Shown piece after piece: positions 1 to 64,000 of a DNA stretch of 64,000 nt. Under the pieces are notes generated by a model. It did no database searches. It saw nothing but the letters and a program-made list of their open reading frames with translations, and had not been told where the DNA came from. Location: contig JABLYA010000006.1 of assembly GCA_013177855.1 (NCBI GenBank), positions 62,001 to 126,000 on the forward strand, given 5' to 3'. This stretch comes from Ignavibacteria bacterium. Lineage in GTDB: Bacteria; Bacteroidota; Ignavibacteria; Ch128b. The position numbers were made by a program, and so were the translations under genes. Position 1 is the first letter of the stretch. Every line of letters starts with the position of its first letter.

Positions 1-2639
1 GTTATTTGCGAACCATCGATGTTTGCAGTATTATAAATATAAATATATTGATTTGCAAGTTGTGGATAAAGAAAACCATCACTACTAATAAACGAAGGTG
101 CTGTTGGTCCAGTATTGATAATAGGACCTGTTAAAGCATTGGTTATTGTAAATAAACCTAAGTCATTTTCTTTTGAAACATTTTCAAGTTGTAAATAATA
201 GTCTTGAATCATATAAACATTGTTTTGGAATACTTTTGATGTGTAACCACCAACACCAATTGATGAATTAAGAACCATATAATCTTCACAATTAACAACA
301 ACATTTATTACGGAACCATTAATTATTTCTGTTTCTTCTGTACCTTTAAATAATGTAACTTTAACTTCACCTTTAGCTCTCTTAATTGTTTCTTCAAGTG
401 CTGTGATTTTATCACTCATTTGTTTTAAATAATCAAACAATGTCATAGTATTTCCGAAAGCATCTTTGAAAGAAGTTGCCAATGTTTTGTCAGTGTGTGC
501 AAAATATTGTTCATTTACATAAAAAGAATCTCCTACATGTTTTAATACACCTTTTGAAGACAATTCATTTTCAAAAGAAACTCTCATTTCCTCTCTTGTT
601 GCATCTTGTAAAATGAAAGCATTTTCACCAAGAACTTCATTCAAATTGTCAGGAAATTCTATTGTTATAATTTCACTCCAATCAGAATAAATAGGTGATT
701 CTGGGTATCCAACTTCAGAAATACTTCTAATTCTAATATCCACCTTTTCATTTCTTTGAATTGGAATATCTAATTGATTGATATTAGGTGTATCAGCATC
801 AGAAACATCTTCTATTTCCCAATACCAATTTCCTGTTGTATTATCATATGTTCTCTTTCTAATATCACTTTTTATCGAAACCCATTGAGAAAAATATGCT
901 GTTTTTACAGTAAACTGTTGATTGTTAGGTAATGATGTAGTACTTACTGTGCTTTTCTTCATTTCAAAACCATCTGTGGTATTATCTGTTCCTAATTTTG
1001 AACCATAACGATATTGTATTTCAAATCCAATAACTTCTTGTGGTCTATATCCTGATTTTAAAATAGGATCTGGAATATCCCAAAAACCTCTTACTCTAAA
1101 TTTTGGATCAGAAGTTTGTTCTGCTCTTGAATTTGTAATTTGTGAAACATATGATGAATATAATTTTGTTTCACTTTCTTGTTGTTGAATTAACTTATTT
1201 AATTCATTCTGAGCTTTTGATTTCTCAGCTGCAGATTTGAATGATTTTGTATTCAATTCTACTTTTTTCTGAATAATAGCTTGGTCTATTTCTGATAGTT
1301 TAGATTTTGTTGAATTCTTTTGTGCATGTAATTTTTTTAAAGTCTTAAAATCTTTTGTATCAGTTAAATGTTTATTAATCTGAACAACTTTAAAATTATC
1401 AGAAATTAATATTGGTTTATTTGGTTTAGATGCATATTGAGTTGGTATTCTTTTAGAAACCATATCTTTTAATATTGCACCATAATCATATACATAATTT
1501 AAATAGAAATCAGTCATACCTAAACTATTATCTGTATCTAGTACTAAATCATTAGTATAAAAAGCCATACCTTTTGACCAACTTGCACAAATAATATTGT
1601 TATCTGTGTTAATAGGTTTTAGGAAAATTACATTATATTCATCAAAACCAATTGTTACTTTTACTTTTGAATTGGATTCTAATGTTGAATAAAATTCTAA
1701 TACACCTGTACCAATAGGAATAGGATCATATCCTTCTATTCTTTCAACTGAAATTCTAAATAAAGATGAAGATGTATTAATTTCCAAAACTCTATATTTT
1801 GTATAAGAATTTGCTACATTTACTGATAATATATCACCAACAGCTAATGTTCTTGTATTTGAATTTCTATCATAGTATGTCAATGTATTTAGATGATACC
1901 ATAATTTATTATTGATACTATCTCTTTCTATTTTTAATACATTAAAATAACCTTTATAATTTATTACTTTGTAATTTAAATCAAAATATTGATCGTCTCT
2001 ATATAAATTTTCATTTTCCTTATCAAGAATACCTAAATTTGTAGGATTGTTTAACCAATTTAAAAATGTTTCGATTGTAAAATCATTTCTATTTAAAAAA
2101 TTATTTTCAAAACTTGTTAAAGAGTTTTGTCCATTCGTAGTTAATGTACCATCTTCATTCTTTTCAAATTTTAAAATATATCTTCTTGATAATACTTTAT
2201 TCACATTATCAGTAATTTGACCTGTCAAATCTAATTCAATACTTAATGTAGGATTTATTAAACCTTCAAAAAACCAATTATTATTTTGAGAAAAAATTGA
2301 AGGTATATTTAAATTTCCTATTTGTGTTGGTTCTCTATTTAAATCGACTGATTTAATCTTTCTACTAGTGTTCTCATCTATAATTATAACAGAATTATCA
2401 CCTTCTATTGTTGTTAATTTTTTAATATTTGAATTAGCAATATCAATCTCTTTTTTTAACCAACCAACTGTTGGTAATTCAAATTTAATAACTCTACCAT
2501 CATCTTCTTGGTAATTTACTGTTACACTATTTTTATTTGAAGCAACAATATCATTTAATTTTGTTAATACTTCAACATTGTTTTTATTTAACTGAGCAAT
2601 TTTTTCTAAAATAGAAATGAAACTATTTTTTTGTGTCAT
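1..2639 (-). CDS. Large phage virion protein, probably tail/baseplate or tail-fibre subunit (3' end off window)
   Basis: One uninterrupted leftward frame of about 879 codons runs from ATG at 2637-2639 to the window edge, so the C-terminus is missing. The product starts MTQKNSFISILEKIAQLN and has no signal peptide or enzyme motif. It has a short coiled-coil-like, Lys/Gln/Glu-rich stretch in the middle, followed by segments resembling fibronectin-III strands (a WSEIITIEFPDNL-type edge). Its length, beta-rich composition and lack of catalytic motifs fit a tail or baseplate protein of a large myovirus. That assignment is inferred from composition and context; no family was recognised. Confidence 0.6.
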   Translation of the reverse strand, partial: MTQKNSFISILEKIAQLNKNNVEVLTKLNDIVASNKNSVTVNYQEDDGRVIKFELPTVGWLKKEIDIANSNIKKLTTIEGDNSVIIIDENTSRKIKSVDLNREPTQIGNLNIPSIFSQNNNWFFEGLINPTLSIELDLTGQITDNVNKVLSRRYILKFEKNEDGTLTTNGQNSLTSFENNFLNRNDFTIETFLNWLNNPTNLGILDKENENLYRDDQYFDLNYKVINYKGYFNVLKIERDSINNKLWYHLNTLTYYDRNSNTRTLAVGDILSVNVANSYTKYRVLEINTSSSLFRISVERIEGYDPIPIGTGVLEFYSTLESNSKVKVTIGFDEYNVIFLKPINTDNNIICASWSKGMAFYTNDLVLDTDNSLGMTDFYLNYVYDYGAILKDMVSKRIPTQYASKPNKPILISDNFKVVQINKHLTDTKDFKTLKKLHAQKNSTKSKLSEIDQAIIQKKVELNTKSFKSAAEKSKAQNELNKLIQQQESETKLYSSYVSQITNSRAEQTSDPKFRVRGFWDIPDPILKSGYRPQEVIGFEIQYRYGSKLGTDNTTDGFEMKKSTVSTTSLPNNQQFTVKTAYFSQWVSIKSDIRKRTYDNTTGNWYWEIEDVSDADTPNINQLDIPIQRNEKVDIRIRSISEVGYPESPIYSDWSEIITIEFPDNLNEVLGENAFILQDATREEMRVSFENELSSKGVLKHVGDSFYVNEQYFAHTDKTLATSFKDAFGNTMTLFDYLKQMSDKITALEETIKRAKGEVKVTLFKGTEETEIINGSVINVVVNCEDYMVLNSSIGVGGYTSKVFQNNVYMIQDYYLQLENVSKENDLGLFTITNALTGPIINTGPTAPSFISSDGFLYPQLANQYIYIYNTANIDGSQI

Positions 2640-2755
2640 AAAGATAAAATTATATTTTATTCTATATATAAAATAAGTCAAACTAAAAGAAAAAAAATAA
2701 TAAAATAAGAAGGAATCATGATCTTGCACTTTCCTTGATAAGGAATTAATTATCA

Positions 2756-3436
2756 CTATTGTATTTGGGCTTTTAACTTGATATAAAAATGTGCATATTT
2801 ATCAGTTAGCCTAACATAATAATAACATTTATCCGTCCAGTTAAAGTTTCTGGACCATTGAGTCGTATAAATCCTAAGTTTATCTTCATTTCTATCTTCT
2901 TGTTTGAATATATCAATAGGATAAGTACTTTTTATTCTTCTTTCATCAAGTATTTCTATATCTTTTTCTTTTACATCAAAAAGAGTGTGAAAATCTGTTT
3001 TTATAAGTTGTAATTGTTTCAGATTTTTTAAATTACTATTTTCAATAACATTTCTTATAGTTTTCATACATTTTTTACTGTAAAGTTTTTTGAAATCTTC
3101 GTTAGTTGTTTTAAATTTTCCAACTTTATAAATATATCTATTAGTTTCATCGTAAAAACCGTAAAACACTGAATAATCTTTAACAGCAAAGAAAAATGAT
3201 AATCTTTTATCTTTTAATGTAACCAAAGTCATGTATGCTGTTTTTAGTGATTTTTTCCTTTTCAGAGAATCAAGTATTTCTTGTTTTTTTGTTATTCTTT
3301 CAGTGGTAAAAAAATACCAATAATCAGATGTATTATAATAATCTTGCTTTATAAATAATAAATCAAAATCAGTTATAATATCTAAAAAAATATCAAAACC
3401 GTGTTTACCTGATAATTCTATTTTATTTTCTAGCAT
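2756..3436 (-). CDS. Hypothetical protein, 226 aa
   Basis: Basic, aromatic-rich protein without signal peptide or membrane segment. The middle (about residues 70-110) has alternating hydrophobic strands such as RLSFFFAVKDYSVFYGFYD, suggesting a beta-sheet domain. It is the first gene upstream of the long tail protein in the same direction, about 115 bp away, and is followed upstream by another leftward unknown gene. I do not recognise the family; a virion or virion-associated role is only a guess from position. Confidence 0.6.
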   Translation of the reverse strand: MLENKIELSGKHGFDIFLDIITDFDLLFIKQDYYNTSDYWYFFTTERITKKQEILDSLKRKKSLKTAYMTLVTLKDKRLSFFFAVKDYSVFYGFYDETNRYIYKVGKFKTTNEDFKKLYSKKCMKTIRNVIENSNLKNLKQLQLIKTDFHTLFDVKEKDIEILDERRIKSTYPIDIFKQEDRNEDKLRIYTTQWSRNFNWTDKCYYYVRLTDKYAHFYIKLKAQIQ

Positions 3437-3472
3437 ATTGGATCGTCTATGTATTCAAATTTTATATTTATT

Positions 3473-3970
3473 TTAAATATAATTTACAGCATCAGAAAAT
3501 GCTTTAACTAATTTTTTATCATCCAAACTTTTAAGTTTGTTATAAGACACATCAGATAATTCTTTTTTTATCTTTGTCAATAATTGTCTATATTCTTTTG
3601 CGTTTTTAAATTTTCCAATTTCACTTATATAAGGTTCAATAGCTGTAGATAATTCATCCTCAATTATATACTTTAAATTTTCATTAACAAATTCAGAATA
3701 TTTCATAATTTTTCTTTCCATTTTGTTTAATGCTCTATCACCATTTATTTGATTTGGTTCTTGTGAATTATCACTACCTTTAATATTGGACGATTTTAAT
3801 ATCATTTCACCACATTCTTCAATAGATAATCCGTTATTAAAATTTTTATTTACAACAGCTTGTAAATTATCTTTTTGTAATTCTTTTATTAATTCATCAA
3901 TTTCTTCAGGATTTTGTACAGTTTTCTTTATATATTCTTGTACTTCTTCAAAATATTCATTTATATTCAT
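3473..3970 (-). CDS. Hypothetical acidic protein with internal capsid-targeting-like motif, 165 aa
   Basis: Acidic, mostly helical protein. The N-terminus (MNINEYFEEVQEY) and an internal methionine at residue 89 (MKYSEFVNENL) both resemble the short M-K-x-F-x-E tag found on many proteins between 19 and 26 kb. The two halves may have been separate short genes joined in frame, or the internal methionine may be an alternative start. It lies 36 bp upstream of the next leftward gene, so the two probably form one unit. Function unknown. Confidence 0.6.
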   Translation of the reverse strand: MNINEYFEEVQEYIKKTVQNPEEIDELIKELQKDNLQAVVNKNFNNGLSIEECGEMILKSSNIKGSDNSQEPNQINGDRALNKMERKIMKYSEFVNENLKYIIEDELSTAIEPYISEIGKFKNAKEYRQLLTKIKKELSDVSYNKLKSLDDKKLVKAFSDAVNYI

Positions 3971-4285
3971 ATTTTACAGATAATATTTTAAGTATATATT
4001 AAAATCTAAAAGTAATTTATAAAAAATATGACTTTTAAATATTTCAAATTTATTGGCTCAAATCTAATCAACTCCCTATTTTATTGTATATGTATATTGT
4101 TATTTATCAAAAAAATTTTTATTTTATATAACTTCATGCTTTTTTCTTCCATTTCTATTACTAAAGAAAGATTGAAATTAAATTAATGGATTAAAAATTA
4201 TTAAAAAATAAATGGTTAGATGAAATATAAAAACATATAAAACCAAAAATAAAAAATCATATATATTAAAACAAAAAAAAAATTA

Positions 4286-5914
4286 ATGGTCAAAATTAAT
4301 AATATAAATATTTATTTTCCTTTAAAATTAAAACCAAGAGAACAACAATTAGAAGCATTAAATTTCCTAAAACAAAGTATAAATAATGGTAAAAGATATT
4401 GTTTATTAAATTTACCAACAGGTAGTGGAAAAAGTTATTTAATAATGATGTTTGCCAATTGGTATAGAAATTTTGTAAATAAATATGCTAAATTTGATAT
4501 TCTTACAAACTCAAAAATTCTTCAAAATCAATATATAAACGAATTTCCTTTTATAAAAGATTATAGAGGAAAAAGTAATTTTTATTGTGATCCACATGAC
4601 ACAACAGTTAATAATGGGAAAAGCATTTGTTCTGTACTTGGTCCTTATTGTGGTATAGAATGTCCGTATGAAAATGCTAAAAAAATATGGCAAGATTCAG
4701 ATATAGGACTAACAAATTTCCATTTATTCAATACTATAGCAATTTATGCTAAGAAAATATTAGAAGGTCGTGATTCACATGTTCTTGTAATAGATGAAGC
4801 TCATGATTTTGAATCTGTATTTTGTGATTTTATTACAATTTCGATGTCTGCAAAATCATTAAAAAAATATGGTTTTGATTTGAAGGAAATAGAAGACTAT
4901 GATAATAGGATAAGTAGAATAAAAAAGATTTCTGATTTTATAGGTTTTATAAAACATCAATTTGTACAGGATGTAACTAATAAGTACAATTGGTTAGAAG
5001 AAAAGATAAAAAATGCTACACCAAAATTAAGACTAGAATATTCTGGATATAAATCTCATTGTGAGAACCAATTATTTAAATTTGATTATCTTATAAAAGA
5101 GTTTGAAAAGAAACCTGATAATTGGATTTTAGATATAACAAAAACAAATGATAAAATGTATTCTGGTCTTTTACTTGAAGCCAAACCAGTATGGGGTAAT
5201 GATTATATAAAAGAAAAAATTTTTAATAAGTACGACCATGTTATTTTTATGTCAGGTTCTATCTTAGATAAAACAATGTTTTCATACATAAATGGTTTGG
5301 AAACAGAACTAACAACTTATTTTGAAGTACCTTCAACATTTCCATTAAATCGTAGACCTATCTATTATTTGAAACTTGGAAAAATGACTTGGGAACAAAA
5401 GGAAAAAACATTTAAAGAACAATTAAAATATATTGATAAAATACTCAAAAAGAACAAAGATAGAAAAGGTATAATTCATTCTGGTTCATATGAATTTACA
5501 CAATGGTTACAAGAACAATATATTAATAAACGACTTATATTTCATACACCAGATAATCGTGATGAAATGTTGGATAAGCATATTAATTCGGATAAACCTA
5601 CCGTAATAGTCTCACCATCTATGATTTCAGGAGTGGATTTAAAAGATGATTTAAGTAGATTTCAGATTATATTGAAAATTCCTTTTCCATTTTTAGGTTC
5701 TGAAAAGATTAAACAGCGTCAGAAAACTAAACCAGAATGGTATTCTTGGAAAACTGTTTGCAATTTAATACAAATGTCAGGACGTTCAATAAGAAGTCAT
5801 GAAGATTGGGCTGAAACATTTATATTAGATAGTAGTTTGAGTGATTTATTAAAATATAATAGCAAATTGATACCACGATGGTATTCAGATTCTATAAGAG
5901 AATTGAAGATATAA
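4286..5914 (+). CDS. Superfamily 2 DNA helicase of the XPD/DinG type
   Basis: A 542-residue ATP-dependent helicase. Walker A is PTGSGKS (residues 44-50), the Walker B/DEAH box is VIDEAHDF (about residues 167-174), and the C-terminal RecA domain carries a GVDLKDD segment and an arginine-finger motif QMSGRSIRS near the end. Between motifs I and II lie four cysteines (within about residues 97-125, ending CGIECPY), spaced as in the iron-sulphur domain of XPD/DinG helicases. Phage versions probably act in replication, recombination or repair. It is monocistronic: an AT-rich leader lies upstream and a hairpin terminator directly after the stop. Family assignment is firm; the exact substrate is not known. 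Confidence 0.9.
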   Translation: MVKINNINIYFPLKLKPREQQLEALNFLKQSINNGKRYCLLNLPTGSGKSYLIMMFANWYRNFVNKYAKFDILTNSKILQNQYINEFPFIKDYRGKSNFYCDPHDTTVNNGKSICSVLGPYCGIECPYENAKKIWQDSDIGLTNFHLFNTIAIYAKKILEGRDSHVLVIDEAHDFESVFCDFITISMSAKSLKKYGFDLKEIEDYDNRISRIKKISDFIGFIKHQFVQDVTNKYNWLEEKIKNATPKLRLEYSGYKSHCENQLFKFDYLIKEFEKKPDNWILDITKTNDKMYSGLLLEAKPVWGNDYIKEKIFNKYDHVIFMSGSILDKTMFSYINGLETELTTYFEVPSTFPLNRRPIYYLKLGKMTWEQKEKTFKEQLKYIDKILKKNKDRKGIIHSGSYEFTQWLQEQYINKRLIFHTPDNRDEMLDKHINSDKPTVIVSPSMISGVDLKDDLSRFQIILKIPFPFLGSEKIKQRQKTKPEWYSWKTVCNLIQMSGRSIRSHEDWAETFILDSSLSDLLKYNSKLIPRWYSDSIRELKI

Positions 5915-5940
5915 AAAACCACTTTTCAGTGGCTTTTTAT
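5914..5940 (+). terminator. Rho-independent terminator after the helicase gene
   Basis: Stem CCACT/AGTGG with a TTTC loop, flanked by an A-run and a T-run, begins immediately after the helicase stop codon. Confidence 0.8.
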
Positions 5941-6065
5941 TTTATTTTCGTTGAATCATCTAATGAATCTTTAGACCATAAAGCCTGGTAACTGCAAGGT
6001 CATCGGATTTTTTCGTGTGTGGACTTTTTGTCTATCACTCTATGTGTTATACGCATTTTTATCTA

Positions 6066-7550
6066 TCAATTTATTACAAATTCCTCAATTACTTTTTTGT
6101 TATACGCTTTCCAACCTCCTCGAAAATCACGACTTGAACGTTCTATAAATTGTTGCATTTCTGCCGAATTTAATTTATTTAATAAAAAATTATAATCACC
6201 GTTGTATTTTATGTAATAACCTGAATATATAGTGCTTTCTTCGTTTTCATAAAATATAAATTTTGGCGTTTTATTCATTGGTGAAAATATAATTTTCTTA
6301 CCAAAACTTGTATTCAAACCTGCGACCTGCCAAAAGCATACCAAGGTTTTATTGGTTTTCCATTGTCTCTTTTTGCTAATTCGTTTTTTACAGAAATCAA
6401 ATAATCGTAACATAATGGAAATTTTTCTTGTAAAATATTTTCTGAAATTATTTGATTTTTTCCATTGATTTTTTGATATGGAAAAATAATATATTCTTTA
6501 ATTTCATCGTCAGAACTTTTTAATGTTGAACCTTTTACAATTGGCTTCAAAATTTCTTTTTCAATTTTTATTTTTCCTTTCAGTTTTGTATTTGCAAAAA
6601 CATATTTTTCGTCAATTTCTGTGATTGAAAAGATATATGCTTTGTCGCAAAGTGTTGTAATACCTACATGAATATTACAAATATCTTTTAATTTTTTCCC
6701 TTTTTGTTTTGTAAATTTTCTGTTGTAAGTTGCCAAAATTTTTTATTTGTAAGTTCTTTTATTTCAATAATTTTCTCTTTAAAATTTGTTTTGCTTGTTG
6801 CGTGCTGATAATTTACTGTTTCGTGTTTTTGTTTGTTAAAAATAGTAATTGCATTGTAGGTTGTAGCATTATCAAATAATTGAATTTGAGCATAATTAGT
6901 AATTTGTGAAATACATTTTTTTGATGCAAAACTATCTCTCATTTTTTTGCTGTTTCAGTGTAAAAATAGGTATTTGGTGTAATTAGTCCGCAAATTCCAT
7001 TTTCGTTGAGTAAATTATAACACAATTCAAAAAAAGCAATAAAAATATCGGTTGAACCATTGTTACAAAAAGTATAATTTTGTTGTATAAATTTACGTTG
7101 ATTTTCATCTAAATGTTGAATACGAATATACGGCGGATTTCCAACTATAAAATCAAATTTCTGGTTTTGTGATTGTTGAAAAATATCAGTTTTTGTTAGT
7201 TTCTCTATTGAATTACAAATTTCTAAATTCCAATTGACGTTTATATCAAAATTTTTGATTAGTTCGTTTAGGTTTTCTTTACATTCTTTAATTGCCTGTT
7301 TATCAATATCCCAACCGTAAATTTTTTCTAAATTTTCTTTTAAATTTTCTTTTGGCGAAATATTTATAATTCTTTGTGCTACAATAGTTAAAAATCTACC
7401 ATCACCGCAAGCGGGGTCTAAAATAGATTTTCCAAGAATTTCAACAGAATTATAATTTATGTCATCAAGAATTTTATTGACAATAAATACTGGTGTATAA
7501 ACTTTACCATTTAATTTTTTATTATCGTAAACTTTTGAAAGTGATGCCAT
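6066..7550 (-). pseudogene. N6-adenine DNA methyltransferase (Eco57I/type IIG-like), split by three frameshifts
   Basis: Four overlapping leftward frames (7550-6939, 6942-6688, 6736-6314, 6413-6066) join into one protein of about 495 residues. The first has the SAM-binding motif LDPACGDGRFL and the catalytic motif NPPY (GNPPYIRIQ); the later pieces form the target-recognition region, including KPWYAFGRSQ and SFGKKIIFSP. Each junction is repaired by adding one base: in the A-run after the ETAKK codons, in the A-run after KGK, and at a G after GRSQ. The enzyme would methylate adenine in its recognition site; no separate nuclease is visible. Three identical-type shifts suggest base-calling errors, although decay or phase variation is possible. 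Confidence 0.8.
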
Positions 7551-7607
7551 TATTTTCTCGTTTTAAAAATTTCTTATAATTTTCAATTTCTGAAAATAAA
7601 TTCACTA

Positions 7608-7841
7608 TTGAGAGTTTTATTTTCTTATGATGTTGAAGCAGTTAATAAAAATTTTGGCAAAAACTTTATAAAAGTCTATAAAATTGCTTGTAAAAGGGAA
7701 AAAATTAAACCAGATCCAAAAGTTCTTAAACTTGAAGATAAAGATATGTATTATATTATTAACTATTGGTCAAAGATATTTAAAAAGAGATTTGAATATT
7801 TAAAAAAGAAACTAAAACTTGAACAAATAAAAGACAAATAA
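7608..7841 (+). CDS. Hypothetical small basic protein, 77 aa
   Basis: Starts at TTG (7608), the only reasonable start in frame, and is strongly basic with a Lys-rich helical C-terminus. It lies between the divergent broken methyltransferase and a bidirectional terminator that begins at its stop codon. No family recognised. The rare start codon and short length lower confidence. Confidence 0.45.
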   Translation: MRVLFSYDVEAVNKNFGKNFIKVYKIACKREKIKPDPKVLKLEDKDMYYIINYWSKIFKKRFEYLKKKLKLEQIKDK

Positions 7842-7842
7842 A

Positions 7843-7870
7843 AAACCCTTTTCAATTAAGAAAAGGGTTT
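7843..7870. terminator. Bidirectional terminator
   Basis: Perfect 10-bp stem AAACCCTTTT/AAAAGGGTTT with a short loop, A-rich on the left and T-rich on the right. It serves the rightward 77-aa gene and the leftward small lipoprotein gene, which converge here. Confidence 0.85.
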
Positions 7871-7892
7871 AATTTTTTCTATACTATTAGGA

Positions 7893-8078
7893 TTACTTCT
7901 TTACTTCTATTTTAATAGTGTCAATTTTTGCAACTGTGTCATTTGCAACTGTGTCAAGAGCAACAACTTTAGTAGAATCGATTTTGCAAGTATCAGCAGT
8001 ATCTTCATCAACTACTTCTGAAACAGGAGAACAAGCCATCATAAATGCCAATCCTAATAATAAAAAGAATTTTTTCAT
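7893..8078 (-). CDS. Small predicted lipoprotein, 61 aa
   Basis: N-terminal lipoprotein signal: MKKFFLLLGLAFMMAC, with the lipobox cysteine at residue 16. The mature part is short, acidic and rich in Thr, Val and Asp with repeated T-V-A/D-T patterns. A phage-encoded lipoprotein could alter the host envelope, for example in superinfection exclusion, but nothing in the sequence proves this. It ends at the bidirectional terminator and is separated from the VWA gene upstream by another terminator, so it is a single-gene unit. Confidence 0.75.
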   Translation of the reverse strand: MKKFFLLLGLAFMMACSPVSEVVDEDTADTCKIDSTKVVALDTVANDTVAKIDTIKIEVKK

Positions 8079-8206
8079 ATTATAATACTTAATTATTTTT
8101 TGTTTTTTTATTACTTTGAGGGTAATAAAAACATCATATATATAGATTTAAAAATGTCAAAAGTTGATAAATTTAATATTTTATTTGTTTATTAGCATTC
8201 CATTAA

Positions 8207-8234
8207 CAAAAAACCCTCCGAAGAGGGTTTTTTT
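8207..8234 (-). terminator. Terminator downstream of the VWA gene
   Basis: Stem AAACCCTC/GAGGGTTT with a short CGAA-like loop and a T-run in the leftward direction, about 40 bp past the stop of the VWA-domain gene. Confidence 0.8.
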
Positions 8235-8272
8235 ATTGTTTAATGTTCATAATTTTTTAATTATTGTTTATC

Positions 8273-8890
8273 TTATTTATCGATTTCTACGAAAATATTA
8301 TTATAATTGGATTGATTAGTTGTTCTATAATAGCTGGCAGCTTTACTTATTTTTTGATAAGCAACAGTAATACCTTCACCATTTGCAGCAAAGTTCATTG
8401 ATTTGCCTGCAGCAATACCTATACTACCCGCTGTCATTATAGCATCTTGATTTGCGGCAAGAAAAATAAAATTCCATTTGAATTCTTTTTCCATTTCTTC
8501 AATCATCATCTTGATTTTTTCACGGCTGTATTCTCTTGAAGAGTTTTCTTCACCGTCTGTTAAGATAACACATAATGTTTTATCTGGACGATTGTTTGGG
8601 TTTTGTGCAAGGAAATCCAATTCAGAATCAATCGTTTTGCCTATTGCATCATAGAGAGCGGTTCCACCTCTTGGTACATAGGTTTTATTTGTCATAGGTT
8701 TTACATTTTTTATATCAACATTATTAACAACTTTTGAAAATTCTGTATCAAAAAGAAAGATATCCATATTGGCTACATCATCTAATTCTTGTTGTTCTTT
8801 TAGAAATGTGTTGAAACCTCCAATAGCATCTTCGATGATTGAACTCATTGAGCCAGATCTGTCTAATATACATATAATTTTTGTTTTCAT
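8273..8890 (-). CDS. von Willebrand factor A (VWA) domain protein
   Basis: A 205-residue protein that is essentially one VWA domain. The metal-ion-dependent adhesion site is complete: DRSGS at residues 10-14, a threonine in GGTALYDA (about residue 76) and aspartate in LTDGEEN (about residue 112). It is cytoplasmic, with no signal peptide or membrane segment. Single-domain VWA proteins occur in large phages and in tellurite/stress gene sets; the partner here is unknown. The zinc-ribbon gene 11 bp upstream in the same direction is probably co-transcribed and may be functionally linked. Confidence 0.85.
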   Translation of the reverse strand: MKTKIICILDRSGSMSSIIEDAIGGFNTFLKEQQELDDVANMDIFLFDTEFSKVVNNVDIKNVKPMTNKTYVPRGGTALYDAIGKTIDSELDFLAQNPNNRPDKTLCVILTDGEENSSREYSREKIKMMIEEMEKEFKWNFIFLAANQDAIMTAGSIGIAAGKSMNFAANGEGITVAYQKISKAASYYRTTNQSNYNNIFVEIDK

Positions 8891-8901
8891 TTTAAAATTT
8901 G

Positions 8902-9441
8902 TTATTTTTTTGAAAATTCCATAATATCTTTCTTAATGGGTAAACCACATTTTGGACAGAATTTCCAATTTGATTTTCTAATTCTATAACCACAACCAGT
9001 ACAATAATTTCTAATTTCTTTTATATCAGTTGTTCTTTGTGAATTAGGTTTTAATTGATAAATAATAGTATGAAATGGGTAGGTTTCAAAATTCATATCA
9101 ATCTGTGTTAGGTTTTGATTTGATTCAGGTCCCATTTCTACTCTACCAGTTTCAATTAAAGAACTAGTTGAAACCGAACTTTTTAATGGTGCTGTATTAG
9201 TTGAATATTGAAAATCAAAATCACCTGTGTATGTACCACTAACATAGCCACCATAAAAAGTACCAATATTGTTATAATGTATGTTAGAAGTATTATAAAA
9301 CATAAAAAGATTAATTTTCTCTTTGTAAAATTTAAATTCTACAAGTCCATTAACTGCAGCGGCTTGAACAGCGGCTGAGTTGTTACCATCAATTGTATAA
9401 GTTTCAAACTTCATCTTTTTCTTTTCGATATTTAGTTTCAA
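8902..9441 (-). CDS. Hypothetical protein with C-terminal zinc ribbon
   Basis: The last about 35 residues contain two CxxC knuckles (CTGCGYRIRK...WKFCPKCG), a classic zinc ribbon. The N-terminal about 130 residues are beta-rich and contain a Gly/Tyr-rich stretch (IGTFYGGYVSGTYTGDF). An internal start, MKFETYTIDGNN at residue 10, is also possible. It lies 11 bp upstream of the VWA gene, so the two probably form one transcript. Role unknown; binding of nucleic acid or protein through the ribbon is an inference. Confidence 0.7.
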   Translation of the reverse strand: MKLNIEKKKMKFETYTIDGNNSAAVQAAAVNGLVEFKFYKEKINLFMFYNTSNIHYNNIGTFYGGYVSGTYTGDFDFQYSTNTAPLKSSVSTSSLIETGRVEMGPESNQNLTQIDMNFETYPFHTIIYQLKPNSQRTTDIKEIRNYCTGCGYRIRKSNWKFCPKCGLPIKKDIMEFSKK

Positions 9442-9489
9442 ATGTTAAAAAAAGTTTTATTTTAATTTATAATCAATTTTTAATATATA

Positions 9490-10905
9490 ATGTATATGTC
9501 AGCAGATAATATTGAAAAAATTATAGATGGTAGAAAACAATATGTATCATTCACAAGTGATGGTGCTTATCCTTTCTTTTTTTCAATTCCTAAAAAAATT
9601 GTAATTTTTGGTGATTGTGCAGATACACACGGTAAAATTGGTTTTATCAGATATCCAAAAGAATATAATGAAATACTAAAAATTCGAGAATGTCAACCTT
9701 TTTTAAAGGGTAGAATATGGATAAATGAAAAAATTATATCATTTTGGAATTACGATTTTGCAGACCTTATAGATATTGAAGAAAAGAAATTAAAATTCGA
9801 AAATATAACTGAAAGTAATACTCTAACATTCATGGAAACAATTAAGATTATTGAAGATTCATTCAATGAATTGGTAGATAATAATAGAAAATTGACAGAT
9901 GAAGAAAAAGAAGATAACCCCAATTTAAGAGGTGAATGGTTATATCACAAAGATAATTCTCATAAAGAAAAATTAGATAAGAAAATACATATAGATAATA
10001 GTTGGTTTATTGATGTACCTGTAAAATGGTTCGGTGATGAAGGTGAAAATTATGAAGTATATGATATTAAATATTCACTTTTACCATTAAATAAATTTAT
10101 AAAAGTGGCTTTAAAAAATATTGATACTATTGGTTCAGAAAAATTAAGAACCATACACTTACTAAATTATAAAGAAAAACAAGAATTGAAAAAGAAAGGT
10201 TGGGGTCGTGGTTGGGGTTCTGATTTAACCGCATGGGATGGTAAAAATCCCCTTTGGTGGAGACAAGTTAAGTATCAAGAAAATATAAATAACAATATGA
10301 TAACAAAATTTAAATTATTTGAAAATCCTGATTATGTTAGTGAATTAGATTTAGGAACACATCAAGGCAGACCATTCGCTGTAAAAGATGGTATAGTAGA
10401 AGTTGGTAATCGTGGTGATTTCCATGAATATGCTGGATTAAGTGGTAATTATTCGGATATTAAATATCCTGGTAGAATATGGATAAAAGAGAAATGTATT
10501 GCTTTTTGGGTTTACCCATCACAAGACGAATTCAAAGATATTATAAATCAATTGGAAAATATATTAAAAATTAAAATATTTAATAATAATTGGTTTGTTG
10601 AAATATATGAAATGAATGATGGTATTGCTGGTATTGATATTGAAGCAGATGATAAATATATGTTTGACGATGCTTATAAAGGTGAAGGTGAATATAAACT
10701 TATACCTGTTGAAGAATATGTTGGCTCAAAAGATGTACCAGAAGAAGAAAGAGTAATTCACTTACTTTCTTGGGCAGAAAAACAAGCACTAAAAGCCAAA
10801 GGTTGGGGGCATGGCTGGGGATCTGATTTGACATCATGGGATTCAAAGAATCCATTGGCATGGCGACAAGCAAAATACCAAGAAAATGTAAAATATAAAA
10901 AATAA
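9490..10905 (+). CDS. Hypothetical protein with tandemly duplicated domain, 471 aa
   Basis: The protein is built from two related halves. Each ends with the same motif, IHLL....K(Q)EL/AL-KxKGWGxGWGSDLT-WD-KNPL-WRQ-KYQEN (about residues 222-262 and 417-466). The second half begins at residue 270 with MITKFKLFENPDY, which looks like the N-terminal tag of other proteins in this window, as if two genes were fused in frame. No enzyme motif is recognised. The Gly/Trp-rich repeat may be a structural module. Monocistronic, with a terminator after the stop. Confidence 0.7.
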   Translation: MYMSADNIEKIIDGRKQYVSFTSDGAYPFFFSIPKKIVIFGDCADTHGKIGFIRYPKEYNEILKIRECQPFLKGRIWINEKIISFWNYDFADLIDIEEKKLKFENITESNTLTFMETIKIIEDSFNELVDNNRKLTDEEKEDNPNLRGEWLYHKDNSHKEKLDKKIHIDNSWFIDVPVKWFGDEGENYEVYDIKYSLLPLNKFIKVALKNIDTIGSEKLRTIHLLNYKEKQELKKKGWGRGWGSDLTAWDGKNPLWWRQVKYQENINNNMITKFKLFENPDYVSELDLGTHQGRPFAVKDGIVEVGNRGDFHEYAGLSGNYSDIKYPGRIWIKEKCIAFWVYPSQDEFKDIINQLENILKIKIFNNNWFVEIYEMNDGIAGIDIEADDKYMFDDAYKGEGEYKLIPVEEYVGSKDVPEEERVIHLLSWAEKQALKAKGWGHGWGSDLTSWDSKNPLAWRQAKYQENVKYKK

Positions 10906-10933
10906 AAAAAAAGACCTCAATGAGGTCTTTTTT
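10906..10933 (+). terminator. Terminator after the duplicated-domain gene
   Basis: Stem AAAGACCTCA/TGAGGTCTTT followed by a T-run, directly after the stop codon. Confidence 0.85.
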
Positions 10934-10987
10934 CATAGAGTGTAGCCTAGCAATGTAAATTATAATATAGATTGAATATATCTAAAT

Positions 10988-11322
10988 TTATTTTCCATTT
11001 AAAATCCTTTTTAATTTTTGTTTTCTCTTTTCCATTTGATATTTTTGTTCCATTTCAACTTCATCTGCATAATTCCAAGAATGATTTACTATTTTTTTAG
11101 AACGATAAAACCATACTGGAGTTCCTAGTTTTGATATAAAATTATTGATTTTAAATGGCGATTTCCACGGCGATGCCTGAAGTACAGAATCAGCAAAAAT
11201 ACTCGTTACAACTACTTCCTCATCGAGCAAAAGATTTTTTTTAGCATTTAATTCTTCTTTTCAGTCTGGTTACATGCTGAAATAACGAATAAAAAAATTA
11301 AAAATAATACAAGAATTCTCAT
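10988..11322 (-). pseudogene. Small lipoprotein split by one frameshift (host-like)
   Basis: The 5' part (ATG at 11320-11322) encodes MRILVLFLIFLFVISACNQ, a lipoprotein signal with its cysteine at residue 17, then stops. The remaining frame continues without interruption to 10988 (KINNFISKLGTPVWFYRSKK, Lys-rich tail). Adding one A near 11260 joins them into a protein of about 111 residues. It starts 2 bp after the end of the UspA gene, so it probably belongs to the same host-type operon. Function unknown. Confidence 0.6.
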
Positions 11323-11323
11323 A

Positions 11324-12184
11324 TTATCGATTCTTTGGAACGATACTCATAACAGGTATATCGGAGTTATGAATAATTTCCTTAGCCAACGAACCCACAA
11401 AATATTTAATAACTTCTGTTTCTTGTTGCGTCACAATCATAATAAGGTCGGCTTCAACTTTGTGCGAAAAATCGAGTAAAGCATTGCACATGTTTTCGTT
11501 ACCCGAATCACTATTAATAAAGTTTTGAGTACATTCCACACCTTGACTCTTAATATAGTTACTAACCTGTTCAAGCTGCATTTTAAGATGATTCATAATA
11601 TATGTATCCGAGGTTGTATTAAGGGTAACAGCATGAACCACAGAATTAAAATATTTAGCAAAGTATATAGCATAGGATACTTTTTCGCGAGTTTCTTTGG
11701 TTAAATCGAGCGGTAAAACTATATTTTTACATCCGGCACGATGATGTTTTCCCTTAATAGTTATAACAGGGAAAGTAGCTTCGCGAACAATTCTAAGTGC
11801 ATTACTACCAATTACTTTTTGTTTAATATCGGTAGAGCTTGAAGTTCCGACAATTAAAAATTTTACCTTTAAGCGTTCGGCTGTATTGATAATAGTTTCG
11901 ACTAATTTACCTTTTTCTACTAATAGAATTACTTTAACTTCCGATTTTTGTTCTATAAAACCAGCAAATTCAGTGAGTTTAATTTTTAGTTTTTCTTCAA
12001 AATCGCTTTGTTCCTTTTTGCTAAACAATCCCCATAAAGCATTATTTTCAGTAATAACGTGCAATATATAAATTTCAGCATTTACCATTCGAGCGATATT
12101 GTACGATTGGTCTAATGCAATCAACGATTGTTCGCCAAAATCAACAGGAACTAAAATTTTATTTTCACGATTTTCCATAACCAT
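11324..12184 (-). CDS. Tandem universal stress protein (UspA family), host-type
   Basis: A 286-residue protein with two UspA domains. Domain 1 (about 6-147) starts KILVPVDFGEQS and has the nucleotide-binding loop in G-T-S-S-S...GSNALRIV; domain 2 (about 153-286) starts KNIVLPLDLTKE and ends VGSLAKEIIHNSDIPVMSIV. Tandem UspA proteins are usual in Bacteroidetes. Base use is visibly less AT-rich than in surrounding phage genes. A TAnnTTTG promoter lies just upstream at 12203-12210, and a Lon fragment precedes it. The gene is probably host-derived. A second start at MENRENK, two codons on, is equally likely. Confidence 0.9.
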   Translation of the reverse strand: MVMENRENKILVPVDFGEQSLIALDQSYNIARMVNAEIYILHVITENNALWGLFSKKEQSDFEEKLKIKLTEFAGFIEQKSEVKVILLVEKGKLVETIINTAERLKVKFLIVGTSSSTDIKQKVIGSNALRIVREATFPVITIKGKHHRAGCKNIVLPLDLTKETREKVSYAIYFAKYFNSVVHAVTLNTTSDTYIMNHLKMQLEQVSNYIKSQGVECTQNFINSDSGNENMCNALLDFSHKVEADLIMIVTQQETEVIKYFVGSLAKEIIHNSDIPVMSIVPKNR

Positions 12185-12202
12185 TTACTTTTTTGCTAAA
12201 TA

Positions 12203-12210
12203 CAAAAGTA
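12203..12210 (-). promoter_or_regulatory. -7 promoter element TACTTTTG before uspA
   Basis: Matches the Bacteroidetes TAnnTTTG consensus and lies about 20 bp before the UspA start codon. A recognisable -33 element was not found. Confidence 0.5.
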
Positions 12211-12247
12211 TAACTTTATTTTGAAAAAAAATCAAATGCCATAAAAA

Positions 12248-12550
12248 TTATTCTATTTTCTTTGGATTCGATACTTTTTCGTTTAATAGAGCGATATTAA
12301 GTACTTCTTGAATGGTTTTAACATAGTGGAAATTCAATCCTTCGAGGTACATTTCTGGTATTTCTTCGATGTGTTTTTTATTTTCAGCTGAAAGTATAAT
12401 TTCCTTAATATTAGCTCTTTTAGCTGCAAGAATTTTTTCTTTTATACCACCAACAGGGAGTACTTTGCCTCTTAAAGTAATTTCACCAGTCATAGCTATA
12501 TGTGAAGCAACCTTGCGTTGTGTAAATGCAGAAGCAATTGCTGAAATCCC
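12248..12550 (-). pseudogene. lon: 3' fragment of lon protease gene (host-derived)
   Basis: The frame encodes the extreme C-terminus of the ATP-dependent protease Lon: ...FTQRKV...AMTGEITLRGKVLPVGGIKEKILAA..., containing the catalytic-site lysine region (GGIKEK). The serine-containing PKDGPSAG block and everything before it are missing. Upstream of about 12550 the same frame continues with unrelated Lys/Asn-rich residues to a stop near 12641, with no start codon. Only about 100 of some 800 residues remain, so this cannot be an active protease. It marks the border of a host-type segment with the UspA and lipoprotein genes downstream. Confidence 0.85.
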
Positions 12551-12898
12551 TATAATCTTAGGTGCTGGTAATAGAAAAGGATTTCTTGTTTGTTTTTGTT
12601 TTGCAATTTTGTTGTTAATAGTTGCAACTAGGTAATCATAATTTTTTGTTTTTAGTTAATAATCAGTGATTTTATTTCATAATACAAATGTACAATAATT
12701 TTTTTTTAATAAAAAAAAGCCAACACATATTTATTTAATTTTTAATAAACAATATGATTTTTCAGTATAAAAACCAATATTACATAAATCTAATTTTATA
12801 AAAAATTTTTTTTAAAGTTTAATTTTTATCTCACTTTTTTTCTAAAATTTTCTTTCTAAAGTACTTTGAAAATGTTTCTAATTTTTGTTGAACTCAAT
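12551..12898. other. AT-rich junction region without a clear gene
   Basis: Holds an unrelated short frame fused in phase to the Lon fragment (to about 12641), a TACATTTG promoter-like element (12685-12692, leftward) and long A/T runs. No complete gene seen. This is probably the border between host-type and phage-type sequence. Confidence 0.4.
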
Positions 12899-13351
12899 TC
12901 ATGAATAAAAATAAGTTTTTGCACCGATTGCTATAAATAATATAATAGACACAAATGCTGTGATTAGCCAAAATGCTAATTTATTTTTATGAATAGGATT
13001 CATTACATCAAAACATATTTCCTCGCCTTTTTTGCTATTGTAGTATAAATTATCATCAACGAAATGTTGTTCAATATCCATACCATATCTCACATAAATA
13101 ATATTTTGAATTTTTTTGTCATTTGTATCTGTGATTTGTTTCATATCTTCCACAATACCACATTTAGTTATCTGATTCTTTTTTGCATTTATTGTGTGTA
13201 TGGCAAAAAAGATTGATATTATAAAAATAATAAATAATATAGGTAATTTCCATTTCCAAATAAATATAAATATTTTCTTAATATAACCTTTAAAATATCT
13301 CCAAATCGGATTTTCCATTATTGCTTCTAATTTTTCTTTTCTATTTTTCAT
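12899..13351 (-). CDS. Predicted membrane protein with two transmembrane segments
   Basis: Basic N-terminus, a transmembrane helix at about residues 35-53 (LPILFIIFIISIFFAIHTI), a loop of about 65 residues with two cysteines (CGIVED and EEICFDV), and a second helix near the C-terminus (LAFWLITAFVSIILFIAIG). The loop would face one side of the inner membrane. A TAATTTTG promoter element lies 25 bp upstream of the start. No family recognised; origin (phage or host) unclear. Confidence 0.65.
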   Translation of the reverse strand: MKNRKEKLEAIMENPIWRYFKGYIKKIFIFIWKWKLPILFIIFIISIFFAIHTINAKKNQITKCGIVEDMKQITDTNDKKIQNIIYVRYGMDIEQHFVDDNLYYNSKKGEEICFDVMNPIHKNKLAFWLITAFVSIILFIAIGAKTYFYS

Positions 13352-13375
13352 TCTCTTTATTTTTTTAATTTACTA

Positions 13376-13383
13376 CAAAATTA
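13376..13383 (-). promoter_or_regulatory. -7 promoter element TAATTTTG
   Basis: TAnnTTTG match about 25 bp upstream of the two-helix membrane protein gene, in the right direction. Confidence 0.4.
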
Positions 13384-13577
13384 CAAAAAATTATTAAATA
13401 AAAAAATCATTCCTTATAAAATTATAACTATATTATTACAAGGTAAATATTATCATATTAATTAAAAAAATATAAAATAATGTAACCTTTTACATTATTC
13501 AAGTTTTTTAATTTATTCAATTTATTTGAGGTTATCTATATTCGATATTATATTGGTAGATTGTTTTATATAATTTT

Positions 13578-16500
13578 TTAATGTATTATTTTTTTAACTA
13601 CTACACTTTTATTGTCACTAAATTTAATTAAATAAAAACCTTTATTTATATCAATTGTTAAACGATAAACTATAGAATCATTTATTTCAAATTGTTGTTT
13701 TGTAATAATATTTCCATTTATATCGGTTAATTCTAACCATAAACGATTACCAGAAATATTATAAATATCAAAGTAAACTTTTGAATCATAACTTTGAAGA
13801 ACTGATACAGAAAGCATTCCTTCTTTATTTGAAGAATTTACTGAAACAATACCCAATTCTTTCAGATATCCATCAAAATCATATTCTATCAACTTATAAT
13901 AATTTATTTCATTTGGTGTATCATAATCAACAAAATTATAAGTTGTTAATTCGTTTGAAAATCCTTTAGATAAAACTTTTCCTATTGTAGTAAAATGATC
14001 CATGTCATATGTGGAACGTTGAATTAAATAATAGTTGCAATTTATCTCCGATGCTGTATGCCAAGTCAGATAAGTGTTATTATCTTTTTTTTCAGCTTTA
14101 AAATCAATTAACTCAACTGGTAGAGGTCCAACAATAGATTTAGCAATAGCAAAATCAGAAAAATTAGTTAGACTTTTTCTTTGTGCGGTTATCCAATCAC
14201 TTCCCATTGATTGATCAGCATTATTATGTGTTCCTTCTGAAACCCAATCAACTGTATTATTTTGACGTTTTATAATTGCATGAGATGTAGCAATTGCACC
14301 AGCATTCGTATGTCCTCTAGAAGTTAAACTAACATCATAATTGTAAGTTCCTCCATTTGGAGTGATGGTCCAAAAACCATAATCAAGCAACTCATTTAAT
14401 ACACTACCATTTACTAATATATTTAAAGGAGTAATATCTATAGAACTTACATGAGGATTAGTAAATTTAGCATCAATATAATTTAAACCTACAGAAGAAT
14501 TAAGTTTAATTGATGATAATTCGTAATAATTTTCTGTTCCAACAGGGAAATTATATGTCCCTGTAGAAGTAACATATCGTCTTAGATTACCATTAATATA
14601 GCTATTTGTTCCAAAACCACTTATAGCAGTAGTTGAGGTATTATTAATAGTTATACGATTAAAACCTGTAACAAGTATTCCACTTAATAAATTCAATAAA
14701 TTATCAACATTAATATTTGCATTAATTGTAAATGTATTTGTATTTGAAATTTTATTTAAGGTTAAATTATAAAAAGTAATATCCGAAGAACTTGTTAAAC
14801 TACTGTTATCATCTAAAATATTAACAACACCATTCGTTGCCGTTAAAGTTCCATTTTGAATAATATTACCATAAACATCCAATCGGCTCGCTGCATTATT
14901 CATTGTAAGTATTCTACCATTTTGTATTTCTATATTATTACATTCTGCACCTGATAAACCTGATGGTGGTGCACCTATAGTAGGTTCATTTGTAACACCT
15001 GTTGAAGGTATCTGAACATTAATGTATTTATCTGGAATTTCTAAATTTTGCCAATTTGCACAATCAAACCAATTTATATTTTTATTACCAACCCAGACAC
15101 CATCTGAATATGAAGAAGGAAGTATAGTATATGTTTGTCCTTGATGAATGTTATTTGCAAAATATGTATTACAATCTATTCTTGAAGACCAATTGGTTGA
15201 AGTATTTAATCGCAATATCCATTCTCTTTTAGTGGCTGGTGTAGTAGGTCCAGTATATTCAATGAAATCGGTAGCCACACCAGGCATCATATTAAAACAT
15301 TCCATAAATTCAATTAATCCTGAATGCTGAGTTGAGCTTGCAAATGAAGTCCAACTTGAATTTGTATTAAACGCATATAAATAAACTCCTGGTGTATAAA
15401 TTGCATCATGACTTCCATTACTTGTTCCTTTATTCCAAGTTCCTCCTTGCATAAAATATAATTGATCACCTCCACTATTTAATACACAAGTTGTTCCTGC
15501 CCAACCAATATTTGTAAATGTCCAATTATTATCCGGATATATTCCTTCAAAATACGGAGAACTGTTATGTAATTTTATAGTAATAACTGTTCCTGCGTTT
15601 ATTGTACTAGTTGTTCTTGTTATTTGATATGTGCCTTCAGAATTACCCCATTTATTTGCAATTGTTCTTTCATATCCATTATCAGTAATTATAAACACAT
15701 CTCCCGGTTGAATATCCTTAAATATCATAAAACTTATTTGATCATCACCAGATCCATCACCCTGACAATTTGTATTTGAACAAATAGAAATTACTGCAAA
15801 ATCACCTGGTTGAAAAGCCGTTGCTAAATAAATATCATATGTTAAGCTTATTGCAGAAGTTAAACCAGTACTACTTGCTGTCATTGTTAAACCTGTTCCT
15901 ATAACTGTATGAACAATTCCTGAAAAAGTTGCAACACCTGATGAAGCAATTGCAGTCAAAGGACTACCTGTCATCGTTCCTGTACTTGTTAATGAAACTG
16001 TACCTGAAAAACCTTTATCAATATTTCCACATATATCAGTAGCAGATACAGTAACATTTGGTGTCATGGTTGAACCTAGCGGAGTAGATATGGGTTGCTG
16101 TGTAAAAACTAATTGACTTGCCACAATATCTATTTCATTTCTTGGTGCAGTACTTGAAGAAGAAGCTGCAGTAAAGCTGGATTTCTGAGAACTGGTTGTA
16201 GAACTAGCGGTTGTAAAATTTGTATTTGATATACTAAATCTAAAATAATCACCATCGTCATTTCCAGAACCTAAAGGACAACGAACCGTCAGTCGAACAG
16301 TTATGGTTTTACTGTTATTATCTGGTACTATAATATTTAAACTGCTAAAATTGGCTTGTGAGTTTGTAAGGTTGGCATTTCCGTATTGTAACGACCCCAC
16401 ATTAGTAGATCCATCAAATAAATCAATCGATTCAATAGCAGTTGACCAGTCTAAACCTGAAGAATTAAGGTTAGAAATAATGATTCCAGTAACTATTGTA

Positions 16501-17846
16501 GGTAAATTATCTACATCACCCGAATCCCCGCCATCACGAATAGTAAATTGCCATACCTGAGTTCCTTGTACAGAAGTTAATGGACCAGGTGTATTAATAA
16601 TAGAAGAAACAGAAGTCGATTCTGAACCAGAAACAGAAATTACATCCGAAGAATTAGATGCTGTTACAGTTCCATTGCAAGTAATTGTTTTTGTAGTAGC
16701 ATTTGTTGCCGTACAGTTTATTACTTCTGAATTATATGTACCTATAGGCAGACCGGCTTTTAATCTAACATAGATAGTGGTGGATGATAATGTGCCTGAA
16801 GTAGGAGTAAGTGTTAACGAACTTCCAAAACCTGAGCCACTTGAAGTTGATATTTCATAATCAGTTGGAGCCGTTAAACTGACATTTGAAATTAAATTTG
16901 TTCCTGATATAGTAAACGTTTGATTTGATGATGGTCCTGTCGTTACAATATATGAAAAACTTGTTAATGTTGTTGGCGAAACAGTTAATGTTGGGGTAAA
17001 AACTGTCCCACTACAACTTACATTTTTTGTCGTTGCTCCAGTGCTTGTACAACTAATATTCTCACTATTGTAATTTCCTGCTGAAAGTCCAGATTTTAAA
17101 CGTACATAAATTGTGGTATTTGGAACATTTCCTCCAGATTGGTTTAGTGTTATTGAACTCGGATTTGAAATAAAACCACTACCTGAAGTTGTAGATATTT
17201 CATAGTCTGTTGGAGGTGTCAAAACTATGTCATTTGTTAAATTGGAACCTGAAATTGTAAATGTTTGTTCTGCTGAAGGACCTGCACCAAAATTATAATT
17301 TAAAGAGGTTAAAGAGGTTGGAGAAATAGTAATAGTAGGAACAGGAGAATATGGTGAGATCAAAATATCATCTATATAAACTGTTGCAGCCGTTCTATAA
17401 AATTGAACAAGAACATTTGAAGCACTTGTATTAATTATTGCAGTTTTTAATACAGGTGAGCCTGTCGTTAATGAAAAAGGTGAGCCTGTCGCTGGATTCC
17501 AAGTACTTCCTCCATCAGTTGAATAATTAACCTGAACGCTACCTGATGTTGTGCTGCTTGAAGCGTAAAAAGTAACTGTTGAAACACCTCCCGATGGAAT
17601 ATTAGGTGAAGTTATTTGTGCACCAGTTTGACTTCTTAATTGGCAAGAATATGTTCCCGAATTAACGCCTGTTGTTCCTCTAATTACTCCATTTGCCTGT
17701 CCTGTCCATGTTCCTGAAGCTAAAATATAGGAAGTAACAGATGAATATGATGTTGGCAAACCAGTTTCAAATCCCTCGCTAATTTGACATACTGATTTAT
17801 TAAAAATAAATATCAAAACAAAACAATATTTTAAAATTTTCATCAT
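13578..17846 (-). CDS. Type IX secretion system (T9SS) cargo protein with Ig-like repeats, 1422 aa
   Basis: A secreted Bacteroidetes protein. Signal peptide at residues 1-20 (MMKILKYCFVLIFIFNKSVC). Next comes a jelly-roll-like domain (about 25-165, ending TVYIDDILIS) and two Ig-like repeats (about 170-280 and 285-395) sharing SPTTLTSF..., TFTISG-NL, TDYEIST-SGSGF and TTIYVRLK. A bacterial Ig-like domain (about 575-670) and a GDDQISF domain follow. The C-terminus (about 1260-1422) has the PVELIDFKAEK linker and a type A sorting domain ending GFYLIKFSDNKSVVVKKI. The host T9SS would export it and anchor it on the cell surface or release it; adhesion or degradation of a polymer is possible. Such a protein is unexpected in a phage genome. 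Confidence 0.9.
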   Translation of the reverse strand: MMKILKYCFVLIFIFNKSVCQISEGFETGLPTSYSSVTSYILASGTWTGQANGVIRGTTGVNSGTYSCQLRSQTGAQITSPNIPSGGVSTVTFYASSSTTSGSVQVNYSTDGGSTWNPATGSPFSLTTGSPVLKTAIINTSASNVLVQFYRTAATVYIDDILISPYSPVPTITISPTSLTSLNYNFGAGPSAEQTFTISGSNLTNDIVLTPPTDYEISTTSGSGFISNPSSITLNQSGGNVPNTTIYVRLKSGLSAGNYNSENISCTSTGATTKNVSCSGTVFTPTLTVSPTTLTSFSYIVTTGPSSNQTFTISGTNLISNVSLTAPTDYEISTSSGSGFGSSLTLTPTSGTLSSTTIYVRLKAGLPIGTYNSEVINCTATNATTKTITCNGTVTASNSSDVISVSGSESTSVSSIINTPGPLTSVQGTQVWQFTIRDGGDSGDVDNLPTIVTGIIISNLNSSGLDWSTAIESIDLFDGSTNVGSLQYGNANLTNSQANFSSLNIIVPDNNSKTITVRLTVRCPLGSGNDDGDYFRFSISNTNFTTASSTTSSQKSSFTAASSSSTAPRNEIDIVASQLVFTQQPISTPLGSTMTPNVTVSATDICGNIDKGFSGTVSLTSTGTMTGSPLTAIASSGVATFSGIVHTVIGTGLTMTASSTGLTSAISLTYDIYLATAFQPGDFAVISICSNTNCQGDGSGDDQISFMIFKDIQPGDVFIITDNGYERTIANKWGNSEGTYQITRTTSTINAGTVITIKLHNSSPYFEGIYPDNNWTFTNIGWAGTTCVLNSGGDQLYFMQGGTWNKGTSNGSHDAIYTPGVYLYAFNTNSSWTSFASSTQHSGLIEFMECFNMMPGVATDFIEYTGPTTPATKREWILRLNTSTNWSSRIDCNTYFANNIHQGQTYTILPSSYSDGVWVGNKNINWFDCANWQNLEIPDKYINVQIPSTGVTNEPTIGAPPSGLSGAECNNIEIQNGRILTMNNAASRLDVYGNIIQNGTLTATNGVVNILDDNSSLTSSSDITFYNLTLNKISNTNTFTINANINVDNLLNLLSGILVTGFNRITINNTSTTAISGFGTNSYINGNLRRYVTSTGTYNFPVGTENYYELSSIKLNSSVGLNYIDAKFTNPHVSSIDITPLNILVNGSVLNELLDYGFWTITPNGGTYNYDVSLTSRGHTNAGAIATSHAIIKRQNNTVDWVSEGTHNNADQSMGSDWITAQRKSLTNFSDFAIAKSIVGPLPVELIDFKAEKKDNNTYLTWHTASEINCNYYLIQRSTYDMDHFTTIGKVLSKGFSNELTTYNFVDYDTPNEINYYKLIEYDFDGYLKELGIVSVNSSNKEGMLSVSVLQSYDSKVYFDIYNISGNRLWLELTDINGNIITKQQFEINDSIVYRLTIDINKGFYLIKFSDNKSVVVKKIIH

Positions 17847-17963
17847 ATATATTTAAACGTTTAAAACAACCAAAAAGTTTAATTTTACATCAATGTTGTC
17901 ATACTGACAATCGGTTTAAGTCGTTTTTAAAAATTCTTTTATTTTGCGTATGATTTGTTATAA

Positions 17964-18131
17964 TTAGTTACACTTTTGTATATTATCTTTCTCTATCGTA
18001 TTTAAAATATCTTCGTGTGTAATATAAATTACATTATATTCACCACATATTTTAACTGATATATAATTAAAGTATCCATATAATTCTGCTAACTTTATAG
18101 CCTTTAACATTAATTGGCTATTAATCTCCAT
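17964..18131 (-). CDS. Hypothetical small protein, 55 aa
   Basis: Short leftward frame, ATG at 18129-18131, product MEINSQLMLKAIKLAELYGY... rich in Ile and Tyr with a helix-strand pattern. It fills the space between the T9SS gene and the M15 peptidase, and its size and direction fit the small phage genes around it. No family recognised. Confidence 0.45.
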   Translation of the reverse strand: MEINSQLMLKAIKLAELYGYFNYISVKICGEYNVIYITHEDILNTIEKDNIQKCN

Positions 18132-18201
18132 TTTATATATTAATTTAAATATAAAGTTTTATTGCAATCAAAAATAATTTTGTTTTTTATAGTTATAAAT
18201 T

Positions 18202-18234
18202 AAAAAAGTCCAATAATTTTTATTGGACTTTTTT
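18202..18234 (-). terminator. Terminator after the M15 peptidase gene
   Basis: Long perfect stem AAAAAAGTCCAATAA/TTATTGGACTTTTTT with a 3-nt loop, 18 bp past the peptidase stop codon. Confidence 0.9.
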
Positions 18235-18251
18235 AATTTATTAAAAATGTT

Positions 18252-18719
18252 TTAAAATTTCACATATACAGTTTTACCATCAACCATCTTTGATCTTAAT
18301 GTTTCTTTTCTATTTTTTCCTTCATTATATGAAAAATGAACCCAATCAGGATTATTATCATTTCCAAACTCCCATATAAGTTGGTCAAATTCTAAATTAT
18401 CCAATATATAATGAAACATTTCTTTATTGGTTTTATAACCATAAGTGTCATCAATATCAAATGCGGCACCATTATTGGCTAAATGTTGTGATGAATTGGC
18501 TCCACCAATCTTCTTATTTAATTTATCTGATCTAAAACAAGATGAAATGTAAATAGGTCCACCTACCCATTCTCTTAATGGTTCAAAAATTTTATCAGCT
18601 GCTAATTTAATATTAGACAATTGTTTTTCGTTTGGTGTATTGTCAATATTGTTTTTAATAGCAGTTTGGCTATAAGTTACTTCTTTATAAGTTAAATGCT
18701 TTGAAATATTTTCTGGCAT
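18252..18719 (-). CDS. M15-family D-Ala-D-Ala peptidase, probable endolysin
   Basis: A 155-residue protein matching the Peptidase_M15_3 fold: PIYISSCFRS, the zinc-binding S-Q-H-L-A-x-x-G-A-A-F-D-I-D block, and the second metal motif WVHFSYN near the C-terminus. Such enzymes cut the peptide cross-bridge of peptidoglycan. No signal peptide is present, so export would need the holin encoded at 26.2 kb on the other strand. It closes the leftward structural cluster and is followed by a strong terminator. A virion-associated wall-cutting role is a possible alternative. Confidence 0.88.
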   Translation of the reverse strand: MPENISKHLTYKEVTYSQTAIKNNIDNTPNEKQLSNIKLAADKIFEPLREWVGGPIYISSCFRSDKLNKKIGGANSSQHLANNGAAFDIDDTYGYKTNKEMFHYILDNLEFDQLIWEFGNDNNPDWVHFSYNEGKNRKETLRSKMVDGKTVYVKF

Positions 18720-18735
18720 ATTTGTTAATTATTTT

Positions 18736-19047
18736 TTACATAAATTCTAATGGAAAATTGGTTACACAAGCTTTAATATAATCAATAAATTCTTCATCAA
18801 GTTCACCGTCAGCGATTAATTCATCAATATTGTTTTCATCTATGTAACCTTCATATGTCCATAATACATCATTATCTATATCTATTAATTTCCACTCAGT
18901 TGTTTGAGATGATTCTGGTTGATTATAACATTCTATACGATCAATACCATCTGGGTTTTGATCAAAATAGTATGTGTACAAAATAGATACACTTGATATT
19001 CTTGGTTCATCACCATATCCTTCATTAAATTTTTTCATGTGTTTCAT
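18736..19047 (-). CDS. Hypothetical acidic protein with capsid-targeting-like N-terminus, 103 aa
   Basis: Start taken at ATG 19047 (MKHMKKFNEGYGDEP); a TTG three codons upstream is less likely. The N-terminal K-K-F-N-E pattern resembles the tag shared by neighbouring genes. The rest is acidic (IDENNIDELIADGELDEEF) with no known motif. It lies between the repeat protein and the peptidase in one leftward unit. Function unknown. Confidence 0.6.
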   Translation of the reverse strand: MKHMKKFNEGYGDEPRISSVSILYTYYFDQNPDGIDRIECYNQPESSQTTEWKLIDIDNDVLWTYEGYIDENNIDELIADGELDEEFIDYIKACVTNFPLEFM

Positions 19048-19065
19048 TTTTATCAAATTTATTTT

Positions 19066-20679
19066 TTAATAAAGAGAACCTAAATCGGTTCCTATATTTT
19101 TACGTTTTTTCATTTTTGTAGTAATATCTATTGATTCAACTTTTCTTTCTTTACTTTTGTTTTCAAATAATTGTTCTAATGTCGGAACTTTTTCAATCTT
19201 TTCTGGATTTTCAGAAACATTTTCTAATTTTTCACCAATGTTTTTGTTCTTTGGTTCATTATTATATAATGTTTCTTTTAATGATTTATTTTTAATATTA
19301 CCTGTTAAATTCCCTATTGGTAATTGGTCTTGAATCATTCCTAAATCTACTTTACGAACTGTGTTTGGATTTATATAAATTGGTTCTAATTTATTACCAA
19401 TGTTTGTGTTATTAATTTCATTATTAAATAAAGTTTCTAAAGGAGTATTAATATTATCTGTAAGTTGACCAGGATTTAATTGAGTAAATGTTGGATCATT
19501 CAAATCATTATTACCTACATTGTTAGTTAAATCACCAGCATTTAATTGTGAAAATACAGTGTTTAAATTATTATTTATATTTGGTGTTAATGTACCAGCA
19601 TCATCTTGTACAAATAAAGGATTTTGTATGTTATTGTTAGATATATTACTTGTTAATGAACCTGGCATTGTTTGTGTAAACAAAGGATCATCTAAATCAT
19701 TATTACCAACGTTATTTGTTATTATACCAACATTATCTTGAGAAAATATAGTATTATTCAAATTTGTATTTCCAACATTTCCTGTTGTTATACCAGCATT
19801 ATCTTGAGAAAACATAGGATTATTCAAATTTATATTTCCAACATTTCCTGTTGTTATACCAGCGCTATCTTGTGTAAATACTGGATTTACTAAATTTGTA
19901 TTACCTATATTACCTGTTGTCATACCAGCATTATCTTGTGAAAATACAGGTGAGTTTAATGTTATATTACTTATATTATTTGTTATTGTGCCTGGATTGT
20001 TTTGTATAAATGTTGGATCGTCCAAATCATTATTACCTATATTATTTGTTAATGAACCTGGTGTTGTTTGAGAAAATACGGGTGTATTTAATATGGTATT
20101 ATTGATATTATTGGATATAATACCTGGTACATCTTGTGTAAAAACAGATGTTAATGCAACATTAGAAATATTATCTGTTGTTATACCTGGAACATCTTGT
20201 GTAAATGTTGGTATTGTTAAAATAGGGTTATTTATATTTGGTGTTGTAGTGCCTGGATTGTCTTGTAAAAAAATTGGTGCATCCAAATCGTTGTTTCCTA
20301 CATTATTAGTTAAAATACCTACAGCATCTTGTATTATTACATTACCTAAATTCGTTCCAATGTTTGGTGTAATAACACCAGCATTATCTTGAGGAATATT
20401 ATAATCATTTATTATAGAATTACCAACATTACTTGATAAAATACCTGGTGATGTTTGTGTTACAATTGTTCCTAAATTTGTACCAATATTATTTGTTAAT
20501 ACACCAGCATTAGTTTGATTAATATTTCTTTCAGCGAGAGATGGGTTAGCAATATTATTAGTTAATAAACCTGGTGGTAATTGACCTGTTGTTCCGTCTG
20601 GATGTTTTGGTGGTCTTGAAACAATTTCTTGTACAAGTTCCGATGCCATTTCGAAAGGTTTTTCTAAAGGATTTTCCAT
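19066..20679 (-). CDS. Asn-rich tandem-repeat protein, probable structural or fibre protein, 537 aa
   Basis: About residues 45-400 consist of some sixteen repeats of 22-25 residues with the core F-[ST]-Q-D-x-[AP]-G-x-[LIT]-T-x-N-[IV]-[GS]-N. Each repeat carries conserved Gly and Asn at turn positions, typical of beta-solenoids. The C-terminal about 120 residues are Lys/Glu-rich and non-repetitive. No signal peptide. It overlaps the upstream gene by one base (TAATG arrangement), so the cluster is translationally coupled. Its position among virion-type genes suggests a fibre, whisker or decoration protein; the family is not recognised. Confidence 0.75.
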   Translation of the reverse strand: MENPLEKPFEMASELVQEIVSRPPKHPDGTTGQLPPGLLTNNIANPSLAERNINQTNAGVLTNNIGTNLGTIVTQTSPGILSSNVGNSIINDYNIPQDNAGVITPNIGTNLGNVIIQDAVGILTNNVGNNDLDAPIFLQDNPGTTTPNINNPILTIPTFTQDVPGITTDNISNVALTSVFTQDVPGIISNNINNTILNTPVFSQTTPGSLTNNIGNNDLDDPTFIQNNPGTITNNISNITLNSPVFSQDNAGMTTGNIGNTNLVNPVFTQDSAGITTGNVGNINLNNPMFSQDNAGITTGNVGNTNLNNTIFSQDNVGIITNNVGNNDLDDPLFTQTMPGSLTSNISNNNIQNPLFVQDDAGTLTPNINNNLNTVFSQLNAGDLTNNVGNNDLNDPTFTQLNPGQLTDNINTPLETLFNNEINNTNIGNKLEPIYINPNTVRKVDLGMIQDQLPIGNLTGNIKNKSLKETLYNNEPKNKNIGEKLENVSENPEKIEKVPTLEQLFENKSKERKVESIDITTKMKKRKNIGTDLGSLY

Positions 20680-21194
20680 TATAATCTATTCATTAATTTT
20701 CTTCTTGTGACCAATGCTTCAATATATTGGTCTCTTGGCAAACTCATATCTGGTCTTGCTATTTCTTCTGGCATATTAGTATAAGTTATATTTTTAACCA
20801 TTTTATACTCTTTTATTTCTTCTACTTTTTCTTTCTCTTTTTCACCACTTTCAATCATCTGTAAAACTTCAGTTAAATATGTAATTGCTTCTTTATCTAA
20901 ATCATCTTTTTTTGCAACTATTTCATATATTTTTTCGTTATCGTAAATATGAAATTCATTTGCTGGTATTGAATTATCTTCATAAAATTTTAAAGTACCT
21001 ATATCTCCATATTTAAAGATAATATGATTTGTTAAAGATTGATATTTTTTAATAAATTCATCTCTGATTTTAATTGTAAAATCAGGATCTTTCTTTTTTT
21101 GAACTGGACCTTTTATATTTGTACCTAAATCAACTTTAAAATATTTAATTGTTTTAAAGTATCTTAACATTGTATTGTTTGTTACTATTTCCAT
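20679..21194 (-). CDS. Hypothetical protein, 171 aa
   Basis: Start taken at ATG 21194 (MEIVTNNTMLRYFKT), which abuts the upstream gene's stop; a TTG at 21206 would overlap it. Mixed alpha/beta composition with a Lys/Glu-rich segment (SGEKEKEKVEEIKEYK) near residue 120. It is the middle gene of a tightly packed leftward cluster (one-base and two-base junctions), most likely virion assembly genes. No family recognised. Confidence 0.6.
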   Translation of the reverse strand: MEIVTNNTMLRYFKTIKYFKVDLGTNIKGPVQKKKDPDFTIKIRDEFIKKYQSLTNHIIFKYGDIGTLKFYEDNSIPANEFHIYDNEKIYEIVAKKDDLDKEAITYLTEVLQMIESGEKEKEKVEEIKEYKMVKNITYTNMPEEIARPDMSLPRDQYIEALVTRRKLMNRL

Positions 21195-21195
21195 A

Positions 21196-21864
21196 TTATT
21201 TTTCAAATTGTGTTTTTAATTCACCTATTTTAGAAATAATGAATATTTCAATAAAATCAAAACCTGCATCATTTTGTCCTTGATTTTGTGATGGTATACC
21301 TTCAAATAGTTTCTCACCTTTTTTAAAATTAGCACTTTCCATTGGTTTTTGACCACCTTGTCCTTGTGCTTGTTTTTGAGCTGGTGATGTGGCTTGTGAT
21401 TGTATTTCTTGACCTTGACTAAGTGTTTCATTTTCAGATGATAATTTAACTTTTACAAAAAATCTTCCTTCTTCGTTTATTTCATCTTCTGTTGATTGTT
21501 TAATATCTAAGTTACCTTGCCATTCTCTTAACATTTCTGATGTTTCATTATCATATAATTTTATTTTCATATAAGCTTTAGTTATTGGATCATTATTTTT
21601 AACATCATCCAATTTGACAATGAAAATAACTTGATAATAAAATTCATTATCAGTAAAGTTTAAAATTATATTTTTTTCAAATTCATCATATGATGTGGAT
21701 CTTTCAACATCTACAAGTGTTACAACTTCTAATTCTTTTTCACCAAGAACATCATTTTTTCCTTCAAATGTTTCTTTAAACATCTTGACCATATTATTCA
21801 AAAGAGTAGAAATTCTATTAGATGCAGAATTTACATATTCTTCATAAAGTTTTAATATTTTCAT
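21196..21864 (-). CDS. Hypothetical protein with capsid-targeting-like N-terminus, 222 aa
   Basis: Begins MKILKLYEEYVNSASN, a member of the shared N-terminal tag family. Residues 30-150 form an acidic beta-rich domain (FTDNEFYYQVIFIVKLDD). Residues 150-195 are a low-complexity Gln/Gly/Ala linker (SQGQEIQSQ, QAQGQGGQ), followed by a short hydrophobic C-terminal segment (FIEIFIISKIGEL). The linker and tag suggest a virion internal or head-associated protein; this is inferred, not shown. Confidence 0.6.
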   Translation of the reverse strand: MKILKLYEEYVNSASNRISTLLNNMVKMFKETFEGKNDVLGEKELEVVTLVDVERSTSYDEFEKNIILNFTDNEFYYQVIFIVKLDDVKNNDPITKAYMKIKLYDNETSEMLREWQGNLDIKQSTEDEINEEGRFFVKVKLSSENETLSQGQEIQSQATSPAQKQAQGQGGQKPMESANFKKGEKLFEGIPSQNQGQNDAGFDFIEIFIISKIGELKTQFEK

Positions 21865-21892
21865 TGTTTCTTTATTATGTTTTTATTATATA

Positions 21893-22177
21893 TTAAAAAA
21901 GTTTGTTTAATACCTCATTTATTTTTCTTTTATGTATAAATACACAAGGTGATTCTGTCCATATTTCTTGTTCTTTAAAATCACTTATTTCGGTTTTAAA
22001 TTGTATAATATTTTCTTTTTTATATATTAAATTTGTTGTTTCTCGTAATTCGTTGTATGAATTTATTGAAAAATTTCTGTTTGTAAAATATTTTTTTACT
22101 ATTGATTTCATATCACCACACCAACCTTCTTTCTTTACACTAGGTATCATATAAAATTCATAAAAATTATCTTTCAA
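21893..22177 (-). CDS. Hypothetical protein, 94 aa
   Basis: Start MKDNFYEFYMIPSVKK again has K, F and E in the first eight residues. Contains SVKKEGWCGDMKSIVKKYF and a C-terminal CVFIHKRKINEVLNKLF. Its start overlaps the stop of the upstream gene by 4 bp, indicating coupling. Unknown family; possibly a small partner of the gene just upstream. Confidence 0.55.
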   Translation of the reverse strand: MKDNFYEFYMIPSVKKEGWCGDMKSIVKKYFTNRNFSINSYNELRETTNLIYKKENIIQFKTEISDFKEQEIWTESPCVFIHKRKINEVLNKLF

Positions 22178-22818
22178 TATTTTAATAAATTGTCGTGATA
22201 AATATTGTTTTTTTTTATTAATTCCTTAACTTTTTCCCATTTCATTTTCTTTAACTTAGTGTTGAGGTTATTTAATTTTGTCATAAATTCATTATAATCA
22301 TCATCGTTTAGTACATCATTTTTATTTCCCATTATTACATAATAAAAATTATATAAATCTCTAGTAAATTGACCAGCATCATATTTCAAATCATCAAAGG
22401 AAACAAAAATATCATGTTTTTTACAAACACCCCATTTAGAATCATCTTTTGGAATAACATAATATCTATTACCTTCAATATGACTTGTTCCTAATGTACA
22501 TATAAAAGATTTGCTTCTTTTAGGATAATCTTTCCATTCTGGTGCATTATCTATAATTAAAGTATAATAATTATAACAATCGGATGATTTTCTATTTAAT
22601 GTTTTTGGATCTGAATAGAAATAGTCAAAATCTATCCAATCTTTACCCAAATTATCTGGTCTTATACTTCTTGTTATAACTTTAGGTTTTTTAAGAAACT
22701 CCTTACAATTTTCTTTTATATAATTAATCAATTGTTCTTCAGACAATTCTTCTGATATAGATTGAAATTTTTTAGTCACATATATATTCCAGTCCTCAAT
22801 ATATTTTAAATATTTCAT
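22174..22818 (-). CDS. Tagged protein with possible ADP-ribosyltransferase-like fold, 214 aa
   Basis: N-terminal tag MKYLKYIEDWNIYVTKKF, then a domain with CKEFLKKPKVITRSIRPDN, NRKSSDCYNYYTLIID, WKDYPKRSKSFICTLG and YYVIPKDDSKWGVCKKHDIF. This order (arginine strand, S/T-rich strand, Y-x-V-I-P strand) resembles hypothetical virion proteins of T4-like phages that I suspect adopt an ADP-ribosyltransferase-like fold, by analogy with T4 Alt, which is packaged in the head. A catalytic R-S-E triad cannot be confirmed by eye. It opens the leftward cluster that ends at 18.2 kb. Confidence 0.55.
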   Translation of the reverse strand: MKYLKYIEDWNIYVTKKFQSISEELSEEQLINYIKENCKEFLKKPKVITRSIRPDNLGKDWIDFDYFYSDPKTLNRKSSDCYNYYTLIIDNAPEWKDYPKRSKSFICTLGTSHIEGNRYYVIPKDDSKWGVCKKHDIFVSFDDLKYDAGQFTRDLYNFYYVIMGNKNDVLNDDDYNEFMTKLNNLNTKLKKMKWEKVKELIKKNNIYHDNLLKY

Positions 22819-22905
22819 AATCTATATATTTAATTTTTAGTTTTAATTATTAATATATAATAAAAATATAAAATTAATATATAATAAAAATATAAATCTA
22901 CAATT

Positions 22906-23631
22906 ATGAAAATTAAAAGTTTCACATTGTTTGAAAATGCTAATCAAACGAATGGTAATACATATGGGATGGGTAATATTGGTGCACCACAACCAAAAAA
23001 ACCTAATGAGGAAGAATCAAAAAGAATTCCTCATCCTGAACCCGAAAAACCAAAAGAAGAAGAACAACCAAAAAATGAATGTATTAAATCTTTTTCAAAT
23101 TTTCAATTAAATGAAGATGGCGGTGTTGCATTTGCGTCTGATGGTAATACTTCTGGTATGGGAAATGTTTCAACCCCACCTGTATCTACAGATGGTTCTA
23201 TAAATACTTATAGTGGAACAGGATATCCAACCGAAACCGTTGGTAGAGGTTCTGGTGATATTGCTGCAAAGGCTAGTACTTTTGTAAAAGGACAATATAA
23301 AAAAAGAAAGAAAAGAAATATAAAAAAAGAACATTTTGGAACAGAACAACCAAAAGAGAAAATGTATGTAACTTCATATACGGATTGGTTAACTTCTGAT
23401 GGTGTTGATAAAAATTTCATAAACGAAATAAAAAATATGAGCGAAGATGAAATAGATTCTATAATTAATGAAAATAAATTAACTATTGAAAAAATGGCAA
23501 ATGAATTAATTATGCAAAGATCATCAATAGATAATATAAAAGAAAATATTAAAACATTAAATAAAAACATATCTTTTGTAAATGATAAATTAGATAATAT
23601 TATCAAATTAAATAATTTAAAAACTAAATAA
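22906..23631 (+). CDS. Tagged low-complexity protein, probable virion internal protein, 241 aa
   Basis: Starts MKIKSFTLFENANQTNG; a second similar motif, IKSFSNFQLNED, follows at about residue 61, after a Pro/Glu/Lys linker. Residues 70-130 are Gly/Ser/Thr-rich (NTSGMGNVSTPP, GRGSGDIAAK), then a basic patch (KKRKKRNIKKE) and a coiled-coil-like C-terminus. The pattern of tag, flexible linker and basic DNA-binding-like patch suits a protein packaged with DNA. It is divergent from the leftward cluster and leads a rightward run of tagged genes. Confidence 0.6.
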   Translation: MKIKSFTLFENANQTNGNTYGMGNIGAPQPKKPNEEESKRIPHPEPEKPKEEEQPKNECIKSFSNFQLNEDGGVAFASDGNTSGMGNVSTPPVSTDGSINTYSGTGYPTETVGRGSGDIAAKASTFVKGQYKKRKKRNIKKEHFGTEQPKEKMYVTSYTDWLTSDGVDKNFINEIKNMSEDEIDSIINENKLTIEKMANELIMQRSSIDNIKENIKTLNKNISFVNDKLDNIIKLNNLKTK

Positions 23632-23632
23632 A

Positions 23633-24439
23633 ATGAATATGAATATTGAAATTAATTGGGATATATTCCCACAAGACAGAGATACTTTTAAAATAACATT
23701 TGTCACAAGAGCTTGGGTTCCATTCATAATAGATAATGAAGAATATAGTGTTCAAATAGGTGTAGAAGCAGTAAAATATATTGGAACTGGTGATTATATT
23801 GTTAAAGATGTATGGATTGAGAAATTAGAAGGTGCACCAGATTTTAAATTAACAGAAGAAATGAAAAAAGAATTGGCTGATGCTATAATAGAATTACCTG
23901 ATAGTAGTGGAATTGAAATAAACGAGAGTGTATTGAATGAAAAAAAATTTTCATCAAAGGAAAGAGCAGAAATGGCAGAAAAAGGTGAAGCATTATCTGA
24001 TGGCTCATTTCCAATTAAATCAAAACAAGATTTAATTAATGCTATCAAATCGCAAGGTAGAGGTTTAAGAAATGCTGATGATAAAAGAAAGAAAGAAGTT
24101 TTGGCACATATTTATAAAAGAGCTAAATCATTAGGTATAAAATTATCAAAAACTGAAAAAGGTTATTGGTCAATTGTTAAAGAATCTAATGATATGAAAA
24201 CAATTATGAATTTTAATTCATTTGTGAATGAAAAATGGGCTGTTGATGTTAAAGTAAAACAAACTGGTGAACATGCAGGAAAAACTATTACTGAAATAAA
24301 TAAAGAGATAACTGCATTGAAAGATAAACATGCTAAGGCAAGAGAAAAAGATAAAAACTATAAAGTATCTGATGCTGATAAAAGCAAAATGTCACAACTT
24401 TTATTTGCAAAAAGAGCCAAAAAACATTGGAATAAATAA
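23633..24439 (+). CDS. Protein with DUF6582-like domain and internal capsid-targeting-like motif, 268 aa
   Basis: Residues 1-100 form a beta-rich domain. Residues about 103-170 match a domain common in phage head proteins, ERAEMAEKGEALSDGSFPI followed by K-Q-D-L-I-N-A-I and GRG, which I recall as DUF6582. At residue 188 comes MKTIMNFNSFVNEKW, like the start tag of neighbours, then a Lys-rich helical tail. It may be two fused ORFs, with the second made separately from the internal methionine. It follows the previous stop by one base, so it is co-transcribed. Confidence 0.6.
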   Translation: MNMNIEINWDIFPQDRDTFKITFVTRAWVPFIIDNEEYSVQIGVEAVKYIGTGDYIVKDVWIEKLEGAPDFKLTEEMKKELADAIIELPDSSGIEINESVLNEKKFSSKERAEMAEKGEALSDGSFPIKSKQDLINAIKSQGRGLRNADDKRKKEVLAHIYKRAKSLGIKLSKTEKGYWSIVKESNDMKTIMNFNSFVNEKWAVDVKVKQTGEHAGKTITEINKEITALKDKHAKAREKDKNYKVSDADKSKMSQLLFAKRAKKHWNK

Positions 24440-24443
24440 TTTT

Positions 24444-24968
24444 ATGAAACATTTAAAACACTTTGAATCGTACTTTGAAGATTATTCACAATGGGAATTA
24501 GATGAATTATTGGCTTATAAAAGAAAGTTAGAAAATAAGATCGATGATTACTTTAGTGATGGACATAAATATACTGGAGACCAAGGTTATCAAGATTTAT
24601 TAGAAGATTTGGATGCAGTTGAAGAAGCAATAAAAGAAAAAGAAAAACTTTCAGAAAGCGCTAACATCACAGGTCATTATCCATTTGATGCATATCCTGG
24701 ACCACAGGTTGTTAATACAGCATCTAATTTTTTAACTGCTGGTGCTTCTGATGGTAGTATTGGAGGTAGTGGTAATCTATATGGTCAAACAGGTGTGTTA
24801 GGTGGTGAATTTCCTAAAAAATATCAACCTTCAACACCTTATCCAGATAAATTTAAACAAACAATTATAAATATACAAACAAAAGAAAGTAGAAAGCGCA
24901 AAAACGCTTTGAAAAAATTACAAAGATTGGATAAATTAGTTTATTTTGACAATTTTGAAAACAAATAA
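24444..24968 (+). CDS. Tagged Gly-rich protein, probable virion internal protein, 174 aa
   Basis: Start ATG 24444, chosen because the product begins MKHLKHFESYFEDYSQWEL like its neighbours; a longer upstream frame overlaps the previous gene. Residues 15-70 form an acidic coiled coil (LAYKRKLENKIDDYF...LEDLDAVEEAIKEKEKL). A Gly/Ser/Pro linker follows (GASDGSIGGSGNLYGQTG), then a basic C-terminus (SRKRKNALKKLQRLDK). This layout matches the 22906 gene: tag, linker, basic patch. Confidence 0.6.
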   Translation: MKHLKHFESYFEDYSQWELDELLAYKRKLENKIDDYFSDGHKYTGDQGYQDLLEDLDAVEEAIKEKEKLSESANITGHYPFDAYPGPQVVNTASNFLTAGASDGSIGGSGNLYGQTGVLGGEFPKKYQPSTPYPDKFKQTIINIQTKESRKRKNALKKLQRLDKLVYFDNFENK

Positions 24969-24970
24969 TT

Positions 24971-25117
24971 ATGAAATATTTAAGAACATATGAAGATTGG
25001 AATTCTATTATGGAACCTTCACATCACACAGAAGATTGGTTTAAAGATTATTTTGTTGAAAGTGATTTTTTGGAGATTTTATTAATAGATTTTGGGAATA
25101 TTCAAAAAATAAATTAA
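24971..25117 (+). CDS. Short tagged protein, 48 aa
   Basis: Starts two bases after the previous stop; product MKYLRTYEDWNSIMEPSHH..., ending FGNIQKIN. The first ten residues match the tag of the 22818 gene (MKYLKYIEDWN). Too short for a domain; it could be a remnant or a mini-peptide of the tagged family. Confidence 0.5.
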   Translation: MKYLRTYEDWNSIMEPSHHTEDWFKDYFVESDFLEILLIDFGNIQKIN

Positions 25118-25123
25118 AATAAA

Positions 25124-25783
25124 ATGAAAATAAGAAAAGGTTTTGTAAGTAATAGTTCAAGTAGTAGTTTTATAGTGTTTTTCCCACATGAAATTAAAAG
25201 TAAAGAAGAACTTGATAAATTAATTCTAACCGATGAAGATCGTAAAAGAATTATTTTAGATTATAGTTATGCTTTTACTGATACTAAGATAGAAGAAAGA
25301 ATTAAAAAAACATATCAAAGTTTCTTAAACGAATCAAAAGATATTGGTATGACATATGAACAATTTAGAGAAAAGGTTATTGATTATGTGTTTAAAGATA
25401 TACAAGAACAAGGACCAAATAACTATTTTGAAGCCATAACACTTTGGTTTGGTTGGAATTATCATGTCGATGAGAATGGTGTATTACATACTTATGATGG
25501 TTTAGAATTTCATAATATTGCTGAATTGAGAGAAGCGTTTAAAAAGATAGATGAAGAAGTTGATTGGTCACAACCAGATGCATATGAACAATATGAAGAA
25601 TTGCAAGAATATCAAAATTTAGAAAGATTGAAAGAATTGATAGATGATATAGATGATGCTTTAAATGCACCAGAAGTATTTTATTCATTTTCATTTTCAG
25701 ATGAAGATGGAACATTTTTTTCAATAATGGAACATGGTGGTATATTTGGTGATTTAAAAGAATTCAGAAAATCACATCATTAA
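25124..25783 (+). CDS. Protein with conserved SNSSSSSF N-terminus, 219 aa
   Basis: Begins MKIRKGFVSNSSSSSFIV, a motif found at the start of many uncharacterised phage and bacterial proteins. The rest is acidic with a Trp/Tyr-rich segment (WFGWNYHVDENGVLHTYDG) and a C-terminal SFSDEDGTFFSIMEHGG. The serine run is always at the extreme N-terminus in such proteins, but its purpose is unknown. It lies six bases after the 48-aa ORF in the rightward tagged-gene run. Confidence 0.65.
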   Translation: MKIRKGFVSNSSSSSFIVFFPHEIKSKEELDKLILTDEDRKRIILDYSYAFTDTKIEERIKKTYQSFLNESKDIGMTYEQFREKVIDYVFKDIQEQGPNNYFEAITLWFGWNYHVDENGVLHTYDGLEFHNIAELREAFKKIDEEVDWSQPDAYEQYEELQEYQNLERLKELIDDIDDALNAPEVFYSFSFSDEDGTFFSIMEHGGIFGDLKEFRKSHH

Positions 25784-25802
25784 AAAAAAATAATAAATAA
25801 AT

Positions 25803-26137
25803 ATGAAAACAAAATTTAATGAATTTATAAATGAAAATGCTCAAGAAGTAGGTGATTGGGTTATATTTGCTGGTCTTGGTGGTAGTTTCGGTGGTGCAAA
25901 TTTTCAAGAAGTTGTAAAAATTGTACCAGAGAAGAAGCAGAACAACTAGCATATCAATTAGCTATACAAGAATATGAATCTTATGAAGGTATGCACGGAC
26001 TTAGAACCATTGATGAAATTATGGAAGAAGACAATCTTGATTATGAAGATGCTGAAATAATTTATAACGATGAAAGAGAAAGTTGGTTAGATTATTGGGT
26101 AGAACCTTATGATCCAAAAAATTGGGTAGAATTATGA
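25803..26137 (+). pseudogene. Tagged small protein split by one frameshift (about 111 aa)
   Basis: ATG at 25803: MKTKFNEFINENAQEVGDW, then VIFAGLGGSFGGANFQEVV; the frame stops near 25950. One extra base in the A-run before 25920 lets it continue as REEAEQLAYQLAIQEYESY... to TGA at 26135-26137, ending DPKNWVEL. The N-terminus is one of the best tag copies. The shift is probably a sequencing error. Function unknown. Confidence 0.55.
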
Positions 26138-26208
26138 AATATCAACAACTCATAATGGTTAGTATTTAAAATTTGTGATCAATTTATAAAAAATAATCAA
26201 AAAAAGAT

Positions 26209-26661
26209 ATGATAAAAATGATTTTATCAAAAGCTTATACATATATATTAGTTCCAATTATATCATATTTAGCACCTATTAGTGGTTTGTTTCATTTAAT
26301 GTTATTTTTAGTTTTTTTAGACTTAATTACAGCATTAATTCGTGATTGGAAGATTAAAAAAGCAAGAACAATTAAGCAAAAAATTAGAAGAGTTAAAAGT
26401 AAAAAATTAAGAAGAACACTTGTTAAATTATTTTTATATATTATGTTTATTATAGCAACTTACTCGATACCAAAAATATGCTTTAATAACACTTTTTACT
26501 TGGCTGAATTAATGACATCTTTTATATCAATTATAGAACTAAAATCAATCTCAGAAAACATGGATATTATTAATGAAAGCGATATTTTTACAACACTTTT
26601 CAAAAAAATAAGAAATTTTTTAAGTAGTATGATTGAGAAAAAAATAGATAATCCTAAATAA
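26209..26661 (+). CDS. Phage holin (Phage_holin_4_1 type)
   Basis: A 150-residue membrane protein with three or four hydrophobic segments: about 8-25, 28-46 (FHLMLFLVFLDLITALI), 76-93 (LFLYIMFIIATYSIPKI) and 97-115. Between helices 2 and 3 is a very basic loop (RDWKIKKARTIKQKIRRVK). The hydrophobic stretch followed by FLDLITALI-R is typical of the toxin-secretion/lysis holin family. It would form holes in the inner membrane at lysis, releasing the M15 peptidase encoded at 18.3 kb. No signal-arrest peptide or spanin was found nearby. Confidence 0.75.
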   Translation: MIKMILSKAYTYILVPIISYLAPISGLFHLMLFLVFLDLITALIRDWKIKKARTIKQKIRRVKSKKLRRTLVKLFLYIMFIIATYSIPKICFNNTFYLAELMTSFISIIELKSISENMDIINESDIFTTLFKKIRNFLSSMIEKKIDNPK

Positions 26662-27159
26662 TTATATTTTTATACTGTAATTTATAAAATTATAAAATGA
26701 AAAAGTAAATCTATTTTGATTGGTTTTTTATCAATCACCTTTTTACAATACAATTTTTAAAATTGAGTAAATAAGTAAAATTATTGAATTAATGAATATT
26801 AGCGGCATGTTTTTATCTATTTTAGAATCAATAAATACAATACATTTTACTGACTTTTGAATCGTTAAATATATTTTACCGACTCTTGAATCAATATTTT
26901 TTTGTAAATTAAAAAAATTAAATGTATTATAAAATCATATAGATAAAAAATATCAGACAGAAGATTTAGGAAATTTAAACGATATGGAACTCGATTAGCG
27001 ATTGTAATCGGTGCAATTAATCAATTCGATAATTGTTTATTGAATTTTGTATTTTAAATTGGTTTATTATAATAAATATATATATAACAATTCGGATTAT
27101 CAACATGAGATTTGATTAGATAGTAATTTATTACTTATGAAAATTTAAAATTAATACTA
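26662..27159. other. Non-coding AT-rich region with short direct repeats
   Basis: About 500 bp without a convincing gene. Two 22-bp near-identical direct repeats lie 29 bp apart at 26842-26863 and 26871-26892 (core TTTTAC.GACT.TTGAATC), with a third partial GAATCAATA copy around 26824. A 21-bp copy of a dispersed repeat (core TTTATTGAATTTTGTATTTTA) is at 27036-27056. A weak hairpin, GATTG/CAATC near 26718-26735, may end holin transcription. Possibly regulatory or replication-related. Confidence 0.5.
26842..26892. repeat. Tandem 29-bp-period repeats
   Basis: Units at 26842-26863 and 26871-26892 share TTTTAC, GACT and TTGAATC with two or three differences; period 29 bp. A palindromic pair at 57928-57981 has the same period. 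Iteron or operator function is possible. Confidence 0.6.
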
Positions 27160-28206
27160 ATGGATTTGAATAAAGATTATTATAAAATACTAGGTGTTAC
27201 CAAAACTTCTTCATCTAATGACATAAAAAATGCTTATAAAAAATTAGTAAAAATGTATCACCCAGATTTGAATAAAAATAATTCTGATGATAAAATAAAA
27301 GAAATAAATATCGCATATTCTGTTCTTAGTGATGAAACAACAAAAAAACAATATGATACACAAAGTCCTTACGGAAAATCATACAATCCAAATCCATTTG
27401 AACATGTTGGTGGTATTTATGAGATTTTTAATGTTTTCTTTGGTAATGATCTATTTTCACAAAGTAGAAATCCATTTGGTTCTTTTTTTCACGGTGGAAA
27501 AAATGAATATAAAGAATTCCATGAAAATCTTGATATTACAATAAATTTAATTGTTACATTGAATGATGTTTATAAAGGTAAACCAATCAAAGTATCATAC
27601 AAGAGATTTGTTCATTGTGAAACTTGTAAAGGAACTGGTTTTGACCCAAAAAGCGAATCTTATGAATGTGAAATATGTGGTGGTATAGGGAAAGATAATT
27701 TAGGTAGAAAATGTGAATATTGCCAAGGAGTTGGAAAAATTTATTCTATGCCTTGTGGTTTTTGTAATGGTGAAAAAATTGTATTGAGAGATGCAGAATT
27801 TAATATAACTAATGTAGAAAATATAAGGGCGTCAGAAGATAAATATTTAAGAAGTTTTGGACATCAATCCAAATATTTTAGAGAAAAGAAAGGTGATTTA
27901 AAATTAAAAATTATATACCAAGAAGTTAATAAATATAAAATTATTGATAATAAACTATATTATAATTTAGACCTTCATTACGAAGATGCTATCAAAGGAT
28001 TTAAATATGAATATAAATTATTAGATGATAGCAAAATCAAAGTTTCTATACCAGAAAAAACAAAAGATGGTGATATTATAAGATTGAAAGGAAAAGGTCT
28101 TATTTTAGACATAAAAGGCAATAGAGACGACCTATATATTAAGATAAATATTATAATAGATTACAAAAGACTTCAAAAAAATCTTGAAGTAAAATTTAAT
28201 ATATAA
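27160..28206 (+). CDS. Phage DnaJ-like co-chaperone, 348 aa
   Basis: J domain at residues 1-68 with the HPD motif (MYHPDLNK) and YYKILGV start. No long Gly/Phe region, then a zinc-binding domain with four CxxC repeats (CETCKGTG, CEICGGIG, CEYCQGVG, CGFCNGEK; about residues 150-205) and a C-terminal substrate-binding domain. It is more diverged and AT-rich than the second DnaJ at 41.5 kb and uses the same codons as neighbouring phage genes, so it is a resident phage gene. It probably recruits host DnaK for virion or replication-complex assembly. Confidence 0.9.
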   Translation: MDLNKDYYKILGVTKTSSSNDIKNAYKKLVKMYHPDLNKNNSDDKIKEINIAYSVLSDETTKKQYDTQSPYGKSYNPNPFEHVGGIYEIFNVFFGNDLFSQSRNPFGSFFHGGKNEYKEFHENLDITINLIVTLNDVYKGKPIKVSYKRFVHCETCKGTGFDPKSESYECEICGGIGKDNLGRKCEYCQGVGKIYSMPCGFCNGEKIVLRDAEFNITNVENIRASEDKYLRSFGHQSKYFREKKGDLKLKIIYQEVNKYKIIDNKLYYNLDLHYEDAIKGFKYEYKLLDDSKIKVSIPEKTKDGDIIRLKGKGLILDIKGNRDDLYIKINIIIDYKRLQKNLEVKFNI

Positions 28207-28211
28207 TTAAT

Positions 28212-29646
28212 ATGAAAAATTATAACAATTTCATTTAGAAAAAATCATTCGAAAAGAAAACATAGATGTAATTTATAATAAATATTATAAAAACATTGAT
28301 TATGATATATTTAAAGAAATTATTTCATCAGATCCAACATCTTGGATAGATGGAAATCTTTATTTTGGTAAATATTGTAAGTGGCTTTTAAACCTTTATA
28401 AATCAAATAAATTAAAATTGGAAGACCTTTATAAAGTAAAAGATTACATAGAACTATTTAATAAACAATCTGTTAGAAATAAATTGCCAGTTAATAAAAG
28501 AGATATAAATTTATATGATTCACTAGGTGAATTAGCAAAAACCATAGAACCTTTTAAAGAAAGTGAAGAAATTTTAAGCAGAAGTGAGATAAAAGATAAA
28601 AATTTTGTAAAGGAGTTTAAAAATTTTAATTTATATATTCCTAGAACATATGAAGATTCATGCATTCTTGGTAAAGGAACTGAATGGTGTACAGCCACAG
28701 AAAAACCTCTAAATGGTATAAAAAATATCATAAACCTGGAAGAGAATTACTTATATTCATTTCTAAAACAGATTCAAAAGAAAAATACCAACTTCATTTA
28801 AGATCAAAACAATTCATGGATAAATTTGACAATGAAGTAAATTTAAAAACATTTTTAAATAAAAATGAAGATATAAAAGATTGGTTGTTAAATAATTATA
28901 ATAAAGAATATGGAAAATATTTTAATGAAAATTCTATCACATGGGGAAAAAACACACTAATAGACTCACCAAAAATAGTTGAAGGCGATTTTGATTGTTC
29001 TTATAATCAATTAACTTCATTGGAAGGTGCTCCAGAAAAAGTTGAAGGTGATTTTAATTGTTCTAATAATCAATTAACTTCATTGGAAGGTGCTCCAGAA
29101 AAGGTTGAAGGTGATTTTTATTGTAATAATAATCAATTAATTTCATTGGAAGGTGCTCCAGAAATAGTTGAAGGTGGTTTTTATTGTTATAATAATAAAT
29201 TAATTTCATTGGAAGGTACACCAAAAATAGTTGAAGGTAATTTTGATTGTTCTTTTAATCAATTAACTTCATTAGAAGGTGCTCCAGAAAAGGTTGAAGG
29301 TTATTTTGATTGTTCTGATAATCAATTAACTTCATTGGAAGGTGCTCCAAAAATAGTTGAAGGTGATTTTATTTGTTCTTATAATCAATTAATTTTATTA
29401 GAAAGTGCTCCAAAAATAGTTGAAGGTGATTTTATTTGTTCTTATAATCAATTAATTTTATTAGAAGGTGCACCAGAAAAGGTTGAAGGCAATTTTGATT
29501 GTTCTTATAATAAATTAACTTCATTAGAAGGTGCACCAGAAATGGTTGAAGGTGATTTTTATTGTAATAATAATAATTTAACCGAAAAAGATATAGAATG
29601 GTTAAAACAAAATTGTAAAATAAAAGGAAGAATTATATGGAAATAA
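28212..29646 (+). pseudogene. Tagged leucine-rich-repeat protein split by two frameshifts (about 478 aa)
   Basis: ATG at 28212 gives MKNYNNFI then a stop; one added T restores LEKIIRKENID and the frame runs on to about 28720. A second added A lets TEKPLK read into WYKKYHKPGRELLIF and on to 29646. The N-terminal part contains LGKGTEWCTAT, a motif of phage proteins with such repeats. The C-terminal half is about ten repeats of 20-21 residues (core VEGDFDCSYNQLTSLEGAP), a leucine-rich-repeat solenoid. The first eight residues are identical to those of the gene at 36305. Probably a binding protein; target unknown. Confidence 0.75.
28975..29580 (+). repeat. About ten tandem 60-63 bp coding repeats (LRR units)
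   Basis: In-frame DNA repeats encoding VEG-[DN]-F-x-C-[SN]-x-N-[QK]-L-x-[SL]-LEGAP. The copies stay close at DNA level, so the array probably expands or contracts by recombination. Confidence 0.85.
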
Positions 29647-29647
29647 C

Positions 29648-29983
29648 TTAAAATAATGATTGTGATACATCTAAAGAATCATCTGTGTCTTGTTTTTTAT
29701 TAATTATTGTGAAGTCTGGTATTGATCGCCATTGTTTTTCTTCTTGTGGAATATCATCCTTCATAAACATAAATTTATAGTAATAATTTTTACCAAATAT
29801 ATTTCCTATGTTGAACAAACTAAGAAAATTTTTATCAAATTCATATACTCCTAAGAAATTTCTTTTATCTAAGTATTTTGTTTTAGGATTGTTCCTTATT
29901 TCGGCAAATGTTGTATTTATATCAAAAATATAAATAACATCAGACCAACCTAAAACATTTGTAAACACTCTATACTTTTCCAT
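29648..29983 (-). CDS. Hypothetical protein, 111 aa
   Basis: Starts MEKYRVFTNVLGWSDVIYIFD; aromatic-rich, with KYLDKRNFLGVYEFDKNFL in the middle and an acidic Ser-rich tail. It overlaps the upstream membrane-protein gene by 14 bp and converges with the LRR gene, whose stop lies 2 bp away. No family recognised. Confidence 0.55.
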   Translation of the reverse strand: MEKYRVFTNVLGWSDVIYIFDINTTFAEIRNNPKTKYLDKRNFLGVYEFDKNFLSLFNIGNIFGKNYYYKFMFMKDDIPQEEKQWRSIPDFTIINKKQDTDDSLDVSQSLF

Positions 29984-30236
29984 TAATTCTATTTTTTATT
30001 TTATAAAATAAACCAAGACCACTAATACATAATAGACCTGATAACATAGCAACTATTATTAACATCCAAGCACTATATGTTATTATAATTAAAATAATAA
30101 TTATAAACATGGTAATAAACCAATTGAATGTTTTGGTAAGTCTTGAAATAAATTTATTTCGCATATTTATATTATCTGTTTTAACAGATTTCAAAGATTC
30201 ATATGATAAATTTTCTATATTTATCCATTCTTTCAT
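29970..30236 (-). CDS. Small membrane protein with two transmembrane helices, 88 aa
   Basis: Start set at ATG 30236 (MKEWINIENLSYES). An upstream ATG at 30284 would place the start inside the terminator hairpin of the sigma-factor gene. Two adjacent hydrophobic helices cover about residues 38-80 (FITMFIIIILIIITYSAWM, then IIVAMLSGLLCISGLGLFY), with a basic C-terminus. Function unknown; it could affect the host membrane. Confidence 0.6.
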   Translation of the reverse strand: MKEWINIENLSYESLKSVKTDNINMRNKFISRLTKTFNWFITMFIIIILIIITYSAWMLIIVAMLSGLLCISGLGLFYKIKNRINGKV

Positions 30237-30273
30237 GCTATTTATAGTTATAAAAATTAAAAAATGTTTAAAT

Positions 30274-30300
30274 AAAAAAGCCACTTATTAAAAGTGGCTT
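30274..30300 (-). terminator. Terminator after the sigma-factor gene
   Basis: Stem AAGCCACTT/AAGTGGCTT followed in the leftward direction by a run of T; 9 bp after the sigma gene stop. Confidence 0.85.
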
Positions 30301-30308
30301 AGTAAATT

Positions 30309-30908
30309 CTATTCAAGACCGTGTTCGTCTATGTAGGCGAGTTTCTTTTCAACTTTTTTACATATCAATTCACGACCTTTTTTGATTTGTGATTTAACAG
30401 TTGAAAGGTTCAGTTTCAAGTATTCAGAGATTTCATTGTAAGACATATTTTCAATTTCTCTCATAATGAGAACTTGTCTATACTTATGCTGTTTTTCAGG
30501 CATATTGAAAATAGCATCTCTTACGATTTCTGCTTTCTTAGAAATTTCTTTATGTCTCATTATATCATTACTTGTATCATTATAAGGTAAGAATATATTG
30601 ATTGATGCAGAGTTTGATAATTCTCTATCTATAGAAATTAATGGAAGTTTTTGTTTATCATGATAATCTTTTTTAACAAAATTAACTGCAATAGTGTAAA
30701 TCCAAGTATGAACTTGTGATTTTTCACCATTATAGCTATCAATAGCCATTAGCGCTTTAACAAATGCATCGTCAGCAAAATCTTCTGCAATTTCTAAGTC
30801 TTTAGTCCATTTTGATAAATACCAAGTTAACTTTGGCTTTTGGTCTTTGTAGAATTTTTGAAAGTTTATTCCAGTCTTTTGTTCAAATTTTTTTTCAAAA
30901 TGATTCAT
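30309..30908 (-). CDS. Phage sigma-70-family (ECF-like) RNA polymerase sigma factor
   Basis: A 199-residue two-domain sigma factor. Sigma region 2 (about residues 22-90) has AEDFADDAFVKALMAID and the -10-binding WIYTIAVNFVKKDYH block; region 4 (about 135-185) has the helix-turn-helix MSYNEISEYLKLNLSTVKS. Regions 1 and 3 are missing, as in ECF sigma factors. It probably directs host polymerase to a class of phage promoters, likely later genes, because most leftward genes here carry host-type TAnnTTTG elements instead. No anti-sigma gene was recognised. Confidence 0.88.
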   Translation of the reverse strand: MNHFEKKFEQKTGINFQKFYKDQKPKLTWYLSKWTKDLEIAEDFADDAFVKALMAIDSYNGEKSQVHTWIYTIAVNFVKKDYHDKQKLPLISIDRELSNSASINIFLPYNDTSNDIMRHKEISKKAEIVRDAIFNMPEKQHKYRQVLIMREIENMSYNEISEYLKLNLSTVKSQIKKGRELICKKVEKKLAYIDEHGLE

Positions 30909-31045
30909 ATTAATATTATTTTTTATTTTAAATACAACAAGAGTTACAATAGATTTTTTCTATCATTTATAAATTGGTTAAAGACCAAGACTTTAGAAAA
31001 ATAATTGAATATTTTTCATGTAACCTATATTGTACTATATAATAT

Positions 31046-31078
31046 TAAAAAAGTTGCATCGAAATGTAAACTTTTTTA
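31046..31078. terminator. Possible bidirectional terminator in the 31-kb gap
   Basis: Stem AAAAAAGTT/AACTTTTTT with a 13-nt loop, between the sigma gene and the leftward 85-aa gene. Confidence 0.5.
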
Positions 31079-31196
31079 TCCACCTTGACATCTTTTTCAA
31101 TATCAGATTTTTATGAAAGAAAATATATAACGTCATTAAGACTGTCTTGTGACTTTATATAATTTCTTCAATCGTAAATTTTGTTTTTCTGTCATA

Positions 31197-31454
31197 TTAG
31201 AATTTAATTATAGTGTGTGTTTCATTTATTCCATCGTATGTTTCTTGTATAAAGAAGCCACGATTTAGAATTTCTAATTTTACATTAGGTCTTAGTATTT
31301 CGTTATATAAACGTAATACAAATTCACCTTTATTTGCACAATCTTGAATAAGTTCTAAAACCTTTTCAAGTTGTTCTTCGTCTTGTTCTGCCTCATGTTT
31401 TTTATTAATAGTTGTGGCAATGTCTTTTGCTTCTTTTGAAGTAATATTTTTCAT
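31197..31454 (-). CDS. Hypothetical protein, 85 aa
   Basis: Helical N-terminus with an acidic middle (NKKHEAEQDEEQLEKVLELI) and a beta-rich C-terminus (VKLEILNRGFFIQETYDG). It resembles short conserved phage proteins of unknown function. It is separated from the DUF932-like gene upstream by a terminator, so it probably has its own promoter. Confidence 0.6.
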   Translation of the reverse strand: MKNITSKEAKDIATTINKKHEAEQDEEQLEKVLELIQDCANKGEFVLRLYNEILRPNVKLEILNRGFFIQETYDGINETHTIIKF

Positions 31455-31477
31455 ATATTATTAATTTTAAAAAGTTA

Positions 31478-31523
31478 AAAAAAATAGGTGGTGTCATTCT
31501 TATATAAGATTCAACACCACCAT
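31478..31523 (-). terminator. Terminator after the DUF932-like gene
   Basis: Stem GGTGGTGT/ACACCACC with a loop of about 20 nt that can extend the stem, and a T-run on the leftward side. Confidence 0.75.
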
Positions 31524-31529
31524 TAATAA

Positions 31530-32387
31530 TTAAATAAGTTCAAGAATTCTATTAGTTTCTCTTTTAAGAACTGAAGAATCATATGAACGATAAACTTCTG
31601 TCCAACAATTGAGTGCTTTATAAGCAGGCATTTCAATATCAACAAGATTAAATTCAGGACTCAAAAACATATGAGGATTTTTAAGAAGTGCAACCTGTTC
31701 ATCATTCAAATCTGTGAGTTTATCTGTTTGTGAAGTAAGAAGTTTTTTACTAAATGCACGAAGTTTAAGACTTTTATTATCATTTATAACTCCATGTTCA
31801 TCAAGAGCAAATTTACTTGCAAGTTCTTTGAATGATACAAACTTACCAATAAGGTTTTCAATAGTTTCACTTTGTTTACTGATAGACATATCAAAATTTT
31901 CAAGTGATTCTATAAATTCTTTTACCTTATCTGGCATAGTTGATTTAAAATGTTTAGTTCTAAGACTAGAATGTTCATCGTTTACTGCAACAACCATACC
32001 ATTTGAACAAATAAAACGAATGAGTCCTACATTTAGTTGTAGAGCCCTTGATTTATCAGTAGAATTTAGTATGTTGAACATTTTTGAATAACGGTCACCG
32101 TTGATTAGAACTTGTTCACCAATAAGACGAAGTTCCTGTTGACCTTGTGTAATACGAAGTTCGTATTTCTCAGGTAAGAAATAATTTTCAACTTCGTTTA
32201 CGACTTCTTTTGCGAATTTAGGAAAGTCAAACAATTCGTATTTTTCAGTAACAACTGTGTTTGAAATTAAACGATTGTCGTAATGTGTAAGAATGTTATT
32301 TTGGTTTCTTGATAAAACTAGTTTATCAAGTGTGTCAAAAATAGCATTCTTATCATAATCTCTTTGTATTCTTTTTGCACGTGCCAT
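31530..32387 (-). CDS. DUF932-like phage protein, 285 aa
   Basis: Begins MARAKRIQRDYDKNAIFDTL; central part has RLIGEQVLINGDRYSKMFNI, ALQLNVGLIRFICSNGMVV and KFKELASKFAL-like segments of the DUF932 family, found in phages and plasmids. No catalytic site is known. The gene is less AT-rich than its neighbours, has a strong terminator and lies 14 bp downstream of the 99-aa gene, suggesting high or early expression as a two-gene unit. Confidence 0.65.
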   Translation of the reverse strand: MARAKRIQRDYDKNAIFDTLDKLVLSRNQNNILTHYDNRLISNTVVTEKYELFDFPKFAKEVVNEVENYFLPEKYELRITQGQQELRLIGEQVLINGDRYSKMFNILNSTDKSRALQLNVGLIRFICSNGMVVAVNDEHSSLRTKHFKSTMPDKVKEFIESLENFDMSISKQSETIENLIGKFVSFKELASKFALDEHGVINDNKSLKLRAFSKKLLTSQTDKLTDLNDEQVALLKNPHMFLSPEFNLVDIEMPAYKALNCWTEVYRSYDSSVLKRETNRILELI

Positions 32388-32400
32388 ATTTTTAATGAAA

Positions 32401-32700
32401 TTAAACTTTTTTGCTGACTGTTATTATTACTGAAAATTCATCAAAAGATTTCATTTCATCCAATTTAAATTTTACATTATAGTTTGCAACTAAATCTGTT
32501 ACAAGCAATTTATATTTCTTTTTCAAATCTTGAAAACCAAAGCCAATATTGGTAGAGAGTTCTTTTTTAAAATCGTTTCTGTCCAATTTGATTTTAACTT
32601 TATCTTCTGTCGCAAGTTTGTTTTTAATTTGTTCGAAAATTTTTTTTGCTTCAATTTCAGCACTTTTTTCTTTTTCTGTTTTTGTTTTTAAGAATTCCAT
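32401..32700 (-). CDS. Hypothetical Lys/Glu-rich protein, 99 aa
   Basis: Highly charged: N-terminal KTKTEKEKSAEIEAKKIF helix, then KVKIKLDRNDFKKELS and a C-terminal strand-rich part (FSVIITVSKKV). It is first gene of the unit with the DUF932-like gene and follows a TACTTTTG promoter element at 32725. Unknown family. Confidence 0.6.
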   Translation of the reverse strand: MEFLKTKTEKEKSAEIEAKKIFEQIKNKLATEDKVKIKLDRNDFKKELSTNIGFGFQDLKKKYKLLVTDLVANYNVKFKLDEMKSFDEFSVIITVSKKV

Positions 32701-32724
32701 AATATTTGTATTTTAAAATTTATA

Positions 32725-32732
32725 CAAAAGTA
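32725..32732 (-). promoter_or_regulatory. -7 promoter element TACTTTTG
   Basis: TAnnTTTG match 25 bp upstream of the 99-aa gene. Confidence 0.5.
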
Positions 32733-32842
32733 ATAATAATTTTTAGAAATAAAAAATATATCATGAATTTATACCGGTAAAATAAATTATTGTTTATTAA
32801 ATTTAATATATGTAAGTATGAAATTTAATAGATATTATAAAT

Positions 32843-33073
32843 TTGTATAAAATTGATTTTACTTCTTTTGATAATATAATGAGTACACCAAAAGGTGCTT
32901 TAATAAGTACTGTTATAGGTGTTTTAACAATATTATTAAAATACATAATAAGTTTCTTGGTTAAGAAAATAAATAGATTATTAAAATATAAAAAAGTACC
33001 AAGTTTACCAAATCCAGTAGTTCAATCTTTCGAAAATGTAATTAAAGTTTACGAAAACTACTTCAACATTTGA
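32843..33073 (+). CDS. Small protein with one transmembrane helix, 76 aa
   Basis: Begins at TTG 32843 (MYKIDFTSFDNIMSTPKG). An ATG at 32818 (MKFNRYYKF) joins this frame if one T is removed, giving a tag-like N-terminus and a likelier start. The transmembrane helix is about residues 20-38 (ALISTVIGVLTILLKYIISF), followed by a basic cytoplasmic part. The 3' end overlaps the convergent 78-aa gene by 16 bp. Function unknown. Confidence 0.5.
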   Translation: MYKIDFTSFDNIMSTPKGALISTVIGVLTILLKYIISFLVKKINRLLKYKKVPSLPNPVVQSFENVIKVYENYFNI

Positions 33074-33294
33074 TTTCTAAGTTTTATAAGCTCTGGACAA
33101 ATATTCCCTAACGTATTACTCATATTTTCAGTTATTGATTTTATTTTCTTAAACTTAATGTTTTTAGATAAAAAATTATTCTCAGCTTCTTTTTCACTTT
33201 CGCCTGTAACTAAATATTTTTTAGTTTTTTCGATTTCTAAACCTTTGTCATTTTTAAAGGCAAAAGTGACATAAACAACTTCCCAAACCTTCAT
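33058..33294 (-). CDS. Hypothetical protein, 78 aa
   Basis: Starts MKVWEVVYVTFAFKNDKG; strand-rich N-terminus and a Lys-rich middle (EIEKTKKYLVTGESEKEAENNF) like small phage adaptor proteins. No family recognised. Confidence 0.5.
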   Translation of the reverse strand: MKVWEVVYVTFAFKNDKGLEIEKTKKYLVTGESEKEAENNFLSKNIKFKKIKSITENMSNTLGNICPELIKLRNQMLK

Positions 33295-33344
33295 TTAAAT
33301 TGATTTTTTTTTGTATATATTATCTTATAAATTTGTGATTTTTC

Positions 33345-33386
33345 TAAAAAAGAAAAGTGTAATGTTTTTACCACACTTTTCAATTT
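33345..33386 (-). terminator. Terminator after the RlaP-like gene
   Basis: Stem GAAAAGTGT/ACACTTTTC with a 12-nt loop and T-run, just past the stop at 33392. Confidence 0.8.
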
Positions 33387-33391
33387 TAGTT

Positions 33392-34606
33392 TTATAATTT
33401 GTAAAATTCTTTTCTAATCTTTATTAGAAGTTCATTTACAAATTGTTTGTCTACATACTCAGGTAAGTTAGATTGATCAAACAAATTATCAATCAATTCA
33501 ATCTTTCTTTCAGCATCAGAAACCAAAAAATCATAATCCATTTCACCATTTCTGATACTCAATAAATATTCTATGTTTGGTCTGCGAACAATGATGCCTT
33601 TACCTTCACCAATCTCAATAGCCATATCAAGCAAACGATGACAATGCATCATATTTTTAGAATCATAACCTTTACCATGTTTTGCATTATCATTATACCT
33701 TGATTGGTTTCTTTTTTCAACCCATTCCCAGTATTCTTTATAATCTTTGCAATATTGAGTATAACCATCTTTATTGTAAGTGAAATAACATAACATATTA
33801 TTTCTTTCAGATTTTTCAATATGTGACATTCTCAACTCATTTGATGGAAATGAACCATTTTCTGATTCTTTTACAATACCTTTATAGTTAAGAAATTGAC
33901 CACCTTGTAAGCATTTGTTTTTTAACTCATTCCATTCACCAGGTTTAAAAGGTCTTTTCTTAATCTTACCATCTTGTAAAAATAACATATTAGAAAAAGC
34001 ATTACCTATGAATCTATTATGTGCATTAAAATCATAAAACAAACCGTAAAGATCCCGTGCATGAGGTATATTAGCAATACCACAGAATTTTTGATTTAAA
34101 CTATTATCTTCTAAATATTTAATTAAAGGAATAGAATTATAACCAAAATGAACATAAGCAAAATCTAATGGATTCTTACGTTCTTTTTCAATAGGATTAA
34201 CAATTTTTTTGTTAAGACCTCTTGCTTTTTTAATTTGTGCAATAGCGTAACCTGCAAATGAATGTCTACAAATTTTAGAAATAAACTTATCCTTATTTTC
34301 TAAGATAAGGTCATATATAGGATGTTTGTAGGTAATCATTTCTTCTGGTAGATTTAATAACTCAATAATATTTGGGTTGTTAGTTGAAATCAACTCTAGA
34401 AATCTACGAACTTCGTAGTAAACCTGGTCGTTTTTTTCATCGGAAATTTGTTCGATATATCCAAACCCCATAATATCTTCAAGAGGTTGGATATAAACAC
34501 CTTTTTTATCAATGTCTGAGGTAGGAGTTGAAGTTCCATAGGCTTGTGAACCGACAATACCCTCGAAAATAAGCATACCTTTGTTTTTTAAATCTTGAAT
34601 AGTCAT
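33392..34606 (-). CDS. RlaP-type nucleotidyltransferase (DNA polymerase beta superfamily, RNA repair)
   Basis: A 404-residue protein with the nucleotidyltransferase core EGIVGSQAYGTSTPTSDIDKKGV: the GS helix and the D-x-D metal pair (DID). Further RlaP-family blocks are FLELISTNNPNIIELL and a C-terminal MMHCHRLLDMAIEI. RlaP proteins occur beside RNA ligases in predicted RNA-repair operons. A ligase gene lies 3.4 kb upstream at 38.0-38.6 kb and a tRNA cluster at 61 kb, so repair of cleaved tRNA is the likely job. Promoter element at 34695, terminator after the stop. Confidence 0.85.
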   Translation of the reverse strand: MTIQDLKNKGMLIFEGIVGSQAYGTSTPTSDIDKKGVYIQPLEDIMGFGYIEQISDEKNDQVYYEVRRFLELISTNNPNIIELLNLPEEMITYKHPIYDLILENKDKFISKICRHSFAGYAIAQIKKARGLNKKIVNPIEKERKNPLDFAYVHFGYNSIPLIKYLEDNSLNQKFCGIANIPHARDLYGLFYDFNAHNRFIGNAFSNMLFLQDGKIKKRPFKPGEWNELKNKCLQGGQFLNYKGIVKESENGSFPSNELRMSHIEKSERNNMLCYFTYNKDGYTQYCKDYKEYWEWVEKRNQSRYNDNAKHGKGYDSKNMMHCHRLLDMAIEIGEGKGIIVRRPNIEYLLSIRNGEMDYDFLVSDAERKIELIDNLFDQSNLPEYVDKQFVNELLIKIRKEFYKL

Positions 34607-34694
34607 AAAAATTAAATTATTTTGTAAGAAAATTTTGATGTTAATACACTTTAAAGGACACCTACAAGTTTAATGTGCTATAAGAACATGAATA

Positions 34695-34702
34695 CAAAGA
34701 TA
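34695..34702 (-). promoter_or_regulatory. -7 promoter element TATCTTTG
   Basis: TAnnTTTG match about 90 bp upstream of the RlaP-like gene. Confidence 0.45.
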
Positions 34703-34712
34703 AGTTTTAAAT

Positions 34713-35108
34713 TCATTCATTGTAAAATATTATATAGAATTTATCTTTAATTAGTTTCAATTCTTTAAAATTTTGTGTGAATTTTATTTTCACACTTTCT
34801 TTAAATATAGGAAAATCGTTCTTATATGTTTCTGTTGCCAAATCATATGTAAATGAAATTCTATTCAAATCATAACAAGCACTTTCTGGGTATATAAAAT
34901 GATACAATCTTTCTGAAGTTGTACTCCAAAACATATAATATGTAGAGTTTACAAAATCAAAATTTGTATGAGTTTTTATTGTAGCTAATAATGTAGTATC
35001 AACATATAAATCTGCATACTCATAACTAACATAGAGTTTTTCAATGGTTTGTGAGAATGTGTTTAACATTAATAACATCATTAGTAGTGTCATTATATAT
35101 CTTTTCAT
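34713..35108 (-). CDS. Hypothetical exported protein, 131 aa
   Basis: Signal peptide MKRYIMTLLMMLLMLNTFSQ with likely cleavage after residue 19 (FS-Q), a common Bacteroidetes pattern. The mature part is beta-rich with Tyr and Phe (YVSYEYADLYVDTTLL), ending KDKFYIIFYNE. It would enter the periplasm. Possibly host-derived or an envelope-modifying phage protein; no family recognised. Confidence 0.6.
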   Translation of the reverse strand: MKRYIMTLLMMLLMLNTFSQTIEKLYVSYEYADLYVDTTLLATIKTHTNFDFVNSTYYMFWSTTSERLYHFIYPESACYDLNRISFTYDLATETYKNDFPIFKESVKIKFTQNFKELKLIKDKFYIIFYNE

Positions 35109-35217
35109 ATAACAAATATTTGATTATCGTAATTATTAAACTTATCATGTATAATTCATTAAAATATTTTCTAAATTTACCACTTTTTAATTCTAAAAAT
35201 TATCATTAATGTTTGCC

Positions 35218-35920
35218 TTATTTACATTTTTCAATGGCTCTCCTATCATTTTTGGTATTTTCTTTTTTTTTTAGTTTATCACAACATTCATCTTTTACAA
35301 CACAAATATCCATCACTCTGTTGTATTGAATATGTAAGTAAAACCATTTATCCAAACTATGTAATATCTTTCCATTAAAAATACGTTTTATATTCAAAAA
35401 TTAGGTCAAGTTCTTTCCATATTTCATCATACTCACCTTCTACTTTAAGAGCATATCTGAAAATAGGATATTCTTCTAAATATCTTTTATACATTCTTTT
35501 ACTTTTATCAGATTCACCATTTTTTGAATTTGTACCATTAGCTATTCTATCACACAATTTTACAAATTTAGCTAACGGACAAGACCAAATTTTCGGTAAT
35601 GTTTTAAAAAGTATTTCTTTCTTATCCCAACCTCTTTCATTTGAAACACGTAAAACTATTTCAGCAATTCTTTCGTTAAACATTTTTTTTAACATATCAG
35701 GTGTTGTATCTGTATCTTCTACAGAATCATGTAAATAACCAGAACTTATTACATCATCATGTACTTCATCATCAAGCAAATATTTGTACTTATTTATAAT
35801 ACTAACAACATCTTCTAAATGAACAGAATATGGTTTTGTACCATATCTTTGACAATCAGAAGGTTGATTATGTTTTTTAAAAGCATATTCCTTTGCTTTT
35901 TGTATTAAATTTTCTCGCAT
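35218..35920 (-). CDS. HD-domain phosphohydrolase (SpoT/MESH-like), C-terminus affected by a frameshift
   Basis: Residues 1-181 (to the stop at 35375) form an HD domain: KPYSVHLEDVV supplies the first histidine, GYLHDSVEDT the HD pair plus the ED of the (p)ppGpp hydrolase family, and KLCDRIANG the last aspartate. Such phage enzymes may remove (p)ppGpp or act on nucleotides. Near residue 180, removing one base lets the frame run on (GKILHSLDKWFYLHIQYN, then MDICVVKDECCDKL) to 35218, adding about 50 residues. A promoter element lies just upstream at 35943. The hydrolase call is good; the substrate is inferred. Confidence 0.8.
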
Positions 35921-35942
35921 TTTATTTATTTTTTATTTTTTA

Positions 35943-35950
35943 CAAATATA
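35943..35950 (-). promoter_or_regulatory. -7 promoter element TATATTTG
   Basis: TAnnTTTG match 23 bp upstream of the HD-domain gene, with a T-rich tract upstream. Confidence 0.55.
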
Positions 35951-36000
35951 CGATTGAATTTTGAAAAAAAATATTTTTTTACAATATTTTTTTGATGTAA

Positions 36001-36304
36001 TTATTAGACCTTCTAATTTTCTAATATTAATGTTTCTTTTCGTATAAATCTAATAAATTGTGTGTAATAAAGTATAAAATTTAGATAATATATATATATA
36101 TATATATTTTACTTGATAATAAGAATCAAATTTACTAGATTTTTGTCATGAAAAATACAATAGTTGAAAAATTAATATATATAATATAATATGAAATACT
36201 TATTAACATATAATATTTTTTGAATACAGAGTTCATTAAAAACCGAATATAAAACAAAAGAATATGCTAGTATGGATAAATTCAAAATGTATATTAATTA
36301 AAGA
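36001..36304. other. AT-rich non-coding region with TA-repeat
   Basis: Contains an alternating TA run at about 36089-36107. A broken tag-like mini-ORF starts at ATG 36192 (MKYLLTYNIF) and needs two shifts to read on into KTEYKTKEYASMDKF. No other gene seen. It is a divergent intergenic region between the HD gene and the ART-like gene. Confidence 0.35.
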
Positions 36305-37001
36305 ATGAAGAATTATAACAATTTTATATTTGAATATTTTGGTAATATAGAAGAACAAAAAGAAATGATCTCATTTCTCATTAAAAGAGATTGTGAAAAA
36401 TTTTTAAAAGAAGGTTATCCTATGTTTCGTGGTATGAATTTAAGAGAACCAATTGAAATAATAAAAAAATTTGATGGTAATATAAATGTTACCAGACCAC
36501 CAAAAGATACACCACAACATATACACAAAATGATTGGTGATCTATTTGTTGAAAAATTTGGTTGGAATCCAAGAAATAAAGGTGTTTTTGCCACTTCATG
36601 TTATGAAGATGCCACATTATATAATGAATATGGTGATGTTTATGTATTCATGCCAATTGGTGATTATAAATATTTATATAATCCTAGTGTTTATGATTTA
36701 TATAGAAAATTAACAGATGATGGTTTTGATACTTTTTATAATTGGTTTGAAAAACAAAAAAAGTGATTTACATGGTGGTTTTGCAAAAACTTATTTAAAC
36801 AATTTGAATCCTGTTGAAAAATCACTTTATGAACAAGAATATATGATAAAATTAAGTGAATATTTGCGTTATATTGTCGAACAATATAAAGACACTAATT
36901 TAAAAAATTCAAAAGATGTTGAAGTATCTTTTTATTGTGATAATTATTATCTAATAAATGAAATGTATTTTGATACAGTAAATGATCTGTTTTACAAATA
37001 A
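36305..37001 (+). pseudogene. Tagged protein with possible ADP-ribosyltransferase-like fold, one frameshift (about 231 aa)
   Basis: Starts MKNYNNFIFEYFGN. The core has KRDCEKFLKEGYPMFRGMNL, then TRPPKDTPQHIHKMIGD, FGWNPRNKGVFATSCYEDA and VYVFMPIGDYKYLYNP. I recognise this order from hypothetical proteins of T4-like phages. The F-R-G strand and F-A-T-S strand could be the arginine and S-T-S elements of an ADP-ribosyltransferase, but this is uncertain. After EKQKK a stop appears; dropping one A from the 7-A run restores SDLHGGFAKTYLNNLNP... to 37001. Tag plus ART-like fold would parallel T4 Alt. Confidence 0.55.
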
Positions 37002-37085
37002 TTTAAAACATATTTAATTAGGATATTTAATTGGATTAATAGTTTATAAGGCTAATTAATATGTTAAACTATGAATAAACTAATA

Positions 37086-37133
37086 AAAAATCCGTTTTTT
37101 TTTATCTTTATATAAAAGACAAAAACGGATTTT
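37086..37133. terminator. Bidirectional terminator
   Basis: Stem AAAATCCGTTTTT/AAAAACGGATTTT separated by about 20 nt, between convergent genes. Confidence 0.75.
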
Positions 37134-37139
37134 AAATAT

Positions 37140-37198
37140 GTGACCGTATTTGATCCAGAATGTATTCAAACCTACAGCTTAGAAGCTGTTAACCAAGT
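37140..37198 (-). other. tRNA-like remnant
   Basis: Leftward strand has a 5-bp stem ACAGC/GCTGT with a 6-nt loop TTCTAA (one base short of an Arg-TCT anticodon loop), followed by GGTTTGAATAC like a T-arm. No matching acceptor stem or D-arm. It directly follows the 36-aa ORF. Probably a degenerate tRNA. Confidence 0.3.
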
Positions 37199-37309
37199 TC
37201 AGTGTTCAGTGTTTTCAATTTCGTCCATAAATTCAGATATATCAATGTCTTCAGTCATCCCAAACTGCATTCTGCGTGATTCAAGTTCAAAATCTTCGTA
37301 CCAAGTCAT
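37199..37309 (-). CDS. Hypothetical small acidic protein, 36 aa
   Basis: ATG at 37309; product MTWYEDFELESRRMQFGMTE... followed by an acidic tail. It lies six bases downstream of the 105-aa gene in the same direction, so it is probably the second gene of that unit. Regular codon use makes it likely real despite its size. Confidence 0.45.
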   Translation of the reverse strand: MTWYEDFELESRRMQFGMTEDIDISEFMDEIENTEH

Positions 37310-37314
37310 ATTGC

Positions 37315-37632
37315 TTATTTTTTAAAGGTTAACATAAATTTTTCAACTTTATGAATGTGGTCAAAAATTTGTCTTTTCTTAACCATATCTAACGCTTTTT
37401 CAAGGTATACCCTAAATGTTTTATCACGTAAAATTTTTAATAGTTTTTCATTTTTATTTTCATCAAGTTCTTTACATTCTTCGTAATCATAATCACTATT
37501 AGTGATACTAGCTAAAAGTATAACTTTTTCATCTTCTGTCAATGTTTCAAAAGCATCAATCAGAACTGATTTATCAAAATTTTTATCAAATTCTGTTTGT
37601 ATTTCAGCTAATTTTTTATAATCCAGATTCAT
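37315..37632 (-). CDS. Hypothetical acidic protein, 105 aa
   Basis: Helical, charged protein: AEIQTEFDKNFDKSVLIDAF, then TEDEKVILLASITNSDYDYE and a basic C-terminus. It has a clear promoter element (37675) and the shared leader GAATTATTAACCTTTTAAAA (37641-37660) nine bases before the ATG, which supports this start. Unknown family. Confidence 0.65.
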   Translation of the reverse strand: MNLDYKKLAEIQTEFDKNFDKSVLIDAFETLTEDEKVILLASITNSDYDYEECKELDENKNEKLLKILRDKTFRVYLEKALDMVKKRQIFDHIHKVEKFMLTFKK

Positions 37633-37640
37633 GTTGTGTC

Positions 37641-37660
37641 TTTTAAAAGGTTAATAATTC
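37641..37660 (-). promoter_or_regulatory. Conserved 5' leader motif (possible ribosome-binding leader)
   Basis: GAATTATTAACCTTTTAAAA between promoter and start of the 105-aa gene; the same 20 bases recur at 40614-40633, and a shorter form is at 39861. Confidence 0.5.
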
Positions 37661-37674
37661 CGTTTTCAATAATA

Positions 37675-37682
37675 CAAAGATA
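37675..37682 (-). promoter_or_regulatory. -7 promoter element TATCTTTG
   Basis: TAnnTTTG match upstream of the 105-aa gene. The sequence upstream of it (CTG just before the box, T-rich tract further out) is very like that of the promoter at 40647. Confidence 0.6.
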
Positions 37683-37706
37683 CAGCAAAATATTGAGATA
37701 AAAAAA

Positions 37707-37974
37707 TTATAAACTATTCAAAATTCTATTTAATTTTATTTCTCTAACTTTCTGTTTTATTTCTTTTTCAGACATATTTTCGTAATCAATTCGACTAAGC
37801 CATTGTAGTTCACCATTATATTCACACCACTTTGCAACAAATCTCTTACTACCAGAAATATATTCGCTAACTTTACCACCACAATAATGACAAGGATCTA
37901 CTGGATGTTGATCCTCTCTTAGACCAGTTGAACCACAATCTTGGCAAACAGTAACATGAGTAAAGCCGCCTCAT
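37707..37974 (-). pseudogene. Small zinc-ribbon protein with start-proximal frameshift
   Basis: The main frame reads GFTHVTVCQDCGSTG, then DPCHYCGGKVSEYISGSKRF and on to a Lys-rich end at 37707, with two CxxC knuckles of a zinc ribbon. It has no start codon in frame; ATG at 37974 joins it if one base near 37968 is removed. It lies 1 bp downstream of the ligase gene. Probably a real gene hidden by an indel; it may bind nucleic acid. Confidence 0.55.
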
Positions 37975-37975
37975 A

Positions 37976-38608
37976 TTAAAATTGATAGTTTTTTGTTTCT
38001 TTACGACATTTTAACTGCCACATTACATTATTCTTTTCTCTTGTACCTTGTTCAAGTTTACCATTCTTTTTCTTTAAAACCAAACCTTCAAGCATATCAA
38101 TCTCTACAATTTTATGATAAAGAGTTAAAAAATCTTTATCAAAAGATTTAACAAGGAATACATTTTCACTTATCTGATACAGATACTCATTGTAATCTTT
38201 TTTATCAGGATATAAATCAAGTAACATATTATATCTTTCTAAACAAGTTGTGCCAACGAGATGTTCACCATTTAATACAAGAATATCAAAGATAACGAGT
38301 TTATGGTTGAAAAACTTACCATTTTCGTCTTTCTTTGATTTGTTCATATATTCACCATTCAATACCATTTCACCTTTACCTCTGTGTAAAGATAAAATTT
38401 CAGAATCATTTAACTTGTTGGATAAAATGTCTTTATGACGGTTCATTACTTTATGAATTGTGGTCTCATTAAAGTACAATTCCATATTAGAACCGTTAAA
38501 TTTAGGTTCTGCAATATATTCACCAGTATCATATTTATTCAAACTAGTAGAACTAATTTTGTGTTCTGGACGAGGCGGGTAGATATATTGATTTCGATAT
38601 GGTGTCAT
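37976..38608 (-). CDS. ATP-dependent RNA/DNA ligase (covalent nucleotidyltransferase), 210 aa
   Basis: All core ligase motifs are visible: motif I EPKFNGSN with the nucleophile Lys36, motif III NGEYMNK and LVIFDILVLNG, motif IV EGLVLKKK and motif V MWQLKCRK. At 210 residues it is a bare adenylyltransferase domain without the C-terminal OB fold, closer to small RNA ligases than replicative DNA ligases. Together with the RlaP-like enzyme at 33.4 kb it suggests an RNA-repair pathway for tRNAs cut by host anticodon nucleases. The promoter element is at 38629. Confidence 0.85.
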   Translation of the reverse strand: MTPYRNQYIYPPRPEHKISSTSLNKYDTGEYIAEPKFNGSNMELYFNETTIHKVMNRHKDILSNKLNDSEILSLHRGKGEMVLNGEYMNKSKKDENGKFFNHKLVIFDILVLNGEHLVGTTCLERYNMLLDLYPDKKDYNEYLYQISENVFLVKSFDKDFLTLYHKIVEIDMLEGLVLKKKNGKLEQGTREKNNVMWQLKCRKETKNYQF

Positions 38609-38628
38609 AAAATTTTATTTTAATTATG

Positions 38629-38636
38629 CAAATATA
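38629..38636 (-). promoter_or_regulatory. -7 promoter element TATATTTG
   Basis: TAnnTTTG match 21 bp upstream of the ligase gene. Confidence 0.55.
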
Positions 38637-38689
38637 CAAAAAATTCTAATTATAAAAAACTGAAAATACTAAAAAAATATATTCTAATG

Positions 38690-38770
38690 GTTCGTTGGAA
38701 TATTCCTCTATCCATTTGAGTAACAGTTTTAAATGACTGTGTATTCAAACATACATTCAATAACCTCTTA
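38690..38770 (+). other. Degenerate tRNA-like sequence
   Basis: Rightward strand shows ACAGT/ACTGT with an 8-nt loop TTTAAATG and TGTAT/ATACA with loop TCAAAC, resembling anticodon and T-arms in the right order, plus GGTT...AACC ends. The loops are each one base off and no D-arm is clear. Possibly a tRNA damaged by indels. Confidence 0.3.
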
Positions 38771-38785
38771 TACGAAAATATATAA

Positions 38786-38815
38786 ATAAAAAAGCCACTC
38801 TTTTGAGTGGCTTTT
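38786..38815 (-). terminator. Terminator after the 205-aa gene
   Basis: Stem AAAAGCCACTC/GAGTGGCTTTT with a TTTT loop, 17 bp past the stop codon. Confidence 0.9.
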
Positions 38816-38831
38816 ATATCTGGTTGTCAGA

Positions 38832-39449
38832 CTATGCCTTAGCATTTTTGTTCTGGAACACAGGTTGAATATCAGCAATAACTTCAGCAACAGATTTTCC
38901 ACTTTTTTTAGCGAGGTTATAAACTTTATCCAGAGCGTCTTTATTAATAGCGTACTTGGTAGTGGCTTCAATCAGAGCATCCTTATCTTCCTGAGAGATA
39001 GCGTCTGAGTTTTGAATTAAGTCGCTGATAATATCCATATTCTTCATAAGAATTTCGGTGTTAAAGCCATAGCTAGTTTCTTCATCAACAATATCTTCAC
39101 CATAGGTTTCCTTCAAGTTTTCAGCAGCAGATTCGTCAATGGTGATATACTTTTTGGTAGGAAGAACCATCACAGAACCACCTTTTTCAGAAACAAGAAT
39201 GAACGAACCAACATTAATTTTATTGGTTTCAACAAGTTTTGCAAATTCCTCAATTCCAACATTTTTCACAAATTCTTGTGACATAGCTAGTTCAGCTTTC
39301 AGCTCGTCCATCTGAGCTTTCAAAGTAGCGAATTTTTCAAGTTTTTCAGCGAATTCGGCACCAGGAACATTTACTATTATTTTTTCGTCTTTCTTTACTG
39401 ACTTAGTTTTTGATTCTTTTTTTGCTTTTTCAAATAGGTTCTTAGCCAT
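38832..39449 (-). CDS. Abundant-looking hypothetical protein, 205 aa
   Basis: Charged helical N-terminus (KAKKESKTKSVKKDEK), a coiled-coil-like segment (EKLEKFATLKAQMDELKAEL), a beta-rich middle (GSFILVSEKGGSVMVLPTKKY) and a helical C-terminus. It is less AT-rich than neighbours, has two tandem promoter elements (39494 and 39594) and a strong terminator, all signs of high, isolated expression. Conserved phage protein of unknown role; early host take-over or DNA binding are guesses. Confidence 0.7.
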   Translation of the reverse strand: MAKNLFEKAKKESKTKSVKKDEKIIVNVPGAEFAEKLEKFATLKAQMDELKAELAMSQEFVKNVGIEEFAKLVETNKINVGSFILVSEKGGSVMVLPTKKYITIDESAAENLKETYGEDIVDEETSYGFNTEILMKNMDIISDLIQNSDAISQEDKDALIEATTKYAINKDALDKVYNLAKKSGKSVAEVIADIQPVFQNKNAKA

Positions 39450-39493
39450 ATATTCTGTATTTTTAATTGTTTAACAATTTTAATTTGATAATA

Positions 39494-39501
39494 CAAAAAT
39501 A
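39494..39501 (-). promoter_or_regulatory. -7 promoter element TATTTTTG (proximal)
   Basis: TAnnTTTG match about 45 bp upstream of the 205-aa gene. Confidence 0.5.
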
Positions 39502-39593
39502 CGGAATTTAATTTGATAAAAAAATTTTTTTCAAACTTTTTTCCGATTTTTATTTTCTAGTATTTTTGAGAATATTTTTATTCATTAATAATA

Positions 39594-39601
39594 CAAATAT
39601 A
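39594..39601 (-). promoter_or_regulatory. -7 promoter element TATATTTG (distal)
   Basis: Second TAnnTTTG match for the 205-aa gene, 100 bp further upstream, with CG just before the box as at 35943. Confidence 0.5.
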
Positions 39602-39627
39602 CGAATATTTACCTATAAAAAATAATT

Positions 39628-39852
39628 TTAAATTTTATTTTCAAATTCTACACCAAGACTAGTAAGAGTTTCAATAACTATATCTAATTTTTTAGCAGAA
39701 AGAATCCAACCTGCAAGTTTAGAATCTTCATTTTCAGGATCTTTCAGAAACCTATTAAATTTTGCACCAATAGATTTCAATTCTTCTTTAATTTTTTTTG
39801 TTTCACCAAATAAAGCGATTGATTTTTCAGAGTATTTTACTATTGTAATCAT
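39628..39852 (-). CDS. Small phage protein with K-x-I-A-L-F-G-E-T-K domain, 74 aa
   Basis: SEKSIALFGETKKIKEELKSI followed by GAKFNRFLKDP and GWILSAKK. This pattern (G-x-T-K-x-x-K-x-x-L-K-x-x-G-A-x-F-N, then G-W-I-x-S) is a widespread small domain in phages and large viruses, sometimes fused to DNA-processing enzymes; function unproven. A short form of the leader motif ACCTTTTAAAA is at 39861, just before the ATG. Confidence 0.65.
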   Translation of the reverse strand: MITIVKYSEKSIALFGETKKIKEELKSIGAKFNRFLKDPENEDSKLAGWILSAKKLDIVIETLTSLGVEFENKI

Positions 39853-39860
39853 ATATAATT

Positions 39861-39876
39861 TTTTAAAAGGTTATTA
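39861..39876 (-). promoter_or_regulatory. Short copy of 5' leader motif
   Basis: AATAATAACCTTTTAAAA-type sequence directly before the 74-aa gene, as at 37641 and 40614. Confidence 0.4.
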
Positions 39877-39889
39877 TTTAGAAATATAA

Positions 39890-40108
39890 TCAATTGTATT
39901 TTCTTTCATATAAATAAAATATTTTCTCTTTTTTCTTTTTATATACTAAGTCCCAATATATTTGGTTAACATATTTTTCCCAAATAATATCATAATCAGT
40001 AAAATATGGTTCTACATCTTTTTTCAGAATCCTTCTTAGTTTTTTATTCCTTTCATATCTTACTCTTTTTTCTTTTTTTAATGAAGATAATTTTATTTCC
40101 AATGCCAT
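39890..40108 (-). CDS. Hypothetical basic protein, 72 aa
   Basis: Very Lys/Arg-rich (SSLKKEKRVRYERNKKLRRI) and aromatic (YFTDYDIIWEKYVNQIYW). It overlaps the 47-aa gene upstream by 16 bp, so the two are probably coupled. May bind nucleic acid; family unknown. Confidence 0.55.
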   Translation of the reverse strand: MALEIKLSSLKKEKRVRYERNKKLRRILKKDVEPYFTDYDIIWEKYVNQIYWDLVYKKKKEKIFYLYERKYN

Positions 40109-40236
40109 TTTTTAGCATTGTTTTCAAGCATTTTTATACAATTATATAGGTGATTGTCTTCCAAATTTTTAATTGGAATTTCTTTCCCTTCTTTGGTTAC
40201 CCAAACTACATCTTCGACTGATTTTACTATTGTCAT
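40093..40236 (-). CDS. Conserved small phage protein (W-x-T-K-E-G type), 47 aa
   Basis: ATG at 40236. Product MTIVKSVEDVVWVTKEGKEI then PIKNLEDNHLYNCIKMLENN, a pattern (W-T-K-x-G-x-x-I-P-I-x-x-M/L-x-x-x-H-L-x-N-x-I-x-x-L) found in many short phage proteins of unknown function. The C-terminal KKWHWK overlaps the next gene's start by 16 bp. Confidence 0.6.
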   Translation of the reverse strand: MTIVKSVEDVVWVTKEGKEIPIKNLEDNHLYNCIKMLENNAKKWHWK

Positions 40237-40392
40237 ATTTTATTTTATATAATAAAATCGGTTTTGTTTAAAAAATAAATTCATATATATAATTTATATC
40301 AAAAAAGTATAAATTTTGAATGTATTGTTGTAAATTTCCTTTTCCTAAGTTTTTAAAATTTGCTATTAACAACGCATAAAAAACATTAAATG

Positions 40393-40575
40393 TTACGGGA
40401 TACTTTTCTTTTTCCTTTGGTTTAAACTGTTAAGTATTTCTTGACAGTTTTTGTTTGCCAGAAAAGCAATACCGTTTGTTGTTGCGAAAGCCAAAGTGTC
40501 GTTACCGAACCTGATTTCTACTACTGTCTGATTATCGGAGTTTGGCAGTAGCATTGACTTCTTCTTCATACGCAA
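40393..40575 (-). CDS. Hypothetical small protein, 60 aa (5' end uncertain)
   Basis: Frame reads PNSDNQTVVEIRFGNDTLAF, then FLANKNCQEILNSLNQRKKK. The first residues (MRMKKKSMLL) look unnatural. A frame starting at ATG 40585 (MVVFAYEEEVNATAKL) meets it near PNSDNQ if one base is changed, giving a better N-terminus. A promoter (40647) and leader motif (40614) lie upstream. Base use is less AT-rich, as in the 205-aa gene. Unknown function. Confidence 0.5.
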   Translation of the reverse strand: MRMKKKSMLLPNSDNQTVVEIRFGNDTLAFATTNGIAFLANKNCQEILNSLNQRKKKSIP

Positions 40576-40613
40576 ACACCACCATCTTGCAATGCTTAAT
40601 ATTGATTTTGATT

Positions 40614-40633
40614 TTTTAAAAGGTTAATAATTC
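40614..40633 (-). promoter_or_regulatory. Conserved 5' leader motif
   Basis: Identical 20 bases to 37641-37660, between promoter 40647 and the 60-aa gene. Confidence 0.5.
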
Positions 40634-40646
40634 AATTTAAATAATA

Positions 40647-40654
40647 CAAATATA
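40647..40654 (-). promoter_or_regulatory. -7 promoter element TATATTTG
   Basis: TAnnTTTG match with upstream context nearly the same as promoter 37675. Confidence 0.6.
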
Positions 40655-40739
40655 CAGTAAAATATCTAAATAAAAAAATTATAAACTTTTTAATTTTTTT
40701 TACATAATTATAATTTATTGAGAACAAGTTTTTATGAAT

Positions 40740-40885
40740 ACTGACAAACTGTCTTTTTTTAATAATGGCAAAATATTTGTAAAAAAAAGAAATCATTTAA
40801 AGAAAAACTTAATATGGAACAGATTTAACGATAACTGACAAACTGTCTTATTTTAACAATGGTAAAATGTTTGTTAATAAACATG
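40740..40885 (+). promoter_or_regulatory. Two direct repeats with TGACA-AAC-TGTC palindromes upstream of grpE
   Basis: Copies begin near 40740 and 40832. Each has CTGACAAACTGTCTT, a T/A spacer, then ATGG[CT]AAAAT[AG]TTTGT. The latter part loosely resembles a -24/-12 (TGGCA...TTGC) promoter. A transcription-factor site plus promoter, present twice, is the likeliest reading. Confidence 0.5.
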
Positions 40886-40906
40886 CAAAAAAAAAAAATA
40901 ATAAAT

Positions 40907-41542
40907 ATGGAAGTAAACGAAATAAAAGAGAATAAAGAAGAAAATGTTGATTTGTCGAAAGAAAATGTAAAAGAGGATAAAGAAGAAAATGTTGATTTGT
41001 CGAAAGAAAATAAAAAAAAGGAAGCAAGTACTTTGTTATCTAAGAAAAAGAAAAAATACGAAAAATTAAATAATGAAATATTAAAGCTACAGCAAGAAAT
41101 TGAAAATTTGATAGAAAAGTATAAAGAATCTAATGATAAATATTTACGTTTATCTGCTGATTTCGATAATTATAAAAAACGTATATTAAAAGAAAAATCA
41201 GATCTGCTAAAATATGGAGGTGAAATGGTTTTAACAAACTTGATTTCTATTCTTGACGATTTTGAAAGAGCTCAAAATTTTATAAAAAATAGCAATGATA
41301 TAGAAGGAATTAAACAAGGTATTGATTTAATAAACACCAAATTTCATGAATTTATGAAACAACAAGGAATTAAAGAAATTGAATCAAAAAATATCGAATT
41401 TAATACTGATTTTCATGAAGCAATAACTCGTTTGCCAGCTCCAAGCGAAGAAATGAAAGGTAAAGTTATTGATGTGATTCAAAAAGGTTATATGCTTCAT
41501 GATAAAGTTATTCGATTTGCTAAAGTAATAATAGGAGAATAA
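40907..41542 (+). CDS. grpE: GrpE nucleotide exchange factor (host-type)
   Basis: Start set at ATG 40907 ([15 protein letters not shown]); an in-frame ATG 48 bp upstream would add an odd N-terminus overlapping the repeat. Contains a long N-terminal helix ([20 protein letters not shown]), [19 protein letters not shown] and the C-terminal beta-domain [20 protein letters not shown]...[18 protein letters not shown], all diagnostic for GrpE. The acidic N-terminus has a duplicated [11 protein letters not shown] unit. It releases ADP from DnaK. It is followed after 5 bp by dnaJ, the usual Bacteroidetes operon, and is probably captured from the host. Confidence 0.95.
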
Positions 41543-41547
41543 ACAAT

Positions 41548-42708
41548 ATGACAAAACGAGATTATTATGATGTATTAGATATATCTAAAAATGCTACTAA
41601 AGAAGAAATAAAAAAAGCATATCGTAAAAAAGCACTGCAATACCATCCAGATAGAAATCCGGGAGATAAAGATGCTGAAGAGAAATTTAAAGAGGCAGCA
41701 GAAGCTTACGATGTGTTGAGTGATGACGAAAAACGCCGTCGTTACGATCAATTTGGCCATGCTGGAGTAGGAAGCAGTGCAGCAAGCAGTGGATTTGGTG
41801 GTTTTGACATAGAAGATATTTTTAGCAGATTTGGCGATATTTTTGGTGATTTTGGTTTTGGTGGATTTGGCGGATTTAGCGGTTTTGGACATAGAACTTC
41901 ACGTCAAAAGGTTAATAAGGGTACCAATCTGCGAATTAAGGTTAAACTTACCTTACAAGAGATTGCTACTGGAGTAGAGAAAAAAATAAAGGTCAAAAAA
42001 CTTGTTCAATGTACAACCTGTAATGGTACAGGAGCTAAAGATAATCATTCATATAGAGAATGTTCAACATGCAATGGTCAAGGTTATATAACAAGGATTA
42101 CTCGAACCATATTGGGACAAATGCAATCTACTTCTCCTTGTCCTACATGTAATGGAGAAGGCAGAATTATAACTTCCAAATGTAATAAATGTGCGGGTGA
42201 AGGTGTAGTTCACGATGAAGAAATAATAAATATCAACATACCAGCAGGTGTATCAAAAGGGATGCAGCTTTCGTTATCAGGAAAAGGAAATGCTGCACAT
42301 CATGGTGGAATACCAGGTGATTTAATAATTTTAATAGAAGAAGAAAAACACCCCGATTATATAAGAGAAAATAATAATTTAATTTATAATTTAATCATTT
42401 CAATTCCTCAGGCAATTTTTGGAAATACGATAGAAATTCCATTGATTGAAGGAGGAAAGGTAAAAGTAAAAATTGACCCTGGAACTAATTCAGGCAAGTT
42501 ATTGCGAATTAAAGGTAAAGGATTACCAGAATTTCAAGGTTATGGATACGGCGATTTGATTGTTCGTGTTATAGTTTATATACCAACCAATATTTCAAAA
42601 GATGAATGTAGAATATTAGAAAAACTTGAAAATTCGGAAAGATTTAAACCCGAAAATGCTAAAAAAGATAAAAACTTTTTAGAACATTTTAAGAAGTATT
42701 TTTCATAA
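41548..42708 (+). CDS. dnaJ: DnaJ co-chaperone (host-type), 386 aa
   Basis: Complete type I DnaJ: J domain with YHPDRNPG (HPD at about residues 33-35), Gly/Phe-rich region ([19 protein letters not shown]), four zinc repeats ([32 protein letters not shown]; about 150-225) and a C-terminal domain. It delivers substrates to DnaK. It lies 5 bp after grpE and ends at a strong terminator. It looks like an ordinary Bacteroidetes gene and differs from the shorter phage DnaJ at 27.2 kb. Confidence 0.95.
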
Positions 42709-42714
42709 AATAGC

Positions 42715-42742
42715 AAAAACCTCACTGGTTGTGAGGTTTTTT
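42715..42742 (+). terminator. Terminator after dnaJ
   Basis: Stem AAAACCTCAC/GTGAGGTTTT with a TGGTT loop and T-run. Confidence 0.9.
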
Positions 42743-42768
42743 ATGTTCCTAACACAAATTTAATTATA

Positions 42769-43107
42769 TTAGTATAAATCTTCTGAAAATAATTTACATT
42801 TATTGCAAGTTTCTTTTTCTTTTACTTGTCCTGCTTCTATTGCAATTTTCATTGCTTCTTCTCTATCAACAAATCTGTTTTTAGATGTAAGAAATCCTTC
42901 AATACTATGACCAGCTTCATGATTAGTAAAACCTGTAATGGCTACCATTTGATAAAGACAGTTTTGATGTCTCCAACCACAAAAAACAATTCCTTTGTCT
43001 ACATTATAAGGCGCAAACCCTCTAATTTTTAAAACATCTGGGTTTTTTAATTGCAACTCTTTATACCATATAGCTGCACAGATTATATATTCTTTTGTAT
43101 TTTTCAT
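42769..43107 (-). CDS. Conserved phage hypothetical protein, 112 aa
   Basis: Carries FCGWRHQNCLYQMVAITGF and GFLTSKNRFVDREEAMKIAI, ending CNKCKLFSEDLY. The R-H-x-x-C and F-(L/V)-T-(S/x)-x-x-R-F-V-x-R-x-E-A patterns mark a small protein common in large phages; function unknown. The start lies 3 bp after the stop of the 157-aa gene, so the two are coupled. Confidence 0.7.
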   Translation of the reverse strand: MKNTKEYIICAAIWYKELQLKNPDVLKIRGFAPYNVDKGIVFCGWRHQNCLYQMVAITGFTNHEAGHSIEGFLTSKNRFVDREEAMKIAIEAGQVKEKETCNKCKLFSEDLY

Positions 43108-43110
43108 TTA

Positions 43111-43584
43111 TTACACCTCATTAATGAGTTTTTTAATTTTTGCACAAACTTCATAGTTTTCTTTTCTGATTTCTGACTCCATTTTTTCCATCAGTAAAAA
43201 CTTCTGGACAGAACGAATATCAGCATATTCAAACTTTGTTTCAAACATAATTTTTTCATAGAGACGAATGTAGTTTTCAATATATTCCTTATATTCAAGA
43301 AATATTTTATCTGTCTGCTCATCAAACATCTCTTTAATATTTATATTATCATATTTTTTCATTATTTGTTTGATTTTCACATAAATATCATAATTATCGA
43401 ACATAAGTTTATCGATAACTTTTTCGACATTAAGTTTATTCTTAAGATTCTCCTTCTGAGATGAAATTAAAAACAAATCTTTATACTTATAATCTTCATC
43501 TTTAGTAGGATTAATATTAATATTTGCAAATATAGTAAGGAGCATAATATCCTCACATTTCATATATTTTATTTTCTTAAGCAT
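43111..43584 (-). CDS. Hypothetical protein, 157 aa
   Basis: Start set at ATG 43584 (MLKKIKYMKCEDIM): a promoter element lies at 43603-43610, so a TTG at 43605 would be inside the promoter. The protein is helical and charged (IKQIMKKYDNINIKEMFDEQ, then EYADIRSVQKFLLMEKMESE) without recognisable motifs. Coupled to the downstream 112-aa gene. Confidence 0.6.
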   Translation of the reverse strand: MLKKIKYMKCEDIMLLTIFANININPTKDEDYKYKDLFLISSQKENLKNKLNVEKVIDKLMFDNYDIYVKIKQIMKKYDNINIKEMFDEQTDKIFLEYKEYIENYIRLYEKIMFETKFEYADIRSVQKFLLMEKMESEIRKENYEVCAKIKKLINEV

Positions 43585-43602
43585 AATTGTCAAAATTTTA
43601 TA

Positions 43603-43610
43603 CAAATATA
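43603..43610 (-). promoter_or_regulatory. -7 promoter element TATATTTG
   Basis: TAnnTTTG match about 20 bp upstream of ATG 43584; helps set that start. Confidence 0.5.
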
Positions 43611-43697
43611 TATCAAAATTTTGAATAAAAAAATTATTTATATAAGTTTCTACATATTAGAGCAAAATATTTGATAAAAATATAATGAAAATTATAC

Positions 43698-43741
43698 TTT
43701 TTATGATTAATTATTTAGTTTATTGAATTTTGTATTTTATA
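43698..43741 (+). repeat. 44-bp dispersed repeat, copy A
   Basis: Identical over 44 bp, in inverted orientation, to 58655-58698; a 21-bp part of it is also at 27036-27056. Core TTTATTGAATTTTGTATTTTA. Confidence 0.85.
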
Positions 43742-43916
43742 CATTAATTATCCTATATCCAACTTGAATTTTATAAATTTTTTCTTCTTCGATTTCTAAG
43801 CTAGGATCTAACACAAGTTTGTCATTGATTTTGAATGCTCTTATAGCATATAAATCTTGGAATTCTTTAAGATCGTTTACAATCTTTTTTTCGATTAAAT
43901 AATCAACTACTGTCAT
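43737..43916 (-). CDS. Hypothetical small protein, 59 aa
   Basis: ATG at 43916; product MTVVDYLIEKKIVNDLKEF..., then FKINDKLVLDPSLEIEEEKI. Regular alternation of charged and hydrophobic residues and a short hairpin fold look like a real phage protein. Its 3' end overlaps the 44-bp repeat by 5 bp. Family unknown. Confidence 0.55.
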   Translation of the reverse strand: MTVVDYLIEKKIVNDLKEFQDLYAIRAFKINDKLVLDPSLEIEEEKIYKIQVGYRIINV

Positions 43917-43941
43917 ATTGGTATCTATTTATTTTTTACAA

Positions 43942-43973
43942 AAAAAGTGAAGTAATTTAACTTCACTCTTTTT
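43942..43973 (-). terminator. Terminator after the GAF-like gene pair
   Basis: Stem AAAGTGAAGT/AACTTCACT-TTT followed by T-run in the leftward direction, about 20 bp past the stop at 43995. Confidence 0.75.
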
Positions 43974-43994
43974 AAATTATTAAATCATTCATAA

Positions 43995-44639
43995 TTATTT
44001 AAGTATATTTACTAAATGTTCTGAAATTTTTTTAGATTCTTCTAAAACAAATTTTTCTTCATCTTTTGTTATAAATTTGTCTTTATATGTTAGTACAAAA
44101 AAACCAATTGGTTTGGAATTTTTAACATTTTTATTAAAGATATTTATTAATACCATTGATTTTATTCCTTTTTTATCCAAAAATTCATATAAACCATTGT
44201 CATATTCATCTAAGTCTGATATATCATCTATCAAAAGATTTATTTTAGTTTGATATAATTGTGATATTACATCTATATTAGTTATTGGTACTTGCCCATA
44301 TTCACCTGTGAATATTATAGTTCCATCACCACCATCAGACTTTATCTGATAAACAAAGTCTATATTGATAGACTTTAAATTATTATTCTTAACAAATGTA
44401 AAAACAGATAATGTAAATGGTTTTGTATTTTCATATACACGCCTTACTATTCTAAAAAATTCATAGTATGATTTAATCTTTATTATACTTTGCTTTTTCT
44501 TTTTATTTTCTATTTGTTTATTTAATAGTTCAATTTTTTTGGAGTATTCTTCATTCATCCTATTAAATTTAATATAAAATATGACTGATGAAATAAGTAC
44601 TATTACAATAAATAACGGACAAAAAAATGTTATAAACAT
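43995..44639 (-). CDS. Membrane-anchored GAF-like protein, 214 aa
   Basis: One N-terminal transmembrane helix (FITFFCPLFIVIVLISSVIFY), a coiled coil (EEYSKKIELLNKQIENKKKK), then a domain with GDGTIIFTGEYGQVP and KSMVLINIFN...KPIGFFVLTY. This matches the upstream paralogue (44649-45356) in order and in the last strand (PIGF-V-T-Y/F). GAF domains bind small ligands; no output domain is attached, so it may sense or sequester a signal at the membrane. Ten bp after the paralogue, same operon. Confidence 0.65.
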   Translation of the reverse strand: MFITFFCPLFIVIVLISSVIFYIKFNRMNEEYSKKIELLNKQIENKKKKQSIIKIKSYYEFFRIVRRVYENTKPFTLSVFTFVKNNNLKSINIDFVYQIKSDGGDGTIIFTGEYGQVPITNIDVISQLYQTKINLLIDDISDLDEYDNGLYEFLDKKGIKSMVLINIFNKNVKNSKPIGFFVLTYKDKFITKDEEKFVLEESKKISEHLVNILK

Positions 44640-44648
44640 AGTTATTAT

Positions 44649-45356
44649 TTATTTATTTATTAATCCTCCTATACTTATGGATGTATCATTAAATATTTTT
44701 AATTGTTCATTATCCAATGAAACATTTTTGTTATAAAACGTAATGACAATAAAACCGATTGGTTTGTTGTTATAATTTAAAATCAATCTTGAATAATAAG
44801 ACTTAATACCTTGATTATTCAATATCTGAAATATAGTATTATCTGTTTGTTCGAGAGTGTGTATATTAGATATTAATATAGGTTTTTTATCGATTAAAAG
44901 TTTATTCCATAAAAAATTAACAGATATTGGTAAATTTTGTTGTTCATTATATATTTCATCTATACCTTTAGCTGTTGCTTCGTATGTATTAGAACATTTT
45001 CTAAAATCAACACCAGCTACAGATTTACCACCATTATGATATTCATAAACAGAAACCCTATCTGCTTCAAATTCATTTAATAATTGATATATTAATTGTC
45101 TAACTCTATTAGCATTTACTGCACCATTTCTTAGTTTTTCTTCAATTTCATATTCATCATCTTTTGAAACTAATTTTATAATAAGTTCATCAATTTTTTT
45201 CTCTTGTCTTTTCATCATTCTTAATATAAATTTTATTAAGAACCAAGTGAAAAATCCTAAAACAACAAGTGAAACTAATGTTACACCATATCTATCAAAC
45301 ATTTCAAGAAAATACTCAGTAGTTGTAATTTGTAATAAAATATTAAGCATCATCAA
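44649..45356 (-). CDS. Membrane-anchored GAF-like protein, 235 aa
   Basis: N-terminal transmembrane helix (about residues 22-46, VTLVSLVVLGFFTWFLIKFI), a short coiled coil, then a GAF-like domain: LIYQLLNEFEADRVSVYEYH, NGGKSVAGVDF, NLPISVNFLW and a final KPIGFIVITF. The E-A-D-R-V...Y-H-N-G-G motif recurs in uncharacterised membrane proteins of T4-like phages. First gene of a pair with a related gene. The transposon inserted about 80 bp upstream of its start, possibly affecting its expression. Confidence 0.65.
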   Translation of the reverse strand: MMMLNILLQITTTEYFLEMFDRYGVTLVSLVVLGFFTWFLIKFILRMMKRQEKKIDELIIKLVSKDDEYEIEEKLRNGAVNANRVRQLIYQLLNEFEADRVSVYEYHNGGKSVAGVDFRKCSNTYEATAKGIDEIYNEQQNLPISVNFLWNKLLIDKKPILISNIHTLEQTDNTIFQILNNQGIKSYYSRLILNYNNKPIGFIVITFYNKNVSLDNEQLKIFNDTSISIGGLINK

Positions 45357-45428
45357 ATCAACATTTATTTTTTAGTATATATAAAACTTTATTTTTGAAT
45401 TTTTATATATATAGTATAAGTAAATTAA

Positions 45429-45436
45429 AAAAATTA
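45429..45436. repeat. Target site duplication AAAAATTA (left)
   Basis: Eight bases identical to 53696-53703, flanking the transposon. IS1595-family insertions make 8-bp duplications. Confidence 0.9.
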
Positions 45437-45462
45437 GGGAACTATATACTTGTTTAACCTAA
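45437..45462 (+). repeat. Left terminal inverted repeat (26 bp)
   Basis: Starts GGGAACTATATACTTG; identical to the reverse complement of 53670-53695. Beyond it, five extra bases separate the shared TTCCTATTA block. Confidence 0.95.
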
Positions 45463-45510
45463 ACTAATTCCTATTATTTATATATTATTTTTAATTTTTG
45501 TTCTTTTCCT

Positions 45511-45518
45511 TATCTTTG
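45511..45518 (+). promoter_or_regulatory. -7 promoter element TATCTTTG for the transposon cargo
   Basis: TAnnTTTG match 29 bp upstream of the first cargo start codon, inside the element. Confidence 0.55.
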
Positions 45519-45546
45519 AGGAATTAATCTTTTTAATAAATATTCA

Positions 45547-48500
45547 ATGAAAGAAATCATATACGTTTATACAACCGAAACATACAAATCCAAAAATTGG
45601 TATAAAATTGGAATGACTAACCAGGAATCTGGTTCTGTCCGTATTTCACAGCAAGATGGAACATCTAATCCTGAAAAATTAGAAAAACAATACGAAGTTA
45701 ATCTTTTTGGAGAAACTGAACTTACTGCTTATGAAGTTGAGCAGAAAATCCACAGATTTTATGAAAGACTTGGGAAAAGAGTTAGAGATAACCGAGAATG
45801 GTTTGAAGTTGATGGTGGTGTAGAAGAAATCAAAAAGGTTATTGAATCTATCTTGGATAACTCTGACCTACACAAATCAGAAATTAAACTGAAACCACAT
45901 CAAGTCCAAGCAAACAATAAAATCAATGAGTGTTTCAGTTCTGATGATAAAAGATGTTTATTAGCTCACAAACCAAGATCTGGTAAGACATTTACCACAA
46001 TCTATAACATAAAAGAAAACAACTATAAGAATGTTGTCATTTTAACATCATACCCCATATTGAACTTTCAATGGGAAGAAGTTATATTAGGATTCAAAGG
46101 ATTTTCAAATACTGAAGTTATTATTGGTTCTGGTTTAGATAAAATTGAACTAAATCCTGATAAAAATTCAATCGTTCTTCTATCTCTACAAGATGTTAAA
46201 GGCGGAGAAGAAGTATTTGAAAAAGAAAAGTTTGACTTAATTAAGGATATAGAGTTTGATTTACTTGTGATAGATGAAGTTCATTATGGAGTTGAGACTG
46301 AAAAAACACAAGATTTCTTAAATAAGATTAAATATACAAGAATGTTGGGTTTATCAGCAACACCAACAAGAAATCTTCTATGTGGTAGATTTTCAAAAGA
46401 ACAAATTCATAATTATACTTTGGTTGAAGAGATTCAATTAAAGAAACAATATCCCGATTTGTATCCTTATGCTGATATTAACTTTCTTATTTGGAATTTA
46501 TCTAATGGTGAAAAATCAGAGTTGAAATATTTTTCTGATGAGGAACAATTTAAATTTGATAAATTTTTTAGAATAGAAGGTGATGAATTTTATTACAAAT
46601 CTGATATTGTTTATCTATTTAAGAAGTTAATTGGTGATAATTCTATTTGTCGTAGAGATAAATTAGGAACTTCTTATCCATTTAAAAATAATCGTGAATT
46701 CTCTGCTGTAAAATCTATCTTATTGTTCCTTCCAAATATCACCGCTCAATATAAATTGAAAGAATTATTAGAGGAGTTAGAATCATATGATGATTTTAAT
46801 ATACATATCACTAATAGCGGTGAATATTCTTCTAAAAATCTTATGAAGAAGATTAAAAGAGATTTCAAATCTGGTGATAAAAGGAGTTTAATTTTAGCAG
46901 TCGACCAATTAACAACCGGAATCACACTAGATGATTGTGATATGGTTGCACTAATGAATGATTGGAGATCAGTTGATAAATACGTTCAAGCGTCATTTAG
47001 ATGTCAATCCCCAAGAGAAGGTAAGACAAATTGTTGGGTATTGGATTTTAATGCTGCTAGAAGTTTTGAATTGATGTGGGAATACCAGAACATCATTTCT
47101 AAAAACAATGGTAAATCACTAACCGAAAATATAAGTGAGTGGGTTGAGTGTGTAAATATCTTCAATAGAATTGAAGGCGAAATGATTAAGGTTGATTTTG
47201 ATGGTTTTAACAACGAATATAATAAAGCTGTTTTAGAAAGACCTAGATTTAACTATCAATCTGTTATTTTACAAGATAAATTAGGACATGATAATATCAG
47301 TAAGGCTCTAATGGCAATTGGTATCAAAGGTGGTTCATCATCTTCTGATGAAGATTTGAATAGTGATGGTATTGATAAGGGTAAAAGTAGAAAATCTGAG
47401 AAGAAAAGTAGTGGTAAAGGAAAAGTAGAAGAAGTTATAAGTCAGGCTAAGTTAATGGAGATTGCTAAGGCATTAGTTGATAAGACTATGTTATTAAGTA
47501 TATTCACTTACTTTAAGTATGATAATGTAGATGATTGTTTTAAGGCATTAGAAGAAGATAATACGATTGTTTCGGGTATTGGTGAGTTGGAAAAGAAGAT
47601 GTATTTGGAAACTTTATTGTTAGGAATGAATGATGTTGATAAGGTTAATTTATCAGTTATCAAGTTCATCTATGATAATATTTATGATAAGGAGATTATC
47701 AATAAGAAGCTTTATTTATTCAACCAAAACGTAAATTTAATATATAATAGTATCAGGGAAAATCCTGGTATTATTATTGATATGTTAGCAAATTTAATGG
47801 AATTGGTGGATAGTTATTTGAAACCAAGTAATACGGAAAAAAGACTTTTGGGAGAGGTTTTTACACCACTTTATGGGAAACCTGGTTGTGTGGAAGACCA
47901 ATTGAATTTAATGGATGAATCTTTTTGGAGAAGAAAGGATGTTAAAGTATTGGATCCATGTGCGGGAATTGGAAACTACTCTGTTGTTCTTGTTGATAAA
48001 TTTATGAAAGGGTTAGTTGATGAATTTCCTGATAGTGAAGAAAGACTAAAATGGATTTTAGAAGAAATTATCTATATCAATGAGTATCAAAGTAAAAACT
48101 TGTTTATTTATCTTCAATTATTTGATCCTGAGAATAAATACAAGATGAATTTTAATAGAGGTGATTATTTGAAATTGGATATTAAGGAGACTTTTGGTGT
48201 TGATAAGTTTGATTTAATCTGCACAAATCCCCCTTATAATAAGTCAAATACAGGACAAGGAACAAATAGTGGATCAATTTACCAAGACTTTATATCTAAA
48301 TCATTGAAGGAATCTGATAATTCAATATTCATCGTTCCAAAAAAATGGTCAAATAATTCATTTAAAGAATTTAGAAAGGAAATAATTGATTATGGTATAT
48401 CAAATATTAATATAATAGAGAAAGGTGATGATATATTCTCTACAACAGGCGTTGGTGAGGTTTCCATTTTAAAACTCGCAAAAGGTGTAAATAAAATGAT

Positions 48501-49131
48501 TGTTAATTGTGATTTTGAAATTGATTTAGTGTCAAATAGAGAATTATTAATTGATGGTTTTCTCTTTGATGATTTATCATTATCTATAATAAATAAGATC
48601 AAATCAAAATCTAATAAATTCCTAAACGAATTGTATAAAAATCCACAATTAATTAAGACAAATCTTTTACCCAAGACAAACAAAATTAAAAAAGAAAATG
48701 GTATAGAATATAAGGTAAGGGCATCGAAAGGAAAGGATATAAATCTAAACCTACAAATTGAAGATACTGAACTCAAAACATTATCTTTTGATAAATTCAA
48801 AGTTTCTTTTGAAAAAATATATGGAGGTTATATAAATGGCAATTTCTCACAATTAGATGTTTTGGAACCAAATTTTATAACAACCGAGGGTATATCATAT
48901 TTTGAGTTTAATAATAAATTAGAGGCTGAAAATTTCATATATTTTCTAAATACAAAATTTTCTAAATATCTAAGGTTGATTAAGCAATATGATAGAAGTT
49001 TTACAAGTATGATTTTCAGTTATATACCTGTTTTAGATTTTAATAAAAAATGGACAGATGAACTTCTATTTGATTATTTTGGTCTAACAGAAGAAGAAAG
49101 AAACATAGTTTTAAACTATGATAAAAAATAA
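45547..49131 (+). CDS. Single-chain restriction-modification protein: GIY-YIG-like (T5orf172) + SF2 helicase + N6-adenine methyltransferase
   Basis: A 1194-residue fusion. Residues 1-95: T5orf172/MUG113 GIY-YIG-like domain (IIYVYTTET, WYKIGMT, AYEVEQKIHR, REWFEVDG). Residues 110-510: helicase with PRSGKT (143-148), VIDEVH (about 241), GLSATPT and a C-terminal domain ending ASFRCQSPREG (about 480). A basic linker (GKSRKSEKKSSGKGK) follows. Residues 770-1194: methyltransferase with LDPCAGIGNYS (about 801), catalytic NPPY (about 894) and a target-recognition-like C-terminus. Layout parallels type ISP enzymes (nuclease-translocase-methylase), but with a GIY-YIG-like domain in place of the usual PD-(D/E)xK nuclease. 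Probably cuts unmethylated foreign DNA. Confidence 0.85.
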   Translation: MKEIIYVYTTETYKSKNWYKIGMTNQESGSVRISQQDGTSNPEKLEKQYEVNLFGETELTAYEVEQKIHRFYERLGKRVRDNREWFEVDGGVEEIKKVIESILDNSDLHKSEIKLKPHQVQANNKINECFSSDDKRCLLAHKPRSGKTFTTIYNIKENNYKNVVILTSYPILNFQWEEVILGFKGFSNTEVIIGSGLDKIELNPDKNSIVLLSLQDVKGGEEVFEKEKFDLIKDIEFDLLVIDEVHYGVETEKTQDFLNKIKYTRMLGLSATPTRNLLCGRFSKEQIHNYTLVEEIQLKKQYPDLYPYADINFLIWNLSNGEKSELKYFSDEEQFKFDKFFRIEGDEFYYKSDIVYLFKKLIGDNSICRRDKLGTSYPFKNNREFSAVKSILLFLPNITAQYKLKELLEELESYDDFNIHITNSGEYSSKNLMKKIKRDFKSGDKRSLILAVDQLTTGITLDDCDMVALMNDWRSVDKYVQASFRCQSPREGKTNCWVLDFNAARSFELMWEYQNIISKNNGKSLTENISEWVECVNIFNRIEGEMIKVDFDGFNNEYNKAVLERPRFNYQSVILQDKLGHDNISKALMAIGIKGGSSSSDEDLNSDGIDKGKSRKSEKKSSGKGKVEEVISQAKLMEIAKALVDKTMLLSIFTYFKYDNVDDCFKALEEDNTIVSGIGELEKKMYLETLLLGMNDVDKVNLSVIKFIYDNIYDKEIINKKLYLFNQNVNLIYNSIRENPGIIIDMLANLMELVDSYLKPSNTEKRLLGEVFTPLYGKPGCVEDQLNLMDESFWRRKDVKVLDPCAGIGNYSVVLVDKFMKGLVDEFPDSEERLKWILEEIIYINEYQSKNLFIYLQLFDPENKYKMNFNRGDYLKLDIKETFGVDKFDLICTNPPYNKSNTGQGTNSGSIYQDFISKSLKESDNSIFIVPKKWSNNSFKEFRKEIIDYGISNINIIEKGDDIFSTTGVGEVSILKLAKGVNKMIVNCDFEIDLVSNRELLIDGFLFDDLSLSIINKIKSKSNKFLNELYKNPQLIKTNLLPKTNKIKKENGIEYKVRASKGKDINLNLQIEDTELKTLSFDKFKVSFEKIYGGYINGNFSQLDVLEPNFITTEGISYFEFNNKLEAENFIYFLNTKFSKYLRLIKQYDRSFTSMIFSYIPVLDFNKKWTDELLFDYFGLTEEERNIVLNYDKK

Positions 49132-49151
49132 AGAAGTAGAATGTTAATATA

Positions 49152-49472
49152 TTGTATAGAAAAGATAAAAATGGTGCTATATCTAATTTAGGATGGGCTT
49201 ATGAAGAGTCTGATAATGTTGAAGTAGAAAATCCAAATGAGTATAAAAATACTTCAAAAGAAGAATTCATAAAACAAGCAAAATCTAATAATTTAGAAGA
49301 TAAGATCCGAACAACTAAGAATGATAATGTTTCAATTATATCTAATAAATATTTACGAACTGATGGTGATAAGAATAAACATAATGATATGTTAGATTTG
49401 GATAGTTGTGATAAATTTATTATGGGTATTATTAATGATACATTTTGGAAAAATACCAAAATAGTAAGATAA
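49152..49472 (+). CDS. DUF3892-like protein, 106 aa
   Basis: Starts at TTG 49152 (MYRKDKNGAISNLGWAYEES), 20 bp after the large restriction gene. The C-terminal IISNKYLRTDGDKNKHNDML-D-L-D-S-C resembles the K-Y-L-R-T-x-x-D-x-x-x-x-x-N-L-L-x-L-x-x-C pattern of DUF3892, a small domain often near restriction or defence genes. Hydrophilic, cytoplasmic. It may regulate or assist the large enzyme; not shown. Confidence 0.55.
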   Translation: MYRKDKNGAISNLGWAYEESDNVEVENPNEYKNTSKEEFIKQAKSNNLEDKIRTTKNDNVSIISNKYLRTDGDKNKHNDMLDLDSCDKFIMGIINDTFWKNTKIVR

Positions 49473-49488
49473 AAATAAGTAATATGTA

Positions 49489-50559
49489 GTGGATAAAAGA
49501 CATTTAGATTTAAATTATATAAATGAATTAAAAGAAAAATCAAAAACAGATGAAAACTCTTTAAGAGAGTTATTGAAAATACAAGAAATTGGTAAATCAT
49601 CATTAATTGAAATTAGTCATGAATTTGAAATTCCAGTTAAGCCATACATAGATTCACTAAACATCTATAAAAATAACAATATCACAAATTTTTATTGTAG
49701 AAAAATAGTAGAAGAATATAGTAATCTACTTAAAAATACTGATTCAAAGAAATATGAAAAGACTTCTATAGACCACTTTTCTGTATTTGACTATTCATCA
49801 ATGTCCAATATAAATGAATCATTCAATAAAATAATTGAAAAGAAGTTAATAAAGCAATATTATACTTCTATATTTAGTATTCTATTTGATAATATTGATG
49901 ATCTAACAATAAATGAGTCTGTCTCGGATTCTATTGGGAAAACTATATTAGAAACCTTTAATAAATCAAAAAAGGAAAATGATTGGATATCAATTAATAT
50001 GGTGTCATTAAAACTAATTGAACCATTAGTTAGAGAGTTGTTTATTAAAAATAACTGGTTATATAAGAAGTCAAATCTAAAAAATAAGACACTTGGTGAA
50101 TTATTGGACTCACCCAATTTTAGAGATAAATATCCAAACATATGTAATGGATTGAAAATGATTCTATGTGATTATTTAGGACTTAACCTTAGAAATAGTG
50201 AGTTTCATAATTTAACAGAAAACTCTTCCAATCCAATTATAACTAAGATTTCATTTATTTGTATATCATCAATTTTAGACTTATTTGAAGATATTAATAT
50301 TGAGAAGTATTATAAGATTTCAAAATCAAAAATTGAAACAAATGATTATAAACCACTAAAAAATGATATAAATTCTCATTTAGAAGCAATAAACTATATA
50401 CAATGGGAATTTATGTCAGATAGAAAAGATCCAAGAATAGATAAAGTATTCTCAGATATTTGTATTCCAAATGGTGTTAATCAAAAAGAACTTGATATTG
50501 ATTTTTCTAAATACTCAGTAGAAGAATTTCTTAAAGAAATTATGAAGTTGAAGAATTAA
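49489..50559 (+). CDS. HEPN-motif protein, candidate RNase effector, 356 aa
   Basis: Starts at GTG 49489 (MDKRHLDLNYINELKEK). Mainly helical. The diagnostic part is LGLNLRNSEFHNL, with R235 and H240 giving the R-N-x-x-x-H catalytic motif of HEPN ribonucleases, preceded by SLKLIEPLVRELFIKNNWLY and followed by a hydrophobic helix (FICISSILDLFED). HEPN proteins are common toxins in defence systems, cutting RNA upon infection. It sits in the cargo after the restriction enzyme and before the HExxH pair. Motif is clear, fold assignment moderate; alternative is a non-catalytic helical adaptor. Confidence 0.6.
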   Translation: MDKRHLDLNYINELKEKSKTDENSLRELLKIQEIGKSSLIEISHEFEIPVKPYIDSLNIYKNNNITNFYCRKIVEEYSNLLKNTDSKKYEKTSIDHFSVFDYSSMSNINESFNKIIEKKLIKQYYTSIFSILFDNIDDLTINESVSDSIGKTILETFNKSKKENDWISINMVSLKLIEPLVRELFIKNNWLYKKSNLKNKTLGELLDSPNFRDKYPNICNGLKMILCDYLGLNLRNSEFHNLTENSSNPIITKISFICISSILDLFEDINIEKYYKISKSKIETNDYKPLKNDINSHLEAINYIQWEFMSDRKDPRIDKVFSDICIPNGVNQKELDIDFSKYSVEEFLKEIMKLKN

Positions 50560-50570
50560 ATATATAAGAT

Positions 50571-51413
50571 ATGATCAACGAGGGAAGAGGAATATCTGAA
50601 TTAAATAAAGAAGAAACTGAGAATCTATTTAATATTTTCAAGAAAACTGGATATCAAACATTTAATCATCAGATTCTAAATAGGATGGTAGAGATAACAT
50701 TCTCAGAAGGAAATTATGATTCAAAGTTTTATAAAAAATCAGGTAAATATTACTTTTTGATAACTTGCCCAAAAGACTGTGATGAGTTAAAGTTAAAAAC
50801 AATTATAACTCATGAATTAAATCACTTTATAGAGGTTTCTAAAATAGAAGATAAAAAATATAGATATCCAAATTATAATAAGATAAAAAAATCTCTTATT
50901 GAATTTGATCCAGAATCTAAACAACTCCAATTTTTTAAACATCTTATTTATAAAACACTAGATAACGAAGTAAATGCTAACGTTAATCAAACATATACTT
51001 ATCTGAGAAGTTTTAATTATTCTGATGAAAATTATCTAAAATCAAAATTAGAAGAATATGAAATAAGAAAAGAATATAAAAATTTACTAAATTTCAATGT
51101 ATCAAAGTTTAAAAGTGATGTAAGGTTAAATAAAATTGATTTTGTGGAATTTAATGAAATATTGATAAAAAATAGAGTTGATGATTTTTTAGATTTTATC
51201 TATGAGAAAGATATAGATAGATATATTGATAATTGGTTTAAAATAATAAACGCAAATATTAGAAAACTACTTAAAAAACAAGATAATATAATAAAAGAAG
51301 TTATTGAAGATATTAATAAATTGAACAATTACACATCAGAATATCCAATAAGTGAGAAAATAATTCTAAATTATACTGAATATTTAAAGGATAATTTGAA
51401 ATTGAAGAATTAA
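50571..51413 (+). CDS. HExxH (zincin-like) protein A, 280 aa
   Basis: Contains IITHELNHFIEVSK with H81-E82-x-x-H85, the zinc-protease signature, and a downstream conserved block KTLDNEVNANVNQTYTYLRS that could supply the third ligand (E or N). Begins MINEGRGISELNKEE. It lies 11 bp after the HEPN gene and 11 bp before a paralogue of the same length and motif order. No signal peptide, so it acts in the cytoplasm, perhaps as a protease effector or as a regulator of a partner toxin. Family unknown. Confidence 0.65.
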   Translation: MINEGRGISELNKEETENLFNIFKKTGYQTFNHQILNRMVEITFSEGNYDSKFYKKSGKYYFLITCPKDCDELKLKTIITHELNHFIEVSKIEDKKYRYPNYNKIKKSLIEFDPESKQLQFFKHLIYKTLDNEVNANVNQTYTYLRSFNYSDENYLKSKLEEYEIRKEYKNLLNFNVSKFKSDVRLNKIDFVEFNEILIKNRVDDFLDFIYEKDIDRYIDNWFKIINANIRKLLKKQDNIIKEVIEDINKLNNYTSEYPISEKIILNYTEYLKDNLKLKN

Positions 51414-51424
51414 ATATATAACAT

Positions 51425-52279
51425 ATGATTAACGAAGGAAAAGGAATATCAGATGTAATTAAAGAAGATGTTGATAAAATATATCAATTATTTTTAGATA
51501 ATTCATTCTCATCACATACTTATAAATTTGGTAAAGAAAAATTAGGATTTAGAGACTTAAAAATAAAGTTTAATCATCTAAACAACTATTATTCCAATAT
51601 ACAGATTGATAAACTCAATAACATAACCGTAAATATTGGAATACCTACTAACGGCAGAGAGAAGAGAGTTAAAGAAAACATTGCTCATGAATTAACTCAT
51701 GTTATGGAAATCCTTGGAATAGGAAATGATAAAGAATATCCTAAATATAACAGGATTAAATTAAGTCTAAGAGAGTTCAAAGATTATCCAATGTCAAAAG
51801 CAATGGAGTTTTTAACTGATGTATTTTATAAAACATTAGATAATGAAGTGAATGCTAATGTTGCTCAAACTTACATCTATGTTAAAAGTGATGGTAGATG
51901 TCCAAAAGAGCAAGCATTAATCAGATTAAAAGAATGGGAGACCTACAAACTATACGATAGTATCAAGAACATAAAATTGGAAATATTAGAAAATAAACTT
52001 ACAAGTGAAGAAGTAAATCATTTTAATTCTCTACTCATTAAAAATGATGTTAAGACAATATCATCAGATAACATAATGATTTGGTTAAATTATTGGTTTA
52101 AAATATTTAAGAGAAAGGCTGATATTTTTTTGAAAAATTCAGAAAGAATTTTAGAAGAAATTGAAGATGATTGGAAAATATATGAGAATTACACTACATC
52201 TATTCCAGGTTATCCAAAAATAATAGATTATTCTCCATACATCAAAAAATTTGACGATTTTACAGATGAAGAAAATTAA
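51425..52279 (+). CDS. HExxH (zincin-like) protein B, 284 aa, paralogue of A
   Basis: Begins MINEGKGISDVIKED; NIAHELTHVMEILGI carries H88-E89-x-x-H92; KTLDNEVNANVAQTYIYVKS matches protein A. The intergenic DNA before both genes is almost the same (TTGAAGAATTAAATATATAA then an NNATATG start), so A and B arose by tandem duplication. Sequence outside the motifs has drifted, suggesting separate targets. It overlaps the following small ORF by 14 bp. Confidence 0.65.
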   Translation: MINEGKGISDVIKEDVDKIYQLFLDNSFSSHTYKFGKEKLGFRDLKIKFNHLNNYYSNIQIDKLNNITVNIGIPTNGREKRVKENIAHELTHVMEILGIGNDKEYPKYNRIKLSLREFKDYPMSKAMEFLTDVFYKTLDNEVNANVAQTYIYVKSDGRCPKEQALIRLKEWETYKLYDSIKNIKLEILENKLTSEEVNHFNSLLIKNDVKTISSDNIMIWLNYWFKIFKRKADIFLKNSERILEEIEDDWKIYENYTTSIPGYPKIIDYSPYIKKFDDFTDEEN

Positions 52280-52449
52280 AATAGGACTTGATTTAACAAA
52301 GGAAATTAAGAAAAATGAGTTTATAGTTCAAGGCGAGACAAATCCTGATTGGGTAAAATAATAAAAGGAAGCCTCAAAAAAATGTAGGTTTAGATTTAAC
52401 TAAAAATCAATCCAGTGTCATTGAATACCCAAGATATTTATATAATTGA
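52266..52449 (+). pseudogene. Small protein with duplicated G-L-D-L-T-K motif, one frameshift (about 60 aa)
   Basis: ATG 52266 gives MKKIKIGLDLTKEIKKNEF... to NPDWVK then a stop; dropping one A before TAATAA joins NNKRKPQKNVGLDLTKNQS... to a stop at 52449. The GLDLTK motif occurs twice, about 28 residues apart. It overlaps the end of protein B, so it is coupled. Function unknown; possibly an immunity or regulator peptide of the cassette. Confidence 0.45.
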
Positions 52450-52650
52450 TTTTAACATATCATTAAACTCAATATCAATCACACCATCTAAATCACTATA
52501 AAGTTCTCTTAAAATCATTTTTAACCTAACCAATTCATCATCTGAAAACAAACCATCATTCAATTTATTTCCAAAAACAACTTTTGACATACCCATTTTT
52601 TGAGCCAGTAAAGTTTGGTTCAATTTCCATTTTTTAATTACTTCCAACAT
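52438..52650 (-). CDS. Small helix-turn-helix-type protein, 70 aa
   Basis: Product MLEVIKKWKLNQTLLAQKMG then SKVVFGNKLNDGLFSDDELV: N-Q-T-x-L-A-x-K-M-G-x-S-x-x-x-F-x-x-K-L matches the XRE-type DNA-binding helix-turn-helix. The gene overlaps the transposase 3' end by 17 bp and is read from the same transcript. It may regulate the transposase or the convergent cargo genes. Confidence 0.65.
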   Translation of the reverse strand: MLEVIKKWKLNQTLLAQKMGMSKVVFGNKLNDGLFSDDELVRLKMILRELYSDLDGVIDIEFNDMLKSII

Positions 52651-53578
52651 TTTTTAATTCTTTATAGGTTAAACGATTGTTAATATTATTTAGGACATAA
52701 TCAAATCTATAACTCTCAGAAAATCCACGAGTGTTATATCTGAATACAAATTCATCAACATATCTTTGTAGATGTTTTCTACTCATTGAATGATAAATTC
52801 CCATTATTCCTCTTTTCAAAATTGCCCAAAATCCTTCAATTGTATTAGTGTGAATATCACCTTTAACATATTCTTTACTATTGTGTTTTACAACATTATG
52901 ATCAAAGATTTTAGATAATCCTTTATATCCTAACCATTCATCCGTATTTAATGGATTTCCTGATTTCAAGTTTTCATGTATAAACTTCTTCAAGATTTCT
53001 CCTGATGTTCCATCTACAACATTAGCTCTCAATTCACCACCTCTTTGGATGATACCAACAACAGGAGTTTTAGTTTTCAAACTTCTACCTTGTGTTCCTT
53101 TTGTTTTCTTACTTTGATGTTTATTCTTTTCTTGGCCACCAATATAAGTTTCATCCGCTTCACAAGTTCCTTCTAACTTATCAGTTGGTTGATTATTTAA
53201 TCCTAAACTATGTCTAACTCTATGAAGCATAAACCAAGCTGTTTTTTGAGTAATTCCTAAATATTTGTGTAATTGTAAAGATGATATACCTTTCTTATGA
53301 GAAGTTATGAGATAAATAGCTGCGAACCATTTTTGTAGAGATATTTTACTTCCTTCAAACATTGTTCCAACTCTTACTGAAAATTGTTTCTTACATTTAT
53401 CACACTTATAAACTTTACCATTACTATATTTGAAAACTTTATCGTGCTTACAATCTTCATAAGGACAGGTTATATTACCATTCCATCTAATTTGTTCCAA
53501 GTATTCTCTACATACTCGTTCATTATTAAAGTATGTGAAAAGTTGGACTAAATTATTGAATTTCTGTAAGATTATCAT
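52634..53578 (-). CDS. IS1595-family (ISXO2-like) DDE transposase, 314 aa
   Basis: N-terminal zinc ribbon (CPYEDCKHDKVF...YKCDKCKKQF, residues about 38-66), the ISXO2-like GTMFEGSKISLQKWFAAIYL block, and a DDE core: EADETYIGG (first D), TDEWLGYKGL (second D) and VKGDIHTNTIEGFWAILKRG with the third acidic or N/H position, then RYVDEFVFRYN. It cuts and joins the 26-bp ends of the element. It reads leftward from near the right end, with a TACATTTG promoter element at 53614. Confidence 0.93.
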   Translation of the reverse strand: MIILQKFNNLVQLFTYFNNERVCREYLEQIRWNGNITCPYEDCKHDKVFKYSNGKVYKCDKCKKQFSVRVGTMFEGSKISLQKWFAAIYLITSHKKGISSLQLHKYLGITQKTAWFMLHRVRHSLGLNNQPTDKLEGTCEADETYIGGQEKNKHQSKKTKGTQGRSLKTKTPVVGIIQRGGELRANVVDGTSGEILKKFIHENLKSGNPLNTDEWLGYKGLSKIFDHNVVKHNSKEYVKGDIHTNTIEGFWAILKRGIMGIYHSMSRKHLQRYVDEFVFRYNTRGFSESYRFDYVLNNINNRLTYKELKNVGSN

Positions 53579-53613
53579 ACATATTATATGATAAAATCAC
53601 GGAAAAGTTTTTA

Positions 53614-53621
53614 CAAATGTA
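53614..53621 (-). promoter_or_regulatory. -7 promoter element TACATTTG for the transposase
   Basis: TAnnTTTG match 36 bp upstream of the transposase start, between gene and right terminal repeat. Confidence 0.5.
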
Positions 53622-53669
53622 AATAAAATAATTAAACTTTCCTAATTTTATTTATATAATTAATAGGAA

Positions 53670-53695
53670 TTAGGTTAAACAAGTATATAGTTCCC
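53670..53695 (-). repeat. Right terminal inverted repeat (26 bp)
   Basis: Reverse complement identical to 45437-45462. Confidence 0.95.
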
Positions 53696-53703
53696 AAAAA
53701 TTA
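53696..53703. repeat. Target site duplication AAAAATTA (right)
   Basis: Identical to 45429-45436; together they mark the insertion site. Confidence 0.9.
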
Positions 53704-53709
53704 TATAAT

Positions 53710-53904
53710 ATGAAGTTTCTTAAAACCTTTTCAGGAAATTTTTCAGAACAGGATACCTTTTCAGGAAATTGTTCAGAAGAGGATAGATGTAATAGTTGTG
53801 GCGCACCATTAAATCCTAAAAAGGATAGATGTGAATATTGCGGTTCTTATTATAAAATGAAACCAAGGATTAACACCGTGAAAAAAGATCAAAAAAAATA
53901 TTAA
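53710..53904 (+). CDS. Small tagged zinc-ribbon protein, 64 aa
   Basis: Starts MKFLKTFSGNFSEQD, like the tagged proteins of the 19-26 kb region. The FSGNFSE/FSGNCSEED unit is duplicated. Then a zinc ribbon, CNSCGAPLNPKKDRCEYCG, with two CxxC pairs, and a basic tail. It lies only 7 bp after the transposon's target duplication, so its natural promoter may have been displaced. Confidence 0.6.
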   Translation: MKFLKTFSGNFSEQDTFSGNCSEEDRCNSCGAPLNPKKDRCEYCGSYYKMKPRINTVKKDQKKY

Positions 53905-53975
53905 AAAAAATTATTGGGATGATTATAAAAATAGAAGTAAAAAATTAACAAAAGATAGAACAAGAAGTTCAGAAC

Positions 53976-55712
53976 CTATGTAATATTATCATTATCAATT
54001 ATTTCAACATTTGAAAATATATCTTTACTTGTACGTATAATTTTATCAAATATACTAAGATCAACAATTTGTTCCATACCATGATTTACTATAATTATAT
54101 TAATCTTGTGTTCTAAAGCTATTTCTCTTAAAACATTTAACGTCAGATTTATATTATTAACATCAACACCATCAAATATTTCATCCAAAAACATTATATT
54201 TGATTGTTTCAATTCCAATACTAAATTCAAATAAGACAAAGCAATCGCTATATTTATTTTTTTATCTTCACCCTTTGATAATGTTTCTGGATCAATATTT
54301 AATATACCAAGTTCAAATATATTAGCATCAAAATTCTCATTTAATTGTGCATGATATTCTGAATTTAACTTTGTTAAATAATTGTTAAGATATTTATTTA
54401 TAGGTATCAAAGCATTCTTAATCATAGATTTTCTGACACCATCTACAGAAAACATTTTTTTCAATTCTTCGTAAATTTCTGATTTCTTGTTCAAAGATTT
54501 TAGTAATTCTGATTTTTGTTTGTTTGTCTCTTTCAAAATATTTATCTTCGTTTCAAGGTTTTCTGTTGTATTATCTTCACTTTGGTTTTTCAAATTTTTA
54601 TATTCTTTATTTAATAGAGCAAGTTCTGTTTTTAATTCAGTTAGTTTATTCTGAACATCATTCTTTTTATTATAAATTGAATCAAAAGTATTTCTAATTT
54701 TAGTATCTTCCAAAATACATCTTTCTAAGAACTTGTCACATTCTTGAATTTGTTGTTTTTTTAATTTAATTTGATCGTGCATTTCTGTTAAATGTGCATC
54801 ATGTCCTTCACTCAAATCTGTATCACACACAGGACAAATACCACTTTCAAAAACCTTTATTTTTTCTTCAAGTGATTCAATTTCAACTTCAAGTTTTGTT
54901 TTTTCTTTTTGTTTATCAGATTTGATTTGATATAATTTGCTAAGTTTTTTATTAGTATCTTCTTTTTGTTTATCAAGAGATTTTATTTCTTCTTCATATT
55001 CGATATATGTTGGTTTTTTTGAAATTATTTGTTCTTTTAATTCAGTTAATCTTTCATTTCTTGTTTTCTGTTGTGTAAGTTTTATATTTTGAATTGTTTG
55101 TCTATATTCTAATATAGATTGTTCATTATGATATATTTCATTATTTAAATCAGTAATAAGTTTTTGATTTGAAATATCTAAATCTTTTGTAATAGAATAT
55201 AATGTATCTAAATCGTTTAAATTAAATAATTTGTTCAATAAATTTTCTTTATCTTCTTTTGACAAGGATATAAAGTTCTTAAAATCATTCATATTAAGTG
55301 ATATAAATGACTTAAAAATTTCAAAACTATATCCTATAAGTTTCTCTCTGTCTTTTTCAGACATAATTTTAAATCTTTCGGTGTAAGGTTCTTCATTAAC
55401 AAACATTTCAAAATTATTAGGTTGTATATATCTTTTCATTATTATATCTTGACCTAATTGATTTTTAAAAAACACACCTGTATATAAATTTCCATTCCTT
55501 CTGTTAGGAAGTTTTGTTAGAGCCAATCTTTTACCAGATTTACCCTGAACTTTTCCAAATAAACATAGTTCTAAAGATTGTTTTATAGTTGATTTACCTG
55601 TACCATTATGACCAACCAATAAAATCAAACCACCTTTATTATCAAATTCCAATGTTTGAAGATTATTACCGTAAGAATTTATATTTTTGAACTCTAATTT
55701 CTTAATGAACAT
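53976..55712 (-). CDS. SbcC/Rad50-like recombination ATPase (T4 gp46-type)
   Basis: A 578-residue SMC-type ATPase: Walker A GHNGTGKST (about 34-42), a long coiled coil with a zinc hook (CPVCDTDL at about residue 295), signature LSKGEDKKINIAIALSYLNL and Walker B IMFLDEIFDGVD, then a conserved histidine switch (IIVNHGMEQ). It works with a Mre11/gp47 nuclease in double-strand-break repair, recombination-dependent replication and host DNA degradation. No gp47 gene is next to it in this window, which is unusual for T4-type phages. Confidence 0.92.
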   Translation of the reverse strand: MFIKKLEFKNINSYGNNLQTLEFDNKGGLILLVGHNGTGKSTIKQSLELCLFGKVQGKSGKRLALTKLPNRRNGNLYTGVFFKNQLGQDIIMKRYIQPNNFEMFVNEEPYTERFKIMSEKDREKLIGYSFEIFKSFISLNMNDFKNFISLSKEDKENLLNKLFNLNDLDTLYSITKDLDISNQKLITDLNNEIYHNEQSILEYRQTIQNIKLTQQKTRNERLTELKEQIISKKPTYIEYEEEIKSLDKQKEDTNKKLSKLYQIKSDKQKEKTKLEVEIESLEEKIKVFESGICPVCDTDLSEGHDAHLTEMHDQIKLKKQQIQECDKFLERCILEDTKIRNTFDSIYNKKNDVQNKLTELKTELALLNKEYKNLKNQSEDNTTENLETKINILKETNKQKSELLKSLNKKSEIYEELKKMFSVDGVRKSMIKNALIPINKYLNNYLTKLNSEYHAQLNENFDANIFELGILNIDPETLSKGEDKKINIAIALSYLNLVLELKQSNIMFLDEIFDGVDVNNINLTLNVLREIALEHKINIIIVNHGMEQIVDLSIFDKIIRTSKDIFSNVEIIDNDNIT

Positions 55713-55895
55713 CCAATATCCTATTTAATTTTTCATCTCTAAAAAACATAGAGTATTCTTTTTTAATGATAGTCAAAATTTTAGGTATTTGTTTAAAATC
55801 ATTTTCATTAATAAAGAAAAAATGTAATGGCTTTTCATTTAGTTTATTTCTTTCTGGTAATCAGAATATATTTCTTTATATTGTTTGTATTTCAT
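55702..55895 (-). pseudogene. Small protein split by one frameshift (about 64 aa)
   Basis: ATG 55895 gives MKYKQYKEIYSDYQ then a stop in that frame; one added base near 55855 joins PERNKLNEKPLHFFFINEND and on to LNRILDVH at 55702. It overlaps the upstream 287-aa gene by 20 bp and the SbcC start by 11 bp, so it links the two in one transcript. Unknown function. Confidence 0.5.
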
Positions 55896-56739
55896 TATTT
55901 AATACTCTTTTTAATTTTTGTTCTCTATAATAATTTTTCCTAAAATCAAAAGGAACCCAATCTTTGCTTTCCAACATTCTTAATTTTAATACTTTATCTT
56001 TGTACATTCTAACAGCATCATTTATATTTTGATCTTTTTTTAATATATAATGTTCTCTTGACATATTTCTTTCATAATTTTTATAACTCCAACCGTTCTC
56101 TTTTATCATTTTTTTATCTAAGTCAGTTAATTTTTTGATTGGATATCTTATTTCACTTTCATCAAAAGAAAACCCTTTCCCTTTTTTATTCAAAAATCTG
56201 AAAATCCATCTTTTGTGTTTCAAGTGCCAGTATCTATATGTTACTTTTACTTTATATGTATTTTCTAGCATTTCTACTTCTTGTTCAAATTCATCTTCTT
56301 CAATAGTATGGTATTTGTGGGAACCTACTATAAAATCTCTCATATTAAAATACTTATAAAATATTTTATCACATTTATCTGGATACCAAGAATCTTTACC
56401 ATCATGCCACAGATAAAATGTGAAAAACCAACCATATTGAGATATACCTATTCTTCTAGCACAATTTAAATAACCACCTTTACCTTCATTGGCGTAAGAA
56501 TTCCATTCTTTTGGATACCATTTAAAAATACCAGAAAATGTAATATAAAACTCAAAGAAAAGAAACCAGAAATTGAATGTATAATCATGTTCTACACCAT
56601 CTATATTTAAACTACAATTAAATATATGAAATGGTTTAAAAATCCATTCTACACCTATGGTTTTATTATAGTTGTTATCAAGATAAAGCCAACAACGTCC
56701 TTTTCTTAAAGTATTTTCTTCTGATTTACTTAACCTCAT
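55876..56739 (-). CDS. Hypothetical aromatic-rich protein, 287 aa
   Basis: Unusually rich in Trp, Tyr and Phe (GRCWLYLDNNYNKTIGVEWI, FNFWFLFFEFYITFSGIFKW, then WHLKHKRWIFRF). The hydrophobic stretch near residue 55 is more likely a beta-strand core than a membrane helix. The C-terminal third is basic and helical (SREHYILKKDQNIN...LKRVLNNE). First gene of the transcript that includes the SbcC-like gene. I recall no family; a phage-specific DNA-metabolism protein is possible. Confidence 0.6.
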   Translation of the reverse strand: MRLSKSEENTLRKGRCWLYLDNNYNKTIGVEWIFKPFHIFNCSLNIDGVEHDYTFNFWFLFFEFYITFSGIFKWYPKEWNSYANEGKGGYLNCARRIGISQYGWFFTFYLWHDGKDSWYPDKCDKIFYKYFNMRDFIVGSHKYHTIEEDEFEQEVEMLENTYKVKVTYRYWHLKHKRWIFRFLNKKGKGFSFDESEIRYPIKKLTDLDKKMIKENGWSYKNYERNMSREHYILKKDQNINDAVRMYKDKVLKLRMLESKDWVPFDFRKNYYREQKLKRVLNNEIQTI

Positions 56740-57091
56740 TCTTTATAATTTGATTTCTATTTAAATGTGTTTGTTCAACATTTAAAATCAATATTCTTTT
56801 GTTGTAGGATTATATATGTGTTATATTAAATTGTTTAATCCATGTTGATAATTTTTTTATTGTCGTAATATTTTTTACCATAAATTATAACACATATATC
56901 ATCTAATTATTTATATGTTCTTGTGAATGATGATACAATTAAACTATAGTAGGAAAACTTTTATTAAATATTTGAATATAATAAAAAACAAAAAATGAAA
57001 ACTGAATATAGTAGGTAAATGCGATGGATTATTATTTCAATACTACAATAATTGAACATAAAACTTGAATATATCTAATGTTAGAAATAGT
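56740..57091. other. Non-coding AT-rich divergent region
   Basis: About 350 bp between the divergent 287-aa and methyltransferase genes. It holds AT runs, short repeats of GAATATAGTAGG and ATAGTAGGAAA (56945-57015) and no clear gene. Confidence 0.4.
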
Positions 57092-57862
57092 ATGGAACGA
57101 AATATAATTTATAACGAAGATTGTAAGATTACATTAAAAAGATTTCAAGATAAATTTATTGATGGGATAATTACATCACCACCATATAACATCAACACAG
57201 AAAGAAGTGATTGTTATTACAATAATGGGTATTCTGAATTAGATGGATTAAGTGAGAATGATTATCTTGAAATAAGAACCAATGAATTTAAAGAATTTTC
57301 AAGAGTGATAAAGGATAAAGGAGTAATTTGCTATAACATATCTTATGCAAAAGATAATCCAATTTTACCGATATTATTAGTTGCTAAAATTCATAACGAA
57401 ACAGATTTAACTATTGCCGATATTATTTGTTGGAAAAAGTCAAATGCAATACCTTTTCAAACTTCTCCAACTAAATTGAGTAGAATTACTGAATTGATTT
57501 ATGTTTTTGTAAAGAAAGAACATTTACACACATTTAAAACTAACAAAGAAGTAAGTAAGGTAAATAAAAAAACAGGACAAAAATTTTACAAAAACTATGT
57601 AAATTATATTGAAGCAAGAAATAATGATGGATACAAATGTCAATTGAAAGCATCGTTTTCACAAGATTTAGTAAATCAACTCATAAACATTTACTTTCCA
57701 AAAGGTAGTTTGATCTATGATCCTTTTACTGGTATAGGAACAACACAATTAAGTTGTATTGAAAATGAATGTGATTATATTGGTAGTGAATTGATAAAAA
57801 AACATTATGAAATTGCTTTAAATAGAGTAGAAGAAAAAATAAAAGAAAAAACTTTACTTTAA
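57092..57862 (+). CDS. DNA methyltransferase, beta class (N4-cytosine or N6-adenine)
   Basis: Start set at ATG 57092 (MERNIIYNEDCKITL); an upstream TTG would add nine unlikely residues. Catalytic motif ITSPPYN lies near the N-terminus and the SAM-binding DPFTGIGTTQLS near the C-terminus, the beta order. The S-P-P-Y form is typical of N4-cytosine enzymes but also occurs in some N6-adenine ones. The protein is about 256 residues, single domain, with a small recognition region (RARNNDGYKCQ area). A solitary phage methylase of this type would protect phage DNA from restriction. Confidence 0.88.
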   Translation: MERNIIYNEDCKITLKRFQDKFIDGIITSPPYNINTERSDCYYNNGYSELDGLSENDYLEIRTNEFKEFSRVIKDKGVICYNISYAKDNPILPILLVAKIHNETDLTIADIICWKKSNAIPFQTSPTKLSRITELIYVFVKKEHLHTFKTNKEVSKVNKKTGQKFYKNYVNYIEARNNDGYKCQLKASFSQDLVNQLINIYFPKGSLIYDPFTGIGTTQLSCIENECDYIGSELIKKHYEIALNRVEEKIKEKTLL

Positions 57863-57927
57863 AACAATCAATAGAAAATTATCATTTGTAAATAAAAATG
57901 AACTATTATGTGTTATTTTTTTTAATA

Positions 57928-57981
57928 TTAACGATTTAAGGATCGTTAAAATGTATTTAACGATTTAAGGATCGTTAAAAT
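57928..57981. repeat. Two direct copies of a 25-bp palindrome
   Basis: TTAACGAT-TTAAGG-ATCGTTAA occurs at 57928-57952 and 57957-57981, period 29 bp, each copy an 8-bp perfect inverted repeat. Looks like a tandem operator or iteron. It lies between the methyltransferase and the convergent 155-aa gene. Confidence 0.8.
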
Positions 57982-58098
57982 ATTTTGATTATGGATATTT
58001 TGTACAATGACATAATATCAATACATGATACTTGCAGTCATCATATGAACAAACCCAAATCCTTTTTTATTTTGATATTTAAAAAATTAAGATGGTTT

Positions 58099-58566
58099 TT
58101 ATCCTTCTGTATTTTCATCAGGTATTTGTTTAAAAGCATTCTTTACCGCTACAATTGGATCAAATTCTTTCTTTTCTGGTGGAACAACAACAACACCACC
58201 AAAAGTATGTGAACCAGAACTTTTAGCCATCGCTGATTTAGATGCTCTAAAAATAATATAATTATTTATTTTATTCAATTTTTCATCATTTTTAACAGCA
58301 TTGGCAACCTTTTTATAATCTTGGTTATTTTGTTTGCAAATTTCTGCCCATCTTTGCCAATCTTCTTTTGTAATGTCAGCTAAATTAACTTTAATTTTCT
58401 TAAAGTTTGTTTCATGTGTGTAAGATTTTTTCCATGATTGAACAATAAAATGTGTCAAAGAGTTGGTGTCAAGTCTTTCCCAACCTTTTTGTTCTGTTGA
58501 TGAAAATAAACCTTCATCTATCTGTTCTATTTGTGAGAATTGACTATAATTTTTTAAATATTCCAT
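58099..58566 (-). CDS. Tagged hypothetical protein, 155 aa
   Basis: Starts MEYLKNYSQFSQIEQIDEGL, a variant of the tag with a possible cleavage site near I-D-E. Then WERLDTNSLTHFIVQSWKKS, DITKEDWQRWAEICKQNNQD and a Ser/Gly/Val-rich end (SSGSHTFGGVVVVPPEKKEF). Probably a small virion-associated protein like the others; no family recognised. Confidence 0.6.
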   Translation of the reverse strand: MEYLKNYSQFSQIEQIDEGLFSSTEQKGWERLDTNSLTHFIVQSWKKSYTHETNFKKIKVNLADITKEDWQRWAEICKQNNQDYKKVANAVKNDEKLNKINNYIIFRASKSAMAKSSGSHTFGGVVVVPPEKKEFDPIVAVKNAFKQIPDENTEG

Positions 58567-59085
58567 ATTAATTTAATTGTTTTTTCTAATGTTATATATT
58601 AATTAAAAAAACTCATTTTTTTTTATTTTTATGTTTTACAAACCAATTTTTTGCTATAAAATACAAAATTCAATAAACTAAATAATTAATCATAAAAAAC
58701 ATAATTTAAAACTAAACTTTTATGACTTGAATTTTGCTTAAAAACATTAAATTTATATAAACATTCATTTAATGAAACTCGATATTTCGTAATTTAATTA
58801 TCTTCACTTTTTTAAAGTGTTTAATTCTTTTCTTCAGTTTGAATACATTTTCATAAAAAAATGGATAATTGAAATTAAGTCTTGAGTTAATTCTGTTTGA
58901 AAGTTTTTCCCTTCTTTAGATTTTAACCACATAAAATATATTTCCTTATATATTAAAGAAAATTATTTTTTTATGATTTTTATGTTAAATTATTGTTAAT
59001 TTTTAATAGTTGGGATGTAAGTTTGCAAAATATAAACCGATACCAATGATACATCTGCTATGGTTTATTTTAATAATATGAAAAT
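58567..59085. other. Non-coding AT-rich region with dispersed repeat
   Basis: About 520 bp. Contains the inverted 44-bp repeat (58655-58698) and a CACTTT/AAAGTG hairpin at about 58805-58820. A weak 32-codon leftward frame (58834-58932, MWLKSKEGKNFQTELTQDL) may be a real mini-gene. Nothing else seen. Confidence 0.45.
58655..58698 (-). repeat. 44-bp dispersed repeat, copy B (inverted)
   Basis: Reverse complement of 43698-43741, identical over 44 bp. The pair flanks a 14.9-kb segment that includes the transposon. Confidence 0.85.
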
Positions 59086-59115
59086 AAAAACCAGAATTTC
59101 TTCTGGCTTTTATTT
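59086..59115 (-). terminator. Terminator after the YkuK-like gene
   Basis: Stem AATAAAAACCAGAA/TTCTGGCTTTTATT around a TTTC loop, overlapping the stop at 59115. Confidence 0.85.
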
Positions 59116-59746
59116 TACTTACAAAGTGAATCTGCAGCACTTGAACTTGCGTAAGCTTTAGGTTTACCAACAACTTTAAATCCCATACTACAAAACATAC
59201 CCATAGCAGCATTATAAAGTTTGTTAGACTTGTTTTTTTGCTTATCACCTTCATTTGAATTGAAATCCAAATGGATTATAGGCAATCTATAAGGAACCGA
59301 ACCATCATATTCATTCTTTTCATGCTTAACGAAATATTTACCTTTTAATTTTTCATCTAACCAAATACCTAATTCCATTAAGTATTCTACTTCATTCCAT
59401 AATTTAACTGTAATGTAATCATTTAAAGGCATTAAGTTATTGTCTTTATAATTTTCAATAACATCATAATGCCATTGTGATACTCTCTTTCTTTTTTTCA
59501 AATAAGATTTTGGCATTTTTAATCTTTTAAAAATACAGTGAGCACCATTATGTTTAAAATTATCATACATAACAATAGTTAAGGCATATGTAAGATTCTT
59601 ACGGTGTGGCTGAGAGTCACAACCTAACATATTTGAATATTTGAATGCAAAGTTCCATGACCATTTCTTTTGGTGTAATCAACAATGTAATCAACAATGT
59701 TTTCAATTTTTTCACCACTAACTTTCTTAAATAAATTTTCTTTCAT
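59115..59746 (-). pseudogene. YkuK/DUF458 RNase H-like protein split by one frameshift (about 210 aa)
   Basis: ATG 59746 gives MKENLFKKVSGEKIENIVDY..., ending HSNIQIC with a stop; adding one A before TGTTAG links to MLGCDSQPHRKNLTYALTIV and on to 59115. The G-C-D-S-Q core (first catalytic acid), LPIIHLDFNSNEGDKQKNKS (second) and FKVVGKPKAYASSSAADSL (third acid region) match the YkuK-type RNase H fold. It may act on RNA-DNA hybrids or structured RNA. Start and end are well defined by hairpins. Confidence 0.7.
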
Positions 59747-59768
59747 TTTCCGTTCTTTTCTAAAATAA

Positions 59769-59793
59769 AAAACCTCTCATTTGAAGAGGTTTT
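59769..59793 (-). terminator. Terminator before the YkuK-like gene
   Basis: Stem AAAACCTCT/AGAGGTTTT with a 7-nt loop, overlapping the stop of the 154-aa gene. Confidence 0.85.
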
Positions 59794-60256
59794 ATTTTAT
59801 ATAAATTACCTTTCCTACCAGGACTGAGATGTTTGAAATTTCTGATAATTTAAAATCATAAGAACCAGTTAAATATAATTTCAAAGTATTTTTATCTATG
59901 TTTAATTTTTTACAAACATCTTCTTCCGTTTCACCATTATACTTAAAATAATTTATAAGTAAATTGGATATATACAGTGACGTATTGGAAAATATTCTTG
60001 TAGACTTTGTTGAATCTAATAATTCTTCTACATATTTATTTACTATTTTAAGCTTTGTGTAATGTTCTATTAATTCTATTTCATCCTTTTCATTTTTTGG
60101 AATAACACCATCATATAGAACTGAGCTTTTATCATCTTCTATTTGTGTTATTGTTAATCCATCAAAATAAATTGATACATGAAATGGTTCGTTAGACCAA
60201 CTATACAATCCATTCTTTATAAAGCCGAATTTTTCTAATGTTTTTTCCATAAACAT
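59792..60256 (-). CDS. Hypothetical protein with C-terminal HTH-like segment, 154 aa
   Basis: Begins MFMEKTLEKFGFIKNGLYSW (alternative start two codons later). The N-terminal half is a small beta-domain; the C-terminal part has EEDVCKKLNIDKNTLKLYLT, compatible with a helix-turn-helix, then LSEISNISVLVGKVIYI. Resembles small antitoxin-like regulators with HTH, but no partner toxin is adjacent. Separated by terminators from its neighbour. Confidence 0.55.
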   Translation of the reverse strand: MFMEKTLEKFGFIKNGLYSWSNEPFHVSIYFDGLTITQIEDDKSSVLYDGVIPKNEKDEIELIEHYTKLKIVNKYVEELLDSTKSTRIFSNTSLYISNLLINYFKYNGETEEDVCKKLNIDKNTLKLYLTGSYDFKLSEISNISVLVGKVIYIK

Positions 60257-60261
60257 ATATA

Positions 60262-60732
60262 TTATATTTGACGGATCTTGTTTAGTATTTTTTTGTTCAA
60301 AACATTGTAAAAATCGTTTAATAATGGTTCAGGAATAATTATACTATGCTTTTCAAATTCTGAAAAAATTTCATCTTTTGTAAATGAACCTTCTGAAATA
60401 CCATCAGTCCATTGATTTAACCACAACCCCCAACTCTTTTTACCTATTATAACACCTTTAACAATATTTGGGTGTCTGGTTGTGGGTGTTGTTACTTTGT
60501 ATTCACCATTTTCAAATGAGCGAAATACAAATTTTCCTTCTTCGCTATTGATGTCAAAATTAACTAGAACATCAGAACCACAAAATGTTAAAATACCACA
60601 ACGGTATGATTTAAGAAAAAATGAAAAAATTATATTGAAATTATCAGTATATTTTTTTTCTTCTTCTGTGTTGTCTGGTCGGTACTATCCGACCTTTTGT
60701 GCTTCCAGCATTTTTTGTTTATTAGTTTTCAT
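60262..60732 (-). CDS. Hypothetical protein with in-frame TAG near its N-terminus (156 codons)
   Basis: ATG 60732 begins MKTNKQKMLEAQKVG, then TAG at codon 16, then an intact frame: YRPDNTEEEKKYTDNFNIIF, SYRCGILTFCGSDVLVNFD, GKKSWGLWLNQWTDGISEG, to the stop at 60262. No alternative start follows the TAG for some distance, and both sides read naturally. The TAG lies in the loop of a perfect 6-bp hairpin (GGTCGG/CCGACC). It may be a point error, or a readthrough site; no amber-suppressor tRNA was seen. Confidence 0.5.
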
Positions 60733-60753
60733 AATTTGATGATTTTATTTTAG

Positions 60754-60826
60754 TAGTCCCGACAGGAATTGAACCTGCGACCTTTTCCATGTCACGGAAA
60801 CGCTCTCCCAACTGAGCTACAGGACT
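60754..60826 (-). tRNA. tRNA-Val (GAC)
   Basis: Acceptor AGTCCTG/CGGGACT, D-arm AGCTCAGTTGGGAGAGC, anticodon stem TTTCC/GGAAA with loop GTGACAT, T-arm GCAGG-TTCAATT-CCTGT. All arms are complete; CCA is not encoded. Confidence 0.9.
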
Positions 60827-60961
60827 ATGTTTCGAATAATATCATTACTAATAATATTGTGCATTTTCGATGATATTATATTGATAATTAATACAATAAA
60901 GTAGATTTTGTCTACTAAAGTTGATTGCTTTATTGTGCGGATTTTGCTTTATTAATGTACT

Positions 60962-61035
60962 GAGCAACATATCGGATTCGAACCGACACCTCAACCTTGG
61001 AAGGGTCATATGCTACCATTAACACCAATGTTGCT
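60962..61035 (-). tRNA. tRNA-Gly (TCC)
   Basis: Acceptor AGCAACA/TGTTGCT, anticodon loop CTTCCAA, T-arm GTCGG-TTCGAAT-CCGAT. Normal length of 74 nt. Confidence 0.9.
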
Positions 61036-61039
61036 TTTG

Positions 61040-61122
61040 AGCGGGTAGAGAGAATCGAACTCTCATCCTCGGTTTGGAAGACCAATATAATCTGCTTCTC
61101 AGCTCCATTATACGATACCCGC
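61040..61122 (-). tRNA. tRNA-Gly (TCC) with enlarged D-loop
   Basis: Acceptor GCGGGTA/TACCCGC, anticodon loop CTTCCAA on stem TTGGT/ACCGA, T-loop TTCGATT. The D region carries about 12 extra bases (GGAGCTGAGAAGCAG between TATAAT and ATTATA), giving 83 nt. A second Gly isoacceptor with the same anticodon; the insert is unusual. Confidence 0.75.
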
Positions 61123-61129
61123 ATTTTTG

Positions 61130-61202
61130 TGACTCTGAAGGGACTCAAACCCCAACCTCCTGGTTCGTAGCCAGGTGCTCTATTCAGTTGAGCTACAGAG
61201 CC
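61130..61202 (-). tRNA. tRNA-Arg (ACG)
   Basis: Acceptor GGCTCTG/CAGAGTC, anticodon stem CCTGG/CCAGG with loop CTACGAA, complete D- and T-arms. Confidence 0.9.
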
Positions 61203-61206
61203 ATTG

Positions 61207-61287
61207 TACCCTTGACAGGATTCGAACCCGCATTTCCAACATCCGATTACAGATAACTGTTTCGAAGACAAAACTGGTTACAAGGGC
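61207..61287 (-). tRNA. Aberrant tRNA, anticodon uncertain
   Basis: Acceptor GCCCTTG/CAAGGGT and T-arm GCGGG-TTCGAAT-CCTGT are good. Between them two hairpins compete: TTTGT-CTTCGAA-ACA (would read anticodon TCG, Arg) and ATCTG-TAAT-CGGAT (a 4-nt loop). D-arm not normal; 81 nt. Either a degenerate gene or one altered by insertion. Confidence 0.55.
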
Positions 61288-61353
61288 AATAACAGATTAC
61301 TGTTTTTGTTTTTCTTAACCTGAAAGTTTTAAAAATTGCTGTTAGTAATCTTG

Positions 61354-61425
61354 AGCACTTACCAGACAACGATTCTGGAACGTCAGTTTACGAAACTGAT
61401 ATTTTGCCAATTAAACTATAAGTGC
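61354..61425 (-). tRNA. tRNA-Thr (CGT)
   Basis: Acceptor GCACTTA/TAAGTGC, anticodon stem TCAGT/ACTGA with loop TTCGTAA, T-stem CCAGA/TCTGG with an unusual loop ATCGTTG lacking the normal TTC. Confidence 0.8.
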
Positions 61426-61430
61426 ATTTG

Positions 61431-61501
61431 AGCCTTCTATCAGAATTGAACTGATGTCTTCGGGTTACAAATCCGATATAATACCACTATACTAAGAAGG
61501 C
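61431..61501 (-). tRNA. tRNA-Thr (TGT)
   Basis: Acceptor GCCTTCT/AGAAGGC, anticodon loop TTTGTAA on stem TCGG/CCGA with one A-C mismatch next to the loop, T-arm loop TTCAATT. 71 nt. Confidence 0.85.
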
Positions 61502-61507
61502 AGTTGA

Positions 61508-61579
61508 GCCGTTGGAGGGATTCGAACCCCGATTAAAACCCTTACGGGATCTTGATTACAAGTCAAGTGGAGCTCCAAC
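61508..61579 (-). tRNA. Aberrant tRNA-Thr-like gene (TGT) lacking a D-arm
   Basis: Anticodon stem CTTGA/TCAAG with loop CTTGTAA and a normal T-arm (TTCGAAT). The D-arm is missing and an extra hairpin CCC-GTAA-GGG fills the variable region. The 5' acceptor bases GTTGGAG also belong to the end of the DUF6088-like gene, so the 5' half seems replaced by fused host sequence. Confidence 0.5.
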
Positions 61580-62179
61580 ATAGCACCCAATAAAGCTCGT
61601 GTAGCTGGTGGATATTTTAAAGATAGGCGAACCAATGTTTTGACTTCTCTGTCTGTAAAATTTTTGATAAGGGCTAAAAAACGCTTGCAGGATGATTCAA
61701 TACTAGCATCAGGTATTTTTTTGATGTAGCGAATGGCATCCAGCAACTGCAACAAAGGAATATTTTCTCTTGTAATGGTATTTTTTTTGTTTTACAAAAG
61801 CAATAGTATAGAGTCCTCGTTTAAAATTAGGGCGAATTTGATTTTTGCCTATTTGTATAATATTGCTTACCTGTGTAGTTAAACCCAATTGGTTATAAAT
61901 ACTATAACCCGTAAGATAACCTGTAATTTTTCCGTTTTCTTCCAACAGGTCTTTTACTACTTGTGCCTGAGTGGGTTGCAGATTACCAAAAGGGGTGATT
62001 TCGGGTTTGTAGTATTTCCCTTTGGATAGCTTGGCAATCTTGCCCGAAGCAACCATACGGTTCAGGGCTTTTATTACTGCCTCTTTTTGGCTCACCTCTG
62101 TTGTAAAGTCAGCATAGGTGAATACATATCCCTTGGGCAGCCTGTCAATTATAAATGCTATTTTTTCAGCTATTTTCAT
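61572..62179 (-). pseudogene. DUF6088/AbiEi-like antitoxin gene, frameshifted and truncated at its 3' end
   Basis: ATG 62179 (MKIAEKIAFIIDRLPKG). N-terminal winged helix: FTYADFTTEVSQKEAVIKAL, NRMVASGKIAKLSKGKYYKP, typical of DUF6088 proteins related to type IV antitoxin AbiEi; then GYLTGYSIYNQLGLTTQVSN. After KQK an extra A shifts the frame; corrected, it reads NTITRENIPLLQLLDAIRYI...ALLGAMLE and then runs into the tRNA at 61579. The promoter (62195) overlaps an inverted-repeat operator. No AbiEii toxin gene follows. Probably a host fragment. Confidence 0.75.
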
Positions 62180-62194
62180 TCTTTTTTTGCAGTT

Positions 62195-62202
62195 CAAAGA
62201 TA
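62195..62202 (-). promoter_or_regulatory. -7 promoter element TATCTTTG of the DUF6088 gene
   Basis: TAnnTTTG match 16 bp upstream of ATG 62179. Confidence 0.55.
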
Positions 62203-62209
62203 GTTATAT

Positions 62210-62239
62210 TGTCCAGTATATTAGTAAATAAACTGGACA
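62210..62239. promoter_or_regulatory. Inverted-repeat operator at the DUF6088 promoter
   Basis: TGTCCAGT and ACTGGACA, 14 bp apart, lying between the -7 box and the -33 region. AbiEi antitoxins are known to repress their own promoter through inverted repeats; the same is likely here. Confidence 0.65.
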
Positions 62240-62278
62240 TTTTGAAATTTGATAAGTTTGAAAATTGTCTGAACACAA

Positions 62279-62584
62279 TTACTTGATTTTAGGAATAACA
62301 TGATTTTTATTGTAAACCCTTTTAAAATCTAAACTTTTGCCCCAAAAATTGATTAACAAATCATCTGCGATGCCATATGCTTTGCAATAGTTAATGGCTT
62401 GTGCTTTGTGCAAGTCTTCTAATTTTTCAATGGCTTTTATTTCTACCATAACTTCCCCTTCTACAAAAAAATCAACTCGCAGGGTAACTTCTATAGCTTT
62501 TTCTTTTATTTGTTCACGCTTTGTTTTGTTTTTCAAAGGTTTTTGCGAACCTCCGTTCTCGTTTTCTTTCTTTTGTTTCGCCAT
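62279..62584 (-). CDS. GxxExxY-family protein fragment with replaced N-terminus, 101 aa
   Basis: Residues about 36-80 (LRVDFFVEGEVMVEIKAIEK, then LHKAQAINYCKAYGI and LLINF) match the second half of GxxExxY (PF13366) proteins, small nuclease-like domain proteins of Bacteroidetes. The first half with the G-x-x-E-x-x-Y motif is absent; instead there is a Lys-rich leader (MAKQKKENENGGSQKPLKNK). Probably non-functional host remnant or a chimera. Confidence 0.6.
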   Translation of the reverse strand: MAKQKKENENGGSQKPLKNKTKREQIKEKAIEVTLRVDFFVEGEVMVEIKAIEKLEDLHKAQAINYCKAYGIADDLLINFWGKSLDFKRVYNKNHVIPKIK

Positions 62585-62984
62585 TTTCAGGTGTCAATAT
62601 TTAAAATTTTTAATGTCTGCTAAGTTAAGTTTTATAGTTGCATTATTGTTATAAGCTCGTTGACAAAACTAAATGTGCCATTTACTAATCATTCTTAACA
62701 TTTGCTCTCAATTCCTTTATGCCCGCTACTTTATAGTGTCTTATTTCTATTTTGAGTTGTAAAAGCAACATAAATCAGCATTTAGTTTTTCTTAAAATTA
62801 TTTATGATAAATATATTCTTTTTGAGCAAAAATATATCTTTATATAATAACTACTATGAATTTTCTTTAAATATTTTCTTGTCTTCAGACCAATTTTTAA
62901 ACCGCTATAATTACTTTTAGGCTGCTGTGCCTCCTGTAAAATAGAATAGGTTAAAAATTACAGAAATTTAAATATGCATCTTGC
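62585..62984. other. Non-coding region of host-like composition
   Basis: About 400 bp, less AT-rich at its left end and with no gene that I can support. A/T runs near 62800-62880. No tRNA recognised. Confidence 0.4.
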
Positions 62985-63077
62985 TTACAACTGAATCTGT
63001 TTCAGTTCTTTTTTGCCGTTTCGGACGATTTCGATTTGTAATACATGCCCTACTTCCAACTTGTCCCACAACGGCAT
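62985..63077 (-). pseudogene. C-terminal fragment of a PDZ-like host protein
   Basis: Frame reads MPLWDKLEVGHVLQIEIVRN-GKKEL to a stop at 62985; the V-G-x-V-L-x-I-E-I-x-R-N-G-K pattern is like the last strand of a PDZ domain. Upstream, the open frame runs straight into the 3' end of a tRNA-like gene. No start of its own beyond an internal ATG. Confidence 0.45.
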
Positions 63078-63083
63078 TATTTG

Positions 63084-63146
63084 AGCCAACAACCAGTTAC
63101 GATCTGGTGATTTATGGATACGTTTTCCCTACTAAACTATGTCGGC
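63084..63146 (-). tRNA. Truncated tRNA-like gene (possible Met, CAT)
   Basis: Acceptor GCCGACA/TGTTGGC and T-stem ACCAG/CTGGT with loop ATCGTAA are present; the anticodon arm is short (GTATCCATAAATC, containing CAT). 63 nt in all, so probably defective or affected by a deletion. Confidence 0.4.
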
Positions 63147-63168
63147 ATTAGTGGACATCTGCAGAATT

Positions 63169-63263
63169 TCACTGCCTTGCCAACACATCACAAGGATATG
63201 TGTCAGGATTTTTGTCTTTCAGTTCTTCACTTTCAGAACTACCTGTGATGTCTAAAAAAGTCG
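63169..63263 (-). pseudogene. C-terminal fragment of an unidentified protein
   Basis: Open frame ITGSSESEELKDKNPDTYPC...LARQ, stop at 63169, entering directly from the 3' end of the tRNA-Pro-like gene with no start codon. Normal-looking codon use suggests a real gene tail joined to tRNA sequence. Confidence 0.35.
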
Positions 63264-63330
63264 AAGGTGTGCGATTTGAACGCCAACTCAATATCCCAAA
63301 TATTGTGTGTTACCAGGTTACACCACACCC
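63264..63330 (-). tRNA. tRNA-Pro (TGG), possibly shortened
   Basis: Acceptor GGGTGTG/CACACCT, anticodon stem CAATA/TATTG with loop TTTGGGA, T-loop TTCAAAT. The T-stem appears short, so total length is only about 67 nt. Confidence 0.65.
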
Positions 63331-63404
63331 TCGTTTTCCCAATATGTCAAAGACCGTTTGTTCATTGTTATGAACGTGTATAAGTGGTGAGAGTCGAACA
63401 ATAT

Positions 63405-63516
63405 CCATAAAAAGAAAAACGCCCTGAACATCGTTTGATTGTCCAAGGCGTATTTTCTTTTGTAATGTGGATATATATGTTGGTTGAAGTGCTACAAAAT
63501 CAACACGCCTTGGACA
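63405..63516 (-). promoter_or_regulatory. Transcription attenuator: terminator with competing anti-terminator
   Basis: On the leftward strand three segments compete. A is TGTCCAAGGCGT (63505-63516, in the leader ORF), B is ACGCCTTGGACA (63440-63451), C is TGTTCAGGGCGT (63419-63430) followed by TTTTCTTTTT. A:B pairs perfectly over 12 bp; B:C pairs over 12 bp with two wobbles to make a U-tailed terminator. Only one can form at a time. Confidence 0.75.
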
Positions 63517-63602
63517 CTGGCTGGTCTGCCTGTGGGTCTACCTGCTGTTCCAACTGTAGTGGTTGGTGTAGTTGTTACCATATATCCTCTGCGTGTCATC
63601 AT
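63492..63602 (-). CDS. Threonine-rich leader peptide, 36 aa
   Basis: ATG 63602: MMTRRGYMVTTTPTTTVGTA, then a Gly/Arg/Pro stretch, ending VQGVLIL. Nine of the first 24 residues are Thr, including two runs of three. Segment A of the attenuator lies in codons 29-33, so a ribosome stalled at the Thr codons would leave A free to pair with B and prevent termination; one that reads on covers A and lets the terminator form. This is the layout of amino-acid operon leaders. The structural gene expected downstream is not present. Confidence 0.65.
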   Translation of the reverse strand: MMTRRGYMVTTTPTTTVGTAGRPTGRPASVQGVLIL

Positions 63603-64000
63603 AATTTAAGTCGTTTTCAAAAGTTATATATTAACTAAAAAAAGTCGTTTTTTTCTATTTTTAAAATTTTTGTCTTTTTAATTATATTACAAAATTACTA
63701 TAAAGTTTTAAAAATAAAAAAATATTTTAAAATTATTTTACAAGTTATTGATATTCATAGGTTTTAGTAATAACAATATTAATTTAATAAAAACTACATA
63801 TATCTGTATAGAATTTTCAGAAAATTGATGGACATATTATTTATATTGACACTGACCAAATATTTTTTTTTAGAAATTTTAATGAAATAAGAGAAAGGTT
63901 TGAAAAAAACATTAATAATACTATATTCAAAAAATCAAATTAATTGAATATAGCGATGCTCAGATATATTTAGGTTTTAATTTTTAATATATAAACTAAA
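63603..64000. other. AT-rich region at window edge with a startless frame
   Basis: No supported gene. A rightward open frame without start (63812-63943) reads GHIIYIDTDQIFFFRNFNEI; Y-x-D-T-D-x-x-F is reminiscent of motif C of family B DNA polymerases, so it may be a fragment or a frameshifted piece. Otherwise only A/T runs. Confidence 0.3.

Follow-up and report, generated by a model that had tools for sequence, protein, structure and literature searches.

Tagged Genes in the Window

The window analyzed in this study, a stretch of 64,000 nucleotides, lies on one of five contigs (C5–C9, 521 kb) of a Mahaphage relative that was binned with a bacterial host. Between positions 18736 and 26137, it carries a group of genes whose products share short N-terminal tags. 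Tags were scored with an independent motif, M..K[YF]..F[IL][NK]E|, trained only on two other Mahaphages, LR756501 (735 kb) and LR745206, and the 1% decoy score (10.6) was set as the pass level for single tags. On the minus strand, tags were identified in a small protein at 18736..19047 (MKHMKKFNE/GYGDEP..., predicted cut NE/G, score 12.6), in the product of 21196..21864 (MKILKLYEEYVNS..., score 11.0), and in that of 22174..22818 (MKYLKYIEDWNIYVTKKFQSISE/EL, passing the 1% level). The homologue of 21196..21864 is LR756501 729801-730406, and both adjoin a gene for a capsid-arm mimic. On the plus strand, this mimic gene (22906..23631) encodes two tag-like segments, MKIKSFTLFE/N and KSFSNFQLNE/D, which fell below the 1% level by motif, the gene being recognized by arm alignment. 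It is followed by an internal tag, MKTIMNFNSFVNE/K, at 24194..24232 in ORF 23633-24439, which at 10.3 was borderline, just under the pass level, and by a likewise borderline tagged protein at 24444..24968 (MKHLKHFESYFE/D, score 8.6), whose ORF is readable from 24330 with the tag starting at 24444. A weak tag-like start without a clear cut site (MKYLRTYEDWN, 24971..25117) was below threshold, and the genome's best score, 23.3, was given by a 48-residue protein at 25803..25949 (MKTKFNEFINE/NAQEVG).

Elsewhere in the window, the protein encoded at 36305..36766 (+) begins MKNYNNFIFE/YFGN, an exact T4 CTS pattern that passed the 1% level, and an internal tag, MKYSEFVNE/N, lies at 3680..3706 (−) in ORF 3473-3970 (codons from 3706; score 22.3). 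The starts at 53710..53904 (+; MKFLKTFSGNFSE/Q) and 58099..58566 (−; MEYLKNYSQFSQIEQIDE/G) were weak and below threshold, as was the internal segment MITKFKLFE/NPD at 10297..10323 (+), which forms the junction between two similar halves of ORF 9490-10905.

All the N-termini that a first-pass annotation of this DNA had listed do exist, as do its three internal copies (3706 on the minus strand, 10297, and 24194), except that the gene at 28212..28238 (+) is broken: MKNYNNFI is followed by TAG, and the body resumes in another frame. Scored with the independent motif, its examples at 18736, 21196, 22174, 25803, 36305, and 3706 were upheld and those at 24194 and 24444 were borderline, whereas those at 22906, 24971, 53710, 58099, and 10297 were not recovered; some of the listed tags have no clear xxE site.

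Genome-Wide Occurrence of the Tag

The independent motif matched 40 of the 596 genes in C5–C9, where internal-Met decoys predict 6.0 (p=1.4e-20); with the threshold unchanged, it matched 1 of 356 genes of the host. Only many-fold differences are meaningful in such comparisons, since cross-trained motifs also exceeded expectation in PTm1. These further tagged genes, for which the first-pass annotation had proposed a genome search, are spread over all five contigs; the family is present at 18736–26137 as described, but not confined to it. In addition, [LIVMF]NE occurred within the first ~20 residues of 48/596 phage versus 5/356 host genes. The exact T4-type pattern ^MK.Y..[FY][IVL].E starts six of the 596 phage genes, and its core occurred seven times in 145,797 other residues, corresponding to ~0.03 expected at starts. 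These six tags (MKxYxxFIxE type) are accompanied by ~40–50 further variants of similar length. Codons at the conserved tag positions vary synonymously, indicating that selection acts on the protein. The tag is real and genome-wide.

Counts from self-trained motifs (53 in C5–C9 and 116 in LR756501) were dropped as overfit, since PTm1 and T4 also gave ~20 matches when handled in this manner, and were replaced by the cross-genome counts. The loose M-K start that had been taken as the mark of the tag did not survive: MKxLxxFxxF was discarded as non-specific (30/596 phage versus 20/356 host genes), and starts of this kind are probably signal peptides. The distinguishing part of the tag is its E-terminated end.

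Head Genes and the Capsid Cut Site

The portal and capsid proteins of the window phage are 67% and 63% identical, respectively, to those of LR756501, and by sequence comparison they appear to group with Mahaphage genomes of 634–735 kb; Mahaphage is the clade name given to these huge phages of Bacteroidota (PMC7162821). No DNA similarity of the window phage to known phages was found.

A T4 head cassette comprising gp20, a gp21-type protease, scaffold, and gp23 was found in the assembly. The protease sought on the advice of the first-pass annotation is on C5, where gp20, the protease, and gp23 are neighbors (profile matches PF03420, 7.7e-8; PF07230, 2.4e-67; PF07068, 6.4e-27). The gp20/gp21/gp23 genes likewise stand together on a single contig in LR756501, LR756502, LR745206, and LR756504. 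The protease and the window come from separate contigs within a single bin, and it is by inference that both are assigned to the same phage; the 148 reciprocal best matches to C5–C9 are scattered across LR756501, and GC and the tag also agree. The gp21-family protease and gp20/gp22/gp23 would accordingly belong to the same virus as the tags.

In an alignment of ~40 relatives, almost every Mahaphage capsid protein has [LMIV]NE|N at the position where T4 gp23 is matured, and the last three tag residues are this same conserved site. The tags thus appear to end in a gp21-type hydrophobic-x-E of the same kind as the capsid-protein site. The scaffold contains 10 [LIVMF]NE per 1000 residues, versus 2.4 genome-wide.

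Capsid-Arm Mimics

In the product of 22906..23631, both tag-like segments lead into a copy of the N-arm that the capsid protein has when mature (GNTYGMGNIGAP; GNTSGMGNVSTP...INTYSGTG...GRGSGD), after which comes a basic stretch. Its alignment with the capsid N-arm scored 110, the best shuffled arm reaching 59; weak by the independent motif, this gene is strong by such separate evidence. As judged from the alignment, the product is a capsid-arm mimic and the predicted counterpart of T4 gp61.1. The arm mimics of the window phage, LR756501, LR745206, and T4 (gp61.1) each come after a tag or xxE site, and the arm copied in each is that of the phage's own mature capsid protein, which argues for a single cleavage junction common to tag and capsid. 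No mimic was found in Sphingomonas phage PAU, and the gp61.1 N-terminal domain of other T4-like phages had no similarity to gp67, gp68, or gp22. A search of IMG/VR retrieved one relative of window 22174 and none of 22906 or 36305.

Comparison with T4 and Other Phages

T4 labels a few head proteins with a short removable N-terminal tag that is cut by gp21, and among the proteins it delivers from the head are Alt, an ADP-ribosyltransferase, and Ip1-3, which counter restriction. The MKTYQEFI-type start ascribed to T4 cargo in the first-pass annotation is that of IPII and IPIII, but not of IPI (MKTFKEFTS) or of the T4 protein starting MELITELFDE, which we take to be Alt. When the Mahaphage-learned motif was applied to T4, gp61.1, IPIII, and IPII ranked highest. 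Mutants of IPIII assigned targeting mainly to residues 4 and 7 and processing to residues 8 and 10 (PMC9026906). The six exact tags carry Y4, F/Y7, I8, and E10 at precisely these positions and so agree with the T4 capsid targeting sequence; short N-terminal peptides in this phage thus appear to bear the mapped residues. The system shares with T4 IPI-III its N-terminal tags of 10–13 residues, the exact MKxYxxFIxE cases, the gp21-family protease, the gp20/gp23 cassette, and unrelated bodies. It differs in scale, with ~35–50 tagged genes in the window phage and ~90–110 in LR756501 compared with three IPs in T4 and at least 10 reported in T-even relatives (PMC12373910), as well as in the cut (IAE in T4 IPI-III, mostly [LIVF]NE here) and in cargo that includes enzymes.

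PAU also has a repeated N-terminal tag ending LNE on many small proteins together with T4-type head genes; its proteins annotated as internal capsid protein (gp142, gp154) begin MKSLTNLYENKLNE/ and MKTISKLYEAKLNE/, with the slash at the predicted cut. Its tag, however, is MKT[IL]xxLYE(A/S)KLNE, on about 18 genes, and the internal capsid role comes from annotation only. The giant phages phiKZ and SPN3US similarly eject head cargo trimmed by a protease, but their ejection proteins have propeptides of >100 residues with AxE/SxE cuts and mostly without a shared short tag (PMC5694885), whereas the tags here are about 9–14 residues long and end in [LIVMF]xE. The anti-restriction protein DarB of P1 is loaded into the head by an N-terminal signal (PMC9024508), although the Dar proteins, unlike those here, have no common motif.

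Taken together, the IPIII-mapped residues, capsid cut motif, head cassette, and unrelated bodies make the T4-like reading of the first-pass annotation well supported at the sequence level, and the shared N-termini very probably serve a huge phage as capsid targeting sequences of the T4 type. It is improbable that the tag instead sorts proteins to another place, such as a replication compartment, the tail, or a membrane, with the terminal E being incidental. Sequence alone gives no destination, and many cargo enzymes (DeoC, HD, DHH, methyltransferases) could work in the cytoplasm, but the tag ends in the capsid-protein cut motif, stands ahead of capsid-arm mimics, and resembles a proven T4 head tag.

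Cargo Proteins

The bodies behind the tags were expected to be unrelated, and the 55 tagged bodies of the window phage indeed fell into 54 clusters, consistent with a shared tag on otherwise unrelated proteins. Few known domains were detected by Pfam: eight families among 59 cargo proteins of the window phage, and 40 among 99 in LR756501. Tag attachment was shown to be modular. In DeoC, the tag sits ahead of the normal start, and DeoC, a DHH protein, and an isochorismatase-like protein (for which no PDB match was obtained) are tagged in both genomes. C7 43982 was rejected as a case of tag loss: it had seemed to be a tag-free orthologue of LR756501 476705, which is tagged, but KNYNTFIFE/NAI lies in frame upstream of its called start.

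LR756501 does contain two families of tagged genes, one with 12 members and the other with 11, as would be seen if tagged genes were duplicates of one ancestor and the N-terminus reflected descent; given the near absence of clustering in the window phage and tags on enzymes of different folds, this is very unlikely. An origin by chance, or from a bias affecting N-termini in general (AT-rich genes starting with many lysines, or effects on translation), is already disfavoured and hardly credible, for although K is enriched at positions 2–6 and the loose pattern is equally common in the host, the full motif is nearly absent there and transfers between genomes, its codons vary synonymously, and different lineages have different tags.

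Proposed Loading Mechanism

With the shared N-termini read as capsid targeting sequences, we infer that the tag would fix an otherwise unrelated protein onto the scaffold during prohead core formation. A gp21-type protease would then cut behind the tag's [LIMVF]-x-E, usually [LIVF]NE, the same kind of site at which it would remove the propeptide of the major capsid protein. The cargo would remain in the head, packed with the DNA, and enter the host at infection. At least some 35–50 different proteins of the window phage would be so labelled, and about 90–110 in the 735-kb relative, which suggests that Mahaphages inject a large ready-made protein set with their DNA. It is moreover fairly probable that Mahaphages and other huge T4-type phages have developed the internal-protein system of T4 into a general loading code, with a lineage-specific tag matched to their own protease and up to roughly a tenth of gene products, enzymes included, loaded into the head and delivered; a conserved cargo member, including T4 gp61.1, would be an N-arm mimic with a basic tail, perhaps docking in the shell and binding DNA.

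To our knowledge, no function has been assigned to most huge-phage genes. A tag that can be read from sequence would class dozens of them at once as head-carried and delivered on entry, providing a simple sequence test across phages and suggesting cargo-loading labels for large capsids. In the literature searched, we found no description of tags of this kind in Mahaphages. The scheme also points to T4 gene 61.1, which is conserved, unstudied, and testable in the laboratory.

The 22174/36305 Family

The bodies of 22174 and 36305 (the latter phrog_11975) belong to a family common to tagged proteins of Agrobacterium phage Atu_ph07, in which the homologues bear another tag, M[KR]WxQL[TN]E (MRWxQLTE). 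Comparing the 36305 family with PDB sequences gave nothing convincing, and Foldseek returned no match for the Atu_ph07 family model (pLDDT 73). VIA-align comparison of this model yielded weak ADP-ribosyltransferase matches, suggestive only, to 2aua (Z 6.2) and to OspC3, CopC, and PARP10 (2.2–2.9). YRG, RSKS, and E are conserved in the family alignment, the ADP-ribosyltransferase catalytic set being R-S-E, and the 22174 body is possibly ADP-ribosyltransferase-like.

N-Terminal Tag and Its Distribution

The N-termini that the first-pass annotation had likened to the T4 capsid targeting sequence were present in the window, as were its three internal copies, and their interpretation as a sorting tag was supported, with a reach far beyond the window: tagged genes were found in the phage contigs C5–C9 of the assembly and in the Mahaphage genomes LR756501 and LR745206. 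MKNYLEFIKE, MKKYLQFIIE, MKRYTNFILE, and MKNYNNFIFE carry Y, F, I, and E at positions 4, 7, 8, and 10; mutagenesis of T4 IPIII assigned residues 4 and 7 to targeting, and 8 and 10 to processing (PMC9026906).

The pattern ^MK.Y..[FY][IVL].E was found at the start of 6 of the 596 genes in C5–C9, and its core 7 times in the 145,797 other residues. To avoid circularity, a motif was trained on LR756501 and LR745206 only, reading approximately M..K[YF]..F[IL][NK]E↓ (arrow, presumed cut site). It matched 40/596 genes in C5–C9 (6 expected), confirming that further tagged genes lie elsewhere in the genome, and 1/356 host genes; its top ranks in T4 were gp61.1 (MKTFKEFIKE↓D), IPIII, and IPII (MKTYQEFIAE↓A). 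In the reverse transfer, the motif trained on this phage matched 88 of 979 genes in LR756501 (10 expected) and 66 of the 548 genes within a 400-kb portion of LR745206 (5.5 expected), while the LR745206-trained motif gave 102 matches in LR756501. Motifs trained and counted on one genome overfit, and such counts were set aside. The loose MKxLxxFxxF was rejected as a tag marker, since the host was equally rich in it.

As the annotation had also proposed, the bodies were unrelated, 55 tagged bodies falling into 54 clusters in this phage (114 into 89 in LR756501). Codons at conserved tag positions varied synonymously, and selection therefore acts on the peptide. In deoxyribose-phosphate aldolase (DeoC), residue 19 aligned with residue 4 of the bacterial enzyme, which makes the tag an extension. 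Both this phage and LR756501 carry tags on DeoC, on a DHH protein, and on an isochorismatase-like protein. Of 55 genes in three Mahaphages that have homologues in the T4 core, one was tagged.

The tag at 28212 ends in a stop codon, with the body continuing in a different frame; this leucine-rich-repeat-like gene (28212–29646) is disrupted by frame changes, and its repeat family recurs near contig ends (C5 21.3 kb; C7 58.7 and 146.5 kb; C8 start). The gene at 9490–10905 is made up of two halves that resemble each other and meet at a tag-like segment, as would be expected from a fusion of two tagged genes; its product would possibly be cut in the head.

Head Genes and the Presumed Cut Site

The gp21-type protease anticipated elsewhere in the genome was found on C5 (PF03420, 7.7e-8), in a cassette of T4 type and order: portal (PF07230, 2.4e-67), protease, scaffold-like gene, and capsid protein (PF07068, 6.4e-27). 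In an alignment of about 40 Mahaphage capsid proteins, nearly all had [LMIV]NE↓N between propeptide and mature N-arm, corresponding to the position at which T4 gp23 is cut, after FLTE. The density of [LIVMF]NE was 10 per 1000 residues in the scaffold ORF versus 2.4 in the proteome. The protease N-terminus was itself tag-like, ending LNE↓G in this phage and INE↓A in LR756501, resembling T4 gp21 with its possible N-terminal site (PMC9026906).

At C5:58877–61379 (L039:4077–6579), protease and scaffold form two ORFs overlapping within a repeat of about ten YSEYIAENLDKNIA units; relatives have a single ORF of 700–820 codons, and the C5 copy therefore carries a frameshift, natural or from assembly. 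A 176-residue protein (C5:48046–48576; similar protein, LR745206 291407–291880) bears the capsid propeptide (KWSVILDKL...WLSEYAEMHQ) on a different body, perhaps an additional route into the prohead.

Capsid-Arm Mimic

In the protein encoded at 22906–23631 (+), a tag-like segment occurs twice, both times ahead of a copy of the phage's own mature capsid N-arm, and a basic stretch comes after them. When the mature arms of seven phages were searched against their own proteins other than the capsid protein, with shuffled arms as control, the best match in six was a small protein scoring well over the best shuffled arm (this phage, 110 versus at most 59; LR756501, 106/63; LR745206, 95/56; PTm1, 103/61; Lak-B5, 75/54; T4, 69/52, gp61.1); no mimic was found in PAU by this search. 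In this phage, LR756501, LR745206, and T4, a tag, or an xxE end resembling one, precedes the mimic. In Ac42, V07, RB43, and Thanatos, it is preceded by an unrelated domain of ~70–110 residues ending in glutamate (MEE, VEE, MNE, ITE), and therefore the cut exposing the mimic would have the same form as that exposing the real arm, which we take as the strongest sequence evidence for the tag's E as protease site. The mimic would likely dock to the inner shell, its tail binding DNA.

T4 gp61.1 (NC_000866 18966–19130), of unknown function, reads as a targeting tag, gp23 N-arm mimic, and basic tail; its relatives were found in 1,386 phage records, most called hypothetical and some annotated capsid protein.

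Tags of Other Lineages

PAU carries MKT[IL]xxLYE(A/S)KLNE↓ on ~18 genes, two being annotated internal capsid proteins, and Lak-B5 MNxxxKKxLYE↓S and MNKxIKxLVE↓SLFDD. In Agrobacterium phage Atu_ph07 (MF403008, ~41.8–51 kb), ten adjoining genes begin with M[KR]WxQL[TN]E↓ or a variant, their bodies homologous to the window's tagged 36305..36766 (+) and 22174..22818 (−). One body family with lineage-specific tags is what a modular loading code would predict. The family may, on weak structural support, be ADP-ribosyltransferase-like; T4 Alt is an ADP-ribosyltransferase.

The tagging in this phage shares all sequence-testable features of the T4 internal-protein system and would work in the same way. 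What is new is the scale, with ~1/10 of the genes tagged in the largest phage, together with cargo that includes enzymes, tags that differ between lineages, and the connection to T4 gp61.1. No earlier report was found in the literature searched, which excluded preprints and subscription journals.

A second common N-terminus, MKI[R]xGFVSNSSSSSF, begins at least six otherwise different proteins (25124–25783; C7 20395, 25670, 26346, 27738, 36882); Lak-B5 has a run of genes with xRxxVFETNSSSTHS at 228–230 kb.

The Phage and Its Contigs

The window spans C6:62001–126000. C5–C9 (98, 213, 147, 47, and 16 kb; GC 25–28%), which share a bin with a bacterial chromosome (GC ~33%), behave as parts of a single huge phage. 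The portal and capsid protein were 67% and 63% identical to those of LR756501 (735,411 bp), and 52–53% to those of LR745206 and LR756502, all three taken as Mahaphage genomes of PMC7162821. Reciprocal best matches to LR756501 (148) covered all five contigs, which supports, if not proves, a single genome. Chaperone genes read by eye (27160–28206, 40883–42708; C7 130342–132207) comprise two DnaJ-like ORFs, a likely GrpE, and a DnaK-like gene.
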